Source: a virus
Length of the DNA: 47,407 nt
IMG/VR virus record: IMGVR_UViG_3300036852_000210
Span: 1-47,407 of that record
Strand: one strand, 5' to 3'
Positions 1 to 47,407 of the stretch are shown piece after piece. The translations under genes and the position numbers were made by a program. Below the pieces are notes generated by a model. It saw nothing but the letters and a program-made list of their open reading frames with translations. It had not been told where the DNA came from and made no database searches. Numbering within the stretch: the stretch's first letter is position 1; each line of letters starts with the position of its first letter.

Positions 1-127
1 GCGCGAACTCGTTGGGGGGCCAGTAGATACGGGACCGCTTGTCCTGCGGTTTGACGGTCCGGGTTTCTGGTGGCAGATTGTCCGTCATAGTCTGATACAT
101 CCCTGTGTGGTCTGACACAGGACAATG
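1..127. repeat. Direct terminal repeat, left copy (circular closure)
   Basis: Bases 1-127 are identical to 47281-47407. Both copies end in the ATG of the repressor ORF. An exact 127-base overlap is what a de Bruijn assembler with a 127-mer leaves on a circular contig. The simplest reading is a circular or circularly permuted molecule of 47,280 bp, not a biological terminal repeat. Confidence 0.95.
90..121. promoter_or_regulatory. Candidate operator of the lysogeny switch
   Basis: The control region between the rightward repressor and the leftward early operon holds a direct repeat, GTCTGATACA (90-99) and GTCTGACACA (110-119). The copies differ at one base and are spaced exactly 20 bp apart, two helical turns. 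An overlapping inverted repeat has arms CCTGTGT (102-108) and ACACAGG (115-121) with a 6-bp centre. Such paired sites between divergent genes are typical operators for XRE or Arc-type phage regulators. Binding is inferred. Confidence 0.6.
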
Positions 128-152
128 TACGGCACTACCGGACTTCGCGCAA
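124..152 (-). promoter_or_regulatory. Candidate leftward early promoter
   Basis: Reading leftward, TTGCGC (147-152) and TACATT (124-129) are separated by 17 bp and resemble sigma70 -35 and -10 boxes at 4 of 6 positions each. Transcription would start near 117, inside the operator repeats, and lead into the early operon that begins at 88 (equivalent to 47368). Bound repressor would block it. Inferred from sequence only. Confidence 0.4.
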
Positions 153-550
153 GAGGTGAGGTTTTGGCTACCTACGGGCAGGTCGTGGGGAAGTGGTTAC
201 GGGACGCAATGGCACGGTCGGGGCGAACCAACAAACGAGCGCTGGAGGCTAAATCCGGGGTGACCAGGTCCTTTATCTACGACATCCTGTCCGGGGAAGG
301 GAACCCCTCGCCTGACACCGTGGCAAAACTCGCCGCCGCGCTCGGCGTAGACGGGCCAGATTTCGCGCTGGGCAGCCTACAGGAACCTTCGGATGTGTCC
401 GGCTGGGTCGGACAGGCTCAACTGGCACTGGACAAGGCCCAGCGCCTCCTACGGCCTACCGCACCACCCGAAGATGACGAGCCCGGACGGACGGCAAAGC
501 GGACCGGTCGGCCTGGGGGACCCCCGAAACGGGGCAGGGGAGTGGCGTGA
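125..550 (+). CDS. XRE-family HTH repressor (CI-like)
   Basis: Probable lysogeny repressor. Residues about 36-75 form a Cro/C1-type helix-turn-helix (ALEAKSGVTRSFIYDILSG followed by PSPDTVAKLAAALGV). The C-terminal tail is Pro/Arg/Gly-rich with no LexA-like peptidase domain, so any induction probably does not use RecA-driven self-cleavage. It is the only substantial rightward gene and sits beside the paired operator repeats, divergent to the early operon. ATG 125 has only a weak, close AGGA. An in-frame TTG at 164 has a strong AGAGGTGAG upstream and may be the true start, giving 128 residues. Family assignment is firm; the role is inferred from position. Confidence 0.85.
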   Translation: MYGTTGLRARGEVLATYGQVVGKWLRDAMARSGRTNKRALEAKSGVTRSFIYDILSGEGNPSPDTVAKLAAALGVDGPDFALGSLQEPSDVSGWVGQAQLALDKAQRLLRPTAPPEDDEPGRTAKRTGRPGGPPKRGRGVA

Positions 551-789
551 GGGGGTCCAGCATGCCCAACTCCGCAGAAGTGGGTTCTAAGATTGGACGC
601 CAGAGTGCCCACAACGCCGCCGCTTCTGGGTCCCAGGCGACCCGATCCCCAACCTCAATGCCCAGCCGGGGGATCGCTCGGGTCGCACGAAACACAGCCG
701 GCTCCGTAACGTCCTCCCGAGCAGGACCGGTCGAACGTATGCCTCCACGCAGGCGCGTAAAGCCCCCTATGAGATGTTATAGGGGTTGA
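547..789 (+). CDS. Possible small basic protein after the repressor
   Basis: A GTG-start frame of 80 residues overlaps the repressor stop as GTGA, the overlap style used throughout this genome. The product is rich in Ser, Arg, Ala and Pro, with no domain I recognise and a composition close to random coding. Support rests on position alone, so it may be spurious. If it is not a gene, 551-785 is simply non-coding sequence downstream of the repressor. Confidence 0.25.
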   Translation: MRGSSMPNSAEVGSKIGRQSAHNAAASGSQATRSPTSMPSRGIARVARNTAGSVTSSRAGPVERMPPRRRVKPPMRCYRG

Positions 790-814
790 CGGATCGGGGC
801 GTCTGACCGAATAT
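786..814 (+). promoter_or_regulatory. Candidate rightward promoter
   Basis: TTGACG (786-791) is followed after exactly 17 bp by GAATAT (809-814). This is the best sigma70-like match seen on the plus strand. The predicted start at about 821 coincides with the GTG at 822, so the small membrane protein could be read from a leaderless mRNA. Confidence 0.45.
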
Positions 815-821
815 CGGACCC

Positions 822-938
822 GTGTCATTCGATTCTCAACCCCGGCGTCCTGGCTCCGCCCAGGTCCGAACACCCCGCTGGCTCCTGGGGTTCCTCCTGC
901 TTGCCCTCCTGGGAATGATCCTTTTCCGGGTACTCTAA
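822..938 (+). CDS. Small single-span membrane protein (38 aa)
   Basis: A GTG-start frame of 38 residues with a polar, basic N-terminus and one very hydrophobic segment (WLLGFLLLALLGMILF) ending close to the C-terminus. It stops at 938, one base before the convergent spanin-like gene ends at 939. No Shine-Dalgarno is visible, but a sigma70-like promoter places the transcript start at the GTG. On the strand and side of the repressor, it could be expressed in the lysogen; small membrane proteins there often modify the host envelope or exclude other phages. That function is a guess. Confidence 0.5.
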   Translation: MSFDSQPRRPGSAQVRTPRWLLGFLLLALLGMILFRVL

Positions 939-1550
939 TCATCCTCGGAGGATGCTCACCCCGAGCTGAAGCCCGCCGTTGACCTTGGCCTGAGGTGAGA
1001 CGTTGAGACCCACCCCGATATAAGGCTTCAAGGAAAGATTCAGCCCCAGGAACTTGAACTCCTTCGGAGGTTTGTCGGCTACCGCAATCAAATCCGCTAA
1101 CCGCCTTCGGGTATCCGTGAGGCTCGCGTTGAGGTCAATGATCGTCTCGTCCTTCTTCGCAATTGTTTGCCGGAGTGTCACCTTCTGCGCTGAATCCGAG
1201 GCGATAATGGAATCCTGCTGCACGATGATCCGCGCCTGAACTCTGACCGTATCCGGTAGGGTAGGAGCCTGCGCGAGCTGCACCCGGAGCTTGCCGTTCT
1301 CCCGCGCTAATCGGAGGTGGGTCGCTTCCTCAGAATCCGCTTTCGCTATCAGCGCCGCTTGCTCGGTGGAATCCTTGGTATGCCGCAGGGAGTCCCGCAC
1401 ATGCTGGAGCGAGTCCCCTTGCTTTGCCTCCTGCACCGCATTGGCTAACCGTTCCCGCCAGCGATCTTCGCGGCCACTCCATCTATCAAATGCGATTACG
1501 GCGCCGATCACACCAACCAAGGCGATGAGGTGAACCGGGGTGAACTTCAT
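939..1550 (-). CDS. Putative spanin-like coiled-coil membrane protein
   Basis: A 203-residue protein with an N-terminal membrane anchor (LIALVGVIGAVIAF, about residues 8-21). A long charged heptad-rich region follows (about 25-150), then a short C-terminal part of alternating hydrophobic residues (KPYIGVGLNVSPQ...). Anchor plus periplasmic coiled coil is the layout of an inner-membrane spanin, and the gene is last in the lysis cluster, overlapping the previous gene as ATGA. I see no outer-membrane lipoprotein partner, so it may be a one-component or unrelated protein. The spanin role is inferred from topology and position. Confidence 0.5.
   Translation of the reverse strand: MKFTPVHLIALVGVIGAVIAFDRWSGREDRWRERLANAVQEAKQGDSLQHVRDSLRHTKDSTEQAALIAKADSEEATHLRLARENGKLRVQLAQAPTLPDTVRVQARIIVQQDSIIASDSAQKVTLRQTIAKKDETIIDLNASLTDTRRRLADLIAVADKPPKEFKFLGLNLSLKPYIGVGLNVSPQAKVNGGLQLGVSILRG
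940..954. terminator. Inverted repeat at the convergent junction
   Basis: CATCCTC-G-GAGGATG is a perfect inverted repeat where rightward and leftward transcription meet. It could act as a bidirectional terminator stem (five pairs around a 5-base loop), but no T-tract follows on either strand. It also encodes the end of the leftward gene, so chance is possible. Confidence 0.25.
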
Positions 1551-2014
1551 ACTTCCCGATAGAGCATGTCGTGGGCCTCCACCCCGGGATAACTCCCCGC
1601 CAACAGCAACGGCGCTGCGGCAATCGCCTCCTGCTCAAAAGCGCGATCCTTATACGACTTCGTGAGCATCATCCACCAGGCCCGACTCCAAAACCCCCAG
1701 AACCCCCTACGTCTCCGGTCGATATCGTGCGCGAGCTCGTGCGCCACCAAGAGACTCGTTACCCATGGCACACCGATGACTTGCACGGGATAGCCTTGCG
1801 GGTAGGCCCGAAAACAGAGATGCCCCTTCCCGGCATAACTCCCCTGGTGCCCTAGGAGTTTGGGATAGCGGGAGCCGAAGTGCAGTACCACCCGCACTTC
1901 CTCCCCATCGAGGACATACGATTCTAACACCCGATACTGACCCCGGATCAACAAGGCACGCAGGAGCCAGAGCACGGCCCCGATTCCGAGGAGGATGACG
2001 CCAATCCAGATCAT
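1547..2014 (-). CDS. Membrane-anchored HExxH metalloprotease-like protein
   Basis: The start is set at ATG 2014, which overlaps the stop of the 37-residue gene upstream (ATGA), giving 155 residues. Residues 2-23 form a membrane helix. The motif HELAH at 92-96 is a zincin signature, with acidic residues in FEQEA (126-130) as a possible third ligand. Similar short HELAH proteins with Trp/Arg-rich loops occur in bacteria and phages, usually uncharacterised. Lying between lysozyme and the spanin-like gene, it may help degrade or remodel the envelope at lysis. Activity is not shown. Confidence 0.6.
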   Translation of the reverse strand: MIWIGVILLGIGAVLWLLRALLIRGQYRVLESYVLDGEEVRVVLHFGSRYPKLLGHQGSYAGKGHLCFRAYPQGYPVQVIGVPWVTSLLVAHELAHDIDRRRRGFWGFWSRAWWMMLTKSYKDRAFEQEAIAAAPLLLAGSYPGVEAHDMLYREV

Positions 2015-2124
2015 GCGAACAGCGGCTCTATCTGCTGCCAGCACCATTCGAGCGGGCGGATCAGCACATAGTTAACGACAGCGAACACCAGAATAACCGG
2101 AACCTCCCCCAGCCAGAACATCAT
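2011..2124 (-). CDS. 37-aa single-span membrane protein, candidate holin/pinholin
   Basis: A short gene linked to both neighbours by ATGA overlaps: its ATG (2124-2122) overlaps the lysozyme stop, and its TGA (2013-2011) overlaps the HELAH gene start. The peptide MMFWLGEVPVILVFAVVNYV continues with a polar, Trp-rich tail. One strong membrane span directly downstream of the endolysin fits a minimal holin, antiholin or lysis accessory peptide. The two overlaps are strong evidence that it is translated; the function is inferred. Confidence 0.65.
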   Translation of the reverse strand: MMFWLGEVPVILVFAVVNYVLIRPLEWCWQQIEPLFA

Positions 2125-2564
2125 CCGAGGTAGTAGGCGACTTCCGCCTTCCTCCGCTTCAACAGGCCCGGCACCATGTGGCCGTTGTCATAACACCACC
2201 GCTCCCACGCAGCAGGAATGTGCGGATCATCGGGATTCACATTGATGAGTCGCCGCACGGTGGAGCCTTTGTACCCTTGCGCTCCGATGTTGTAGACCAA
2301 AGAACACAGGGCATCGAATTGCCGCTGCACGACGCGGTCGGTAGTGAGCGCATCTGTGGCTAAGACGAAGTGCTGTACATCGTGGGCGAGAAACTGTTCC
2401 GCCTCCTCCAGCGTACAAGCATCCCCCATCTTGACCTTCTCCCCATTGGGATAGCGGGTCGTTCCGTAGCCTATCGTGGGGACGCCTCCTCCGTCCAGAT
2501 AGGCATGCAGCTCTAGCCCCTCGAACTTCTTAATCAGGTTGAGGCCACCGGGAGAGATGTTCAC
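2121..2564 (-). CDS. GH24 (T4-type) lysozyme, phage endolysin
   Basis: Cleaves the peptidoglycan glycan backbone to release progeny. The 147-residue product shows the classic triad E15, D24 and T30 (KKFEGLELHAYLDGGGVPT) with the 9- and 6-residue spacing of T4 lysozyme E11/D20/T26, and the GYGTT motif. The later FDALCSLVYNIG segment is also typical of the family. No signal peptide or anchor is present, so it needs a holin to reach the wall. It overlaps the membrane-protein gene upstream (2561) and the 37-residue gene downstream. Identification is secure. Confidence 0.95.
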   Translation of the reverse strand: MNISPGGLNLIKKFEGLELHAYLDGGGVPTIGYGTTRYPNGEKVKMGDACTLEEAEQFLAHDVQHFVLATDALTTDRVVQRQFDALCSLVYNIGAQGYKGSTVRRLINVNPDDPHIPAAWERWCYDNGHMVPGLLKRRKAEVAYYLG

Positions 2565-2941
2565 GGTCCCTCCGTGGGACGCTCTGCAGTAGTGCCGCTA
2601 GTCTGCCCGCCGGCAATCGCCACCAGCGCCCGCCCTGCGAAGGCTTTCCCAATCACTTTCGGACTAATCAGGATCACCGAGCTGATCAGTGTCCCCCACG
2701 GGAATCCTTCATGCGCCTGGTTGACGTGGATCACATCAGCCCTGTGAAGTAGTTCCACCGTCTGATAGCCCAAGAGCTGGACGATCGCTGCGACGAAGGC
2801 GAATGTCTCTATCCGCCGGTAGAGCGGGCTCCCCGTCTTGTTGGCGACCCGCTCCACCATCCCCGCCACTTGCGGCGAGGCCGGTAGCCGTGTCTCCACG
2901 GGCTCCGGTTTCTTCATCGGGCGCTTCTTCTTCTGGGGCAC
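2561..2941 (-). CDS. Multi-span membrane protein, candidate holin
   Basis: 126 residues. A basic, Pro/Lys-rich N-terminus (about 1-40) precedes two hydrophobic helices (FAFVAAIVQLLGYQTVELL and GTLISSVILISPKVIGKAF) and a weaker third (ALVAIAGG). It sits immediately before the lysozyme and overlaps it as ATGA. Size, topology and position suit a class II/III holin. The annotated start is a GTG without a good Shine-Dalgarno; an ATG eight codons in is an alternative. No family was recognised, so the call rests on context. Confidence 0.55.
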   Translation of the reverse strand: MPQKKKRPMKKPEPVETRLPASPQVAGMVERVANKTGSPLYRRIETFAFVAAIVQLLGYQTVELLHRADVIHVNQAHEGFPWGTLISSVILISPKVIGKAFAGRALVAIAGGQTSGTTAERPTEGP

Positions 2942-2956
2942 CCTAATAATGGTCGG

Positions 2957-3157
2957 TCATCGAATGACCCCGAGGAAGTGCGCGGGCCAGAGGAGGGAGC
3001 CTCGCACTACGGTGTCGACGAAATCGGATCCGTGAGCGAAGAGCCACGCAAAAACCCCGAAAATGAACACCAACACAGCCATGATGAGATAGAGCACGAT
3101 GGCAGCGTTGATGAGCCATCGCACCGTGGGAAATGGCACAACTTGTGGAGCAGTCAT
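2957..3157 (-). CDS. Small single-span membrane protein of the lysis region
   Basis: 66 residues when started at ATG 3157, which has a near-perfect AAGGAGG five bases upstream; the longer frame extends into the previous gene and was rejected. One strong span (about 17-40, INAAIVLYLIMAVLVFIFGV and following) is flanked by short soluble ends. It is one of four membrane proteins in a row around the lysozyme and could be a holin, antiholin or spanin helper. Which of them forms the lethal hole cannot be told from sequence. Confidence 0.6.
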   Translation of the reverse strand: MTAPQVVPFPTVRWLINAAIVLYLIMAVLVFIFGVFAWLFAHGSDFVDTVVRGSLLWPAHFLGVIR

Positions 3158-3168
3158 ACGGCCCTCCT

Positions 3169-3642
3169 TTAGAGTTGCATCAGCCGCAGCATCATCCCGA
3201 TGGCGAAGTTGAGCACGGTAATCCCTATGCCCACTTTCCAAATCAACCGAGCATGCGCCTTGTCCCGTTCCGCGAGCGTCGCCGCCCCCACAATCCGGGC
3301 ATCCGTGTTGAGCTGTTCGTCCTTCTGCAATGCATCGATCCGAGCACCCAAACCGCGTTCCATGCCCCCAATCCGGGCATCAAAGGCTTTCTCTAAATCC
3401 TCTACGATCCGGTTCACTTCCTCCCGGCGCGGAATCGCAGCCACAATATCCTTGACCGTATCCCGCCATTCATTGGCCCCAACCTTGTATTCGCGTAACG
3501 CGTCGTCGGTCTTGGCAGCAGCTCTTTCTGTTGCGGTCTGTGCCGCTTGGACTGCGGCATCACTCGCAGAGAATCGTTGATCTACTAGCTCTCGGAACCC
3601 ATCGAACTCGATCTTGAGTTCGCGTGAAGTCAGTTCGTCCAT
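3169..3642 (-). CDS. Coiled-coil protein with C-terminal membrane anchor (XhlA-like topology)
   Basis: 157 residues. An Ala/Glu/Arg-rich helical region (about 1-120, with heptads around VNRIVEDLEKAFDARI) ends in one membrane helix (VGIGITVLNFAIGMMLRL) at the C-terminus. This resembles XhlA-type lysis accessory proteins and similar tail-anchored phage proteins encoded next to holins. It lies between the last ejection-protein gene and the lysis membrane genes. Function is inferred from topology and context. Confidence 0.5.
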   Translation of the reverse strand: MDELTSRELKIEFDGFRELVDQRFSASDAAVQAAQTATERAAAKTDDALREYKVGANEWRDTVKDIVAAIPRREEVNRIVEDLEKAFDARIGGMERGLGARIDALQKDEQLNTDARIVGAATLAERDKAHARLIWKVGIGITVLNFAIGMMLRLMQL

Positions 3643-3656
3643 GCACGGAATACCCC

Positions 3657-5213
3657 TTAAGGCCGACGATTCCCTACACCTGCCGACAATCCCAGGACTC
3701 CACTCATCCCGAGAATCTTTCGCAGCACCTTGGGATCGGGTGGCTTCGCCCGTTGCAGTCCTCCCGCACTCCCAGTGCGCTGGAGCTGGTCTAGGCTCAT
3801 CTGCAGCAAGGTCTCTAAGTTCTCGTCCTGATGCGCCGGGTCCGCGAGATACTTGGCCAACGCTTCCAACTCGATCTCCGAAGGGCCTCCCGCAGGTGCG
3901 CCATACCCCGGACGGACTGACGGGGTTTTGATCCCCAGCAGTTTGTTGCGGCGGGCGATCTCGATTTCCGACATGCGAGATGGATTTGCCGACGTGGCGA
4001 GATTGGGATTCCCTCCTGAAACCGGGAGTTCGCCCATAGAACCCGCTGGAGGCACTGGGGCATTTTTAAGCAGCATGGACTCCAAGGCTTGCGCCTGGAC
4101 CGGAGAGACGGGGGGAGCAACCCCACCACCCTTTTCCCCCAGTGGACCGAGATAGCCTTCGACGGAACCCATCAGCTTTTCGAGTGTGGTCTCCGATTCC
4201 TTGCGAGCAGATTTGGCCAACCCTCGTCCTAGGACAGCTCTTGGCACGGTGTACTTCAACCCAATCGCACTTGGGAAACCGAGTTTAGGAGGGGCCTGCT
4301 CACTCGCGGTTTGCATCCACTTCGCCAAATCCCCCTCAGGGAGACCTCTGGCGAAGGTTGCCGCCTTGCCCGCCGCCTCATCCCCAATCCCTGCCATGCC
4401 AATAACAACTTGTTTCGCTGCTGGTCCCAAAGCTTGTGCAAGACTTGGCGGGCGTCCGTGCTCCGTCATAAAAGCTTCGGCTCTAGCGAGCACATCGTCG
4501 GCCTTCTGACCGCTCCGAGTAATCGCGGACTCAATGGCATCCAGCGCGGCTTGGTTCTGCTCTCCTTTGGAAACAAATCCAAACAAGCGACCAAGCTTCG
4601 CTACCGCCGGGAGAGTACCCCCGAACACTCCGCCGAGTTTTGTGCCTTGAGCGGTCTGCGCGATTTGCTGTTCCGGTGTCCCCTCCGCTTTCCCAAACGC
4701 ATAGGCGCCGCCAGTCACCCCACCCGTCATAGCGCCCTTGAACACCTTAGGCAGAAACCCTACTGCCCGTCCTGCTCCCTTAGCCGCTCCGAATGGTAGG
4801 GCGAGTCCTCCCGCGAGTTCCGCTACAGTGGACACTACGGGATGCTCTTTCTGGAAACCATGAATCTGCTGGCGGGCAGCATCCCGCGTCTCTCGGTAGG
4901 CTTGACTAGGCGAACGTCCCCCAGGCAGCAGAGCTCCTAACGCAGCAGCTCCTCCCCCGAGTTCATCACTTTCGCCGAGCGTGAGCCCCTGCACACCGGC
5001 TCCTATTGTGCCAGCAACCTTCTCGCCAAAGCTTTCTTTGCGGGGTGCGCCGGGAAGGATGTGCTCCCCCTCCGCAGTCCGGGCCGCAAGAGCGGGGTTG
5101 GCGAAGCGGTGAGCCTGCTCGTATTCCTGGGTATAAGCCTCTAAGTCCTCCTCAGAGGCTCCCCGGCGAATGAGCGCCGCTAACATCTTGCGGAGTTGCG
5201 GGTCGTCGCTCAT
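3657..5213 (-). CDS. Internal virion / ejection protein
   Basis: 518 residues. The N-terminus (about 1-50) is acidic and helical (GASEEDLEAYTQEYEQAH). Next comes a Gly/Ala-rich amphipathic stretch (KVAGTIGAGVQGLTLGESDE and following), then hydrophobic Gly-rich segments around 130-215. Short-tailed phages carry such proteins in the capsid and eject them to form a conduit through the envelope. It is the last of four candidates in a block between adhesin and lysis genes and overlaps the gene upstream as ATGA. The family is recognised by style and position, not by a catalytic motif; no lytic transglycosylase motif was seen. Confidence 0.6.
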   Translation of the reverse strand: MSDDPQLRKMLAALIRRGASEEDLEAYTQEYEQAHRFANPALAARTAEGEHILPGAPRKESFGEKVAGTIGAGVQGLTLGESDELGGGAAALGALLPGGRSPSQAYRETRDAARQQIHGFQKEHPVVSTVAELAGGLALPFGAAKGAGRAVGFLPKVFKGAMTGGVTGGAYAFGKAEGTPEQQIAQTAQGTKLGGVFGGTLPAVAKLGRLFGFVSKGEQNQAALDAIESAITRSGQKADDVLARAEAFMTEHGRPPSLAQALGPAAKQVVIGMAGIGDEAAGKAATFARGLPEGDLAKWMQTASEQAPPKLGFPSAIGLKYTVPRAVLGRGLAKSARKESETTLEKLMGSVEGYLGPLGEKGGGVAPPVSPVQAQALESMLLKNAPVPPAGSMGELPVSGGNPNLATSANPSRMSEIEIARRNKLLGIKTPSVRPGYGAPAGGPSEIELEALAKYLADPAHQDENLETLLQMSLDQLQRTGSAGGLQRAKPPDPKVLRKILGMSGVLGLSAGVGNRRP

Positions 5214-6235
5214 TCCGGCTTTTTCTTTTTCTCTTCGCGCGCCTTAAGCCAAGCATCTGCTATCGTATCTGCGTCATCCGGTTCAGCACCGGCTGGAGTT
5301 GCTCCGGGACGATTGAGTACACGCCCGCTGCCTGCTTTTAGGCTTTCCAGTTCGATCTGTCGAGAGCGCCGCTTCTGCTCCAACAACTCGGGGCTATCAC
5401 CTTGCACCGGGAGATACCTACTCAACGCGTCCTCCCACTCGCTCTCAGCAATCGCCGCACCTGAGTCTCGACGATTGATAGCGTTCACGAATTGCTGGCT
5501 TGCTTGTAAGAACTGCTTGTCTGGTCCGCTGAGCGGTGCCCGGGATGCCATACCAATGAGCCCACCCTTGCGAGCCCCACCAGCGAGCAGCGTGACCCCC
5601 GTACCCGCCGCGTAGCCGTGCGCTTCGAGGGCGTTTAGGTTAGTCAGGGCATCGGTTCCGCGCCGGAAGTACGCCGCCGCTTTATCCTGCGATTCGGTCG
5701 GTTGGCCGCTGACCGGAGCGAGGGCGGTTCCTCCTGGTCCTGAGACAGCGCTTGCGGTACCTCCAGCCTTAGGAACCCGGTAGATGCCAGGTTGCCCATC
5801 AACAACACCAGACACGATCACGGGTTGAGGCGGTGTCTTTGGCTTCGCCCCGAAGGGTTTTCCAATGGGACGGCCTTGATCGTCTACCGCAACCTGTCGC
5901 CCTTCTTCCTCAACTAGATGGAAGCCGGGGCTCTGGTCCGGCTTAAGGGCGTAGCGCCCCGTCCCTGCCGCAGCGGCTTCTTCATCGGCCGCTTGGGCGG
6001 CAAGTAGGCGTTTGCGATACGGGGAGAGTTCGGCTTCCCGAGTCTCCGCCGCGTTCTGCCGCGCAAAGGTTCCTTCAAGAATCATTTTTTGGAGTGCGGC
6101 TTGTTGGATATCGCGCTGGCGCTTTTCGTCCTCTATCTCCTGTTGTCGGAGACGATCCTGTCCTGCTCGCTTGCCGGCGAGTCCCTGCGCCGCTATCCCC
6201 GGCGCTCGTTGCAAAATCGCGTCAAGCCAGCCCAT
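5210..6235 (-). CDS. Internal virion / ejection protein with conserved C-terminal domain
   Basis: 341 residues. A charged, Gln/Arg-rich helical N-terminus (about 20-90) is followed by a Pro/Gly linker. The domain at about 225-310 contains FVNAINRRDSGAAIAESEWE and YLPVQGDSPELLEQKRRSRQ. I know this pattern (RR-SGAAI-SE ... GDSPE...QKR) from proteins of many short-tailed phages, where it lies next to DNA-ejection genes. It overlaps the downstream gene by four bases. A structural or ejection role is likely. Confidence 0.6.
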   Translation of the reverse strand: MGWLDAILQRAPGIAAQGLAGKRAGQDRLRQQEIEDEKRQRDIQQAALQKMILEGTFARQNAAETREAELSPYRKRLLAAQAADEEAAAAGTGRYALKPDQSPGFHLVEEEGRQVAVDDQGRPIGKPFGAKPKTPPQPVIVSGVVDGQPGIYRVPKAGGTASAVSGPGGTALAPVSGQPTESQDKAAAYFRRGTDALTNLNALEAHGYAAGTGVTLLAGGARKGGLIGMASRAPLSGPDKQFLQASQQFVNAINRRDSGAAIAESEWEDALSRYLPVQGDSPELLEQKRRSRQIELESLKAGSGRVLNRPGATPAGAEPDDADTIADAWLKAREEKKKKPE

Positions 6236-6236
6236 C

Positions 6237-7715
6237 TCAGCCGTACCTTGTAGTGTTCTTCACCTGCGGTCGAGCGGCGATAATGTCGTCAATCGGGCGG
6301 CCCGCAATGCTGGTCGGGGTCCGCCGCAGCGCGTTAGGATTGGAGGCCAGATACTGCGAGAGTAAATCCCCAATCCCACCAAATGCGGTGTCGGCTTGAC
6401 CCTGGTAGTTCCCTGCCGCTTCCCCTAAGGCTTGCGTCGGATCACCGGCATAGCCATAGCCAAGTTTCCCGTAGAGGTCCGCCGTGTCCATGGAGCGCCC
6501 AAACTCACTTCCCAGAAGCGATTCCTCCAGCATCCGCTGTTGCACCGCGTTCTCGATGCCCTGTTGCGCTTGCTCGGTCTGATACCCCCGCTCCCCTCGC
6601 AACTCCTCCCGGAGTCCTTGGTTCTGGCCGAAGATTTGGCTCTCCCGACCACTCAAGTCTCCGAAGATGCCACGTCGCGCATTGAGGTTGGCGTTCTCCA
6701 GCCCGAACCGGGCATCCCGTTCTCCCCGGTCCTCCTCCCGCAATCCTCTCCCTTGTCCGTAGACTTGCTCACTCAATCCACTAAGCGCCCGTCCCCGTTC
6801 AAGTCCGAGGTTCGCCCCCTGCGAGGCTAAGGAACCTCGGAGCCCAGCGGCTTCAAGTCCCAAGCCAGCCGCCGCCCTGTCCTCACCAGAGAGCGCCCCA
6901 AAGCCTCCTTGGAGCGCCCCTGCGATACCCAAGCGGTCGTTGAGCGTCTGTCCCGCCGCTTGGAGGGACAAATCCCGCCGCTGCTGGGCGAGTTGTTCCT
7001 CTCGCCGCTGCTGCACCCCTCCTAAGTCGTTGGTTGTCATCCCCGCCCCAATCCGTCCTAAGGCAGCGGCTTTCTGGCCCACTCCCCGAAGTTCTTGCTC
7101 ATAAGCGGGTTTCGAGCGTTCGGTCAGGAGATCGTAGGCTTGGGTCGCCAAGGCAGAGCGGTCAGGTCCTTGGAGGCTTCCCAGTTGGCGAGCCAGGGCA
7201 GAGCGTACCCCTTGGGTATCCCCACCATACCCAACACTTCCCGATACGTTGCGGGGGTCAAAGGCTCCCTCATACCGACTGGTCCCCCCAATCGCTCCCT
7301 CTGCGCCCGTTAGGAGTCGTTGGGCGTTACTGACCGAGGAGTCATTAGAAGGAATCCCCTGAAACGGGGTGTAACCTCTCCAATTGGCTAAAGCACCAGC
7401 GGAGGTATCCGCTTGCCGTCCTGCTGTCGCTAACCGAGGATCGTAACCCGGGGTAATGGACTGGCTCCGATAATCCTGAGCCGGATTGATAGGAGTCAGA
7501 GCCGCATAGCCGCTCTGAGGCTGCGCTGGGGGGCGATAAACCGGAGTGCCCTGTTGAGTAGTTGGCGTGTAAGACAGGCCCTCAGGCGCAACTGGGGGTT
7601 GATTGAATGGCTGTACCTGCGGCCCCCCGAGTTCTCCCATCTGTTCCGCCAGGGGAGAGCGTCGGGGCCGGTTCCCGTAGAGCACTGGGGCACTTGGATT
7701 CACATATTCAGCCAT
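6237..7715 (-). CDS. Repeat-containing internal virion protein
   Basis: 492 residues. A Pro/Gln/Tyr-rich N-terminal 130 residues precede a long Gln/Arg/Glu/Gly-rich helical region. That region has a repeat of roughly 40-50 residues: GQGRGLREEDRGERDARFG and GQNQGLREELRGERGYQTEQ are each followed by a GLENA/GIENA-like helix. It has no membrane span or enzyme motif. Flanked by other ejection-protein candidates, it is probably packed inside the capsid or forms part of the injection conduit. No named family was recognised. Confidence 0.55.
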   Translation of the reverse strand: MAEYVNPSAPVLYGNRPRRSPLAEQMGELGGPQVQPFNQPPVAPEGLSYTPTTQQGTPVYRPPAQPQSGYAALTPINPAQDYRSQSITPGYDPRLATAGRQADTSAGALANWRGYTPFQGIPSNDSSVSNAQRLLTGAEGAIGGTSRYEGAFDPRNVSGSVGYGGDTQGVRSALARQLGSLQGPDRSALATQAYDLLTERSKPAYEQELRGVGQKAAALGRIGAGMTTNDLGGVQQRREEQLAQQRRDLSLQAAGQTLNDRLGIAGALQGGFGALSGEDRAAAGLGLEAAGLRGSLASQGANLGLERGRALSGLSEQVYGQGRGLREEDRGERDARFGLENANLNARRGIFGDLSGRESQIFGQNQGLREELRGERGYQTEQAQQGIENAVQQRMLEESLLGSEFGRSMDTADLYGKLGYGYAGDPTQALGEAAGNYQGQADTAFGGIGDLLSQYLASNPNALRRTPTSIAGRPIDDIIAARPQVKNTTRYG

Positions 7716-8122
7716 TAGCGGAACCTCATCTGCATGGCAAGCCGACTCCGAATGTCTGACCCCGGACCAGCGAGGGGATTACGCGGAGGTCCTACAGGAG
7801 CTATCGGCGTTGCCGTAGTAGGCACTTGCGCTGCAAGCGAGGGCCGGGGGATTGCTCTCGAATATGGGTTGCCAGGATCTGCGAACAGGCTGCTCAAATC
7901 TTCCCGCTGATGAGGCAGGTTATTCGCTAACCCGGCCAGCTTCGAGCGAAAGGGCGCACCTTCCGCGTATCGCTTGAGGGCAAGGTCAAGCTGTTGTTTC
8001 GTCAGCTTGTTGGCTTTGCTCTGCGCTTTCCCGCCCGAGATTGCTCCCAGCAAACCGGAACCAATGCTGAGCGCCGTGCCCACTCCGGGAATCGCACCAA
8101 GCAAACTACCGAATAATCCCAT
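7715..8122 (-). CDS. Small virion protein with hydrophobic Gly-rich N-terminus
   Basis: 135 residues. The first 30 (MGLFGSLLGAIPGVGTALSI and following) form a Gly-rich membrane-active-looking helix; the rest is polar and Pro-rich. Small proteins with this MG-F-Gly-rich start are common beside ejection genes of short-tailed phages and may insert in the host membrane during DNA delivery. It shares one base with the downstream gene (TAATG) and is followed upstream by a 9-base gap. Role inferred. Confidence 0.5.
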   Translation of the reverse strand: MGLFGSLLGAIPGVGTALSIGSGLLGAISGGKAQSKANKLTKQQLDLALKRYAEGAPFRSKLAGLANNLPHQREDLSSLFADPGNPYSRAIPRPSLAAQVPTTATPIAPVGPPRNPLAGPGSDIRSRLAMQMRFR

Positions 8123-8131
8123 GTCCTCCTC

Positions 8132-8443
8132 CTACAAGAGGCTCACGCGGGTGAGCCGCCAACTAGTGCCATCATGGTGTACATCAACGCTCGCCGCGAC
8201 GGCGCTTGCGATGGTGTAGAGGCCCCCGATATTCAGGGTGAACAGCCCTAACCCGCTCCGTACTACCCGAAACCACGCGCCATTCACGGTCGTGGCGGAG
8301 AGAGTCACCGTCCGATTCCCCGTCAACGCCGTGGTGAATCGCTGGATCGGCGCATCCGCCCCCCACGTCAACGTCACGCTCGCATCCCCCCGGTCTGCAC
8401 TCACCGGCTGGAGCTGCGTCTCTGTCGCCGCAAGAAATGTCAT
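8132..8443 (-). CDS. Small beta-rich tail or adhesin accessory protein
   Basis: 103 residues of alternating Thr/Val/Ala segments with a C-terminal DGTSWRLTRVSLL. The pattern DGT.W at the end of a small beta-sandwich is common in phage appendage proteins. It shares no recognisable catalytic motif. Neighbours on both sides are also beta-rich virion proteins, so it is probably a tail spike or fibre module. Confidence 0.5.
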   Translation of the reverse strand: MTFLAATETQLQPVSADRGDASVTLTWGADAPIQRFTTALTGNRTVTLSATTVNGAWFRVVRSGLGLFTLNIGGLYTIASAVAASVDVHHDGTSWRLTRVSLL

Positions 8444-8818
8444 CTAGACAATCCACCACTGTGTCCCGTCGCTTTGGACCGTGTACGCGGTATACTGAGT
8501 GGTCCAGGCTTTGGTCGTCGCTCCGTCGATTGTCTCACTGCCGTTGCCATCCAGCGTGAGCGTATTAGCGGCGATCAGCTTCTTGATCGTAAACCGCCGT
8601 CCTCGGTTCTCTGGTGCGGGGGGTAAAAGCACCGTAAATCCCGCACTCGTCGTATCGCATAACAGCAAGTCATCACTATCCAGAATGTTGCTAGCCGCCG
8701 TCACGGTGCGATGTGCCCCGAAGACCGGCGTCCGCCCGAACAGATTCTCGATCCGCTTTAACGCCCGGGCAATTGCCGTATCCCCGAGTCCCGAGAGCGC
8801 GAGTCGCTGGAGTGGCAC
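8444..8818 (-). CDS. Phage appendage (tail fibre-like) protein
   Basis: 124 residues ending in YTVQSDGTQWWIV. The segment RRFTIKKLIAANTLTLDGNG, followed by ETIDGA, is a pattern I know from many phage tail spikes and fibres (the 'TL..G.ETIDG...' beta domain). The short helical N-terminus may attach it to the virion. It is directly adjacent to the next gene. The structural family is likely; the receptor is unknown. Confidence 0.6.
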   Translation of the reverse strand: MPLQRLALSGLGDTAIARALKRIENLFGRTPVFGAHRTVTAASNILDSDDLLLCDTTSAGFTVLLPPAPENRGRRFTIKKLIAANTLTLDGNGSETIDGATTKAWTTQYTAYTVQSDGTQWWIV

Positions 8819-9012
8819 TATGGCTCCTCATCCGGCACTGTCACGCTCAGGATGTTCCCCGTGAGACTCGGGTTACTCGCCTCCAAGATCCCATGCCCCC
8901 GAAGTACCATCCCGAGTCCGAGTTGCAACCGATCCTGCGCCGTGAGACTCGCCAGCATCAACTCGCGTAATCCCTCGGCCTGCTCGGGCGTCAACGTCAA
9001 CATCCGCGTCAT
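8818..9012 (-). CDS. Small helical virion-operon protein
   Basis: 64 residues from ATG 9012, which overlaps the stop of the gene upstream as TGATG; the longer frame was rejected on this basis. Mostly helical (LTPEQAEGLRELMLASLTAQ), ending in a short beta-like tail. No family recognised. Located between two fibre-like genes, it may be a chaperone or trimerisation helper for them; this is only inference. Confidence 0.55.
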   Translation of the reverse strand: MTRMLTLTPEQAEGLRELMLASLTAQDRLQLGLGMVLRGHGILEASNPSLTGNILSVTVPDEEP

Positions 9013-9746
9013 CAGCTCAGCGCCCAAAACTTCCATGTCCCTGAACCGTAACTCACCCACATCTTGTTATTCGCACTGTCGAGCACAAGGGCTCCTTGAG
9101 TCGCTACCCCAGTAGGGGTTCCAGTCGTTGCGCTGATGACTGGGAAGCCCGACGTGGCGCTGGTCGCAAGTGAGGCTACACCAAGCAGTGCGTTGATTCC
9201 CGTTCCGCCAATCTGGGCGGTCGTCGAGGTGATGTTGATGGCGTTCGCGGAGTCCCCGACGTTCCGAATGGTCAAGGCCGTCGTCCCGGGTACAATGAGC
9301 CGACTCGCGCCCGAGAAGGTGAGATTGCCCGCAATCGTTAATGCGGTGAGTGCCCCGAGACTCGTAATATTCGCCTGTGCTGCGGTCGCTAGGGTCCCAG
9401 TAATTGTTCCCGTGACCGTCAACGTCCCGCGAACGGTCCCGTTCCCCGCATCGGTCAGGATCAGATTATCCGCAGAGTCCGCGTTGTTGCGGATACTGAA
9501 CGACGTAGCGCCCGGCACCAGCTTACTTACTGCGGTCGCCATCGTCAGCGTGCCAGTGAGACTAATCCCCGCCTGGAACACCGGAGCCAGACTAAACGTC
9601 TGCACCGCTGTAATCGTCCGGGGAACGTCAATCAGGACGCCATAGGTGTTGACCACATCCCGGATGGCTGTGAAGTTGGCATTAACCTCTGCCGCCTTCG
9701 CCCGCGTGCCAGCCGTAAAGCTGACTAACGTGCTGATCGTGCTCAT
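9012..9746 (-). CDS. Tail fibre-like protein
   Basis: 244 residues. The N-terminus contains FTAGTRAKAAEVNANFTAIR, the 'G..AKA.EVN.NF..I' pattern that anchors many phage fibre proteins. Then come Thr/Ala/Gly repeats of beta-helix character (GTLTVTGTITGTL and LTIAGNLTFSGAS) and a C-terminal DSANNKMWVSYGSGTWKF cap. Probably an adsorption appendage. It overlaps the connector-like gene upstream (ATGA) and the 64-residue gene downstream (TGATG). Confidence 0.7.
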   Translation of the reverse strand: MSTISTLVSFTAGTRAKAAEVNANFTAIRDVVNTYGVLIDVPRTITAVQTFSLAPVFQAGISLTGTLTMATAVSKLVPGATSFSIRNNADSADNLILTDAGNGTVRGTLTVTGTITGTLATAAQANITSLGALTALTIAGNLTFSGASRLIVPGTTALTIRNVGDSANAINITSTTAQIGGTGINALLGVASLATSATSGFPVISATTGTPTGVATQGALVLDSANNKMWVSYGSGTWKFWALS

Positions 9747-11908
9747 AGCATCCTTGCGCGTTGATCCAGCCGGAACGCTCGCACCAGCACCGCTTGGGGC
9801 TGGAACCGTTCCCCAATTGCGGCATGGCCTAAGGTGAGCTTGAGCCAGCGTCCGTCACGCCGGAGCCCGCAATCGACATGCTGCTCGGTACTCTCCCCCG
9901 CCCAATCCGCGTCATCCCAATCAAAATTGTCCCACTCCGTGCTTCCGGTTCCCACAACCGTGACCGTCAGCGTACTCCCTGCCCCGCGTTGGGTCACGCT
10001 CTCAATCGTCAACGACTCAAGATCAGTGGGCGTCAACAGCGACACATCGACTTGATAGAAGTGTTTGTCTGTCCGCACATCAAATCCGAGATATCCCGGT
10101 GTCAACCGATGGGAGATCGCTACCGTCGCATCCGCAAAGCCATCATCCCAGAGTACCCCATCCGGATTCCCGTGGAGATAGGCCCAGCCGGCAAGGCTAC
10201 TCGTTCCCGTAGCCACAGTAGAGGAGGGACCACCCCCATGCACCAGAGCACCCACCCCGTTGCCGTCCTTCACCCCATCTAGGGTCGTGCAGGCCCAGCC
10301 GCGCCAGAGGCCCGCCAGCTCATCGTTAGCTGGATTGACGGCGAAAAACAGATTCGGCCATTCCTGGCTGGCTTCGGCAATCCCGAAGATGATGAGGTCC
10401 CCTTCGGACCACGGAGCGACAAGCGCATTAGAGAGACGCAGCCGGCTCGCTCCCCCGAAGGTGCCTCGTCCACCAATGGCCACTTCGGTGAGCTGCGAAC
10501 CCACGATCTTGTAGAATCGCTGATCGCTCCCCGGGAAATAGATGGTGCGGTCATAGACATAGACCGCCGCGGGGCTCAACGTTCCCACGGTTTGGGACAC
10601 GGCATCCAGCGTACCAGTGGTTTGGAAATCGTCGGTGATCCGCCCGATGACTTGGGTAATCCCCTCGCGCCGCAAGAAGGTGAGCGAGCTGTCCGTGGCC
10701 GCAAGCGCGTAAAACCCCTCTTGGTCCGTCTGCCCTAAGGTCCAGGCGTTGTTATACCCGCCTGCCTCATAGCCGGTGTTTGCGGTCGCTTCCTCGCTCC
10801 AGACCCACGTATTCCGTTCGGTGTTCTTGATCGCGGCGATCTTCCCGTAATAGACCTCAGGTTGCCCGAAGAACACCGGGGCATTGGTGAGCTTCACCAA
10901 TCCACCAGCACCCGCAGTGCCATCCCAAGTAAACGGGACATTGACCCCATCGGAGATCAGCAGGGTATTGGCGAACGTCTTGCAGTAGACCCGAGCCGTG
11001 GTCGAGAGCGTGATAGCTGCGGTGGTCAGGTTCGCCGTCGTAACGGGCTCACTCCATGTCTCGGTGGTCCAGTTGTAGGTCAGAATCTTCCCGCCGACGA
11101 TCCAGACGGTGTATTCCGTCCCATCAAGTTTGGTAAACTGGTAGTGCCGCTGGCTCCGGTGGGCATCCACAAAGGAGGCGGTCGTGGTCGTTTTCTGATA
11201 CAACGCCACTCCAGTGCCAGCGGTCATCTGCACGCCCCAGACAATGACCGTCTCGCCATCCGATCCATTGAGGGCGGGATAGATATAAAGCGTATTCGTT
11301 GAGGCGGCGAGGATGTCATAGACATCGACCGAGACCCGATACCATCCACTTCCTACATCGGTCACTTTCCCATTCTGCAAATGGGCATTGACGATCGTCG
11401 GCACCCCACCCGAGAAGGTGATCGCTGGGCTGTTGCTGTTCGGGTTACTGGGGACACTCCCGATGGTTACGTCGATCCGCGCCGAGGTTCCAGCCTTAAC
11501 GTACAGCGAGACGTTGTAGGTGCCGTTCGTCAGGCAGGTCACTACTTGTTCCGCGGCGTCAATCGCTGAGGAGACTCGCGTCAGGGTATCCGCAGTCGTC
11601 GTCCCATCAGGCGCAACCGTAGAATCGGCGGTAACACTCGCCGTCCCGCCCCAGGGAGCGGTGGCTAACGCCTCGGATTGGAGGACACGGTTATCCGAGA
11701 CCCCTTGCTGGGTCCCCATTAGGGAAAAGCCTGGTCGCCCATCCGCATAGGGTTGGTGGGGAATGTCCCGAGTCCACAGATTCTCCAGGAGGAGCGCGTG
11801 CCTTTCGTCCGACGCCACAGGCTGCGTGGCGTCGTTCATCCCCACCCACGGCCCACTGGGGAAGGCGTACTCTTTCGCGGGCTTCACCCGGAAGGCGGAG
11901 CCCGTCAT
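9743..11908 (-). CDS. Tail hub/stopper-type structural protein with inserted carbohydrate-binding-like domain
   Basis: 721 residues from ATG 11908, set by an ATGA overlap with the adaptor gene; the longer frame is rejected. The N- and C-terminal parts are beta-propeller-like (repeats ending in short W/Y motifs, for example VYVYDRTIYFPGSDQRFYKI), as in tail needle/tubular B-type proteins that close the connector. Residues about 60-250 look like an inserted beta-sandwich (NGTYNVSLYVKAGTSARIDV), similar to carbohydrate-binding modules in phage head and tail spikes. Position after the adaptor supports a tail-tube or hub role. Confidence 0.6.
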   Translation of the reverse strand: MTGSAFRVKPAKEYAFPSGPWVGMNDATQPVASDERHALLLENLWTRDIPHQPYADGRPGFSLMGTQQGVSDNRVLQSEALATAPWGGTASVTADSTVAPDGTTTADTLTRVSSAIDAAEQVVTCLTNGTYNVSLYVKAGTSARIDVTIGSVPSNPNSNSPAITFSGGVPTIVNAHLQNGKVTDVGSGWYRVSVDVYDILAASTNTLYIYPALNGSDGETVIVWGVQMTAGTGVALYQKTTTTASFVDAHRSQRHYQFTKLDGTEYTVWIVGGKILTYNWTTETWSEPVTTANLTTAAITLSTTARVYCKTFANTLLISDGVNVPFTWDGTAGAGGLVKLTNAPVFFGQPEVYYGKIAAIKNTERNTWVWSEEATANTGYEAGGYNNAWTLGQTDQEGFYALAATDSSLTFLRREGITQVIGRITDDFQTTGTLDAVSQTVGTLSPAAVYVYDRTIYFPGSDQRFYKIVGSQLTEVAIGGRGTFGGASRLRLSNALVAPWSEGDLIIFGIAEASQEWPNLFFAVNPANDELAGLWRGWACTTLDGVKDGNGVGALVHGGGPSSTVATGTSSLAGWAYLHGNPDGVLWDDGFADATVAISHRLTPGYLGFDVRTDKHFYQVDVSLLTPTDLESLTIESVTQRGAGSTLTVTVVGTGSTEWDNFDWDDADWAGESTEQHVDCGLRRDGRWLKLTLGHAAIGERFQPQAVLVRAFRLDQRARML

Positions 11909-12564
11909 CGTATAGCCCTCCACCAGTAGGCATCTTGGGGAGCTTGGGTCATACCCTGGTAGGCATACTGCGTCTTGAGCGTCGGGATCAAGCCAAGATG
12001 ACCGGGAGTGTTCGCATCCCCCCACAGGAGCCGCTGGAGTTGGAGCAGGTAGGCACTTGGGTCCCGTAACCCGCCCTGCATCGCATACTCCGAGGCGGCG
12101 TCATAGACAATTGCCATACGGCCATGCACCGGCTTAAGGATTGGCTCGACCGAGGCAGAGATCACATCAGGCACCCGGACGTAGCGGGCATACGGTCCTG
12201 CACTGAACGTGCGGGTCCGCCCATTGGGCCATCGGATTGTCTGTCCTTCCATCACATACCCATCCGAGTAATCATCCCAGTCCGACACGGGATAGAGTAC
12301 CAGCCCATCCCGACTCTCCCGAATCTCCGCGTGCCCCATCGGGTAGTAGAGAAAGGTGTACGTCGCCCCGCTATCCGTCGTCGTCATCAGCTCGGGCGCG
12401 AGATAGTTGCTATGGGGCACATGCATGGCCAATTGCTGCATCACCCGACGCTGGCCATTGGAGAGCAGGGTATAGAGCTGCGGGTCCGTCACTTCCCGTG
12501 TGGTGGGAAGATTCAGCGTATCGGCAAGCTGCGCCAGCAAATCCGCGCTGTCGAATGCGGTCAC
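11905..12564 (-). CDS. Head-to-tail adaptor (tail tubular A-like)
   Basis: 219 residues. Helical N-terminus (ADLLAQLADTLNLPTTREVT, then LYTLLSNGQRRVMQQLA), central beta region, and a helical C-terminus ending in ALW-type residues. The size and the 'D..L...L...G...V' start resemble connector adaptor proteins that bind the portal ring in short-tailed phages. The gene directly upstream of the large hub protein, coupled by ATGA, supports this. The fold assignment is by style, not a specific motif. Confidence 0.55.
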   Translation of the reverse strand: MTAFDSADLLAQLADTLNLPTTREVTDPQLYTLLSNGQRRVMQQLAMHVPHSNYLAPELMTTTDSGATYTFLYYPMGHAEIRESRDGLVLYPVSDWDDYSDGYVMEGQTIRWPNGRTRTFSAGPYARYVRVPDVISASVEPILKPVHGRMAIVYDAASEYAMQGGLRDPSAYLLQLQRLLWGDANTPGHLGLIPTLKTQYAYQGMTQAPQDAYWWRAIR

Positions 12565-12809
12565 TCAAGCACCACGATGCTGCGCCGACGACGTTGTTCC
12601 AGTTGGCTCATCAGTCCCCCACTCCCGCTATCCGGCCCATCCGGACCAATCAGCGTGACATTCTGCCCATACAGGACGAAGTACCCCGTCTCCGCGACTA
12701 GCGTGTAATTGACTGGTGGACTCCCCCCGAAATCTCCTAATCCGAACGTCAGGACATAGGACGGGGTCGTCCATGACCCCAACTCGGAAAGAAGCGGTGT
12801 CGCGGCCAT
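12561..12809 (-). CDS. Small virion-operon protein, unknown
   Basis: 82 residues. Beta-rich N-terminal two thirds (SYVLTFGLGDFGGSPPVNYT), then a Gly/Ser linker and a basic helix with RRRRS at the end. Overlaps neighbours on both sides (ATGA with the adaptor, TGATG with the gene upstream). No family recognised. The place between decoration-like and connector genes suggests a structural role. Confidence 0.55.
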   Translation of the reverse strand: MAATPLLSELGSWTTPSYVLTFGLGDFGGSPPVNYTLVAETGYFVLYGQNVTLIGPDGPDSGSGGLMSQLEQRRRRSIVVLE

Positions 12810-13240
12810 CAGGGAATCTTAGTCACCTGCAAGAGCCCGTTGACCGCCGACGCATCAAACGTGAATATCTGCGTGTCCTGCAAGGTGATCTCAGAACCGT
12901 AATCATAGAAACCAATCAACGGGTCTGCGGGACTGGTCGGGGTATCGTTGAACACCGAGACATAGCGGAACGGTCCGACCGTGCCCCCGCTCGCCGTCAA
13001 CACCAGATCGTCCACCGTCAGCTTGTAGACCCCACCCGATTGCGCCGAGGCCGAGACGGTGAGTACCCGGGTGCTGCAATTGGTGTAACTCACCTGCGTC
13101 AGGTTTGCCAAGACGGTATTCGTCACCAAGGGTGGATGGGCGTCATCCGTGAGGGCTAACGTGAGGGTATCCGCCCCCAGGTTATGCACCTTCTCCGCCA
13201 TGTGCTCAACGAAGGCGTAGAACTGCTGAAAGACGGCCAC
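12809..13240 (-). CDS. Conserved phage structural protein
   Basis: 143 residues. The segment FYAFVEHMAEKVHNLGADTL, then TLALT...NTVLANLTQVSY, matches a conserved short protein found in virion operons of many tailed phages ('NLG.D.L..ALT.......NTVLADLTEI'). It is beta-rich and lacks enzymatic motifs. Probably a minor capsid or tail structural component; its exact place in the particle is unknown to me. Confidence 0.65.
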   Translation of the reverse strand: MAVFQQFYAFVEHMAEKVHNLGADTLTLALTDDAHPPLVTNTVLANLTQVSYTNCSTRVLTVSASAQSGGVYKLTVDDLVLTASGGTVGPFRYVSVFNDTPTSPADPLIGFYDYGSEITLQDTQIFTFDASAVNGLLQVTKIP

Positions 13241-14359
13241 CTAACTTGACCGGGTGTACGACGTCGGAATCGTCGCGTCGTTGGTTGTAATGACAAACGC
13301 CGTGGTCGAGCCATCTAGTTTCTTGATCGTCATGGTGGTGCCGCTAATAGTCCGCTCCTGCAAGAACGCCTGTAACCCAAAGAGGATCTGGGAGAGCGTA
13401 CCCGCCGCCCCATCGGCGGCATAGCTTTCCGTCAACGCGGTGGTCAGGATATCCGCGACGCCCGTCGAGGAGAGCCGGTAGCCCGTCTTATCGCTTACCG
13501 TGGTCACTGATCCCACCGAGCCCACGACGTTCCCGCTAACGTTGCCGGTGACGGAACCCACGGCGCCGGTCACTGATCCTACCGCCCCCGTTACACTGGC
13601 AATCGTCACATCCGCCGCGACCTTGGCATCCGTAATCGCGTCGGCATTGATCGCCGCCGCGGTGATCGCGTTGGCGATGAAGCTGTTGACCACTACCCCT
13701 TCGCCGAAGCTTCCCGCTGCCGTATTGGCCGAGCGCAACGCACCCCAGACCGCAATCGCCATCGAGGCATCTGTACCCCCTAAGGGATTACTCCAGACCC
13801 GCACCACGCTCGTCGTATCCGGGGTGGTGATCCAGGGCTCATTGGAGTCCAGGGGAGCAACTTTCGTCGTCCCGTTATACCCGGTGATGATGGTGCGCGC
13901 CTGCCCTGCTCCCGTGCCGGAGATGACCTCGACGATATCGCCCTTGTAGAAATCCGTTGTGCTGCTCGCCGTGCTGGGGAGCACCACCGACGTGCTGGTG
14001 TTACCGGTCTGCAGCGTACCCGAGAGCACTACCCCTGGCACTTGGCGAATAGCGAAGGTGAACAACCGCTGTCCCGCGACGCTGATACTGTCCACCGTTC
14101 CCGCCGTCAGGATCACGCTATAGCTATTCTCTGCCGCATAGAAAGCGTCCGTCGTGACGATAGTGACGTGGTGCAGCCCGGTGATGCCATCGAAATCGAC
14201 GGTGAGCGTCACCCCGGTCGTCACTTCCGAGGTGGTGGCGTTCCCCTTATAGACCTTGACCACGGGCGAGCCCGCGAGCGTAATGGGTGCTTGGGTGGTG
14301 GAGTTTTTCGTGTTGAAGTTGAACTCCACCGTTTCCCCGGGATAGTACGTCGCTAACAC
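13241..14359 (-). CDS. Fibre-like structural protein with Gly-Ser-Val-Thr repeats
   Basis: 372 residues. N-terminal Ig-like beta domain (about 1-110). Then a polar beta domain with TGAGQARTIITGYNGTTKVA, a motif known from phage structural proteins. Then an AITDAKVAADVTIASVTGAV segment leading into repeats of GSVTGAVGSVTGNVSGNVVG at about 275-300. The TD-KVAAD start of the repeat stem is typical of fibre attachment regions. Likely a surface appendage. Confidence 0.6.
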   Translation of the reverse strand: MLATYYPGETVEFNFNTKNSTTQAPITLAGSPVVKVYKGNATTSEVTTGVTLTVDFDGITGLHHVTIVTTDAFYAAENSYSVILTAGTVDSISVAGQRLFTFAIRQVPGVVLSGTLQTGNTSTSVVLPSTASSTTDFYKGDIVEVISGTGAGQARTIITGYNGTTKVAPLDSNEPWITTPDTTSVVRVWSNPLGGTDASMAIAVWGALRSANTAAGSFGEGVVVNSFIANAITAAAINADAITDAKVAADVTIASVTGAVGSVTGAVGSVTGNVSGNVVGSVGSVTTVSDKTGYRLSSTGVADILTTALTESYAADGAAGTLSQILFGLQAFLQERTISGTTMTIKKLDGSTTAFVITTNDATIPTSYTRSS

Positions 14360-14371
14360 AGGCTCACTCCT

Positions 14372-15520
14372 TTAGGCGACGAGCTCGCCGCCAAAGAGAC
14401 CATGGACACCACCTCCACCAATCACAATATCGAACGTCGAGCTGGTGGCGCTGGTCAGGCTCCCCGAGGTAAACGTGAATGTCGCATTGTCCTGCAAGGT
14501 GCTGACTACGATATCATTGAACACGACGACCCCCGCCGTCATCGCCTTGGTGGTCGTCCCCGCCGGCGCGGGAGCACTTCCCGGGTTAGTCCCCCAGGCT
14601 AGTACGCAATTCGTGGTGTAAGCCGGGTCCACGATGTTGCTGGCGTTCTGCGCCTGGACCGTCATGCTCGCCATCGTCTGACCCACGATGGTGGAGGCCG
14701 CAGGCTGGACGGTGATAATGAGTTTGGTGGCGGGGGCAATCGCCGTGACCTTGGCCTTGCGGGACGGGATGATGAAATCCATCTGGCTGGGAGTGCGGAG
14801 TACCCGACTGGGATACCGACTCCCGATGATCGTACCGGCCTCCAAATGCGGCGGGTTAGCCCAGTTGCCATTCCAGCGGGCGGCGGTGCTGTTGCCGGTC
14901 AGATCGTTGCTGTTCCGGCTTTCATCCCGAACGATGGCGGATGCGCCATCCACCTTGTACTTCCGGCCCCAGATACCTTTCTCATCGCCCGTGTTCCGTC
15001 CTAATACAATGCCTTCGATCTCGCCCGGCTGCAGGTAGCGATCCCACACCCGCATGTCCGCCACGGTCATGGTCTGCGAACTCTTTAAGCCGTTGGTCGT
15101 CCTGGTCCCGCCCGTGGTCGCCGTCTTGCTCAATGCCCCAAAGACGCGGGGAATGCCGTTCACATAAAAGATCGCTCGCGCTCCATCCCAGGTCACCAGA
15201 TAGTGAAACCAGTTCTGGTGTTGGGTGAGATTGGCCGTGTTGGAGCACGGGTAATGTGATCGGACGGGGAGGAGCGACAGGGTACTCGCTGTCGAAGCAT
15301 CTGCCACAATCAAGTCGATGCCGCCGACATTGGCCCGAACCCGCACCCCTTCTAGGCTAGTGCTGTCGTTCCAATGCTCATAGAACTGGGAGGTGGATGC
15401 GGTCGTTAGATACTGCCGAATCCAGCCCGCCCAGCTAAATGCAGTGGTGACATCCAGCCCGGTGAGGCCAGTAGCAGAGACCGCGTTGTCGGACCCGCTC
15501 CCGGTGCAGACGAGTGCCAT
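14372..15520 (-). CDS. LamG/concanavalin-like lectin protein with Ig-like tail
   Basis: 382 residues. Residues about 15-185 form a LamG-type jelly roll (TTAFSWAGWIRQY near the start; WFHYLVTWDGARAIFYVNGI and MRVWDRYLQPGEIEG later). Residues about 265-370 form an Ig-like domain (KLIITVQPAASTIVGQTMAS). Such lectin plus Ig architecture binds sugars or surfaces. Encoded in the late operon among other adhesins, it is probably a virion surface protein for host or matrix attachment. Confidence 0.75.
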   Translation of the reverse strand: MALVCTGSGSDNAVSATGLTGLDVTTAFSWAGWIRQYLTTASTSQFYEHWNDSTSLEGVRVRANVGGIDLIVADASTASTLSLLPVRSHYPCSNTANLTQHQNWFHYLVTWDGARAIFYVNGIPRVFGALSKTATTGGTRTTNGLKSSQTMTVADMRVWDRYLQPGEIEGIVLGRNTGDEKGIWGRKYKVDGASAIVRDESRNSNDLTGNSTAARWNGNWANPPHLEAGTIIGSRYPSRVLRTPSQMDFIIPSRKAKVTAIAPATKLIITVQPAASTIVGQTMASMTVQAQNASNIVDPAYTTNCVLAWGTNPGSAPAPAGTTTKAMTAGVVVFNDIVVSTLQDNATFTFTSGSLTSATSSTFDIVIGGGGVHGLFGGELVA

Positions 15521-15523
15521 GGC

Positions 15524-15994
15524 TTACTGCACTTCGTCCGTGATCGGAGTCCACTGGAGCGATGGCGTATCCGGCGTCGCATTGAGCGAGGCCCCCGTTG
15601 CGTTCCAGACCACGATGGAGAACTTCTCCCCCGGCTCATTCACCGTGAACAGCTCCGAGTAACTGACGTTGCTGGAGCTGGAGACGATGATCGAGCCAAC
15701 GACCGGGGCGAGGGTAGGTTCTGCGGACACCCCCGCATCCGAATCGCCGAGTCCTCCGCCTCCGCCTTTGACCACGCTAGTGGCAGCGCTCTGGCGGATC
15801 AGGTAGTAGCGGACGGCGGTGTTGACCGTGGGCGAGGTGCCGGTTTTCACCTTGACCGCGAGGATACCACGGGCCGCTCGAACGGTCGTGTTGTCGATCA
15901 AGGCACTGATCCGCCCCGCACCATTGGCGATCGAGGCCAAGGATACCGTGGGTTCAACTTCGGCCTCAAAGAACGCCAGAATCTTGTTTGCCAC
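15524..15994 (-). CDS. Virion-operon beta-rich protein, unknown
   Basis: 156 residues, Val/Thr/Ser/Ala-rich and predicted mostly beta, with a Gly-rich turn (VVKGGGGGLGDSDAGVSAEP) and an N-terminal FFEAEVEPTVSLASIANGAG. The C-terminus (FSIVVWNATGASLNATPDTP) resembles appendage-domain strands. No named family recognised. Genes on both sides encode adhesins, so a decoration or adhesin partner role is likely. Confidence 0.55.
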   Translation of the reverse strand: MANKILAFFEAEVEPTVSLASIANGAGRISALIDNTTVRAARGILAVKVKTGTSPTVNTAVRYYLIRQSAATSVVKGGGGGLGDSDAGVSAEPTLAPVVGSIIVSSSSNVSYSELFTVNEPGEKFSIVVWNATGASLNATPDTPSLQWTPITDEVQ

Positions 15995-16017
15995 AGCAGA
16001 TACCTCGCGCTACAGGG

Positions 16018-17949
16018 TTAGAGTCCGACGCCCAAGGCGAACGGATCGGCATACACTTCTCCATCCACTAGATCAAAGCCCACGATATCCCAGCCCATTT
16101 CCGTTTCGTCATAGCCCCGATTCCGAGTCTGCCCGAACTGGAGCGAGAGGAATGGGTTGGAGGCGACGGTTGCGGTACGCACCTCTGCGAAGTGCCGCCA
16201 GGGGAGGGGCGAATAGGCCCCAGCGACAGTGATTTGGCGGATTGATTCCGTAAACACCTGCTCAAAGGGCGGGGAGCCGGTGTGATTGAGCCGGGCGTGC
16301 ATAATCATCTCGAAGTACTCGCCCTGCCCCAAGCCATAGACAGTCGTATTGTTGGGACGCTGGGAGGGCACATTGACCATCTTCCAGTGCGGATAGCCAG
16401 CCGCCTGCTCGGTATGGTCCGAGTAGATATCCGGGAAGCCGTAGCCCGAGGTGTTGAACTGCTGGTTCATCGAGATGACGGTGTTCCACGCGGCAGGCAG
16501 TGGATTCGATCCTCCGGTTCCCGAAGCAAGATTCATCCAGGCCCGTTGACCTACACCCAGCTCCCACTCGTAACGTCCAGTCTGGTTGCGGAAGAAGATC
16601 AGCTTATCGCCCCCAACTCCTTGCCCACCGAATGTCGCATCAGTGGTCCAGTTCGTCGTGAATCGGAAGATGATCTTGAGCCAGAGGTGATACTTTGCGT
16701 TGCCCGCGCCAAAGCCACGGTTATAGGAGGGCTGACGACCGGCGACGTTATCCGCAAACTGAATCTGCGCTTTGACTGACGCAGTACCGCCGCTTAGCGC
16801 GTTGAACCCTGCCGTCGCGTTCCCACCCGGAGGCTGGGGATTACCCACGACATTGAAATTGGGATTCGCTCGCACTAACACCGATGGGAGGTTGTCCGAT
16901 TTCCCCCGTGGAGTGCCACCTGTATAGAGGCCCCCGGTATTGAGCGCGGTGACCACATCGCCCCGCCGCAGATTAACAAATACTTCGGTAATGGTGGGCG
17001 AAGTGAGATTATCTTGGACGTGGATATCCCGCACTGCACCCGCTCCGGTCGGGTCCCGGCTCGCTACAACAATGCTGTTGCCCGCCGTCCCAACACTCAG
17101 GGCTTCAATGATGAGTGGGTAAGGATTGAGGTCTAAACCGCCCCGGAAGCGCAACAGGTTCCCTGCACCCACGACTCCCGTATCAAAGTTGGGTCGGTCA
17201 CTCACCGTCCGCAGCGTGAAAAATTGCGTATAGGGAAGGACCGGCGTCTGCGAATTGTGCTGGTTGTTGTAGACCGTAATATCCGGAATCGACGCCACGG
17301 TGGAGTAATTATCGGCCCGGAAACTAAACCCGGTGATCGGGACATAACTCCCCGGCACTGAGGGAGTAGTTACCAGCACGGCATAGTTAGAGCTGGTGAC
17401 GCTGTTGCAGGTCGCCGTCACATTTCGCGTTCCCGCCGTCACCCCGACGATATCGCTGGTATGAGGATCAGCCCCGCTATCCGCGCTCACCGTCACATCA
17501 CCCGCGCCGGTCCCTTCGAGCCATGTCATCGTTTGCCCGAGCACGGTGTTGCCGGAAGCGTCTTTAGGAGTAGCCGTGAGAGTGATGCTCTGACCTTCGA
17601 CGACTGAGGCAGGACCCGTAATGACGACTGAGGTGACGGTCTGTACCGTGCTGGTCACCAGATAGGAAGACGCGAGATGCACGCCTTGGTAATCAGCGGT
17701 GATATTGGCGCTACCCGCGCCTACTGGGGTGACCAGCCCATCATTATCAACCGTAGCGGCCCCGGTATTCGAGGACGCCCATGTGACGGTAATTCCAGTC
17801 AGCGCTACTCCCGATGCGTTGTAGAACGCCACGACCGCCTGATGGGGAGGACTCGCGGTAGTGAAGTTGGCCGGCGCTGCCGTGAGGAACGCACCCGACA
17901 CCGCTTGGGTGTCGCTGATTCCTACAGTCGCCCTTACCCGGCGTCTCAT
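16018..17949 (-). CDS. Large adhesin with two BIG2 Ig-like domains and a C-terminal binding domain
   Basis: 643 residues from ATG 17949, which overlaps the small BIG2 gene upstream (ATGA). Two bacterial Ig-like (BIG2) domains lie at about 40-105 (ITVTWASSNTGAATVDNDGL) and 110-200 (VVEGQSITLTATPKDASGNT). The remaining 440 residues form a beta-rich domain with many aromatic residues (YHLWLKIIFRFTTNWTTDAT, then QTGRYEWELGVGQRAWMN). That layout resembles a jelly-roll polysaccharide-binding or lyase-like fold, but no catalytic motif is obvious. Probably a surface adhesin or depolymerase-like spike. Confidence 0.65.
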   Translation of the reverse strand: MRRRVRATVGISDTQAVSGAFLTAAPANFTTASPPHQAVVAFYNASGVALTGITVTWASSNTGAATVDNDGLVTPVGAGSANITADYQGVHLASSYLVTSTVQTVTSVVITGPASVVEGQSITLTATPKDASGNTVLGQTMTWLEGTGAGDVTVSADSGADPHTSDIVGVTAGTRNVTATCNSVTSSNYAVLVTTPSVPGSYVPITGFSFRADNYSTVASIPDITVYNNQHNSQTPVLPYTQFFTLRTVSDRPNFDTGVVGAGNLLRFRGGLDLNPYPLIIEALSVGTAGNSIVVASRDPTGAGAVRDIHVQDNLTSPTITEVFVNLRRGDVVTALNTGGLYTGGTPRGKSDNLPSVLVRANPNFNVVGNPQPPGGNATAGFNALSGGTASVKAQIQFADNVAGRQPSYNRGFGAGNAKYHLWLKIIFRFTTNWTTDATFGGQGVGGDKLIFFRNQTGRYEWELGVGQRAWMNLASGTGGSNPLPAAWNTVISMNQQFNTSGYGFPDIYSDHTEQAAGYPHWKMVNVPSQRPNNTTVYGLGQGEYFEMIMHARLNHTGSPPFEQVFTESIRQITVAGAYSPLPWRHFAEVRTATVASNPFLSLQFGQTRNRGYDETEMGWDIVGFDLVDGEVYADPFALGVGL

Positions 17950-18215
17950 GCCCACACCCGTCCGTCGATGAGCGCGGTGATCTCCGTCTCCCCTTCCATG
18001 AGATCCACGGGAAGGCCCGAGGTGGGATCAATCGTGCTCACCGCGGGCACCGAGGATTGCCAAGTGACTGGCCAGGGTGGAGCCATCGGCTTCCCGCTTT
18101 GATCCTTCTGCACGGCTTGATAGGGCACCGTGGCGACTTCTCCTGCCCAGCCTTCAGCTTCACCCGTTAAGGTGACAGTGGTGAGTTTCTGGCGTTTGTT
18201 GACCGTGCGTTTCAT
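17946..18215 (-). CDS. Small BIG2-like domain protein
   Basis: 89 residues from ATG 18215, with AAAGGAG eight bases upstream; the longer frame reads into the previous gene. A basic N-terminus (MKRTVNKRQK) is followed by one Ig-like BIG2-type domain (VTWQSSVPAVSTIDPTSGLP, then GETEITALI). It precedes the large BIG2 adhesin and is coupled to it, so it may be a separately encoded additional Ig domain or cofactor of that protein. Confidence 0.6.
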   Translation of the reverse strand: MKRTVNKRQKLTTVTLTGEAEGWAGEVATVPYQAVQKDQSGKPMAPPWPVTWQSSVPAVSTIDPTSGLPVDLMEGETEITALIDGRVWA

Positions 18216-18255
18216 GCCAAAGACTCCTTTCACCCACTCCCAGAGACGGCGCACC

Positions 18256-18600
18256 TCAGCCTGAGAGCGGTGTATCCAAGAACGTGGCCGTCCCACTCCC
18301 CGTGACAGAGACCCGGATACGCACGTCCGTCAGCCCATCGGCCAGCACATTGTAGATGCCATTCGCGGTGAAGGTTCCCGCCGTCACCACCGTGCTCGGG
18401 TCCGCTGGCGTGGTATAACCCACGGTGACATAGGTACCCGTCCCCGGAATCCCAAGTGTGCCCTCAAAAATCAGCGTGCCGGTCCACGTCCCCAGGACTT
18501 GCACGACATGGCGGGTGACGTGCTGATCCTTCCCCGCATCACCAAGTGGGATGGTATTCGCGCCACTCGTATCCAATGACCCCGGCACAGAGCGGGACAT
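18256..18600 (-). CDS. Small beta-rich virion protein
   Basis: 114 residues; a polar start (SGANTIPLGDAGKDQHVTRH) leads into a Thr/Gly/Val-rich beta sandwich (GTWTGTLIFEGTLGIPGTG ... VRIRVSVTGSGTATFL). This resembles decoration or head-fibre domains of phages in which a single strand-rich domain repeats 'TGTLIFEG....G'. A capsid-decoration or neck-fibre role is plausible. The following gene is immediately adjacent. Confidence 0.55.
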   Translation of the reverse strand: MSRSVPGSLDTSGANTIPLGDAGKDQHVTRHVVQVLGTWTGTLIFEGTLGIPGTGTYVTVGYTTPADPSTVVTAGTFTANGIYNVLADGLTDVRIRVSVTGSGTATFLDTPLSG

Positions 18601-19254
18601 TTAGCCCTCCTCTGCCCACGGATCGACGGGTGATCCCGCTGGCGTCTCTGTGACGACTTTCCGTGGTCGCCCGGGTCCACGCTTGACGGGCACTGGTTCT
18701 AGCGGTTGGTCGGCAAACTCCGCTTCCTGATCCGCGAACTCGCTGCCATCGGTATGGGGGACGGGGCGGAAGTTCCAGATATCCAAGGCCACCTTAAGCT
18801 TCTGATCGCCTGAGCGTTTGGGGTCGAAAGACCGGAGCCCCAGCACGTAGCCATTGCCGGCGCGTGCCGCGAGCATCGGCTCGGTTGGGAGCGGGCCCTT
18901 CCCCATCTCGCGCCGCATCTGCGCGGTATACGAGTTCTCGTTCTCGGGGTCGAAGTTGTTCACGTTGTAGTGATCGGCCACCTTGAGGATGTGATCCCTC
19001 CGTGCTTCATGCGCCCGACGACTCTCCGCAATCATCGCGTCATAGTCGATCTGGAACTCCCCAGGCTTCCGCTGGTGGAATCGCATGTAGGTCTGATCGG
19101 GGAGCCATGGGGCCTCAAACAGCGGACGCAGTGGGCTCGTTGGGTGGAGTTTCGCTTTCACATCTCCCCAGCCCTCCCATTCCCGTCCATGTTGGTCGGT
19201 ATAGACCATGAACTCCCGGGTATCCGCCTGGCTGTAACCACTCTGGGTCTGCAT
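18601..19254 (-). CDS. Virion-operon protein with C-terminal AT-hook
   Basis: 217 residues, largely charged and helical. Near the C-terminus (about 190-200) lies VKRGPGRPRKVV, a textbook AT-hook (core GRP within basic residues) that binds the minor groove of AT-rich DNA. The rest (for example YMRFHQRKPGEFQIDYDAMI) matches no family I recognise. Between adhesin and capsid genes, it could contact packaged DNA in the head, or bind DNA during assembly. The motif is clear; its use is inferred. Confidence 0.65.
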   Translation of the reverse strand: MQTQSGYSQADTREFMVYTDQHGREWEGWGDVKAKLHPTSPLRPLFEAPWLPDQTYMRFHQRKPGEFQIDYDAMIAESRRAHEARRDHILKVADHYNVNNFDPENENSYTAQMRREMGKGPLPTEPMLAARAGNGYVLGLRSFDPKRSGDQKLKVALDIWNFRPVPHTDGSEFADQEAEFADQPLEPVPVKRGPGRPRKVVTETPAGSPVDPWAEEG

Positions 19255-19263
19255 GGTGTTCCT

Positions 19264-19965
19264 CTAGTCGAAGTCAGCGGCAACCTTTACAGCGCCACCT
19301 GCGGTCAAGCTTCCCGCGTGTTGGTGTGGCATGGTGCCGGTGGTGATGAACTGGTCATAGGCGGCGTCATAGTCCGGGGGTGGCCCATCGACAATCGGCA
19401 CATCCAACGCCATGAGATCTTTTGCCGCGTCTTTGACCGTGTCGCCTAACACGTCTTTGCTCAGGGCCAGCATGTCCCGCCGCATCTGCTCCAGCGCCGC
19501 TTGGGCATTCCCCTCATAGGCCGCCGTGAGCGAGGAAAACTTCGACATCACCCGGTCATAGCCGTGCAGGGCTTCAAGCACCCGGTTATCGAACGGGGCA
19601 TAGGACAGACTGCCTGGCGTCGGCGGTTCCCGACTACCCCCGTAGAACTGGGCGAGTTCCGCTTCGTGCTCACCATACTCCAGCCGGTGCCCCCCTTGGT
19701 CCCCCTGGATGATCCAGAAGGCCAAGGGGATTTTGCTGTGCTCCCGGAAATACGCCGCTTGCCGCCGCCGGAAACGGGTCTTATCGGGATAGGTGAGGAG
19801 CTGTAACCGGATCTCCTCCCTCACCCCTTCGGGGGGGACGCATTCCATCAAGAGCCAGCGGTGGCAATCCTCATCCCACCAGATCTCGACATGCGCCATC
19901 TGGGGCTTGGGATGTCCCAAGTCCCCAAGAGCGTCAATCCACTCCTGGGGCGGTTCCCGCCTCAC
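19264..19965 (-). CDS. Late-operon protein, unknown
   Basis: 233 residues. Trp-rich N-terminal third (VEIWWDEDCHRWLLMECVPP), middle with FREHSKIPLAFWIIQGDQGG, and a helical C-terminal half (AALEQMRRDMLALSKDVLGD). No domain recognised; position between the neck-side and capsid-side genes suggests a virion or assembly role. It overlaps the upstream gene by four bases. Confidence 0.5.
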   Translation of the reverse strand: MRREPPQEWIDALGDLGHPKPQMAHVEIWWDEDCHRWLLMECVPPEGVREEIRLQLLTYPDKTRFRRRQAAYFREHSKIPLAFWIIQGDQGGHRLEYGEHEAELAQFYGGSREPPTPGSLSYAPFDNRVLEALHGYDRVMSKFSSLTAAYEGNAQAALEQMRRDMLALSKDVLGDTVKDAAKDLMALDVPIVDGPPPDYDAAYDQFITTGTMPHQHAGSLTAGGAVKVAADFD

Positions 19966-20399
19966 GGGAACTCGACACCCAGGATGTTCTCGATGTTCTC
20001 CGCCTTGGTGCTCGCTTCCACACCATGCGAGGCGGCGATAGTGCGCACCTCATCCGCGGGTAGCGCCTTCAGAGCCTTTTCCCGGTCTGCCCGGGGGGTA
20101 GCTGCCACCGTGGACGGAGGAGCAAGAGCCGCAGCGACTTCTTCGCCGGCAGACTTGGCTGACACTTTAGCACGGGCGCGCTTGGTGTCCACGATGATCG
20201 CACCCTCAGCGGTTTTCTCGGCTTCCTCAAGCGGGGAAAACACCCGCGGAGCATGCGCGGAGACTTCGCGGTACACCTTGACCACAAGATCGCTGGCGAG
20301 GGCGATATCATCCGCAAGGGCCTGCCCCGCTGCGAGGTCGTCGTGATGCCCAACCAAGGCACCGGCAGAATTGACGAGGAGAATAGGCTTCAATGCCAT
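19962..20399 (-). CDS. Late-operon protein with C-terminal SAP/HeH-like helical motif
   Basis: 145 residues. An acidic/Ala-rich helical body is followed by LPADEVRTIAASHGVEASTK, ending in AENIENIL. The last segment looks like a HeH/SAP-type helix-extended-loop-helix ('L....V..IA...GV...GKK..II..IL'), a motif in several phage capsid-region proteins. It follows the decoration-like gene and precedes a gene of unknown role. A structural or head-completion function is likely. Confidence 0.55.
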   Translation of the reverse strand: MALKPILLVNSAGALVGHHDDLAAGQALADDIALASDLVVKVYREVSAHAPRVFSPLEEAEKTAEGAIIVDTKRARAKVSAKSAGEEVAAALAPPSTVAATPRADREKALKALPADEVRTIAASHGVEASTKAENIENILGVEFP

Positions 20400-20413
20400 G
20401 GTGATGTGGCTCC

Positions 20414-20959
20414 TTAGGCCGTGATTGCGACGCCGTTAACGCCGATTTTCTTGAACGAGCTTGCGTCCTCAAACGCGATGGACACTACGTTCCCACCGAC
20501 TGCGAGGTCATCGGTCGAGGCGTCGAAAATCCCACCCGACCCCGTGACGATCTGCATACGCCCTACCAACACCTCATTATCCGGGGTCGTCGCAAGCACC
20601 TTGGTCCCGATGGTCTGGTCCGCGGCCTTGGTAATGGTGAAGGATGTGCCGTTGGATTGGACGGAGAGCGAATACCATGCTTCCTTCGAGGCCGCCACAT
20701 CCATGGAAGTCGCGGTGAGTGCCTTCTCTTGCGCCACTGCCGCGACTTCTAACCCGCGGAAGGTGAACGTGAACGCTTCGGTACGCCACGCCGTGGCGGC
20801 GGTGGTGCCTTTCTTGTTTGCCGGAGCGGAGAGCACCACACCAGGCATGACCGAGAAAGCCAACGCCTGCATAGCAGCGTTGTGTTGGATGACGAGGTTT
20901 CGGAGTGCTCCAGGGAGCCCGAAGAAATCGCCATCTGAGGTAACAGCTACACCAGCCAT
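20414..20959 (-). CDS. Putative head decoration or minor capsid protein
   Basis: 181 residues, beta-rich, Ala/Val/Thr-rich (MAGVAVTSDGDFFGLPGALR at the start; WYSLSVQSNGTSFTITKAAD in the middle). Encoded directly after the major capsid gene, where decoration or cement proteins usually lie, behind a strong hairpin. No Cys or catalytic motif. Call by position and composition. Confidence 0.5.
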   Translation of the reverse strand: MAGVAVTSDGDFFGLPGALRNLVIQHNAAMQALAFSVMPGVVLSAPANKKGTTAATAWRTEAFTFTFRGLEVAAVAQEKALTATSMDVAASKEAWYSLSVQSNGTSFTITKAADQTIGTKVLATTPDNEVLVGRMQIVTGSGGIFDASTDDLAVGGNVVSIAFEDASSFKKIGVNGVAITA

Positions 20960-20982
20960 GTGAGATTCCTCCCGAGAGGGTG

Positions 20983-21003
20983 AGGGGCGGTCTAGCCGCC
21001 CCT
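20983..21003 (-). terminator. GC-rich hairpin after the capsid gene (attenuator or stability element)
   Basis: AGGGGCGG and CCGCCCCT form a perfect 8-bp stem around a 5-base loop in the 57-bp gap between the capsid stop and the next gene. No T-tract follows, so it may be a weak or Rho-assisted terminator, or a 3' stabilising hairpin that raises capsid mRNA relative to its neighbours. Confidence 0.55.
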
Positions 21004-21016
21004 AGTCAGTGAGAGA

Positions 21017-22321
21017 TCAGCTCTCGGTAAGGGACTTCCACTGGTAGTAGAAGTTCCGCTGGTGAATGAACCCGTAGACCAGATCGACACCGATGACGAA
21101 CGCGGCCCGGTTCGGGACCTTGTCTACTTGGCCCTGGTCGCCGTAGTCCGGCAGCTCGCCCTTCTCGTTCGGCATCTCGGTCAGCATCCACTTCTTCATG
21201 GCGCCCTTGGGCATCAGGATCGCCCGACCCGGCGGACACCACTTTGAGACGAACGGGGTAATCCCCTCGCCTTCCTTGACCGCACCATCCAGCCGCATGG
21301 TCTGGGGATCTTGGAACCGTACCGCGGCGACTTGCTGGTTGAAGATGTCGCGCTTGATGCCCTGGCTATACAGGAAGGACCACGGTCCCTGACCGCCCTT
21401 GTTCCCGATGGTGTCCTGGCCCAGCATCATCTTGGTGCCGTTAAACCGGCCACCCGTGGTATCGTTCCCCGCCGCGGCCCACTGAGGAACCGAGGACCCC
21501 GAGAGGCCATGCACCGTGGTGGTTTCGACCGCATCGACGAGCCCGACCGGCCACTTGTTCAGGTCACCTGAAGCCAGCGTGGCGGCATCGTTCCGGACGG
21601 ACTCCGCGAAGCCGATGTAGTCATTGGCGTCCACGTCGGTCGTGCCGACCATCGTGACGGCAATAGAGGGCGTGGCGGGGGTGACGGCGGTGATCGTGCC
21701 GAACCCATCGGTCACGTAGGTTGTGCCGGTACGCCAGATGAAGATGCGATCCCCGACCAGGAACTGCTGGGCGAGATAGGCCGCATTATCCGCCGACGCT
21801 TCGGTCTGCGCCCACGCATTGATGAGCGTCAGGGTCTGAGTCGCCGAAGTAGCGTTGGTGGAGGTCTGACACACCGTCCCTGCGGAGAGGCCCCAGAAGG
21901 TCTGCGCAAAGCGCCGGGTCAACCCCTGCGCCATCTGGGTAACCTCGAATTGCACCTGCCGCTCCAACATCGCGGAACGGTTCTTCTCGTCCTGGATCTT
22001 GGCGAACCGGGTCAGTGAGACTCGGTCGTTGTATTCGGAAAACGTGTAGGTGAGTTCCCGCGGGGCGATGCTCCGGGCTTCCGCCTCAAACCCGCCGTCC
22101 TCGATGAACGCACCACCACCGCGCTCCTCGAGCTGCGCCGGCTGGGTGACTTCTCGGCCCGAGAAGTCGAGCCCGAGATCTTGGATCGTTTTGGCGAAGG
22201 CGTATTCCGCGCTCGTCTTGACATGCAGATGCAGTACCGCACCCTGAACCTTGCGCTGAAAGTTGACTAGCACAGGGGTCGTGCCCCACGTCGTGGTTGG
22301 GCTGAAGGCTGTCTCGGCCAT
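21017..22321 (-). CDS. Major capsid protein (HK97-fold, likely)
   Basis: 434 residues, the main shell protein. The order portal, scaffold, this gene, decoration-like protein is the canonical capsid cassette. Sequence features fit HK97-fold capsids of short-tailed phages: an extended N-arm, a long helix with TRRFAQTFWGLSAGTV, and a C-terminal beta-rich domain (VPNRAAFVIGVDLVYGFIHQ). A strong GAGGAG lies six bases before the ATG, and the gene is flanked by hairpins, consistent with very high expression. Confidence 0.85.
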   Translation of the reverse strand: MAETAFSPTTTWGTTPVLVNFQRKVQGAVLHLHVKTSAEYAFAKTIQDLGLDFSGREVTQPAQLEERGGGAFIEDGGFEAEARSIAPRELTYTFSEYNDRVSLTRFAKIQDEKNRSAMLERQVQFEVTQMAQGLTRRFAQTFWGLSAGTVCQTSTNATSATQTLTLINAWAQTEASADNAAYLAQQFLVGDRIFIWRTGTTYVTDGFGTITAVTPATPSIAVTMVGTTDVDANDYIGFAESVRNDAATLASGDLNKWPVGLVDAVETTTVHGLSGSSVPQWAAAGNDTTGGRFNGTKMMLGQDTIGNKGGQGPWSFLYSQGIKRDIFNQQVAAVRFQDPQTMRLDGAVKEGEGITPFVSKWCPPGRAILMPKGAMKKWMLTEMPNEKGELPDYGDQGQVDKVPNRAAFVIGVDLVYGFIHQRNFYYQWKSLTES

Positions 22322-22332
22322 CTATGGCTCCT

Positions 22333-22348
22333 CAGCCCCTCAGGGCTG
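22333..22348 (-). promoter_or_regulatory. Hairpin in the capsid 5' leader
   Basis: CAGCCC and GGGCTG pair across a 4-base loop in the 31-base gap between the scaffold stop and the capsid start, just upstream of the capsid Shine-Dalgarno. It might define a processed or protected 5' end of the capsid message, or limit read-through from scaffold. No T-run is present. Confidence 0.4.
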
Positions 22349-22352
22349 GGCT

Positions 22353-23414
22353 TTAAGGTTCGAGAAACTTCACTTTCCGCACATATTCCTGAGGGTCAAA
22401 TGGCTCCTCAGGCTTGAACTTGCCCTGCTCATCGCGCGGCTTCTGCGGGGCTGGTCGTGTAGGGCCTCCCGCCGGTTTGGTCGGGGCCACCGCTGCCGCG
22501 TTGGTTGCTTTCGTTTTCTGGACCTGCTTCGTCTGCTCCTGCTTCCGCTGCTGTTTCTGCACCTCGCGATGCAAGAGCCGGTAGATCTCGTCCCGGTCTG
22601 CTTGAAACCGGCCATCCCGGCCCAACGTCACCAGGGCGTAGCCCTTTTGTACCATCTCCCACAAGTGCGCGAACATTTCCTGCGTCTCTTGGGGATACTT
22701 CCCGTCTGGTCCCGCAAGGAGCGTCGTCGCTCCCATTTCCCCCAAGATTTCCTCAACCGCTACCCCGAGTTCATCCCGCACCACCGGCTCGAGCTGCTTC
22801 TCTTGTTCGGCTCGGCTCCGCGCTTCCTCCTGCTGTTGATAGCGCTGGAGTTGCTGGTGCGCGGCTTCGGCTTCGGCCTTCGCCTGGAGAATCGGTCCTT
22901 CGACTCCCCAATTCTCGTAAGCCGCCCGCAGCTTTTCCGGATCAGCGAACAACTCCGCGAACTTGGCGGTCAGGGCCTTAGTGCGGAGCGAGGCTTCATC
23001 CGCCTGCCGCGCCTGTCCTGACTCCAACTCATGGATTGTTCGCTGGTACTCTGCCCGTTCCCGGCCCCACTGGGTTTTGTTCCCGATCTGATACCGGAGC
23101 TGTTGTAGTGACTGCTTCGGCACAATCAGGTAATCGTCTACCTCAACGGCACCCGGGAGCGGAATAGCAGCTCCATCGAGTTCCCAGGTAAACGGCTTGC
23201 CCCCATCGGGGGGCTGAAACGGGGTTACGGCTGCGGGCTGAGTGGGTTGCGCTTCGGGTGAAGCGGGAGCCTCAGCGCCAGCTGGCTCAGATTCCGGGCT
23301 CGGGGGGGCCTCGGGCGTCTCTAGTGCGGTTCCCGGTTGGGGAGTGGCACCTTCGGGCTCTGAGGTTGCCTCGACCACTGGCGGTTCGACCAGTGTGCCG
23401 GGTGAGTCTGACAT
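22353..23414 (-). CDS. Capsid scaffolding protein
   Basis: 353 residues from ATG 23414, with an AGAAAGG upstream; the seven extra residues of the longer frame are rejected. A long acidic Pro/Glu/Ala-rich N-terminal region (about 1-75) is followed by a Gln/Glu/Lys/Arg-rich helical core (LQRYQQQEEARSRAEQEKQL) and a basic C-terminus. Helical, charged, low-complexity proteins between portal and major capsid genes are scaffolds that shape the procapsid and then leave or are cleaved. No protease domain was seen. Confidence 0.75.
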   Translation of the reverse strand: MSDSPGTLVEPPVVEATSEPEGATPQPGTALETPEAPPSPESEPAGAEAPASPEAQPTQPAAVTPFQPPDGGKPFTWELDGAAIPLPGAVEVDDYLIVPKQSLQQLRYQIGNKTQWGRERAEYQRTIHELESGQARQADEASLRTKALTAKFAELFADPEKLRAAYENWGVEGPILQAKAEAEAAHQQLQRYQQQEEARSRAEQEKQLEPVVRDELGVAVEEILGEMGATTLLAGPDGKYPQETQEMFAHLWEMVQKGYALVTLGRDGRFQADRDEIYRLLHREVQKQQRKQEQTKQVQKTKATNAAAVAPTKPAGGPTRPAPQKPRDEQGKFKPEEPFDPQEYVRKVKFLEP

Positions 23415-23444
23415 AACATTATGCCTTTCTTGCAAAAGTCAACA

Positions 23445-23458
23445 GTTTCACGTGAAAC
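23445..23458. promoter_or_regulatory. parS-like palindrome
   Basis: GTTTCACGTGAAAC is a perfect 14-bp palindrome in the 49-bp gap between the portal and scaffold genes. It equals the inner 14 bases of the canonical 16-bp parS site bound by chromosomal ParB in most bacteria (outermost T and A are replaced by A and G here). The phage encodes two ParB-like proteins but no ParA, so the site may recruit host ParB or a phage protein. Binding is inferred. Confidence 0.6.
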
Positions 23459-23463
23459 GCGAA

Positions 23464-25773
23464 TTAGACCACCGGTGGAGCGGTAGCTTCGGCCTCTCCC
23501 TGCATCATTTCCGGGCCACCGACTGGCATCCCGGGCCCTGGCTCCTGCTCTTGTCCTGCGTTCTGCCCGGGTGCCGCATTCTGCCCGGGTGGGGCCATCG
23601 GAGGGGGCATCAAGGCCATCGTCATCCGGTCGTACTCCGCCTCCAGCGCCAGCCGCCATTCCACCGGTTTACTGAGATAGGAGGCTTTACACATCGCCAG
23701 ATTCAGCTCTCGGACCCGCACTTTGGCGTTGATCGGGGCCATATCCGCCTTTACCGGCTCGAATATCTCCATCGCTCGTGGATCAGGTTGCGGAGGTGGA
23801 GGAGGTAAGTCTTCCCCCATCGGACCAATCATCGGCATTGGAGGCACCGCAGGTTCTGGCGGCACAACGGGTTCCGGCTCTTGGGGCGGTCCTTCTTCCC
23901 ATGCACTCAGTTGCCGGCGGACTCGCATAAGCACCGCGTTGTCCTGGATAGCGATGAAGGGACTCAGGCCGGAGCTGATGATTTCCTGCAATTCCTCGGG
24001 ATCTTTCCCTGCACTGGCCCAGATTTCTCCTGCTAACTGCGCTTTCTGGAAGGGGTTGAACGTTGTCCCCGTCCCCCGCTGGATTTGCACGTCCTTGGTC
24101 GAGCCCACGTCGCTCCCGGTCCACCGCTTGACCACATAGCCTCCGTCAGCCCCTTGGTATTTCAGGAGTTGCGGGACTGAGTAATCAGCTTTGAGACACT
24201 GGAGCTTGATCCGCCAACTCCGCACTCTGGCTCGGTTCGCGTTCTGCACGAGATCAGAGAGCGAGGCTTGCTGCTGGGAGAGAATTGCTAAGGCTTGCCG
24301 ACCGGAATTGGCGTTCGGCGCGGTCAATCCTTCCGCGGATTCCCCGGGCAGGCTAGCCGCGTCCTGCATCTCCTGTTCGTTCCGGGCGATCATGTCCGGG
24401 AGCTCTTTGGGCACTCCCGGCACTTCCTCCCACCGCGGCTCATAGCCCGGCTGATAGTACAGCGTCGTGGCAAAGGGGTTCTGCATGTCCTTGGGCTGGA
24501 TCGTGCTCCCAAAGGGCAGGAGGGTTTTCCGGTTCAGTAGCCGTTCCATCCACTCCTCGAACCGCCCATAGAGTTGTTCCCGGAACTCGTTATTGGGCCC
24601 CAGGAAGTCCATCAGCCCCTGATTCTTCCACTGCTGCACCTGAGTCCACGGCAGGTCCCGTTTCTCCCGCTTCCCATCCGGTCCCTTGAGAATCCATTCT
24701 GCTTGTCGGGGGACTAGCTCATCCCCAACCGTGACGACATAGGCCCCATCGGGATACCCCGACTGCTCGACACACCAATGAATGGTGAGGCAGGCGAGCC
24801 CGTCGTCCTCATGCCCCGCTTTGGGCTTGGGGTCCACCTTCTTCCCATATCGCTTGGGGAGGAGGTGATCGGTGTCCTTGGGGCGGTGTTGTATCGCGTG
24901 GTCCCGCTCCTCGGGAGTGGCTTCCTCCAGCTCTGGGAACCAGCCCTTGAGGACTTGCCAGGGGTAGTACTCCCGGTACAACAACCCATCGGCATCCCAG
25001 AGGTCGCTTGCGGTGGCGGGGGTGAGTCTCACATGGCCTGGAGTAGCGATTTGGCGGATGATCCGCGGCATCCACCGTAACGCCGCTTCTCCCGGACTAT
25101 CCGTGAGCGTACCATCCTGCTTGACGTACTTCGGCACATCCCCCGGCATGGCCAGTGCTTCTTCGACATGCATCTGGGTAGGCTGCGCCATCACCTCAAC
25201 GGGTTGCCGGCCTCCGCCTTTCGGATCGACGGAATACCAGATGTAGGCACTCGACCAATTCGAGGCTAAATCCCACGCGTCTTTATGGGCCTTCACATCG
25301 TTCAAGCACGATTCCGAGTCGAGGTCCGTCAGAATCCGGGTCGTGAGCTGGGCTGCATCCCGGTCACTGTCCTCCCCTGTCGCCGGAATCGCATCAGGTT
25401 GCGCGGGATCTTGATAGAGGTGACTCAGGGCTTTGAGGCACAGCCGGTCGGCTTTCCGCCCGAACTTGTTGTAGATCGTCGGTGCCCCAAGCGGCAGGAA
25501 CACCATGAGGCCGGAACGGTCCGGGTCCTTCTTCACCCACAGGTTGCACTCACCAGCCCGCCGGCGGGTGTTCACCTCCGCAGCCTTAATGCGGTACTCG
25601 TAGGAGTCGGACTGCGCCTCCCACATATCACTGAGATACGCGCAAATCTTCTTCCTTTGCTCAAGACTGTTAGCGGGTTCCAGCAAGAACCCCGGTTTAA
25701 CCTCATCCCCATAAGTCCGCGTTTCTTGTGGTTCCGGGGTAGGTTCGGTCTCGGTGATGTGTGGATCGGTCAC
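23464..25773 (-). CDS. Portal protein
   Basis: 769 residues, the dodecameric ring through which DNA enters and leaves the head. Size and place (between terminase block and scaffold/capsid) fit large portals of short-tailed phages. The N-terminal region is helical (EQRKKICAYLSDMWEAQSDS). A wing region with many aromatic residues follows, then a long-helix stem/clip region around 490-620 (SGRQALAILSQQQASLSDLV). The tail is a Pro/Gly/Gln/Met-rich C-terminus of about 130 residues. It overlaps the HNH gene upstream by four bases. Confidence 0.8.
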   Translation of the reverse strand: MTDPHITETEPTPEPQETRTYGDEVKPGFLLEPANSLEQRKKICAYLSDMWEAQSDSYEYRIKAAEVNTRRRAGECNLWVKKDPDRSGLMVFLPLGAPTIYNKFGRKADRLCLKALSHLYQDPAQPDAIPATGEDSDRDAAQLTTRILTDLDSESCLNDVKAHKDAWDLASNWSSAYIWYSVDPKGGGRQPVEVMAQPTQMHVEEALAMPGDVPKYVKQDGTLTDSPGEAALRWMPRIIRQIATPGHVRLTPATASDLWDADGLLYREYYPWQVLKGWFPELEEATPEERDHAIQHRPKDTDHLLPKRYGKKVDPKPKAGHEDDGLACLTIHWCVEQSGYPDGAYVVTVGDELVPRQAEWILKGPDGKREKRDLPWTQVQQWKNQGLMDFLGPNNEFREQLYGRFEEWMERLLNRKTLLPFGSTIQPKDMQNPFATTLYYQPGYEPRWEEVPGVPKELPDMIARNEQEMQDAASLPGESAEGLTAPNANSGRQALAILSQQQASLSDLVQNANRARVRSWRIKLQCLKADYSVPQLLKYQGADGGYVVKRWTGSDVGSTKDVQIQRGTGTTFNPFQKAQLAGEIWASAGKDPEELQEIISSGLSPFIAIQDNAVLMRVRRQLSAWEEGPPQEPEPVVPPEPAVPPMPMIGPMGEDLPPPPPQPDPRAMEIFEPVKADMAPINAKVRVRELNLAMCKASYLSKPVEWRLALEAEYDRMTMALMPPPMAPPGQNAAPGQNAGQEQEPGPGMPVGGPEMMQGEAEATAPPVV

Positions 25774-26330
25774 AGCAATCTCCCGGCGAACTCGCTAGGC
25801 ATCTTGGCGTGTTTGCGACAGTTACAGGAAGGACAGGCAAGTACTAGGTTGGTCGCGTGATTTGTTCCCCCTTTAGAGAGGGGAATTACATGGTCAACGT
25901 GATACCCTGAACTCAAAGAGCAGCTACACCAGAAACATTTATTGCGCTGGCGCTTCCGTTGGGCCTGTATGTCCTCTGGCGTGTGACTTCCTTTTGCCCC
26001 ACGTCGTCGAATGCTGCAGTTCCTAATAGCAACGGCCCGTCTGTCGGGATGTGCCGCATTCCACGCAATCGCTCGTCGCCTCGCCTTTTCAGGGTGAGCG
26101 GCATTCCATGTATTGTTGTACTCCCGCACCGCTTGAGGATTGGCAGCACGGCGCTTAGCGGCCCTCGCCCGCACACGGGCTCGCTCTTTCTCAAGGTTAG
26201 CTGCGTACCACGCTCGCTTATATGCGCGAAGTTCATCTCGCTTCTTCGCACGCCGCAGCACGTAATATTCCCGGTGCGTAGCGTACCAAGCCCGAAAGGT
26301 CGCCTTCTTTTTCGCGGGGTCTTGGGCCAT
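25770..26330 (-). CDS. HNH endonuclease with N-terminal basic repeats
   Basis: 186 residues. The C-terminal 70 hold an HNH nuclease: CFWCSCSLSSGYHVDHVIPL, then KGGTNHATNLVLACPSCNC, with zinc Cys pairs and the catalytic HxxDHxxP-type His. Residues 1-105 contain repeated W-Y/N-A-x-x-x-E/D-K segments (AWYAANLEKERARV, WNAAHPEKARRRAI, WNAAHPDRRA) that resemble DNA-binding repeats of homing endonucleases. Lying inside the terminase-portal cassette, it may be a homing gene or help DNA packaging. Confidence 0.85.
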   Translation of the reverse strand: MAQDPAKKKATFRAWYATHREYYVLRRAKKRDELRAYKRAWYAANLEKERARVRARAAKRRAANPQAVREYNNTWNAAHPEKARRRAIAWNAAHPDRRAVAIRNCSIRRRGAKGSHTPEDIQAQRKRQRNKCFWCSCSLSSGYHVDHVIPLSKGGTNHATNLVLACPSCNCRKHAKMPSEFAGRLL

Positions 26331-26684
26331 CTAACCCTCAGCACCCCTTTCAATCCTGCGGGCTACTTCTCTGGGGTCCATCCCCTCAGCCAACCAGTTC
26401 AACGCCAGTTGTGCGGTGTTGCGTGCCGTCACTCCTCGGGGGTCCATGCCAGTAGCGATGATGGCGGCTTCTACTTGTGCGGGTAACCCAGGAGTCTCAG
26501 GGGATGGGGAAGGAACCGGGTCCGGTGCTTTGAAGCCTTGTCGCTGCAGGGCAGCGAGGTGTGTGAGGAGTTGAATCCGGTCCTTCCGCCATTCCTCCCG
26601 TTGTTCTCGGAAGTCCTGACGCATGGCTTCGTGAATCACCACCAGGCCGTCATAGGCAGTCCGCGCCATCCAGGGCCAGCGCAT
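26331..26684 (-). CDS. Unknown helical protein
   Basis: 117 residues. A charged helix (DFREQREEWRKDRIQLLTHL) is followed by a Pro/Ser linker and a helical domain with IATGMDPRGVTARNTAQLAL and NWLAEGMDPREVARRIERGA. The repeated GMDPR-V-AR- motif within one protein suggests a tandem small helical DNA- or protein-binding repeat. Directly adjacent to the HNH gene. No known family. Confidence 0.5.
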   Translation of the reverse strand: MRWPWMARTAYDGLVVIHEAMRQDFREQREEWRKDRIQLLTHLAALQRQGFKAPDPVPSPSPETPGLPAQVEAAIIATGMDPRGVTARNTAQLALNWLAEGMDPREVARRIERGAEG

Positions 26685-26831
26685 CTAAGGCTCCTTCTCA
26701 ACGAAATACAGGTCACGCCCAGTGTTGTACCAGCAGGTGCGGCCCTTGAGCGGACCTTCCTCCAACGTGATGAGTTTCCACGGTGGCCGGCCCTCTACGG
26801 GAGGCGGGGGATTGTCTTTCGTTACTGTCAT
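26685..26831 (-). CDS. Small protein (48 aa), unknown
   Basis: A 48-residue frame between 26685 and 26831, overlapping the gene upstream as ATGA (ATG 26831, stop 26828). Pro-rich start (NPPPPVEGRPPWKLITLEEG) then LKGRTCWYNTGRDLYFVEKE. Beta-rich small domain likely. The ATGA overlap and the GGAGCC-containing junction to the next gene support expression. Function unknown. Confidence 0.6.
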   Translation of the reverse strand: MTVTKDNPPPPVEGRPPWKLITLEEGPLKGRTCWYNTGRDLYFVEKEP

Positions 26832-27061
26832 GACATCCTCTGTAGTTCACGAATGCGCAACGTGAGAGAATGCTTCCACGGGACGGTCCACCAACCATTG
26901 AACCAATAGTCCCCTTCACGGCAGTCCCGAATCCGTAGGGCTTCGCAGATATCACAAATCCAGAGTCGCCAATGCCATTTCCCTGTTGCAACGACATTGT
27001 CGCGCTGCACTTGACGCAGTTGCCGGTAGACAGCGCGGAGCTGCGCGAACATTCCTCTCAT
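26828..27061 (-). CDS. Small Trp/Cys-containing protein, unknown
   Basis: 77 residues with a helical basic N-terminus (FAQLRAVYRQLRQVQRDNVV) and a Trp-rich middle (WHWRLWICDICEALRIRDC, then DYWFNGWWTVPW). CxxC plus a later Cys could form a small metal site. ATGA overlaps at both ends show it is part of the terminase-region operon. No family recognised. Confidence 0.6.
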   Translation of the reverse strand: MRGMFAQLRAVYRQLRQVQRDNVVATGKWHWRLWICDICEALRIRDCREGDYWFNGWWTVPWKHSLTLRIRELQRMS

Positions 27062-27252
27062 GCGTCCTTATCCCAGTATTCGAGGAGATCATCGAGCCGC
27101 GAACCAAGTTCGTCGTCTACCGCAGGACAGCCCTCCACGGGGTGCGCTTTCCACACCCCAGCAGATTGAGGTTTCGCCTGAATCACCCCGTCCTTGGCGC
27201 GAAAGAGCCAGCCCTTCCACGCATAGGCGTAACGTCCATCCACGGGGATCAT
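27058..27252 (-). CDS. Small protein (64 aa), unknown
   Basis: 64 residues from ATG 27252, which overlaps the upstream stop as ATGA; the longer frame was rejected. Starts MIPVDGRYAYAWKGWLFRA and ends acidic (LGSRLDDLLEYWDKDA). Aromatic residues near the start suggest a compact beta domain. No known family or motif. Confidence 0.55.
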   Translation of the reverse strand: MIPVDGRYAYAWKGWLFRAKDGVIQAKPQSAGVWKAHPVEGCPAVDDELGSRLDDLLEYWDKDA

Positions 27253-27497
27253 GTGATCCTTTTCAACTGGCAGGGGCACGCGCGCCCCATGTGCAACACC
27301 CCATCCTTGTGATACCGGAACGGCTTGAGTCTCGACCAAGGCGTCTGGCCTACCTCGCACGTTGCGCAGTCCATCGCGTAGGCTCGCTGCCAAGCTGCGA
27401 ACTCTTTCCTAGTCAGTCCCAACACCGCAGCATCCCGCACCATCTGGTTGCCGATCAGCTCAGCTTGCGTCTCCTCACCCCAGCCTTCCGACCGCAT
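27249..27497 (-). CDS. Small Cys-containing protein, unknown
   Basis: 82 residues. Middle segment YAMDCATCEVGQTPWSRLKP and later HMGRACPCQLKR give two CxxC/CxC pairs that may bind zinc. N-terminal part is helical (ELIGNQMVRDAAVLGLTRKE). It overlaps the downstream gene as ATGA and starts just after the stop of the 25-residue frame upstream. Function unknown. Confidence 0.55.
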   Translation of the reverse strand: MRSEGWGEETQAELIGNQMVRDAAVLGLTRKEFAAWQRAYAMDCATCEVGQTPWSRLKPFRYHKDGVLHMGRACPCQLKRIT

Positions 27498-27575
27498 CTA
27501 GCGACCCGGCTTGTGGAGCCATGACGACCCCACGTTGTAGAAGGTCCAGTGACACCACGACACTGTTTGCGTCAC
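27498..27575 (-). CDS. Micro-protein (25 aa)
   Basis: A GTG-start frame of 25 residues whose GTG overlaps the stop of the 53-residue gene (GTGA), ending one codon-free base before the next ATG at 27497. It is Trp-rich (MTQTVSWCHWTFYNVGSSWL) and has no recognisable fold. The overlap at its start is the only support for expression; it may serve to carry ribosomes to the next gene. Confidence 0.4.
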   Translation of the reverse strand: MTQTVSWCHWTFYNVGSSWLHKPGR

Positions 27576-27733
27576 TTTTTCCTCGTCTGCTCGGCCAGCT
27601 TGGACCGCTTTACATGCTGTACCTTGGGCACCTTCTCCCCGTGACTGTGAGAGATGAACTTCTTCGCCCAGTCCTTGCCCTCACTGGCCTTGGCGTGGAT
27701 GAACCGAGACTGAGCCAGGGATTTGTAGGGCAT
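27572..27733 (-). CDS. Small basic protein beside terminase
   Basis: 53 residues from ATG 27733, which overlaps the terminase stop as TGATG. The start MPYKSLAQSRFIHAKASEGK matches a small conserved phage protein family ('PFKS.AQ.R...A......A..F'), of unknown function and often encoded near terminase or capsid genes. Very basic C-terminus (KRSKLAEQTRKK). Nucleic-acid binding is plausible. Confidence 0.65.
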   Translation of the reverse strand: MPYKSLAQSRFIHAKASEGKDWAKKFISHSHGEKVPKVQHVKRSKLAEQTRKK

Positions 27734-29265
27734 CAGGTTGCCCGAGGTCCGTAACTGCCTCCACGACTCCAGCCGTTCTGCTTCCACTCATGCTCACTCA
27801 CGACCAGCGCCTCTTGGAGCTCGACCTCGGGCGTGCGATCCCTACTCCGACGCTTCCCATTCGGCAGGTAACCGGGATGTACGTCATGGGGGATGACCCG
27901 GCGCGGCTCGGGCACATCGGGCCACGCACCAGCAAGCAAGTATCGCAGCGCATCTATGGGATGATCGTCGGGAGATTTGGTATCAATCTGGTCCTGCTTC
28001 TTCTCATCGAGCCGGATGACGGGTAAAACCTTCGTTAAATACGGACAGCGCGATTTTACGATCTTGAGCTGGGGCTGGCGCGTACTGGGCAAAGTCCCGT
28101 CTGCTAGGCGCGGCCCCCAATCCAGCATCTTTCGCACGCTGTTGTAGCCAGCGACTCGTGAGCCAGGTCCTTTAGGTGCCGGAAGAACGGGCAGAGACGG
28201 CGCATTCGCATTACGGAGAGCATCACCTAATCCCGATTGAAACTCCATCAAGACGGTAGCTCCTCCGATGCCCGTCTTCGCTGCCATAGCCGAATCGGCC
28301 CAGATGTTCACTGGCCACCCCGGCATGTCTCCTAGGAGAAAAGCGGTTCCAACGTCATAGCCAGCCTCATAAGCATCTTTGTCCCGCCACACCCATTCCC
28401 ATGCAACCAAGCACTTTTTCTGTGGAGACACCGCAGCGAGGAGGAGCACGCTTGGGGCCGTAATACCCCAGTCCATGCCAGCCAGCCACATCCAATTTTG
28501 GGGAACGTGTATTTCAGGAACGCAGTGCACCGACGCGTCCCAGTTGGGGAAGGCGAGGCCCGCCCCTCCGGTGAGGAGCTCAGCATAGACTTCTTCTTTG
28601 AGTGCTTCAGAATCGGTAGGGTATTCGTCGATCAAATCACGGATTTCACGAGGATCGAGGAGCGGGTTATCGAAGGGTGTATTGTGCCAATGTGCCCATC
28701 CCTTCTCCGTACTCCGCGCTCCATTCAGGACTTCCTCACAAATCTGGTTGAACTCGCTCCCTGCTTTGGTTGAGCTTACCCATGCGCCCCACCCCTTCCG
28801 ATCCATCAGAATAGGGCGGATCTCACGTCGGAATGCTTCAAGAGTGGGATATTGCGCCGCCTCCTCAAACATCACGCCACCGATGTTTTCGCCTAAGCCA
28901 CGAATAGTCCCAATTGCTTCGGCGGACTTGACCCACAGCCGTCCACCGGTACCAAGATCCACGGTCCGATTGTCGCCTCGAACCGTGCCAACCCGTGAAA
29001 AGGTCGGCACGATGAATTGATGCCAGAAGATTTCTGATTGAGGGTAAGCCGGCACCACCCACGCCACGTCACGACCTTGAAGCAGACCCGGAAACCGAGG
29101 GCTCCCGCTCACTCCTTCCCGCGGCCCATGCCCGTCCGTTGCCGCAGTAGCCGCCCATACAGTTTTTCCTGTGCGGCGGCCAGCTCGCCAGACCTTCCAG
29201 CGAGCTCCAGACAGGTGCACCGGCTCTTGATGGACTAGGGGATACGTGAGGTCAAGGGTAGGCAT
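27733..29265 (-). CDS. terL: Terminase large subunit (TerL)
   Basis: 510 residues; the ATP-driven DNA packaging motor and nuclease. The ATPase domain shows a Walker A AGRRTGKT (about 28-35), a Walker B GGVMFEEAA (about 129-137) with catalytic Glu, and a coupling motif STKAGS (about 164-169). The C-terminal RNase H-like nuclease has the first acidic strand in LAGMDWGITA (around 265), ADSA in the middle, and the late SPDDHPIDALRYLL motif. It follows TerS and a 60-residue gene in the packaging cassette. Identification is firm. Confidence 0.93.
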   Translation of the reverse strand: MPTLDLTYPLVHQEPVHLSGARWKVWRAGRRTGKTVWAATAATDGHGPREGVSGSPRFPGLLQGRDVAWVVPAYPQSEIFWHQFIVPTFSRVGTVRGDNRTVDLGTGGRLWVKSAEAIGTIRGLGENIGGVMFEEAAQYPTLEAFRREIRPILMDRKGWGAWVSSTKAGSEFNQICEEVLNGARSTEKGWAHWHNTPFDNPLLDPREIRDLIDEYPTDSEALKEEVYAELLTGGAGLAFPNWDASVHCVPEIHVPQNWMWLAGMDWGITAPSVLLLAAVSPQKKCLVAWEWVWRDKDAYEAGYDVGTAFLLGDMPGWPVNIWADSAMAAKTGIGGATVLMEFQSGLGDALRNANAPSLPVLPAPKGPGSRVAGYNSVRKMLDWGPRLADGTLPSTRQPQLKIVKSRCPYLTKVLPVIRLDEKKQDQIDTKSPDDHPIDALRYLLAGAWPDVPEPRRVIPHDVHPGYLPNGKRRSRDRTPEVELQEALVVSEHEWKQNGWSRGGSYGPRAT

Positions 29266-29447
29266 TAGGGCGAGACGGGCCGCAAGCGTTTCGCTACCCG
29301 GCGCTCCAACTTCGTGAGCGGACGCCCTAGCTTAGCCTCAAGCGCTTCCCGTACTCGCTTCTCCCATACGCGACGAGGGTTGATGGCCCGCGTCCCTGTC
29401 TGGACTATTTTAGAGCCCTGATAGCCATACACAGGGCCGACGATCAT
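29265..29447 (-). CDS. Small basic protein between TerS and TerL
   Basis: 60 residues. Starts MIVGPVYGYQGSKIVQTG and continues as a basic helix (RRVWEKRVREALEAKLGRPL, then KLERRVAKRLRP). Its stop shares one base with the TerL start (TAATG) and its start is adjacent to the TerS stop. Basic charge suggests DNA or RNA contact; it may be a packaging accessory. No family recognised. Confidence 0.55.
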   Translation of the reverse strand: MIVGPVYGYQGSKIVQTGTRAINPRRVWEKRVREALEAKLGRPLTKLERRVAKRLRPVSP

Positions 29448-29933
29448 TCAGCCCTGCTCATCGGTATGTTCACCGTAGGCTATGGCAGCTTTGACGATGT
29501 GGGTGTAACGCACCGTAAGCGGATTGTCGGGGTCGCCGCTTACCTCGTTTTTGGTCCCGAGCCCATACTTGCCGAGCACGTCAATCGCCGTGATCCGATC
29601 TTTGGGAGTGGCGGACACCGTGGCCTCAACCTGACCATCTGCTCCCTTAATCTGGATTTTCTGGATTGCTTCACCGTCAGCGATGGCTATGAGGGCAGGT
29701 ATCCGCTGTTCAAAAGCAAGCATGCAGATTTTTCGGACCACAGAGGGCGGTCGTCCGCTTCCCCCGCGATTGGTCCCTGGCAACGCCCCCCTTCGAAGCC
29801 TGCCACCATTACGCCCTGGATTGGTGAGTTGACCAACGGCCTTTTCCACGGGCTTATCCACATTCCCAATTTCCCCTACAATGGCAGATTCTGCGGGGTG
29901 CTTCCCGTTGCCATGGTTGGACTTACGGGGCAT
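29448..29933 (-). CDS. Terminase small subunit (likely)
   Basis: 161 residues. Basic Gly/Arg/Asn-rich N-terminus (GALPGTNRGGSGRPPSVVRK) followed by helices (ICMLAFEQRIPALIAIADGE) and DRITAIDVLGKYGLGTKNEV. The GRPP start plus 'R..AID.LGKYGLG' matches TerS-like packaging proteins that recognise the phage DNA and recruit TerL. Position before TerL supports the call. It overlaps the HNH gene upstream by 11 bases. Confidence 0.7.
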   Translation of the reverse strand: MPRKSNHGNGKHPAESAIVGEIGNVDKPVEKAVGQLTNPGRNGGRLRRGALPGTNRGGSGRPPSVVRKICMLAFEQRIPALIAIADGEAIQKIQIKGADGQVEATVSATPKDRITAIDVLGKYGLGTKNEVSGDPDNPLTVRYTHIVKAAIAYGEHTDEQG

Positions 29934-30387
29934 GAGCGGCCCGGATTCTTTGCCGTCTAGTCCTCATCTGCATAGTCATGCAAATCCGGCAGCACCTTCC
30001 ACCAGTCGAGCCTCTTCGAAGGTTGTTACCAAAAAGCGGGTGACCTTTAGGACAGTGAGTTTTCCGAGCATTCCGCCCACCAATCCCATGTCCCCGCAAG
30101 ACGTTTTCTCGGTGGGTCACAGGTTCCAGGTGATCTACATCAACACAGGCACGGTTTCGGCAGAGATGATCTAATTCAAGTCCATCGGGGAGTGGTCCAT
30201 GAGTGCGCTCATACATGAAACGGTGTATCCGTATGTCTTTCCATGGCTTACCTGGACCAACGGGAATACCTATGTACCCGTATCCACCTTTACTCTTACC
30301 CCCCGTCCAGACAGTACAATCCCCTCGGCGTTCTAGCCGTTTGACAATCCGCAGGAACACAGGCTCAGTACTAACTGGCCGTGCCAT
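29923..30387 (-). CDS. HNH endonuclease at the head of the packaging operon
   Basis: 154 residues. The HNH core is IHRFMYERTHGPLPDGLELD, then HLCRNRACVDVDHLEPVTHR, i.e. the H-x-C-x(2,4)-N...C...HLE form used by many phage HNH proteins. A second Cys cluster (HCPKGHPLFGNN and CCRICMT) may bind zinc. First gene of the late operon, directly before TerS. HNH proteins there (as in HK97) assist terminase cleavage, so a packaging role is as likely as homing. Confidence 0.85.
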   Translation of the reverse strand: MARPVSTEPVFLRIVKRLERRGDCTVWTGGKSKGGYGYIGIPVGPGKPWKDIRIHRFMYERTHGPLPDGLELDHLCRNRACVDVDHLEPVTHRENVLRGHGIGGRNARKTHCPKGHPLFGNNLRRGSTGGRCCRICMTMQMRTRRQRIRAAHAP

Positions 30388-30429
30388 TTGGACTTAACTC
30401 GAAAGGGGTTATGGGTAGTGTCTATCAGG

Positions 30430-30447
30430 ACAGTACAAATGTACTGT
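30430..30447. promoter_or_regulatory. Late-operon operator-like palindrome
   Basis: ACAGTACA-AA-TGTACTGT is a perfect 18-bp inverted repeat in the gap before the packaging genes. It overlaps the -10 of the candidate leftward promoter, so a bound dimer would block or control late transcription. The regulator is not known; the Arc-like early protein or a host factor is possible. Confidence 0.65.
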
Positions 30448-30465
30448 TACCTAGGACAAATGCAA
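30438..30465 (-). promoter_or_regulatory. Candidate late promoter
   Basis: Leftward TTGCAT (30460-30465), 16-bp spacer, TACATT (30438-30443), resembling sigma70 elements and with the same -10 as the early promoter candidate. It would transcribe the packaging and virion operon from about 30430. The rest of the gap 30388-30506 shows no gene. Confidence 0.45.
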
Positions 30466-30506
30466 TAGAGGCGGGGCGAAATGCGAAAGTAGAAACGGCT
30501 ACTCAG

Positions 30507-30725
30507 TCATTCAGGAGCCTCCCAACGCAGCACATACCCACCAGTTGGACAGTTGCAGTACTCGGCCCGATTAGTCGAGAAGTCACAAAGACCGAGATAA
30601 CAGCGATGGGGTAGTGCTGGTGCGACCTGATAAGCAGCGAGCGGATTACGACTATCCATGCGCTGCCAGGTGTCGAACTCCAGACTCTCCCCATCAAGGG
30701 GCCCACCAATGCATTCCAGTTTCAT
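30507..30725 (-). CDS. Small phage protein, unknown
   Basis: 72 residues from ATG 30725, one base after the upstream stop. The start MKLECIGGPLDGESLEFD is characteristic of a small protein widespread in phages (MxLxCxGGPxDGxxL), of unknown function. The end has AEYCNCPTGGYVLRWEAPE with Cys that may bind metal. Last gene before the late promoter. Confidence 0.65.
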   Translation of the reverse strand: MKLECIGGPLDGESLEFDTWQRMDSRNPLAAYQVAPALPHRCYLGLCDFSTNRAEYCNCPTGGYVLRWEAPE

Positions 30726-30726
30726 G

Positions 30727-30936
30727 TTAGAGAGCCTCAGAGGGAGGAAGGAGAGCCCGGATGTCAGCGCACACCTCGCACTCGGATTGATAGTTAGTGG
30801 AGAGCGATCCGTCCCCATCGTAGTTAAGGTGCCAACCATCACCGTTACACCGAGGACAGTTATCAATCACCATCCTCGCCACCGCTAGAGTCAGGGCGTC
30901 TCGTTGCTCCGGGGTTAGCGAAATTAATTGCGCCAT
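30727..30936 (-). CDS. Zinc-ribbon protein with DnaJ-like CxxCxGxG motif
   Basis: 69 residues. Helical N-terminus (LTPEQRDALTLAVARMVI), then CPRCNGDGWHLN and CEVC, forming one four-Cys zinc site like a single DnaJ CxxCxGxG repeat. Such small proteins are common in phage early regions and may bind nucleic acid or host proteins. Spacing to both neighbours is a few bases. Confidence 0.6.
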   Translation of the reverse strand: MAQLISLTPEQRDALTLAVARMVIDNCPRCNGDGWHLNYDGDGSLSTNYQSECEVCADIRALLPPSEAL

Positions 30937-30942
30937 CAGGAT

Positions 30943-31023
30943 TCACTTGGAGGAAGGAGAGGCGAACCCCGTGAGGAGTAGCACGCTCACTAATGCCAGA
31001 GTCCACGGCTTGCCGTAAAGCAT
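30943..31023 (-). CDS. 26-aa hydrophobic peptide after the cytochrome gene
   Basis: MLYGKPWTLALVSVLLLTGF and a short SPSSK end. Its ATG overlaps the cytochrome stop as TGATG (31025-31021), so translation is probably coupled. One hydrophobic helix with a basic start could be a membrane peptide or an uncleaved signal anchor. The pairing with an exported cytochrome suggests a partner role, but nothing else supports it. Confidence 0.5.
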   Translation of the reverse strand: MLYGKPWTLALVSVLLLTGFASPSSK

Positions 31024-32309
31024 CACAACAACTTCGCCCGCACTTGGTTAGCCAAGTTGTTGAGCGTAGTATACTCCGTCGTGGTTACCTTGGGCTGGAG
31101 CTGGCTCATCGCCGTATTCACTTGGCCCGTTGCCTGACTTCTCAGTGCTGCCGTAGGAGGTATGTCCCCACTGTTCAATCTCCGGAGCAATTCCTCCAAG
31201 GCAAACTTCCCTGCGTTATAGGCCCAACTCGTCCCGCTTGGGGTAATGTTACTGAATTTCTGGAAGTCCTTGTAGGGACTCGTATCCTCCAGGAAATCCC
31301 CGGGGTCTCGATCCACTAGTGACCGGAGACAAACGAACACCCCATGCCGCTTAAGCTGTTGCGCCATCAGCCCATCCACCGTATAGACACAGGGCTCATG
31401 CTTGGGATCGAACACCCAAGCTACCACCATCCACCGCGCCCACTGCTGGAAGCTGTTTACCACCTCCGCCCCAGTCCCCCGTGAGCGTCGAGCAATATCC
31501 CCCACATCCCACCATTCCAGATAGGCTCGGCTGGAGACGCTGCCTCCCTTAATGACACGGGTAGCAATGAGCGTCGAGAGCCAGCGGCGGATCTCGAAGC
31601 ACTGCCCGAAGTTACGCTTGGCGGTGTTGAGGTAGGCACACGGGGCGATCGTATTGGCCGTGTTGGTGGCCGCCTCCTCCACCGCCAGGATGAACGTGTC
31701 AAGGTTTGGGCTCGTCTCGCTGGCCTGGTAGGCCGCCAAGGCATTCGCCGCAGCATTGCTGTTCCACGTCAGGATGGGGAGTGGAATAGAGTCTTTCGGC
31801 ATCCATTCTAAGTTGCAATTGGGCAACCCATAACACGGGGCTTCGGACGACCAGGGAAGGAAGTCCAAGGCTTGGCGCACGGTGAGCGGATCAATCGCTA
31901 GGAGCTGGGCTTTGGTCAACGTCGCCGGCCAAGCGTTACTCCCAAACAACGCGATGGCAAAGTTGTTATCCCCGGTGCTGTTGACCCCTCCTGCGATGAC
32001 ACTTCCCCCCGGCTGGAAGAGTTTGGTGTTCTCCGGGACATGCGGGGTCTGGAGTGAGGTGATGTAGTTAGCAATCGCCCAGGACTTCGTTGAGTCTACA
32101 TGCCCCAAAGCACGTCTCACAATATTCGTATCGGTGTAGGAGAAATACGCGAGGTCAAATCCCGCGTGGTCGCTGTGGCAGCTCGCACAGCTCTGCTCGA
32201 AATAGATTTGCCCGGAGCCCGATGGCGTGAAGCGCGCCCGCTCAAACTGGGGCGGGGTAGTGGGCTCAGCACAGGCCGCAAGCACCAATAGCGTAGCAAA
32301 GCGTTTCAC
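31023..32309 (-). CDS. Lipoprotein c-type cytochrome
   Basis: 428 residues from a GTG that overlaps the integrase stop (GTGA). Residues 1-13 (MKRFATLLVLAAC) form a signal with a lipobox, LAAC, so the mature protein should be a lipid-anchored exported protein. Heme c attachment is CASCH at 41-45 in the context GQIYFEQSCASCHSDHAGF; the helix AIANYITSLQ at about 78-87 fits the C-terminal helix of a cytochrome c fold. No Met lies nearby, so the sixth ligand is unclear (His in ALGHVD is a candidate). The remaining 330 residues contain more Cys but no second CXXCH. Heme attachment needs the host maturation system. An auxiliary electron-transfer gene is inferred. Confidence 0.85.
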   Translation of the reverse strand: MKRFATLLVLAACAEPTTPPQFERARFTPSGSGQIYFEQSCASCHSDHAGFDLAYFSYTDTNIVRRALGHVDSTKSWAIANYITSLQTPHVPENTKLFQPGGSVIAGGVNSTGDNNFAIALFGSNAWPATLTKAQLLAIDPLTVRQALDFLPWSSEAPCYGLPNCNLEWMPKDSIPLPILTWNSNAAANALAAYQASETSPNLDTFILAVEEAATNTANTIAPCAYLNTAKRNFGQCFEIRRWLSTLIATRVIKGGSVSSRAYLEWWDVGDIARRSRGTGAEVVNSFQQWARWMVVAWVFDPKHEPCVYTVDGLMAQQLKRHGVFVCLRSLVDRDPGDFLEDTSPYKDFQKFSNITPSGTSWAYNAGKFALEELLRRLNSGDIPPTAALRSQATGQVNTAMSQLQPKVTTTEYTTLNNLANQVRAKLL

Positions 32310-33670
32310 GGAGAAGTCCTCAGAGGAGTTTCACGGGACACGGCCAAAGTGCCGTTTGAGTGCTGTTTGCTTTCGGGATTCGGGGGCGGTTTGGGCTGGT
32401 CGACCACGACTTCCCGGCCTTGCGGTTGCGTTTTCCCGGGGAATCCGGCAGAATTGGCTAGGGCTTGAACCGCTAGGTTGTAGGTTCGATTCCTACGCGG
32501 CGCATTCGTAAGTCGTTGATTTATTTGAGGGGTTTCCCGGACGCTCGGCTCTGCGTGCTCTTTGGGTGCTATTCCGTCCAAATCCCGAAAGGCTTCCAGT
32601 AGTCGATCGTCCCGTCGTTTCAGGTATTTGCTGGCCACCCGTAAGTCGGTATCCCCGATCGCCGCCATGGCCGTCCCAATATCCTGCGTCCGCTCCAGCA
32701 CGTCGTTGAACAGCATTCTTCGGAGCCCATGAGCCCCACGGCGGTCAAGGTGCGGGATCTTGGCGTGTCGCTCGGCTAACCGAAGGGCGGCCCAGAGGGA
32801 TTGGGCGGAGTAGGTGAGCTGTCTGCTCTTGGCGGACCCGGACGGGAACACCCACGGCGAACCTTCTGCTCGGGCCTGCACGGCCCTCAACACCACCAGG
32901 GAGGCATTCCGAAGGGGCTGGGTCCACTCCCGACCTACCTTGTCGTGCTTTGAGCGCCACGTCACCATCCTTGCCCCAAAATCCACATCCTCCCATCGGA
33001 GGTGCAGCACGGCGTTCTGTCGCACCCCCTGGTAGCCACAGAGGGCCAGGACCGCATGGGCTCGCCAAGTAGTTGCCCCTTCAAGCGGGAGTTGGGCTAG
33101 AAGAGCTGCGAAGTCCTCAGCCCGGTACTCTGCCGGCGCCACCGTGCGCTTTTCTTTGGCTACCTTGTAGCGGAACTCCCGCACATCATTTCGGGCGAGG
33201 AGGCGGTGCCGAAACCCCCACGCATAGACCATCCGGACTATGCGGATCGTCTGCCCGATGGTGGAGGGGGCAAGGTCTTGGCTCTCCAGGTCGGCCCGAA
33301 ACCGGGCCATAGTGTCGGGGCCAAGATCCTCAGCAATAGACTCGGGCGCCGCGAACACTTCCCACCGTCGCCAATACTCCGCATAAAGCACCTGGCTCCG
33401 GGGCCTCAGGGTAGGAAACTCGGCTTCGGCGTACCGCTCCCAGAGCTCCACCGTGGTGAGCGCCATGACCTGCACCTTGACCTGACGTAGCTGGCCGAAC
33501 CGCTCCGCCCAGGCTTTGGCTTCGGCGCGATTGGGAGCGGTGTTGGCCCAGCTCCGTTTCTTGCGTAGCCCCCGCTCTCGCCATTGGGCGGTAATCCGCT
33601 CTCCCTCAATCCAGAGCGAGACGGAGCGGCCATGCGGCCCGTAGCGTCCACGGCCCAGAGGCGTTCTCAT
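32306..33670 (-). CDS. int: Tyrosine integrase with attP inside its 3' end
   Basis: 454 residues from ATG 33670 (ATGA overlap with the excisionase-like gene; the longer frame is rejected). Site-specific recombinase for lysogeny. Residues about 70-160 form the core-binding domain. Catalytic residues: R217 (GYQGVRQNAVLHLRWEDVD), K241 or K244, H314 and R317 (AHGLRR), Y349 (ASKYLK). The third-histidine position is D340 (GDTDLRVASKYLK), an unusual but known type of change. About residues 389-402 are encoded by the tRNA-derived attP sequence, followed by about 50 Pro-rich residues. Coupled to the cytochrome gene downstream by GTGA. Confidence 0.9.
   Translation of the reverse strand: MRTPLGRGRYGPHGRSVSLWIEGERITAQWRERGLRKKRSWANTAPNRAEAKAWAERFGQLRQVKVQVMALTTVELWERYAEAEFPTLRPRSQVLYAEYWRRWEVFAAPESIAEDLGPDTMARFRADLESQDLAPSTIGQTIRIVRMVYAWGFRHRLLARNDVREFRYKVAKEKRTVAPAEYRAEDFAALLAQLPLEGATTWRAHAVLALCGYQGVRQNAVLHLRWEDVDFGARMVTWRSKHDKVGREWTQPLRNASLVVLRAVQARAEGSPWVFPSGSAKSRQLTYSAQSLWAALRLAERHAKIPHLDRRGAHGLRRMLFNDVLERTQDIGTAMAAIGDTDLRVASKYLKRRDDRLLEAFRDLDGIAPKEHAEPSVRETPQINQRLTNAPRRNRTYNLAVQALANSAGFPGKTQPQGREVVVDQPKPPPNPESKQHSNGTLAVSRETPLRTSP
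32465..32504 (+). other. attP: 3' half of a tRNA gene
   Basis: On the plus strand, TTGAA and CCGCT are followed by AGGTT, then a perfect T-arm (GTAGG, loop TTCGATT, CCTAC at 32480-32496), an acceptor strand GCGGCGC (32497-32503) and A (32504). Upstream bases do not complete an anticodon stem or a 5' GCGCCGC strand, so this is not a whole tRNA. It is the att core that would restore the 3' end of a host tRNA upon integration. The exact 5' edge and the isoacceptor are undecided; the loop could fit a CNN-codon tRNA such as Gln. No CCA is encoded. Confidence 0.85.
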
Positions 33671-34008
33671 GCGCTCTTTCTCGCGTCCCGTTCGGCTTGG
33701 GCTCTGGCGGCTTCTAAGTTGGCTCTCCGAGGAACAACAATGCGCCGGTAATATCGGCGCTTGTGACGCCACTCCGCTAATCCTTGTGTCTCCCATTCCG
33801 CAAAGTGACTCCGCAACCAGTCGGCTGACTTCCCACTCCGAGTTCTCGCTTCCCCTTCGTCGAGCCAATCGAGATAATCCCTAGCTGCTTTGGCTACGTC
33901 CTCTGACAGTCGGTCAATGCTCTCCGCTTGAGCCTTGTGGCCGTGGAGCCTGAGCCGATTCGCGTCCTCTCTGGCATCCGCCAGCACCTGTTCCAAGGAC
34001 CGGTTCAT
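33667..34008 (-). CDS. Excisionase / MerR-like DNA-binding protein (likely)
   Basis: 113 residues from ATG 34008 (ATGA overlap). N-terminal helix (LEQVLADAREDANRLRLHGH), then DWLDEGEARTRSGKSADWLR, SHFAEWETQGLAEWRHKRRY and YRRIVVPRRANLEAAR. The second half resembles the winged-helix of small recombination directionality factors, with a helix-turn-helix followed by a Lys/Arg wing. Directly upstream of int and coupled to it, it is probably the excisionase; a replication or packaging DNA-binder is the alternative. Confidence 0.55.
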   Translation of the reverse strand: MNRSLEQVLADAREDANRLRLHGHKAQAESIDRLSEDVAKAARDYLDWLDEGEARTRSGKSADWLRSHFAEWETQGLAEWRHKRRYYRRIVVPRRANLEAARAQAERDARKSA

Positions 34009-34253
34009 CGGGGCACCCGAAACCGTCGACACTGCTTGTACTGCCTCCAAAAGTCCCGTTTCTCCAGCGCACATTTGAAACAAAGACAGCCGGGTCTGCA
34101 GCCCCGATACCTCGGCACCGGGGGCGAGGCTTGATCCACTTGGACGATGCGATCATCAGTGCGTTGGTACAGCTTGCAACCGAGTCGCCTTCCTCCGCGT
34201 CTTGTTTTGGCGCGTTGGGGGAGAATGAACAGCCGTTCTCCGTCGTCCATCAT
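34005..34253 (-). CDS. Small Cys-rich protein, unknown
   Basis: 82 residues; basic, with CRPGCLCFKCALEKRDFW that offers four Cys in a short span (possible zinc site). ATGA overlaps at both ends (34253 with RusA, 34008 with the excisionase-like gene) support it as a real gene. It may bind DNA. No family recognised. Confidence 0.6.
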   Translation of the reverse strand: MMDDGERLFILPQRAKTRRGGRRLGCKLYQRTDDRIVQVDQASPPVPRYRGCRPGCLCFKCALEKRDFWRQYKQCRRFRVPR

Positions 34254-34663
34254 AGCGGATGTATCCAGGCTAAGACGCAGGCTTGGTCAGCATCGGTGCA
34301 TTTCGTACTTCGCCGCGAGACGATTTGCTTGTCGTTGACGATCACAATACCCTGCAAGGCGTCATCTAATGCCGCTTCCATCCCACCCAAGTCCGCCTTG
34401 TCATCCTGCCGCCTGAAGTCATAAACCACTTGGACGGGGCGGGGAGTGGGTGACTGGCCCCGCATTGCTCTCCGCAGAAAGAGTTGCGCCGTAGCCGTCC
34501 AGTCCTTGGTACGCTTCGACGGTATCACTTGCGGCTTTCCTGTACGAAAGTTCAGAGTAATCCGCTGAGATGTTTTCTTGGTCGCGGGTGTCCCTGGGAT
34601 GCAGACGTGATACCACACCACGGTCTCTGGTGGGTAGTCGTTCAACCGAGGTAACCCAGTCAC
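34250..34663 (-). CDS. rusA: RusA-like Holliday-junction resolvase
   Basis: 137 residues from GTG 34663, set by a GTGA overlap with the upstream stop; an ATG 27 bases further up is the alternative. RusA dimers cut Holliday junctions at recombination and replication intermediates. The family signature is present: Lys-rich start (GTPATKKTSQRITLNFRTGK), acidic DKADLGGMEAALDDALQGIV, and IVNDKQIVSRRSTK, where the Asp residues bind metal. It helps resolve branched DNA before packaging. Small proteins around it are probably of the same early operon. Confidence 0.85.
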   Translation of the reverse strand: MTGLPRLNDYPPETVVWYHVCIPGTPATKKTSQRITLNFRTGKPQVIPSKRTKDWTATAQLFLRRAMRGQSPTPRPVQVVYDFRRQDDKADLGGMEAALDDALQGIVIVNDKQIVSRRSTKCTDADQACVLAWIHPL

Positions 34664-35091
34664 TTGGACAGCACCGCCCACAATTTGCAATCTGCCTTAT
34701 GACCATCGTCTGGGGCATCTTCATCCCGCATTCCGCCACACAGCGGACAATGGTCATTCCCCGCGCCTTGCCACTCTAAGTCCTCCGCCACGTCCATCAG
34801 CTTCTCAACTCGTTCCTGAGCTTTTTGGAGTCGTTCCCGGAGAGCCACTACCTCAGCATCCTCTTGCCGTGAGCAGTCGGAAAGCCGCACCAACGTCTCG
34901 GTATCCATGGCAAAGAAGGCCAGCGACTTCCCCGAGATGTGAAGGTATTGCGACCCTCGGCGGCGAATCTCCCTCAGGAGTTTTCGCGTCTCTCCCACAT
35001 ACTCCAAGTCGGCTATCTGTGTCTGTGCTGGTGGCATCATGCTGGCCACGGTAGGCACCTCCCCAATTACTGGATCGTCGGCGTCAATCAT
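34660..35091 (-). CDS. Coiled-coil protein with C-terminal zinc finger
   Basis: 143 residues. The middle is a helix (VALRERLQKAQERVEKLMDV) and the C-terminus CPLCGGMRDEDAPDDGHKADC with HKADC forms a CxxC...HxxxC zinc site. Typical small phage early protein ('CPxCG.......H..DC'), similar to a group of unknown phage proteins. It overlaps RusA (GTGA) and the 61-residue gene upstream (ATGA). Confidence 0.6.
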   Translation of the reverse strand: MIDADDPVIGEVPTVASMMPPAQTQIADLEYVGETRKLLREIRRRGSQYLHISGKSLAFFAMDTETLVRLSDCSRQEDAEVVALRERLQKAQERVEKLMDVAEDLEWQGAGNDHCPLCGGMRDEDAPDDGHKADCKLWAVLSK

Positions 35092-35273
35092 TTATCACCC
35101 CAGTCCTTGAAAGGTTGCTGCCCATAGCTAACCCGCAACACATTCTGGAAACCCCGAAGCAGGTTCTTGGCGTAGGGGTTGAACTTTGGATAAGCCTTAA
35201 GTTGGGTGATGCGTGCCTTGAGGTAGCGCCGCACATCCAACAGCAGCACTTTCTCCGACGTTGACTCTATCAT
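35088..35273 (-). CDS. Small helical protein (61 aa), unknown
   Basis: 61 residues from ATG 35273, which overlaps the end of the small frame-shifted gene (ATGA). Basic helix at the start (EKVLLLDVRRYLKARITQLK) and aromatic tail (YAKNLLRGFQNVLRVSYGQQ). No recognised domain. The longer frame runs through the frameshifted gene and is rejected. Confidence 0.55.
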   Translation of the reverse strand: MIESTSEKVLLLDVRRYLKARITQLKAYPKFNPYAKNLLRGFQNVLRVSYGQQPFKDWGDK

Positions 35274-35433
35274 TCCAATCCGCTCCGCACCCGATGGTAG
35301 TTCTCGATGGACGCCGCAAGACGCCGCTGGAGTTCTAACGCGCACTCCAATCTCGTGCCTTCTCTAACTCATTGTCGCTCATGGTTACCCCTTCTGAGGA
35401 TTCTCTGGCCCCCTCCACGGGATGGTCAGTCAT
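35270..35433 (-). pseudogene. Small gene split by a frameshift (or two overlapping micro-ORFs)
   Basis: ATG 35433 overlaps the upstream stop (TGATG) and opens MTDHPVEGARESSEGVTMSD, which continues to a TAG at 35337-35335 (32 residues). In another frame, LELQRRLAASIENYHRVRSG and a TGA at 35272-35270 follow and overlap the next ATG. Joined, the parts read as a single helical protein of about 54 residues (...ELEKARDWS-ALELQRRL...). A one-base error in the assembly, a real inactivating indel, or a second gene starting at TTG 35350 (AGAAGG upstream) can all explain it. The N-terminus resembles that of the neighbouring gene (MTDSPLEGA). Confidence 0.5.
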
Positions 35434-35816
35434 CAGGGAGTACCCATGCAACGGGAGCACCACTTCGCTAAATCGTCGCGTGTACTACCGTCCGGCATCC
35501 CGTAGGCGATTACTTGCCGCTGATCGCCACAGCGAGAACAAACTTTGCGCGCTGAGCCGACAACCTCCTCGATGCTGTCGCCGCTGACTCGTGCAGTCGG
35601 CTCCTCACTAAAAAAGAGCCCGATGTCACCCGATTCTGTTTCGGTGAACGAGATTTGGCCACGCCCCGCACGGACTAAGCCGGTGAGCCAACGCCAGTTA
35701 GCATCGGTTCCCAATTCCTCGTCGCGCTCAGTCTCTTGGGCGGCCGCACAAGCCCGCAACCACTCCATTTCATGCACGCTCATATTCGGGGCCCCCTCCA
35801 GAGGAGAATCAGTCAT
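35433..35816 (-). CDS. Small protein with C-terminal zinc site, unknown
   Basis: 127 residues from ATG 35816 (an internal ATG at 35783 is also possible). The start MTDSPLEGAPNMSVHEMEWL resembles the neighbouring gene's MTDHPVEGA. Middle is acidic and beta-like (GQISFTETESGDIGLFFSEE); the C-terminus has SRCGDQRQVIAYG and CSRCMG with two CxxC pairs that may bind zinc. It overlaps the upstream gene by eight bases and the downstream gene as TGATG. Function unknown. Confidence 0.6.
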   Translation of the reverse strand: MTDSPLEGAPNMSVHEMEWLRACAAAQETERDEELGTDANWRWLTGLVRAGRGQISFTETESGDIGLFFSEEPTARVSGDSIEEVVGSARKVCSRCGDQRQVIAYGMPDGSTRDDLAKWCSRCMGTP

Positions 35817-36165
35817 CAACCACGTCTCCCGCTTTCGGGTCGGCAACCGTAATGGCCTTACCATCAACCTCGAACGACCCGGGCCCATGGCCGAGGTAGC
35901 TGTAGCTTCCCTTGTCTTTGGTCGCTCGAATCTTCGCACGCTCGTGATTAGAGAGCCACTTCGCCAGCGGCTTCTCGCGCTTGTGGTAGGCATCGGCGCT
36001 GGCAAACGCGATAGCTGCATAGAGCCCAGCAGGGTGCTTGTAGTTAGCGGCGAACTTCCGCAACGCTTCAACCGGAGAAGCCGCCTTCACGAAGGCCGTA
36101 GAGTCATCCGAGAAGAACGGCGCAGCAAAGCTATTGGCGACAATGAAATACTCTTGGTCGCTCAT
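35809..36165 (-). CDS. Small early-operon protein, unknown
   Basis: 118 residues from ATG 36165 (ATGA overlap). Pattern: N-terminal beta segment (MSDQEYFIVANSFAAPFFSD), central helical part (SPVEALRKFAANYKHPAGLY) and basic, Lys-rich middle (LSNHERAKIRATKDKGSYSY). No family I recognise. Probably a phage host-takeover gene of this accessory block. Confidence 0.55.
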   Translation of the reverse strand: MSDQEYFIVANSFAAPFFSDDSTAFVKAASPVEALRKFAANYKHPAGLYAAIAFASADAYHKREKPLAKWLSNHERAKIRATKDKGSYSYLGHGPGSFEVDGKAITVADPKAGDVVDD

Positions 36166-36344
36166 GTGGGCTCCTCTGGGGCTGACCCCGAAAGAGGACA
36201 CGGTCTTTGGGAGATGTCCTTTAACAGCCGATAGTATTCCTCGTAAACGTCCATGAGATACATCTGCCACAGAGCGTCGGAGCCGTGAAGTTGTTTGGCG
36301 ATGCGCTTGGCGATCTTCGTCGTCGCCTGCTCAACTTGCCTCAT
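36162..36344 (-). CDS. Small basic helical protein (60 aa), unknown
   Basis: 60 residues: MRQVEQATTKIAKRIAKQLH, then WQMYLMDVYEEYYRLLKDIS. Basic N-terminal helix and acidic aromatic second helix; Cys appears once near the end. ATGA overlap with the membrane peptide gene upstream and with the gene downstream. Function unknown. Confidence 0.55.
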   Translation of the reverse strand: MRQVEQATTKIAKRIAKQLHGSDALWQMYLMDVYEEYYRLLKDISQRPCPLSGSAPEEPT

Positions 36345-36421
36345 GACTTCCTCCGCGAGCCCGCGTATCCGATGAGAAAGAGCACAAAGAGCACCGCCGC
36401 AGTGACCTCGAAAGCGCTCAT
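36341..36421 (-). CDS. 26-aa membrane peptide
   Basis: MSAFEVTAAVLFVLFLIGYA with a GSRRKS tail: one membrane helix with positive residues after it (inside). The TGA overlaps the next gene's ATG; the start lies one base after the upstream stop, with AGGAGGAA-like bases before it. Such micro-membrane proteins recur in this early operon. Function unknown. Confidence 0.55.
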   Translation of the reverse strand: MSAFEVTAAVLFVLFLIGYAGSRRKS

Positions 36422-36422
36422 T

Positions 36423-37049
36423 CTATTCCTCCTCTGGGGCTGAGGCAGGAGAGGACAGACGGTAAGGCCCACGAATATCGTCTTGCGTGGGTGGCTCCTC
36501 ATCGTGATCCAAGGAGGTGTGGCGCGAGCACCGTATCCAGCGCGCTTCCCGAACGCAGCCGCACCAATAGCGTTCTTGCAACAACTCCGGGGCTGCTGGG
36601 CTCGGCTCTGTGGCCCCTGAACGCAAAGTCTCAGGACTCACGCACCAGGCCGACGCGTGAATCCCGGCAGCCTCAGCGGCTTCGATGAAGCACACCGGAC
36701 AGAGGATGCCACCATCGGGGACCGCCTTGTTCCAGAGCGGGCTCGGTGCGAACCAGACGACATTGGGCCGTCCGCAGCGTTGGCAGAAAGTTTCCGGGTG
36801 TGAGAGGTCGCGCTGCTCCGTCGCGAGGGTAGCGTATGCCTTCTCGAAAGCCGCACGGTTCGCCGGGTCTGCCAAGTACCGATCCAGCCATCCCTGTGGT
36901 GCCTGAATCAAAGACAGTAACTCGTCGGCCCGCTCCAGCATGGCCTCGTGCTCTACTGCCGGAGGACCGTGCTCTTCAGGCAAGTCCTCCAGGACAGCCT
37001 CAAATTCTTCCAGCCACCGGGCTACGGTCTCTCTCGCTGACTCAGACAT
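36423..37049 (-). CDS. Zinc-ribbon protein, unknown
   Basis: 208 residues. Acidic helical start (ARETVARWLEEFEAVLEDLP, then EHEAMLERADELLSLIQAPQ) is followed by a CQRCGRPNVVWFAPSPLWNK...CPVCF zinc site, then a second Cys/His-rich region (CGCVREARWIRCSRHT). The middle site pattern 'C..CG....W....LW' with a later CxxC is typical of small phage zinc-binding proteins. The SARETV start is similar to the neighbour (DARETV), suggesting related leaders. Confidence 0.6.
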   Translation of the reverse strand: MSESARETVARWLEEFEAVLEDLPEEHGPPAVEHEAMLERADELLSLIQAPQGWLDRYLADPANRAAFEKAYATLATEQRDLSHPETFCQRCGRPNVVWFAPSPLWNKAVPDGGILCPVCFIEAAEAAGIHASAWCVSPETLRSGATEPSPAAPELLQERYWCGCVREARWIRCSRHTSLDHDEEPPTQDDIRGPYRLSSPASAPEEE

Positions 37050-37368
37050 CTAAAACTCCATGTGATAAGAGGGCGCGCGCTTCCTCTATTCGCCCGTCAT
37101 CAAGAGCAAGGTATGCCTGCTGAATGGCCTCACGCAGACTATCGTCCCGTGGTAGCAAGGCCCGAGTGTTCCAACGATAGAGCACTACGTCCTCTTCGGG
37201 GGCCTGCACAAAGGGCTGTACCGGGCAACGCTCGTTGAGGCAGCGAATCAGGAAGCGGCTCCCCAACGGCACGCCTCGCTTCTCAATACCTTTCGGGAGT
37301 GCGCCGCAGAACGGGCAGGGTAGGGCGACGGTCTCTCTCGCGTCCTGAGGGCTCACCGGGTTACTCAT
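37042..37368 (-). CDS. Lar-like restriction-alleviation zinc protein
   Basis: 108 residues. The pattern LPCPFCGALPKGI, IRCLNERCPVQPFVQ and VVLYRWNTRA is the Lar-family form (CPFCG...C....C......W.R), whose founding member (Rac-prophage Lar) modulates EcoK restriction; many phage relatives are annotated as 'Lar family'. The C-terminal part is an extra helical extension (LREAIQQAYLALDDGRIEEA). A role in defence against restriction fits the neighbouring methyltransferase. Family by motif only. Confidence 0.7.
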   Translation of the reverse strand: MSNPVSPQDARETVALPCPFCGALPKGIEKRGVPLGSRFLIRCLNERCPVQPFVQAPEEDVVLYRWNTRALLPRDDSLREAIQQAYLALDDGRIEEARALLSHGVLDV

Positions 37369-37646
37369 TTGGGGCTCTCCTGGGGACGCAACAAGGCACG
37401 CTGGACTAGAAGCGATACCGCCTCGGTCGGATCGCTAGACCCCGCTGCTATGATCGTCTCGACAATTTCCCGCGCGAGATGTCGCCTACCTTCTTGGAGT
37501 GCTTCTTCTCGGGCGGCCTGGACCCCAGATGCATACCAACGATCTATGGAGTCGAATGCCTTTTCGCGCCACGCGGGCAGTTGCCAATCCCCCAGAGCGT
37601 TCAAAGCTTGGACGATCTCATGCACGTCACGGCTGGAGCAGGTCAT
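37365..37646 (-). CDS. Small helical protein, unknown
   Basis: 93 residues from ATG 37646 (ATGA overlap). Starts MTCSSRDVHEIVQALNALGD and continues as WYASGVQAAREEALQEGRRH, ALLRPQESPK at the end. Mostly helical and charged. No zinc motif. Function unknown. Confidence 0.55.
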   Translation of the reverse strand: MTCSSRDVHEIVQALNALGDWQLPAWREKAFDSIDRWYASGVQAAREEALQEGRRHLAREIVETIIAAGSSDPTEAVSLLVQRALLRPQESPK

Positions 37647-37882
37647 GGAGGCGGCATCCATCCGTTCTTTTCAGCCCATGCTGCATGCTCCTCCTCACGG
37701 GTCACGATCACATCAAACATCGCCTGGAGAATCGCTTCGGAGTCCGCGAACATCGGCTTGCCGTTAACCGTGGCGTGCGCGAGGCTCCAAATCTCCCGCG
37801 CAAACCTCTCCGGCGACGGAAAGTGTTTCTGCCACCACGGCCACTCATCAGCCGTCACATTCAGTCCTGGGGAGGGGATCAT
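37643..37882 (-). CDS. Small Trp-rich helical protein, unknown
   Basis: 79 residues: WPWWQKHFPSPERFAREIWS, then FDVIVTREEEHAAWAEKNGW. Possibly a small host-interaction protein. ATGA overlaps with both neighbours show it belongs to the operon. No known family. Confidence 0.55.
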   Translation of the reverse strand: MIPSPGLNVTADEWPWWQKHFPSPERFAREIWSLAHATVNGKPMFADSEAILQAMFDVIVTREEEHAAWAEKNGWMPPP

Positions 37883-38079
37883 CCCACCCTCTCATCATTA
37901 AATGAAGTACAAATCTCATCAACCTCTGCTTGAGCTTCGCGCCTCCAACGCTCCTCTTTTGTTTCCTCTAGGATAAGCCACGCATCAACGGACACACCCG
38001 GCGCAGCGATATAGCGGCGAAGAATGCGCACCCATAGCGCCTTGTAGTCCTGGGGCCCACCCTGTGAGGAGCTACCCAT
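37879..38079 (-). CDS. Small helical protein (66 aa), unknown
   Basis: 66 residues. Starts MGSSSQGGPQDYKALWVRIL and continues with RRYIAAPGVSVDAWLILEET, then charged helix (KEERWRREAQAEVDEICTSF). Overlaps the methyltransferase stop by eight bases. No known family or motif. Confidence 0.5.
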   Translation of the reverse strand: MGSSSQGGPQDYKALWVRILRRYIAAPGVSVDAWLILEETKEERWRREAQAEVDEICTSFNDERVG

Positions 38080-38842
38080 GAGACACCACCAATTCGGGAT
38101 ACATCGCTCGTTTCACTGCTTTGGCGACTGCTCTCCCCATAGGAAGAGGAACCCCGTTGCCAACTGCCTCGCGCTTGCCCGTCACGGTAAGGGGACAGTT
38201 TTCTAGGTGCTCACCGGATAACCCTTGGCGTTCAAGCATCGCAGACACAGAAAGGCGCGGCCCCTCATGTGGTGCCGTGCCACCCGTCTGCTTCTTTCGC
38301 TTGAAACCCTTGAGCATTGCGACCGGCTGTGTTCTGGCATCGCAGACGACGGCCTTCTCTGGCTCCGCGGTATGCAAGGCCATTTGTTCTACTCGAAAGA
38401 GAAGTTGACTGCTGAGGTTAGCGTATCCACGCAACCCAAACGAAAACCGACGCCGGCGTGAGGTCACGCCACCGACCCAGACATCTTCGATGACTCGATC
38501 CGTTATCCCGTACCCAGCAATCTCTGGGAGTGGCGCGGCGGGCACGTTCTCCATCAAAAACCAATCCGATTGAGCCTCGTGTACGACACGCTGATATTCA
38601 GGAATTAGGTTCTCGGCAACTCGATGCCCATTGGCCCGCACGAGATGCACCAATTGGCTGGCGAACTGGCACGGTGGCCCGCCAATCACCCCCTGGAATA
38701 CCCCTGACGGTGGGTGGAAGTTCCGAATGTCTCCACCCCAGAGAAGATCCGGCCCGCGTACCACGCAGAATCCCTCTTGTTCAAAGGCCATGTCCAGCAA
38801 CCCGATGCCGGGAAAGAGGCTCAGGACCAGAGGCTGGTTCAT
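38072..38842 (-). CDS. C5-cytosine DNA methyltransferase (orphan)
   Basis: 256 residues from ATG 38842; the longer frame runs through two upstream genes. It transfers methyl from SAM to cytosine C5. Motifs are in order: I, SLFPGIGLLDMAFEQEG (SAM binding); IV, GGPPCQFAS with catalytic C58; VI, FLMENVPAAP (E98, N99); VIII, SRRRRFSFG (about 128-136); X, AVGNGVPLPMGRAVAKAV near the end. The variable region between VIII and X is only about 90 residues, so the target site is unpredicted. No restriction partner nearby, so it probably protects phage DNA or alters host methylation. Confidence 0.9.
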   Translation of the reverse strand: MNQPLVLSLFPGIGLLDMAFEQEGFCVVRGPDLLWGGDIRNFHPPSGVFQGVIGGPPCQFASQLVHLVRANGHRVAENLIPEYQRVVHEAQSDWFLMENVPAAPLPEIAGYGITDRVIEDVWVGGVTSRRRRFSFGLRGYANLSSQLLFRVEQMALHTAEPEKAVVCDARTQPVAMLKGFKRKKQTGGTAPHEGPRLSVSAMLERQGLSGEHLENCPLTVTGKREAVGNGVPLPMGRAVAKAVKRAMYPELVVSHG

Positions 38843-38889
38843 GGGTTCCTCTGGGGGGATCGAGGAGAGCCAGAAGTCACCGGGCTCAT
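38839..38889 (-). CDS. 16-aa micro-ORF before the methyltransferase
   Basis: MSPVTSGSPRSPQRNP: the ATG overlaps the upstream stop (ATGA at 38889-38886) and the TGA overlaps the methyltransferase ATG (38842-38839). Whether it is a functional leader peptide or a bridge that carries ribosomes through a 43-base gap cannot be told. Another coupler of exactly 16 residues exists at 40243. Confidence 0.35.
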   Translation of the reverse strand: MSPVTSGSPRSPQRNP

Positions 38890-39053
38890 AATCGCGTTGG
38901 CTCGATTTGGAATACATCGCAGAGCCATCGGAGGAGCCGCCGCTTCTCATCGAATCCCAGCCCTTGGAAGGCGTAGAGTGCCCGATCCAATGCACGGACG
39001 AGCGTCCCGTACTGGTGGCCTGTGAATGGCCCGTCGCGTTTTACCTGGCTCAC
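38886..39053 (-). CDS. Small helical protein (55 aa), unknown
   Basis: 55 residues from GTG 39053, which overlaps the previous stop (GTGA). It begins MSQVKRDGPFTGHQYGTLVR and continues with ALDRALYAFQGLGFDEKRRL, then LRWLCDVFQIEPTRL. The longer frame at 38886-39341 is an artefact that reads through the membrane peptide gene. Unknown; conserved-looking helix pair. Confidence 0.6.
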   Translation of the reverse strand: MSQVKRDGPFTGHQYGTLVRALDRALYAFQGLGFDEKRRLLRWLCDVFQIEPTRL

Positions 39054-39154
39054 TTGGTTCCCCCCTGAGACGTAAGCACCTTGAGCAACACCAGCACCCC
39101 CAGGACAAAAAGGCCGACCAAGAGCGCGGTCCACTGCCAGTCCTTGAGTCTCAC
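39050..39154 (-). CDS. 34-aa membrane peptide
   Basis: GTG start overlapping the 79-residue gene's stop (GTGA), stop overlapping the next GTG (GTGA). MRLKDWQWTALLVGLFVLGV continues with LVLLKVL: a basic start and one strong hydrophobic helix of about 20 residues. Membrane insertion is likely; function unknown. Its two overlaps make expression likely. Confidence 0.6.
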   Translation of the reverse strand: MRLKDWQWTALLVGLFVLGVLVLLKVLTSQGGTK

Positions 39155-39390
39155 TTGATCGTCGCCGCGGCTCGGCTGTGTGCCCGCGACTTCTTGGCTT
39201 CCCAGCCCGCCGTCTTGCGATTCTGCCGGCCCTCTGCGGTGGACTCAATCGCTGCCTCCACCGCACGGAACATCTTCCGGCTCGACAGGATTTCCGCCGT
39301 GAACTCGCGGAGCGAGACCGGAGTACTCTTGCGAATGGCAAGCAAATATTTCTTCTCTTGCCGTTGTCGGTAGGTCAACTGATAGGCCAC
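39151..39390 (-). CDS. Small basic protein, unknown
   Basis: 79 residues, very basic: YRQRQEKKYLLAIRKSTPVS, then FTAEILSSRKMFRAVEAAIE, and C-terminal KTAGWEAKKSRAHSRAAATI. No Cys. Could bind DNA. Starts 14 bases after the upstream stop. Confidence 0.55.
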   Translation of the reverse strand: MAYQLTYRQRQEKKYLLAIRKSTPVSLREFTAEILSSRKMFRAVEAAIESTAEGRQNRKTAGWEAKKSRAHSRAAATIK

Positions 39391-39404
39391 AAGTGGGCTC
39401 CGGG

Positions 39405-39782
39405 TTAGGGACGCTGCAAGATCAAGTGCCGGCCCTTCTCATCATTCCGTTTCGTCTGCGTCCACTCGCTGAATTGCGCCTGCACATCTTGGGTATCCCG
39501 GGTTAACTGCGCGCTCCCTCCACACTCCTGGGGGATAGTCAGCGTCACCGTGAGATCCTGGTTCCGCACCATCGAGATCAGCAACCCACTCGGGAGCTTG
39601 GCGCACAACTTCCTCCGGGGGAAACACTCCGTCGTTTCCTCCAGGACTTTCAAGAGCGTGGGCAAGTCTCCCGCCCATCTCACGGCTACGGTGGGATCTT
39701 CCCGAGGCGCTGGCGTCTCCACCGGCAGCTTGGGGGGTGCCGTCTGGAGTTCCTGGAGCGCCTGGGCTTTCCGATCCGTCAT
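39405..39782 (-). CDS. Early-operon protein, unknown
   Basis: 125 residues. Pro-rich N-terminal linker (QTAPPKLPVETPAPREDPTV) and an alpha/beta body (LPTLLKVLEETTECFPRRKL, then KLPSGLLISMVRNQDLTVTL). The C-terminal part is polar. ATGA overlap with the initiator-like gene. No known family. Confidence 0.5.
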   Translation of the reverse strand: MTDRKAQALQELQTAPPKLPVETPAPREDPTVAVRWAGDLPTLLKVLEETTECFPRRKLCAKLPSGLLISMVRNQDLTVTLTIPQECGGSAQLTRDTQDVQAQFSEWTQTKRNDEKGRHLILQRP

Positions 39783-40243
39783 TGCGGCATCGTCTTTGCT
39801 TCTCTTCCTGTAGAAGATCTTAGGCTTTCCAGTACTAAGTTCCTTATAACCTCTGGGCTCTTCTCTTCCTGCAGTTGTCCCTCTCCCTCTTCTCTACTTA
39901 GAGCAACGTCTTGCTGACGACTTGTCAGCAATCCGCTAGCGGCGCGCTTGTGGATGATGATAAAGCCCGCATCCACTAGAGGTTGCAGGTCCAAGCGTTC
40001 CGTCAAACTGAGTTGCGACGTGATCCATTTGGGCTTGAGCGGTGTATGGTTCCGCGTCCTGCTCGCCAGCACCCACAATCCGATCAGGAGCAGCTTGCTC
40101 GCGTCGGGCAGCTCGGTAAACGCACAATCGTTGAACGTCGAACCGTAGAGCTTGATCCACGGAGGATTGCGGTCTCGGTAGTGCTGGAACTGGTGGTGAT
40201 TCTTCACCTCGATCCAGGCACCCCCCTCGGCTTCCGTAGTCAT
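39779..40243 (-). CDS. Candidate replication initiator (DnaD/replisome-organiser-like)
   Basis: 154 residues. WIEVKNHHQFQHYRDRNPPW and IKLYGSTFNDCAFTELPDAS are a pattern I know from phage replication-module proteins with a winged-helix domain; LLLIGLWVLASRTRNHTPLK and GFIIIHK continue it. The C-terminal 60 residues are polar and flexible. No polymerase, primase or helicase was seen in the window, so replication must use host machinery recruited by a protein such as this. Family is approximate. Confidence 0.5.
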   Translation of the reverse strand: MTTEAEGGAWIEVKNHHQFQHYRDRNPPWIKLYGSTFNDCAFTELPDASKLLLIGLWVLASRTRNHTPLKPKWITSQLSLTERLDLQPLVDAGFIIIHKRAASGLLTSRQQDVALSREEGEGQLQEEKSPEVIRNLVLESLRSSTGREAKTMPQ

Positions 40244-40293
40244 CAGGCGGCGGCATGGTCATCACCCGACCCAAATAACGCGCCCGTGTCCAT
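40243..40293 (-). CDS. 16-aa micro-ORF before the initiator-like gene
   Basis: MDTGALFGSGDDHAAA starts in a TAATG overlap with the upstream stop (40295-40291) and ends in a TGATG overlap with the next start (40245-40241). Possibly a coupler that bridges a 49-base gap; it has exactly the same length as the coupler at 38839. Confidence 0.4.
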   Translation of the reverse strand: MDTGALFGSGDDHAAA

Positions 40294-40604
40294 TAGGCGG
40301 CGCTCTCGCTGGACCCACGACCCAACTCGCCTAACACGGCTAACCCCTTCTCGGTGATAACTAATTCTGCGGCTGATCGCCTTCTAGCTTTCCGACGCAC
40401 GCCGGTCTCCCGCAGTAACCCCTGCGTGTGGAGGATCGCGCATGCCGGCCGGATGACCATGAAATCCCTTCCGAGCTGTACCGCGGCTTCATCTGGGATA
40501 CGCCCTTGCCGGTCCCCATAGAGCGCGAGGGTTGCGTGTTCCCGCTCGCTCCACTTCCGCCAGTCCTGGGAGAACAAGTCAGGCTCCCGCAACGCAGTAG
40601 TCAC
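40293..40604 (-). CDS. Winged-helix-like DNA-binding protein (possible)
   Basis: 103 residues from GTG 40604 (GTGA overlap). RKWSEREHATLALYGDRQGR, DEAAVQLGRDFMVIRPACAI, LHTQGLLRETGVRRKARRRS and LVITEKGLAVLGELGRG have the layout of a winged helix: helix, recognition helix, beta wing. It may regulate early genes or act in replication. Confidence 0.5.
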   Translation of the reverse strand: MTTALREPDLFSQDWRKWSEREHATLALYGDRQGRIPDEAAVQLGRDFMVIRPACAILHTQGLLRETGVRRKARRRSAAELVITEKGLAVLGELGRGSSESAA

Positions 40605-41008
40605 GCCCCAACCGCTTTCAACGCAGCGAGACAAATAGCAAGAGGCGCGTTCGCGGCCGTTGCGCTCACCCATTCACCCGACTCATCCCTTCGCTGCATT
40701 TCGGCCAACCATCTATCTGGGCAGACGAAGCGATGTAGTTTCGGGGAGCAGAACGCCAAGCACTCAAACACACGCACGGCATCCACAATGTCAAAGGAAT
40801 AGCGCGGTACGAAGCAGTGGAATCCGTAAGCACCCTTCGGCGCCCAGCTACAGTCGCTAGGGAAATTCCTTGGCACCAGAACCTCGCCACCGTTCTGACC
40901 ATCGTAATCCTTTGGCACTCGGACGCGAACAAACCCCATCACCTTTTCGGCAATGAGCGCATCCAAGGCTCGACCTGCTTCGAGTTGTTGAGTGCTGGTA
41001 TCGGCCAC
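40601..41008 (-). CDS. Phage ABA-sandwich domain protein
   Basis: 135 residues from GTG 41008, preceded by a G-rich stretch; a TTG at 41026 would add six residues. LDALIAEKVMGFVRV near the N-terminus, then YSFDIVDAVRVFECL, and ANAPLAICLAALKAVGA at the C-terminus form the pattern of the phage 'ABA sandwich' family of unknown function, common in phage early regions ('LDALIAE.VMG.....YS.D...AW.V.....A..AP.AIC.AALKA'). It is the first protein gene after the tRNA region. Confidence 0.7.
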   Translation of the reverse strand: MADTSTQQLEAGRALDALIAEKVMGFVRVRVPKDYDGQNGGEVLVPRNFPSDCSWAPKGAYGFHCFVPRYSFDIVDAVRVFECLAFCSPKLHRFVCPDRWLAEMQRRDESGEWVSATAANAPLAICLAALKAVGA

Positions 41009-41047
41009 TGGGTGTATTCCCCCCAACTCACAGGTGAACTTCTTTCA

Positions 41048-41120
41048 AGCTCGATGCTGGACTCGAACCAGCGACCTGCGCGTTACGAATGCGCTGCTCT
41101 ACCTGCTGAGCTAATCGAGC
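41048..41120 (-). tRNA. tRNA-Thr (anticodon CGU)
   Basis: Cloverleaf of 73 bases: acceptor GCTCGAT/ATCGAGC (7 bp), D-stem GCTC/GAGC with loop AGCAGGTA, anticodon stem GCGCA/CGCGC (closing A-C mismatch), loop TTCGTAA with anticodon CGT (41087-41085), variable AGGTC, T-stem GCTGG/CCAGC with loop TTCGAGT. Anticodon CGU reads ACG (Thr). No CCA is encoded and the discriminator is T. It immediately follows the tRNA-like unit at 41122. Confidence 0.9.
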
Positions 41121-41121
41121 A

Positions 41122-41189
41122 ATGCGAGCCTTCGGTAGGCATCCGAAGCCGACCCTGGCTCCCGGCTTCTCGCCGGGCCGTACTCGCAT
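41122..41189 (-). ncRNA. tRNA-like unit 3 (acceptor-type stem, no canonical T-loop)
   Basis: ATGCGAG and CTCGCAT pair as a perfect 7-bp closing stem around two hairpins, CCCGGC-GAGAA-GCCGGG and CTTCGG-ATGCCTA-CCGAAG. Size is 68 bases and one base separates it from tRNA-Thr. The second hairpin has a 7-base loop, but not the TTC of a T-arm, so it is tRNA-shaped without being a normal tRNA. Confidence 0.45.
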
Positions 41190-41200
41190 CCAGCTCTCTT

Positions 41201-41280
41201 AGGGGCTTCCTTGGACGGATTCAGAGAGTGAGTCCCGTCCGCCAGGGCAGGGGTTAATACTTTTCGCGGGCCTAGCCCCT
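41201..41280 (-). ncRNA. tRNA-like unit 2 (80 bases)
   Basis: AGGGGCT pairs with AGCCCCT (7 bp) over 80 bases. Inside, GGACGG and CCGTCC can form a second stem. Competing pairings exist (GCAGGGG with CCCCTGC; CTCTCT with AGAGAG just outside), so the fold may be alternative or part of a larger structured RNA. Confidence 0.35.
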
Positions 41281-41305
41281 GCTCGGACTCCGCGCGGACT
41301 TTCCA

Positions 41306-41367
41306 ATCCGAGGCGGGGAATCGAACCCCGCTATACCGGGCCGCTAACACGGGCACCAGTCTCGGAC
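41306..41367 (-). ncRNA. tRNA-like unit 1 (canonical T-arm, no D-arm)
   Basis: GTCCGAG pairs with CTCGGAT. A textbook T-arm, CGGGG-TTCGATT-CCCCG, lies near the 3' side, with a possible anticodon-like arm CCGTG/CCCGG (loop TTAGCGG). Total length is 62 bases, so no D-arm fits. It may be a degenerate tRNA, a T-arm-bearing tRNA mimic, or part of a larger RNA. Confidence 0.5.
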
Positions 41368-41536
41368 ACTATCTCTGAGTGGTCAAGAACCAGGAACGAC
41401 CCGGCTTCCTTTTCGGCGTCCCGACCAAGCGCCTAGCTGGAACGTGACCCAGCGCGTTACCTGCTCCTACCTTCTCCCAGAAAGGAGGCGGTTTGTTTTG
41501 GGCCGACGCCGCCAAACGGCTTACCCTGCTAACCCG
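41368..41536. other. Gene-free stretch upstream of the tRNA-like array
   Basis: No ORF worth reporting. It is rich in short inverted repeats: GGCGG/CCGCC, GCTGG/CCAGC, AGGAA/TTCCT and CACT/AGTG. This may be the 5' part of the same structured transcript that ends in tRNA-Thr. No good promoter or T-run was seen. Confidence 0.4.
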
Positions 41537-41833
41537 CTACACTGCCGTCATGATACGCTCGTTCGCCGTCCCCAGTCGGTTATTCAGCCGCTCTAATCGC
41601 CCGAGATACTCCTCCAGGGTTCCAACGAGCGCGAGTCCCGGTGCCCCGTTCTGGATGGGGACGCTGGCGGTTTGCGGCACCGATCCGACAACACGATCAG
41701 CGACCATTTCTGTTTGGGTGATGTGCTCACCCGCCACAGCCAGCAGCTTGTCAAATCGCTCCATCAGCACTTCTACCTTCGGACGCTCTCGCACTGCACT
41801 ACCTGACAATGAGGGACTCGTGGTTCCCATCAT
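41537..41833 (-). CDS. Small coiled-coil-like protein, unknown
   Basis: 98 residues with GAAAGGA eight bases upstream of ATG. Ser/Thr-rich start, then KVEVLMERFDKLLAVAGEHI, and C-terminal LEEYLGRLERLNNRLGTANE; heptad spacing suggests a coiled coil. The last protein gene before the tRNA region. Function unknown. Confidence 0.55.
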   Translation of the reverse strand: MMGTTSPSLSGSAVRERPKVEVLMERFDKLLAVAGEHITQTEMVADRVVGSVPQTASVPIQNGAPGLALVGTLEEYLGRLERLNNRLGTANERIMTAV

Positions 41834-41861
41834 AGGCCAATCCTTTCGGTGATAGGGTTGC

Positions 41862-42221
41862 TTATCCCGTTAACTCGCTCGCTCGTACTGGGATCGCAAC
41901 TTTCCAACGAGCGTTAAAGGCTTTGGTCCCAATGTCATGAAGTTCTCGATGAGCGTCATGACAAAGTGCTATACAGTCCTGGTCGTACCCGCCGCGAGCT
42001 TTCGTCACCGGATGATGGGGTTCTGACTTCCCATTTGAGCAGACGTGCCGTACTTCATAGGCAACGAGCTGCTTGTTGGGATACACCCCGGACCACTTCT
42101 CCAGCATCGCGGTCCTGCCGGCAATGAGGCATTGGCGCTGACGAACCACCTCAAGCAGCGCTTTGTCCTCCCGGCCTGCGAAGCGACGACCACCCTTGTT
42201 CTGGATAACCCGGCGGTTCAT
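41862..42221 (-). CDS. HNH / Ref-like nuclease (likely)
   Basis: 119 residues. CSNGKSEPHHPVTKARGGYD, then CIALCHDAHRELHDIGTKAF, and ending FNARWKVAIPV. The HHP...RG.D..CIALCH..H...D.G..AFN pattern matches small phage HNH-type recombination nucleases, such as P1 Ref-like proteins. The Cys/His set binds zinc and HH is probably catalytic. Its position near the replication genes suggests recombination use. It overlaps the upstream gene (ATGA). Confidence 0.7.
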   Translation of the reverse strand: MNRRVIQNKGGRRFAGREDKALLEVVRQRQCLIAGRTAMLEKWSGVYPNKQLVAYEVRHVCSNGKSEPHHPVTKARGGYDQDCIALCHDAHRELHDIGTKAFNARWKVAIPVRASELTG

Positions 42222-42424
42222 TTCGCCGCTCGTCCATTAAAGAACACGTCTATCATTTCAGCCATCGAACTTTGCCTCGGTCGAGTGCTAGCCACCGCCG
42301 CAACATAGGCTGCCGTCAGACGACTAGCCCGGCGCAGATCATCTGGACTCAGCTTGTTGCGGAGAAACTCCGCAAGCGTAGCGCGAGCCTCGACAGCCGC
42401 CGCGGATAGCTTCTGTTTGCTCAC
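42218..42424 (-). CDS. Small helical protein (68 aa), unknown
   Basis: 68 residues: SAAAVEARATLAEFLRNKLS, then PDDLRRASRLTAAYVAAVAS, ending SSMAEMIDVFFNGRAAK. Helical, basic. ATGA overlaps at both ends. No family recognised. Confidence 0.55.
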   Translation of the reverse strand: MSKQKLSAAAVEARATLAEFLRNKLSPDDLRRASRLTAAYVAAVASTRPRQSSMAEMIDVFFNGRAAK

Positions 42425-42636
42425 AGGGCCTCCGCTCTCAGCGTGTGGGCCTGGTCCCGGTAGAAGGGCGCGTACTGTATGAAGCGGCTGACGACGTGCT
42501 GCGGCGATTCCTCTCCCTCAATTGGCATCAGGTGCCCGCAGCCGATCCAGCGCTTCCCCTCTAACCGCTCAATCCTCCAGCCCCGGATGGGCCTCTTGCG
42601 GGCGAGGCAGGTATGGGCCAGCTCTTGTATCGTCAC
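42421..42636 (-). CDS. Small protein (71 aa), unknown
   Basis: 71 residues with MTIQELAHTCLARKRPIRGW, ERLEGKRWIGCGHLMPIEGE and RFIQYAPFYRDQAHTL. Aromatic- and Arg-rich, likely beta/alpha. ATGA overlaps with both neighbours. Function unknown. Confidence 0.55.
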   Translation of the reverse strand: MTIQELAHTCLARKRPIRGWRIERLEGKRWIGCGHLMPIEGEESPQHVVSRFIQYAPFYRDQAHTLRAEAL

Positions 42637-42986
42637 GCTGCCGCCTCTTTCACCGGGGAGTCACCCAGGAGAAGCATCCCGTTCTCCCGGCACCACTCCC
42701 GGACTCCTGTTTCCTGTCTCGCCTTCCGGGCCACATCTACCGGAGTATCGAGGTAGGGATCTTCCCCCTTCAACCAGGGATGATTGGCGTTGACCCGGGG
42801 TAAGGCTTTCATATCCACGACCACCGTCTCAATCTCTTTTGTGCTCAGCGGCTTCTGCTCCTCCTTGGGTCGAGCCGGTCGGCCCGCGCGGAACCACACC
42901 ACCATGTCGCCAACGCGGAACACGGCGTCGTAAGCCTGGGATGGGGCCCGGTGCTTGTTGCTGGCCCCTGCATAGCCGCCATTCAT
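42633..42986 (-). CDS. Early-operon protein, unknown
   Basis: 117 residues. Start MNGGYAGASNKHRAPSQAYD, then VFRVGDMVVWFRAGRPARPK and EIETVVVDMKALPRVNANHP; the end is YLDTPVDVARKARQETGVRE. No catalytic motif recognised. The N-terminal VGDMVVWF suggests an SH3-like strand. Operon context only. Confidence 0.5.
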   Translation of the reverse strand: MNGGYAGASNKHRAPSQAYDAVFRVGDMVVWFRAGRPARPKEEQKPLSTKEIETVVVDMKALPRVNANHPWLKGEDPYLDTPVDVARKARQETGVREWCRENGMLLLGDSPVKEAAA

Positions 42987-43267
42987 CCGCCTATGCCACC
43001 TTTCTGAACCTCAGCCTCCCACATCGTCCTTCCTCGAAGATGCGTTTCCATGAATTGCAAGAACGAGGGATGCACGTAACTCATATCCTCAATCCGTGCC
43101 TCGGTCAGCTTTTGGCCGGCCATTGCGGCGCTCGCTCGGATCAGTTCCCGACACGCTGCCAGTACAACACGACGCCACACGTCGTACATCGCAAAACCAC
43201 TGTAGAGGGCCGCAAGCCTAGCAGGGTCGTCATCGGGCTCCGGCACGTCTACGTTGCCGACTCGCAT
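42983..43267 (-). CDS. Early-operon protein, unknown
   Basis: 94 residues from ATG 43267, which overlaps the HNH stop as TAATG; the longer frame is rejected. Starts MRVGNVDVPEPDDDPARLAA; middle VWRRVVLAACRELIRASAAM. Helical. No known family. Confidence 0.55.
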   Translation of the reverse strand: MRVGNVDVPEPDDDPARLAALYSGFAMYDVWRRVVLAACRELIRASAAMAGQKLTEARIEDMSYVHPSFLQFMETHLRGRTMWEAEVQKGGIGG

Positions 43268-43767
43268 TATTTCCCTATCGGCATGCGGTGACGCTGTCCG
43301 TGACAGGTGCGACAGAGCCATACAACGTCTAACGGAGCGTCGTAGTCAACGTGATGACCATGCAAGGGACCGGGTCCGTGACAATCTTCGCAGTATCCGG
43401 GAGGCATTACTTCTCCGCGTCTTATGGCGTTCCGAAGCAGGCGACGAGCATGTGCCTGAGGTGTCGCGTTACTTTTGGCGTCGCGTTCTCGGGTAGCCGT
43501 AGCATCCTGTTTCCGTCGCTGCTTCGCCCTCTCGCACACCTCAGTACGGTGTCGCTCAATGTAGGTTCTGCTATTGATACGGCACCGCAGAGTAAATGCT
43601 TGCCGCCGTTGGGGATCTGATTTGATGGCGACGTACTTTGCAGCGCCATAGGTGCGGACGCAATCGCGGCACGTTGTATTTACGCCTAGCCGTTTCCCTT
43701 TATTCCGGTGAAACGCCGGGAGAGGCTTGTCTGTGCCACAACTCGAACAACGAAGCAATAGCGGCAT
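43267..43767 (-). CDS. HNH endonuclease with N-terminal zinc finger
   Basis: 166 residues. N-terminal zinc ribbon (CSSCGTDKPLPAFHRNKGKR and CRDC), basic helical middle (CERAKQRRKQDATATRERDA), then an HNH nuclease: YCEDCHGPGPLHGHHVDYDA, PLDVVWLCRTCHGQRH. The HHVDY and CRTCH motifs carry catalytic and zinc residues. It is the third free-standing HNH gene of the window, probably a homing endonuclease. Confidence 0.85.
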   Translation of the reverse strand: MPLLLRCSSCGTDKPLPAFHRNKGKRLGVNTTCRDCVRTYGAAKYVAIKSDPQRRQAFTLRCRINSRTYIERHRTEVCERAKQRRKQDATATRERDAKSNATPQAHARRLLRNAIRRGEVMPPGYCEDCHGPGPLHGHHVDYDAPLDVVWLCRTCHGQRHRMPIGK

Positions 43768-43769
43768 GG

Positions 43770-44180
43770 CTAGTAGGGCGCCCCATCGTCGATGTATTCG
43801 CCCTCGTTCGCGTAATCATCTTCTGGCGGAGGGGGAGGCGGTGGTGGCGGGGTCGTCCTGACGCCTTCCACTTTGAGACCCATTTTCGTCGCCGCAATGA
43901 AGATTGTGGCCGTCGCGGCCTGGAGATCCGGGGACTTGTCTCCTACCACTCGCCCAGCGATCTGATGGCAGCGAGCATAGGTGCGGTGAAGCTCGCCCCA
44001 GGAATACCCACTGGTGGTACCATTGCTCCGTGCAGGAGCTGCGCCGACGCGGGAAGCTCGGGGCGGCCACTGCACCCAGCCGCAATTCCGATCCTTGCAC
44101 TTGTAGAGCGGTCCCTTCCACCCTGAGGCGATGCGCTCTCGGTTATCCCAACAGGGACCATTGCAGCGTTCGCAGTTCAC
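43770..44180 (-). CDS. Zinc-ribbon protein with polyproline tail
   Basis: 136 residues from GTG 44180 (GTGA overlap; GGAGG five bases upstream). CERCNGPCWDN and YKCKDRNCGWVQW form a four-Cys zinc site, followed by a helical domain (HRTYARCHQIAGRVVGDKSP, then LQAATATIFIAATKMGLKVE) and a run of ten prolines. The tail is acidic. Similar zinc-plus-helix proteins occur in phages; function unknown. Confidence 0.6.
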   Translation of the reverse strand: MNCERCNGPCWDNRERIASGWKGPLYKCKDRNCGWVQWPPRASRVGAAPARSNGTTSGYSWGELHRTYARCHQIAGRVVGDKSPDLQAATATIFIAATKMGLKVEGVRTTPPPPPPPPPEDDYANEGEYIDDGAPY

Positions 44181-44356
44181 GCGACCTCCAATCGTCGGGG
44201 CTTCACCGGGACAGTGGCCCGGGTTACTTCGCGCTGATAGGTCCGTTCGGCTTCCCGTAACCACCACGCCCGGAGTACGGCCTCGGTGTGCTCGACATAT
44301 TGGTGGCCGGTGATCTGGACTCCACCACGGGAAACCCAACGATGCTCGATCGTCAT
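44177..44356 (-). CDS. Small Trp/Arg-rich protein (59 aa), unknown
   Basis: ATGA overlap with the ParB-like gene (ATG 44356, stop 44353) and GTGA overlap with the next gene. MTIEHRWVSRGGVQITGHQY and HTEAVLRAWWLREAERTYQR. Basic. No family recognised, but the two overlaps support expression. Confidence 0.6.
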   Translation of the reverse strand: MTIEHRWVSRGGVQITGHQYVEHTEAVLRAWWLREAERTYQREVTRATVPVKPRRLEVA

Positions 44357-45144
44357 GCCGGAAACGGCGGCAAGCGATTCTTTCCCTTGCCCTTGTTGTA
44401 TTCGCTCACGATGGTCCGGGCTGCGGCGACGGGGACGTTGGTCGCATCGACCTTGGAGCGATCCCGCGCGCGCCCAATCATCTTTGCCGGCCCCCCAGAC
44501 TTAGCGAGGCACGCCGCCATCATCTTGTCGTCCATGGCCCCATTGTATTCATTGCAGACAAGAGCCAGTCCCCGAAGCAGGCTGTTATGGTAGGCGTCTC
44601 GATCCTTGCCCCATGCGTTCTTGAGGAGCGTGATAACGCGATCTAGGGCAGCCGGGCCGCCCGTTTTGTCGATGATCCAGTCACACGCAGCCACGGCGGC
44701 GACATTTCCCTCTTCTGTACCGGCTGCGATTTTCAGCCCGTGGTTGTAGAGCGTACCATGCACTGTGCGCGCCCTCCACTCTCCCGCCTTGACCCGCACG
44801 AGGTAACTGGCAATCGAGGTCCACTTCTTCTGGGTGTTCAGCAGCAGAGAGCGCTTGGCCAGTTCTGCCGCAGTGACATTCTCATAGACGCGGCAGTAAA
44901 CCTGTTGATCTTCACCCAATGCCTTCCCCGCGGCATACCATCGGTGCTGACCATCCCAGATCAGGTAATCCCGGGCCGTCTTGAGGACATATAACTCACC
45001 GAACGCATCGGGATCAAAAGCCGCAGCGATAGCTTCCGCATGTGCTTTGACCAGCGAACGCTGGATGTCGGGATGCGGTCGGAGCTGGTCGATCCGCAGC
45101 CATTCGTGCGTGTAGTCTGGCTGCGGCATGGTGGTCTTACTCAT
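44353..45144 (-). CDS. ParB/Srx-like protein 2
   Basis: 263 residues. N-terminal ParB/sulfiredoxin-type fold: WLRIDQLRPHPDIQRSL and WDGQHRWYAAGKAL (63-76, the D-G-x-H-R box). The C-terminal 170 residues are helical and contain no clear helix-turn-helix. ParB-like proteins bind or hydrolyse nucleotides and some act as nucleases or transcription factors. It is coupled by ATGA to the other ParB-like gene. Confidence 0.7.
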   Translation of the reverse strand: MSKTTMPQPDYTHEWLRIDQLRPHPDIQRSLVKAHAEAIAAAFDPDAFGELYVLKTARDYLIWDGQHRWYAAGKALGEDQQVYCRVYENVTAAELAKRSLLLNTQKKWTSIASYLVRVKAGEWRARTVHGTLYNHGLKIAAGTEEGNVAAVAACDWIIDKTGGPAALDRVITLLKNAWGKDRDAYHNSLLRGLALVCNEYNGAMDDKMMAACLAKSGGPAKMIGRARDRSKVDATNVPVAAARTIVSEYNKGKGKNRLPPFPA

Positions 45145-45884
45145 CGTTCACACTCCGTGATGAATCGGGTGAGATCGGTTCGCACATCCCGAAGCCTGGT
45201 CGCCCATTCGGAACGACGCTTGTCGCCGTTCATCTGAGGCAACGCCTCGGTTAAGAGTTCGGTGAGGTTGACGATGGATTCCACAGTACGATGGATACGC
45301 TCCGCTGCTGCCTTCACGGGGTTCCGGTTCGTGTGCTGATTGCGGTGCACCTTGGGGGGGGCGGTCATAGCAGCCCGCTGCTCCGCGTCGGGGAGCTTTG
45401 AAATTTTCGCAGCAGGGTAAACCGCCATCTCTCCCCGTTCTACCGCCGCCGCTAATTCTGGAATGCCGTCACGCCTCACAATGCGAGCCTCACCAATAGT
45501 CGATTTGCCCACGTTCAATAGCTTGGCGGCAGCGTCCAGGGACATCGTTCCGGATTTGGAACGATCTTCTTTGTTCCTGCTAGTGCCCGAAGCGGCAATC
45601 TTTTCAGCGACCATTGCTCGCTGGCTGTCGTTCAGGTGCCTACGATGCAAATTGAGCGAGACAACATAGGCCGTCAGGCTCCTTTCCTCGCCCGTCCATT
45701 CACGCACCAGCGGCTTGCGGCTCAACTCCTCACAGGCTCTGGCACGGTGTACACCGTCAATCACTTGCCCACGCCAGAGGGTGATAGGCTCGCGCTGGCC
45801 GTTTTCCCGGATGTCTTCCTTGAGCGCGTTGTACTGCGCTTCGATCATCGGCGGAAACAGTTGCGCTACTGGATGCACGTTCAT
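45141..45884 (-). CDS. ParB-like protein 1 with HTH
   Basis: 247 residues. ParB N-domain: LFPPMIEAQYNALKEDIREN and VIDGVHRARA (the DG-H-R-RA box at 43-50), then AYVVSLNLHRRHLND and a helix-turn-helix (LDAAAKLLNVGKSTIGEARI). The rest is a helical tail. This is the ParB/KorB layout. The canonical GERR phosphate motif is here DGVHR. No ParA gene was found, so it probably controls transcription or phage DNA rather than partition. Coupled to ParB-like 2 by ATGA. Confidence 0.75.
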   Translation of the reverse strand: MNVHPVAQLFPPMIEAQYNALKEDIRENGQREPITLWRGQVIDGVHRARACEELSRKPLVREWTGEERSLTAYVVSLNLHRRHLNDSQRAMVAEKIAASGTSRNKEDRSKSGTMSLDAAAKLLNVGKSTIGEARIVRRDGIPELAAAVERGEMAVYPAAKISKLPDAEQRAAMTAPPKVHRNQHTNRNPVKAAAERIHRTVESIVNLTELLTEALPQMNGDKRRSEWATRLRDVRTDLTRFITECER

Positions 45885-46108
45885 GGCTTCTCTGTGTCTC
45901 CCTCTTGCACCGCATCAGGCTCCGCGATTTCGCAGGAACTAAAGGGACCGCCGCGATACGTCACCCGTCGCCCATCGCTCAGTGTGCGATAACTGCCAGG
46001 GCGGTCGTAACGTCGGAGCCACGACACTGCGTTGTCCAATTCGCGCTCAGCAAGTGAGCGAAGGTCTACAAATTCCTCATCAGTCGGCGCTGCTGCTCTT
46101 TGCCTCAT
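45881..46108 (-). CDS. Small acidic/basic protein (75 aa), unknown
   Basis: 75 residues: EFVDLRSLAERELDNAVSWL, RRYDRPGSYRTLSDGRRVTY, then an acidic tail. Beta hairpin around RTLSDGRRVTYRGG. ATGA overlap with the ParB-like gene and with the Cys-rich gene. No known family. Confidence 0.55.
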   Translation of the reverse strand: MRQRAAAPTDEEFVDLRSLAERELDNAVSWLRRYDRPGSYRTLSDGRRVTYRGGPFSSCEIAEPDAVQEGDTEKP

Positions 46109-46299
46109 GCTTCCATGTCTCCCTCTTGCATGGACTCACCCTCCCAATCCTCCAACTCAGATTCCAATTCATCGGCGCAGACACAGCCGGGGAATCCCAA
46201 GGCGCACTTGTTCGGGTCGTATCCGTGCGGACATGGTTCGCGGCATTTTCCCCCAGGATGCAGGGTGCATCGTCCGTCGTGGCAGTAGCCGCAGATCAT
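46105..46299 (-). CDS. Cys-rich small protein (64 aa)
   Basis: 64 residues from ATG 46299, coupled to the membrane peptide upstream (ATGA). CGYCHDGRCTLHPGGKCREP, then CPHGYDPNKCALGFPGCVCA contains nine Cys plus two His, enough for two zinc sites. An acidic tail follows. Probably a zinc-binding host-takeover protein; function unknown. Confidence 0.6.
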   Translation of the reverse strand: MICGYCHDGRCTLHPGGKCREPCPHGYDPNKCALGFPGCVCADELESELEDWEGESMQEGDMEA

Positions 46300-46403
46300 A
46301 CGTTCACCCCTTCGATCACTACCATTGTCACGAAGATGAGAAACGCCACGGCAGCAGCGACTAAGCCGGCGAGCAGGGATAGGACATACCAATCATTACG
46401 CAT
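46296..46403 (-). CDS. 35-aa membrane peptide
   Basis: MRNDWYVLSLLAGLVAAAVA continues with FLIFVTMVVIEGVNV: one strong membrane helix of about 25 residues. The stop overlaps the next ATG (ATGA). Start lies two bases after the previous stop. Function unknown. Confidence 0.6.
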   Translation of the reverse strand: MRNDWYVLSLLAGLVAAAVAFLIFVTMVVIEGVNV

Positions 46404-46405
46404 CG

Positions 46406-46588
46406 TTACGCCTCACTCCGACGGGGCCGCGATTCCTCTAACTCAGCTTCCGTGGGATACCCTGAGGTCTCAATTAATTCCTCGACCAGCTTGCGCACGG
46501 GCTCCATGGCTCGCACCGAGCCATCTGATTTGTGATAGAGGTGGAGGGCCACGGTAAGCCGGACGGTTTCCTCAGGCGTCAGGCTCAT
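46406..46588 (-). CDS. Small acidic helical protein (60 aa), unknown
   Basis: 60 residues: MSLTPEETVRLTVALHLYHK, then VRKLVEELIETSGYPTEAEL. Helical; ATGA overlap upstream. It may belong to a small regulatory or host-takeover set at the start of the early operon. Confidence 0.55.
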   Translation of the reverse strand: MSLTPEETVRLTVALHLYHKSDGSVRAMEPVRKLVEELIETSGYPTEAELEESRPRRSEA

Positions 46589-46755
46589 GCGTCCTCTGCT
46601 TGTTCCGGAGGCGAGGGTTCAACACCACCACTGCCCACACTGCTGACTTCATCCAAGTCGTCGAGGAGATCAATGATCTTCTCTTCCAACTCGATGGCAT
46701 CCTCCAGCGACTCAGCGCGCAGCCAGACGGTGAGGGTTACTTCAAAGCGGCTCAT
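46585..46755 (-). CDS. Small protein (56 aa), unknown
   Basis: 56 residues with ATGA overlaps at both ends (46755 and 46588). MSRFEVTLTVWLRAESLEDA, then IELEEKIIDLLDDLDEVSSV and an acidic, Pro/Ser tail. Beta-alpha start; no family recognised. Confidence 0.6.
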   Translation of the reverse strand: MSRFEVTLTVWLRAESLEDAIELEEKIIDLLDDLDEVSSVGSGGVEPSPPEQAEDA

Positions 46756-47162
46756 GCTGGCCAGCCTGCATTCGTATGGGGGTTTACTGGCGTGAGGTAA
46801 CGGTCGGTCTTACAGCGCTTGCAGCGGAGAGGATCAGTCTCGACCTCATCTCCCCCACATGCATCACACCACATGAAGCCCTTGGGGCGATGCAGGGAGG
46901 TGCGATCCACGTACTGCGGGGGGTCACCCGTGCAATCTCCGTCATGCTCGACCACCCACGGGCCGCATTCCTCACACAGCGCCGTGCGCTCACCCTGGAA
47001 CTCCACAACCTCCAAGGCTTCGGAGCACTCAGGGCAGAGGTAGGTCAATCGCCTGCCGTCCCATAGGATGACGTAGCGGGGGTGCGCCACTTCCGTAGCT
47101 GGAGCGCTACGCACCGCGTTGTCCGGTAAGGAGTTAGATGGGGGCGTAGGAAATGCGGTCAC
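46752..47162 (-). CDS. Double zinc-ribbon protein, second gene of the early operon
   Basis: 136 residues. Two ribbon sites: CPECSEALEVVEFQGERTAL...CEEC and CDACGGDEVETDPLRCKRCK. A Pro/Thr-rich N-terminal 25 residues precede them. Ribbons of this kind often bind DNA, RNA or RNA polymerase. As the second gene transcribed in the early operon it could modify host transcription. ATGA overlaps with both neighbours. Confidence 0.65.
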   Translation of the reverse strand: MTAFPTPPSNSLPDNAVRSAPATEVAHPRYVILWDGRRLTYLCPECSEALEVVEFQGERTALCEECGPWVVEHDGDCTGDPPQYVDRTSLHRPKGFMWCDACGGDEVETDPLRCKRCKTDRYLTPVNPHTNAGWPA

Positions 47163-47368
47163 ACGGCCTCCGAGCCGAGTTCTTCGGCCACCATGCGCCG
47201 AGTGGCGATCTTGATGATGTCCACCGCATCGAAGTCTGTGTGGTCCCGCGCATTACGTCTCCGCGCCACTTCCTCGATTTGCGCGAACTCGTTGGGGGGC
47301 CAGTAGATACGGGACCGCTTGTCCTGCGGTTTGACGGTCCGGGTTTCTGGTGGCAGATTGTCCGTCAT
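47159..47368 (-). CDS. Arc/ribbon-helix-helix-like regulator, first early gene
   Basis: 69 residues from ATG 47368 (equal to position 88); a GTG at 47398 is the alternative but has no Shine-Dalgarno. Basic start (RTVKPQDKRSRIYWPPNEFA), then helices EIARR-type (IEEVARRRNARDHTDFDAVD and IIKIATRRMVAEELG). The order basic strand, helix, helix resembles Arc/MetJ repressors. It is divergent to the XRE repressor across the operator repeats and could be the Cro-like partner of the switch. Confidence 0.55.
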   Translation of the reverse strand: MTDNLPPETRTVKPQDKRSRIYWPPNEFAQIEEVARRRNARDHTDFDAVDIIKIATRRMVAEELGSEAV

Positions 47369-47407
47369 AGTCTGATACATCCCTGTGTGGTCTGACACAG
47401 GACAATG
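47281..47407. repeat. Direct terminal repeat, right copy
   Basis: Identical to bases 1-127 (see the left copy). It carries the start of the early operon and the operator repeats a second time, and shows that the two ends join in the circular genome. Confidence 0.95.

Follow-up and report, generated by a model that had tools for sequence, protein, structure and literature searches.

Host electron-transport genes carried by phages are known mainly from cyanophages and a few sulfur phages. The virus genome analyzed here (47,407 nt, referred to below as the window) carries, directly behind its integrase gene, an ORF with a lipobox and a heme-c motif, which raises the question of what this gene encodes, where it comes from and whether its expression is bound to that of the integrase. 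A preliminary description had seen in it an exported cytochrome c lipoprotein, translationally coupled to the integrase. We consider it fairly probable that the window represents a complete temperate phage with a host in Gemmatimonadota and an integration site at tRNA-Lys(CTT), and that it has captured, next to its attP, a host gene (moron or auxiliary metabolic gene) coding for a mono-heme cytochrome c anchored in the envelope. The product is a probable electron carrier, serving in lysogenic conversion or in an auxiliary role. The positions of the main features are collected in Table 1.

Table 1. Positions of the features discussed, as numbered in the window
Feature	Position	Strand	Remarks
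Terminase large subunit	27733..29265	-	downstream of cytochrome gene, same strand; packaging/structural block starts here
26-codon hydrophobic ORF	30943..31023	-	overlaps cytochrome stop as TGATG (31025-31021); coding signal neutral; significance uncertain
Exported lipoprotein gene, mono-heme c domain plus C-terminal domain with many invariant Trp/Cys	31023..32309	-	428 codons, GTG start
163-bp stretch from attP core to cytochrome start	32310..32472	-	in a lysogen, the sole phage DNA upstream of the gene besides the core
attP core, 32 bp	32473..32504	+	identical to Gemmatimonadales tRNA-Lys(CTT) 3' end; core also after int in L002
Tyrosine integrase (int)	32306..33670	-	454 aa in circular genome; predicted 410 aa once integrated
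Small gene directly upstream of int	33667..34083	-	counterpart upstream of related integrases in L002 and L083

The window is a complete circular virus genome whose first and last 127 bases are identical (terminal repeat), and terminase, portal and integrase genes are all encoded in it. It further contains a phage-encoded tRNA-Thr (CGT) at 41048-41120, two genes for ParB-like partition proteins side by side at 44353-45884 and a gene for a cytosine DNA methyltransferase-like protein at 38072-38995. The small gene upstream of int gave no PHROG match; judged by its position and conservation it probably encodes an excisionase/RDF. A tyrosine integrase with an adjoining attP identical to a tRNA 3' end, as in tRNA-integrating temperate phages, indicates that the phage is temperate and integrates at the 3' end of tRNA-Lys(CTT). 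On the plus strand the core (32473-32504) reads CTAGGTTGTAGGTTCGATTCCTACGCGGCGCA. This exact 32-mer occurs in 15 genome contigs, 14 of them from Gemmatimonadota, and in 12 of the 15 it forms the 3' end of tRNA-Lys(CTT). In the other three (L005 7206-7237, L007 96-127, L016 328-359) the core stands without its tRNA, as would be expected of displaced att copies; in L005 a distant tyrosine recombinase lies near the displaced tRNA-Lys 3' end. A Gemmatimonadales-type tRNA-Lys is also found on a short contig binned as Streptosporangiaceae (L003, 3170-3243), which is probably mis-binned.

Related integrases are found at the same site. The virus L002, a complete circular genome of ~39.9 kb, encodes a 60% identical integrase and has the identical att core directly after the int stop codon. 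In the Gemmatimonadota genome G157 a 51% identical integrase lies head-on to an intact tRNA-Lys(CTT) and stops before the core; by its arrangement, this is the natural left junction of an integrated relative. In Gemmatimonadales, the tRNA-Lys(CTT) gene appears to be a hot spot of integration. Together with the family of the cytochrome gene (see below), the att core points to Gemmatimonadota as the host phylum. With the host phylum of the phage and its exact site of insertion both given by the attP analysis, the lysogen can be searched for. Among relatives, the 17-kb viral contig L121 has structural genes related to those of the window (26-40% identity) and no cytochrome, and the cytochrome gene is absent from the complete relative G001.

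The sequence elements named in the preliminary description, i.e. the 428-residue ORF with its GTG start, the GTGA overlap with int (32309-32306), the lipobox and the CASCH motif, are all present. The lipobox Cys is residue 13 within MKRFATLLVLAAC and CASCH occupies residues 41-45. Based on phage codon usage, the ORF scores 0.20 bits/codon in its own frame and -0.25 to -0.62 in the other five. Because of this positive own-frame signal and more than 20 full-length relatives, 31023-32309 is truly coding. The hydrophobic 26-residue peptide gene said to be coupled behind it does overlap the cytochrome stop; its coding signal is neutral, and its significance is uncertain.

With the single cytochrome protein as seed, no match was found in viral contigs, phages or genome contigs. 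Relatives came from whole-genome protein searches of Gemmatimonadota (E down to 1e-88, 29-44% identity, nearly full length). Of the Gemmatimonadota genomes sampled, 26 of 395 contain the family profile, against none of 198 Actinomycetota genomes (E <= 1e-10), the samples being subsets of the phylum and mostly drafts; a plasmid search gave as its sole match the 1.04-Mb replicon of Gemmatirosa kalamazoonensis (NZ_CP007130). In the family alignment (A1, 24 aligned members) the lipobox Cys13, the heme-c residues C41, C44 and H45, and H70 are invariant throughout. The export signal consists of a signal peptide with the lipobox around the invariant Cys13; in the phage protein it is short, with 12 residues before the Cys (at least 16 in most relatives). 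All PDB profile matches at E <= 1 are c-type cytochromes or other heme-c proteins and fall on the CxxCH region. With PF13442 the phage protein reaches 15.4 bits, below the cut-off of 27, and 17 of the 24 family members match at E <= 1. The heme-c profile matches and the invariant lipobox Cys and CxxCH bear out the preliminary view that a temperate phage here encodes an exported lipoprotein resembling c-type cytochromes, and the protein probably binds heme.

Most of the invariant residues (W127, W153, W169, C224, C237, R242, W243, W267, W293 and others) are not part of the heme domain, in a protein whose C-terminal 330 residues gave no convincing match to Pfam or NCBIfam models; AlphaFold models built without an alignment are of low confidence (pLDDT 38.5 and 42.6). 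No distal Met of the usual kind is apparent. As second axial ligand His70 is the strongest candidate, and M170 (DWMPD), only nearly invariant among the 24 aligned sequences, is a weaker one. His as second axial ligand also occurs in heme proteins other than simple carriers. The product might thus be a heme-c-binding sensor, enzyme or envelope protein that acts through its C-terminal domain, e.g. by altering adsorption or excluding other phages, and the single-gene, variable host contexts of the family, which point to no respiratory partner, would fit such a role. However, the cytochrome matches none of the PADLOC defence models, and a family that is ordinarily chromosomal argues against a phage-specific exclusion role. 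We hold a non-carrier function to be unlikely. The data also point to an unnamed protein family of Gemmatimonadota in which the heme site is invariant and the additional domain strongly conserved.

The gene is well supported by sequence comparison as a host gene captured by the phage. Host copies are single and lie amid unrelated, variable chromosomal genes (kinases, peptidases, response regulators, thiC and others), and of all proteins of the window only the cytochrome has a match in the 28 host loci. In the tree the phage copy is placed inside the host family, as sister to L040 (96/92) in a five-row clade (99/97), and its branch (1.22) is the longest of its clade. It keeps 30 of the 31 residues that are invariant in all other members, the exception being a change of D to E, and 40 of 51 near-invariant residues (at least 44 in most host copies, 36-42 in divergent ones). 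The nested tree position, the long branch and this pattern of retained residues suggest that the gene passed from host to phage and has since changed rapidly, though under constraint. A simple origin by imprecise excision at tRNA-Lys was considered as well and is unsupported, as the family gene is near tRNA-Lys in no host locus (none of the 28 loci with the family gene contains a tRNA-Lys).

The same data bear on whether the gene is still functional. The long terminal branch, the short signal peptide, the loss of 11 of 51 near-invariant residues and the failure to find a second viral copy would be compatible with a non-functional passenger, a host gene in decay that was acquired through imprecise excision or recombination. 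Against this stand the full-length ORF with its phage-like coding statistics and the retention of 30 of the 31 strictly invariant residues despite an identity of about 40% to the closest relative, a divergence at which stops would be expected in a neutral gene. We regard decay as very unlikely. An assembly artefact that joined host DNA to a phage contig, suggested by a gene family that is otherwise chromosomal, appears extremely improbable: same-strand overlapping genes lie on either side, the G/C content of the gene (57.9%) is like that of the phage (59.7%), the genome is closed into a circle, and identity to the host copies does not exceed about 44%. The misassembly that the preliminary description had itself considered is thereby argued against, while a related cytochrome in another prophage, whose absence it had listed among the grounds for refutation, was not found within the limits of our searches. 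In fact, profile scans of viral sequences with A1 and A2 (few peptide patterns, by which distant copies could be missed) yielded no second viral copy, a result that is provisional in that the phage protein itself does not fit the A1 scan patterns. With one viral copy found, recurrence of the cytochrome in viruses is unproven.

What, then, of the link to the integrase? In the circular genome the attP core falls within the int ORF, towards its 3' end, and 163 bp separate it from the cytochrome gene downstream. The ORF has no stop ahead of the core and continues for 55 residues beyond it, up to the cytochrome start. Because attP lies inside the ORF, the integrase of the integrated phage is predicted to have 410 residues instead of 454; read into host tRNA sequence, its frame would end in NLVIKSHLLCQLS followed by a stop, at residue 410 (computed). 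Integration would thus exchange the 55-residue tail (ORF through attP, 32306-32472) for an 11-residue tail from the tRNA antisense strand, and a change of the integrase that depends on integration is possible. A 14-nt inverted repeat with one mismatch (32370-32383 / 32578-32591) flanks the core; it was considered as a pair of integrase arm sites and set aside, one arm lying in conserved int coding sequence and the other having no counterpart in L002.

If int and the cytochrome gene formed a translationally coupled lysogeny operon, cytochrome would be made whenever integrase is made. The genes share a strand, the int stop TGA (32308-32306) and the cytochrome GTG (32309-32307) overlap as GTGA, and transcription from int could pass through attP into the cytochrome gene while the phage is circular, just after entry or excision. 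However, attP separates the cytochrome gene from the integrase domain, which breaks the link in every integrated prophage, and the cytochrome gene has an SD-like GAGG of its own 8 nt ahead of its GTG. The overlap itself is weak evidence of coupling, since the int ORF beyond attP has a nearly neutral coding signal (-0.04 bits/codon with phage codon usage), since this tail has no counterpart in two related integrases with the common att core, both of which stop ahead of it, and since an open run of ~67 codons would arise by chance at this G/C content in roughly 10% of cases (our own rough estimate). We find such an operon quite unlikely. The stable int-cytochrome unit of the preliminary description is thus not supported, nor is an adjacency kept after integration and conserved in relatives. 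With the core between them, int and the cytochrome gene would come to lie at opposite prophage ends in a lysogen, and translational coupling would be possible in the circular form only, as integration parts the two genes.

For the captured cytochrome that we favor, the following course can be proposed. Integration would place the gene immediately inside attR, separated from int by roughly the length of the phage (47 kb) and reading inward. The protein would be exported and lipidated on the lipobox Cys, heme would be supplied by the cytochrome c maturation machinery of the host, and the loaded protein could transfer electrons within the periplasm or at the outer membrane, beside or in place of host redox proteins, in the envelope of a lysogen or an infected cell. 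Expression in lysogeny or during infection and a benefit to the phage are likewise presumed. No sigma-70-like promoter site was found in the 163 bp upstream of the gene (promoters of Gemmatimonadota may differ), and the downstream same-strand genes lead into the packaging block; late lytic expression is thus as conceivable as lysogenic expression. One may go further and imagine a respiratory lysogenic conversion, in which the envelope-anchored mono-heme (possibly bis-His) cytochrome changes host respiration or redox sensing, and in which the attP-spanning int ORF ties the cytochrome to int expression in the circle until integration frees it to other control, so that insertion itself would switch its regulation; we rate this as rather unlikely. 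Gemmatimonadota are common but poorly cultured, and an intact cytochrome lipoprotein in one of their complete temperate phages suggests that respiration in this phylum may be altered by prophages.

The closest known counterparts are the chromosomal members of the unnamed Gemmatimonadota family themselves, which share with the phage copy full-length homology, the lipobox Cys, CxxCH, His70, the C224/C237 pair and the conserved Trp residues. They differ in being single chromosomal genes (one on the 1.04-Mb Gemmatirosa replicon), whereas the phage protein, on its long branch, begins with a shorter signal peptide and includes an additional CYGLPNC stretch. Small class I c-type cytochromes (Pfam Cytochrome_CBB3 / Cytochrom_C; CcoP, bc1 cytochrome c subunits, c6) have the helix-CxxCH entry motif in common with it (profile E 1e-5 to 1e-3); in contrast to them, the phage protein scores below the Pfam cut-off with a best match of only ~30 residues, has an invariant His where a Met ligand is usual, and adds a 330-residue domain of no known family. 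For cytochromes in Gemmatimonadota phages we found no direct precedent. Sulfur phages carry soxD as a heme-c auxiliary gene; in the two viral scaffolds concerned one or both heme motifs are missing, and almost every scaffold in that work is incomplete (PMC8190135). Like soxD, the gene described here is a phage-borne electron-transfer gene of host origin, but it resides in a complete temperate genome and has an intact motif. Borgs, giant archaeal elements with many multihaem cytochromes (PMC9605863), are likewise mobile elements with cytochromes of their host, whereas the window has one mono-heme lipoprotein in a 47-kb phage. In kind, the cytochrome gene can be classed as a moron or auxiliary metabolic gene. 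Finally, in the mycobacteriophage BPs attP lies inside the repressor ORF, and integration alters the repressor C-terminus with a functional change (PMC4557955); the window also has its attP within an ORF, but there the interrupted gene is int, with a predicted change of its tail.
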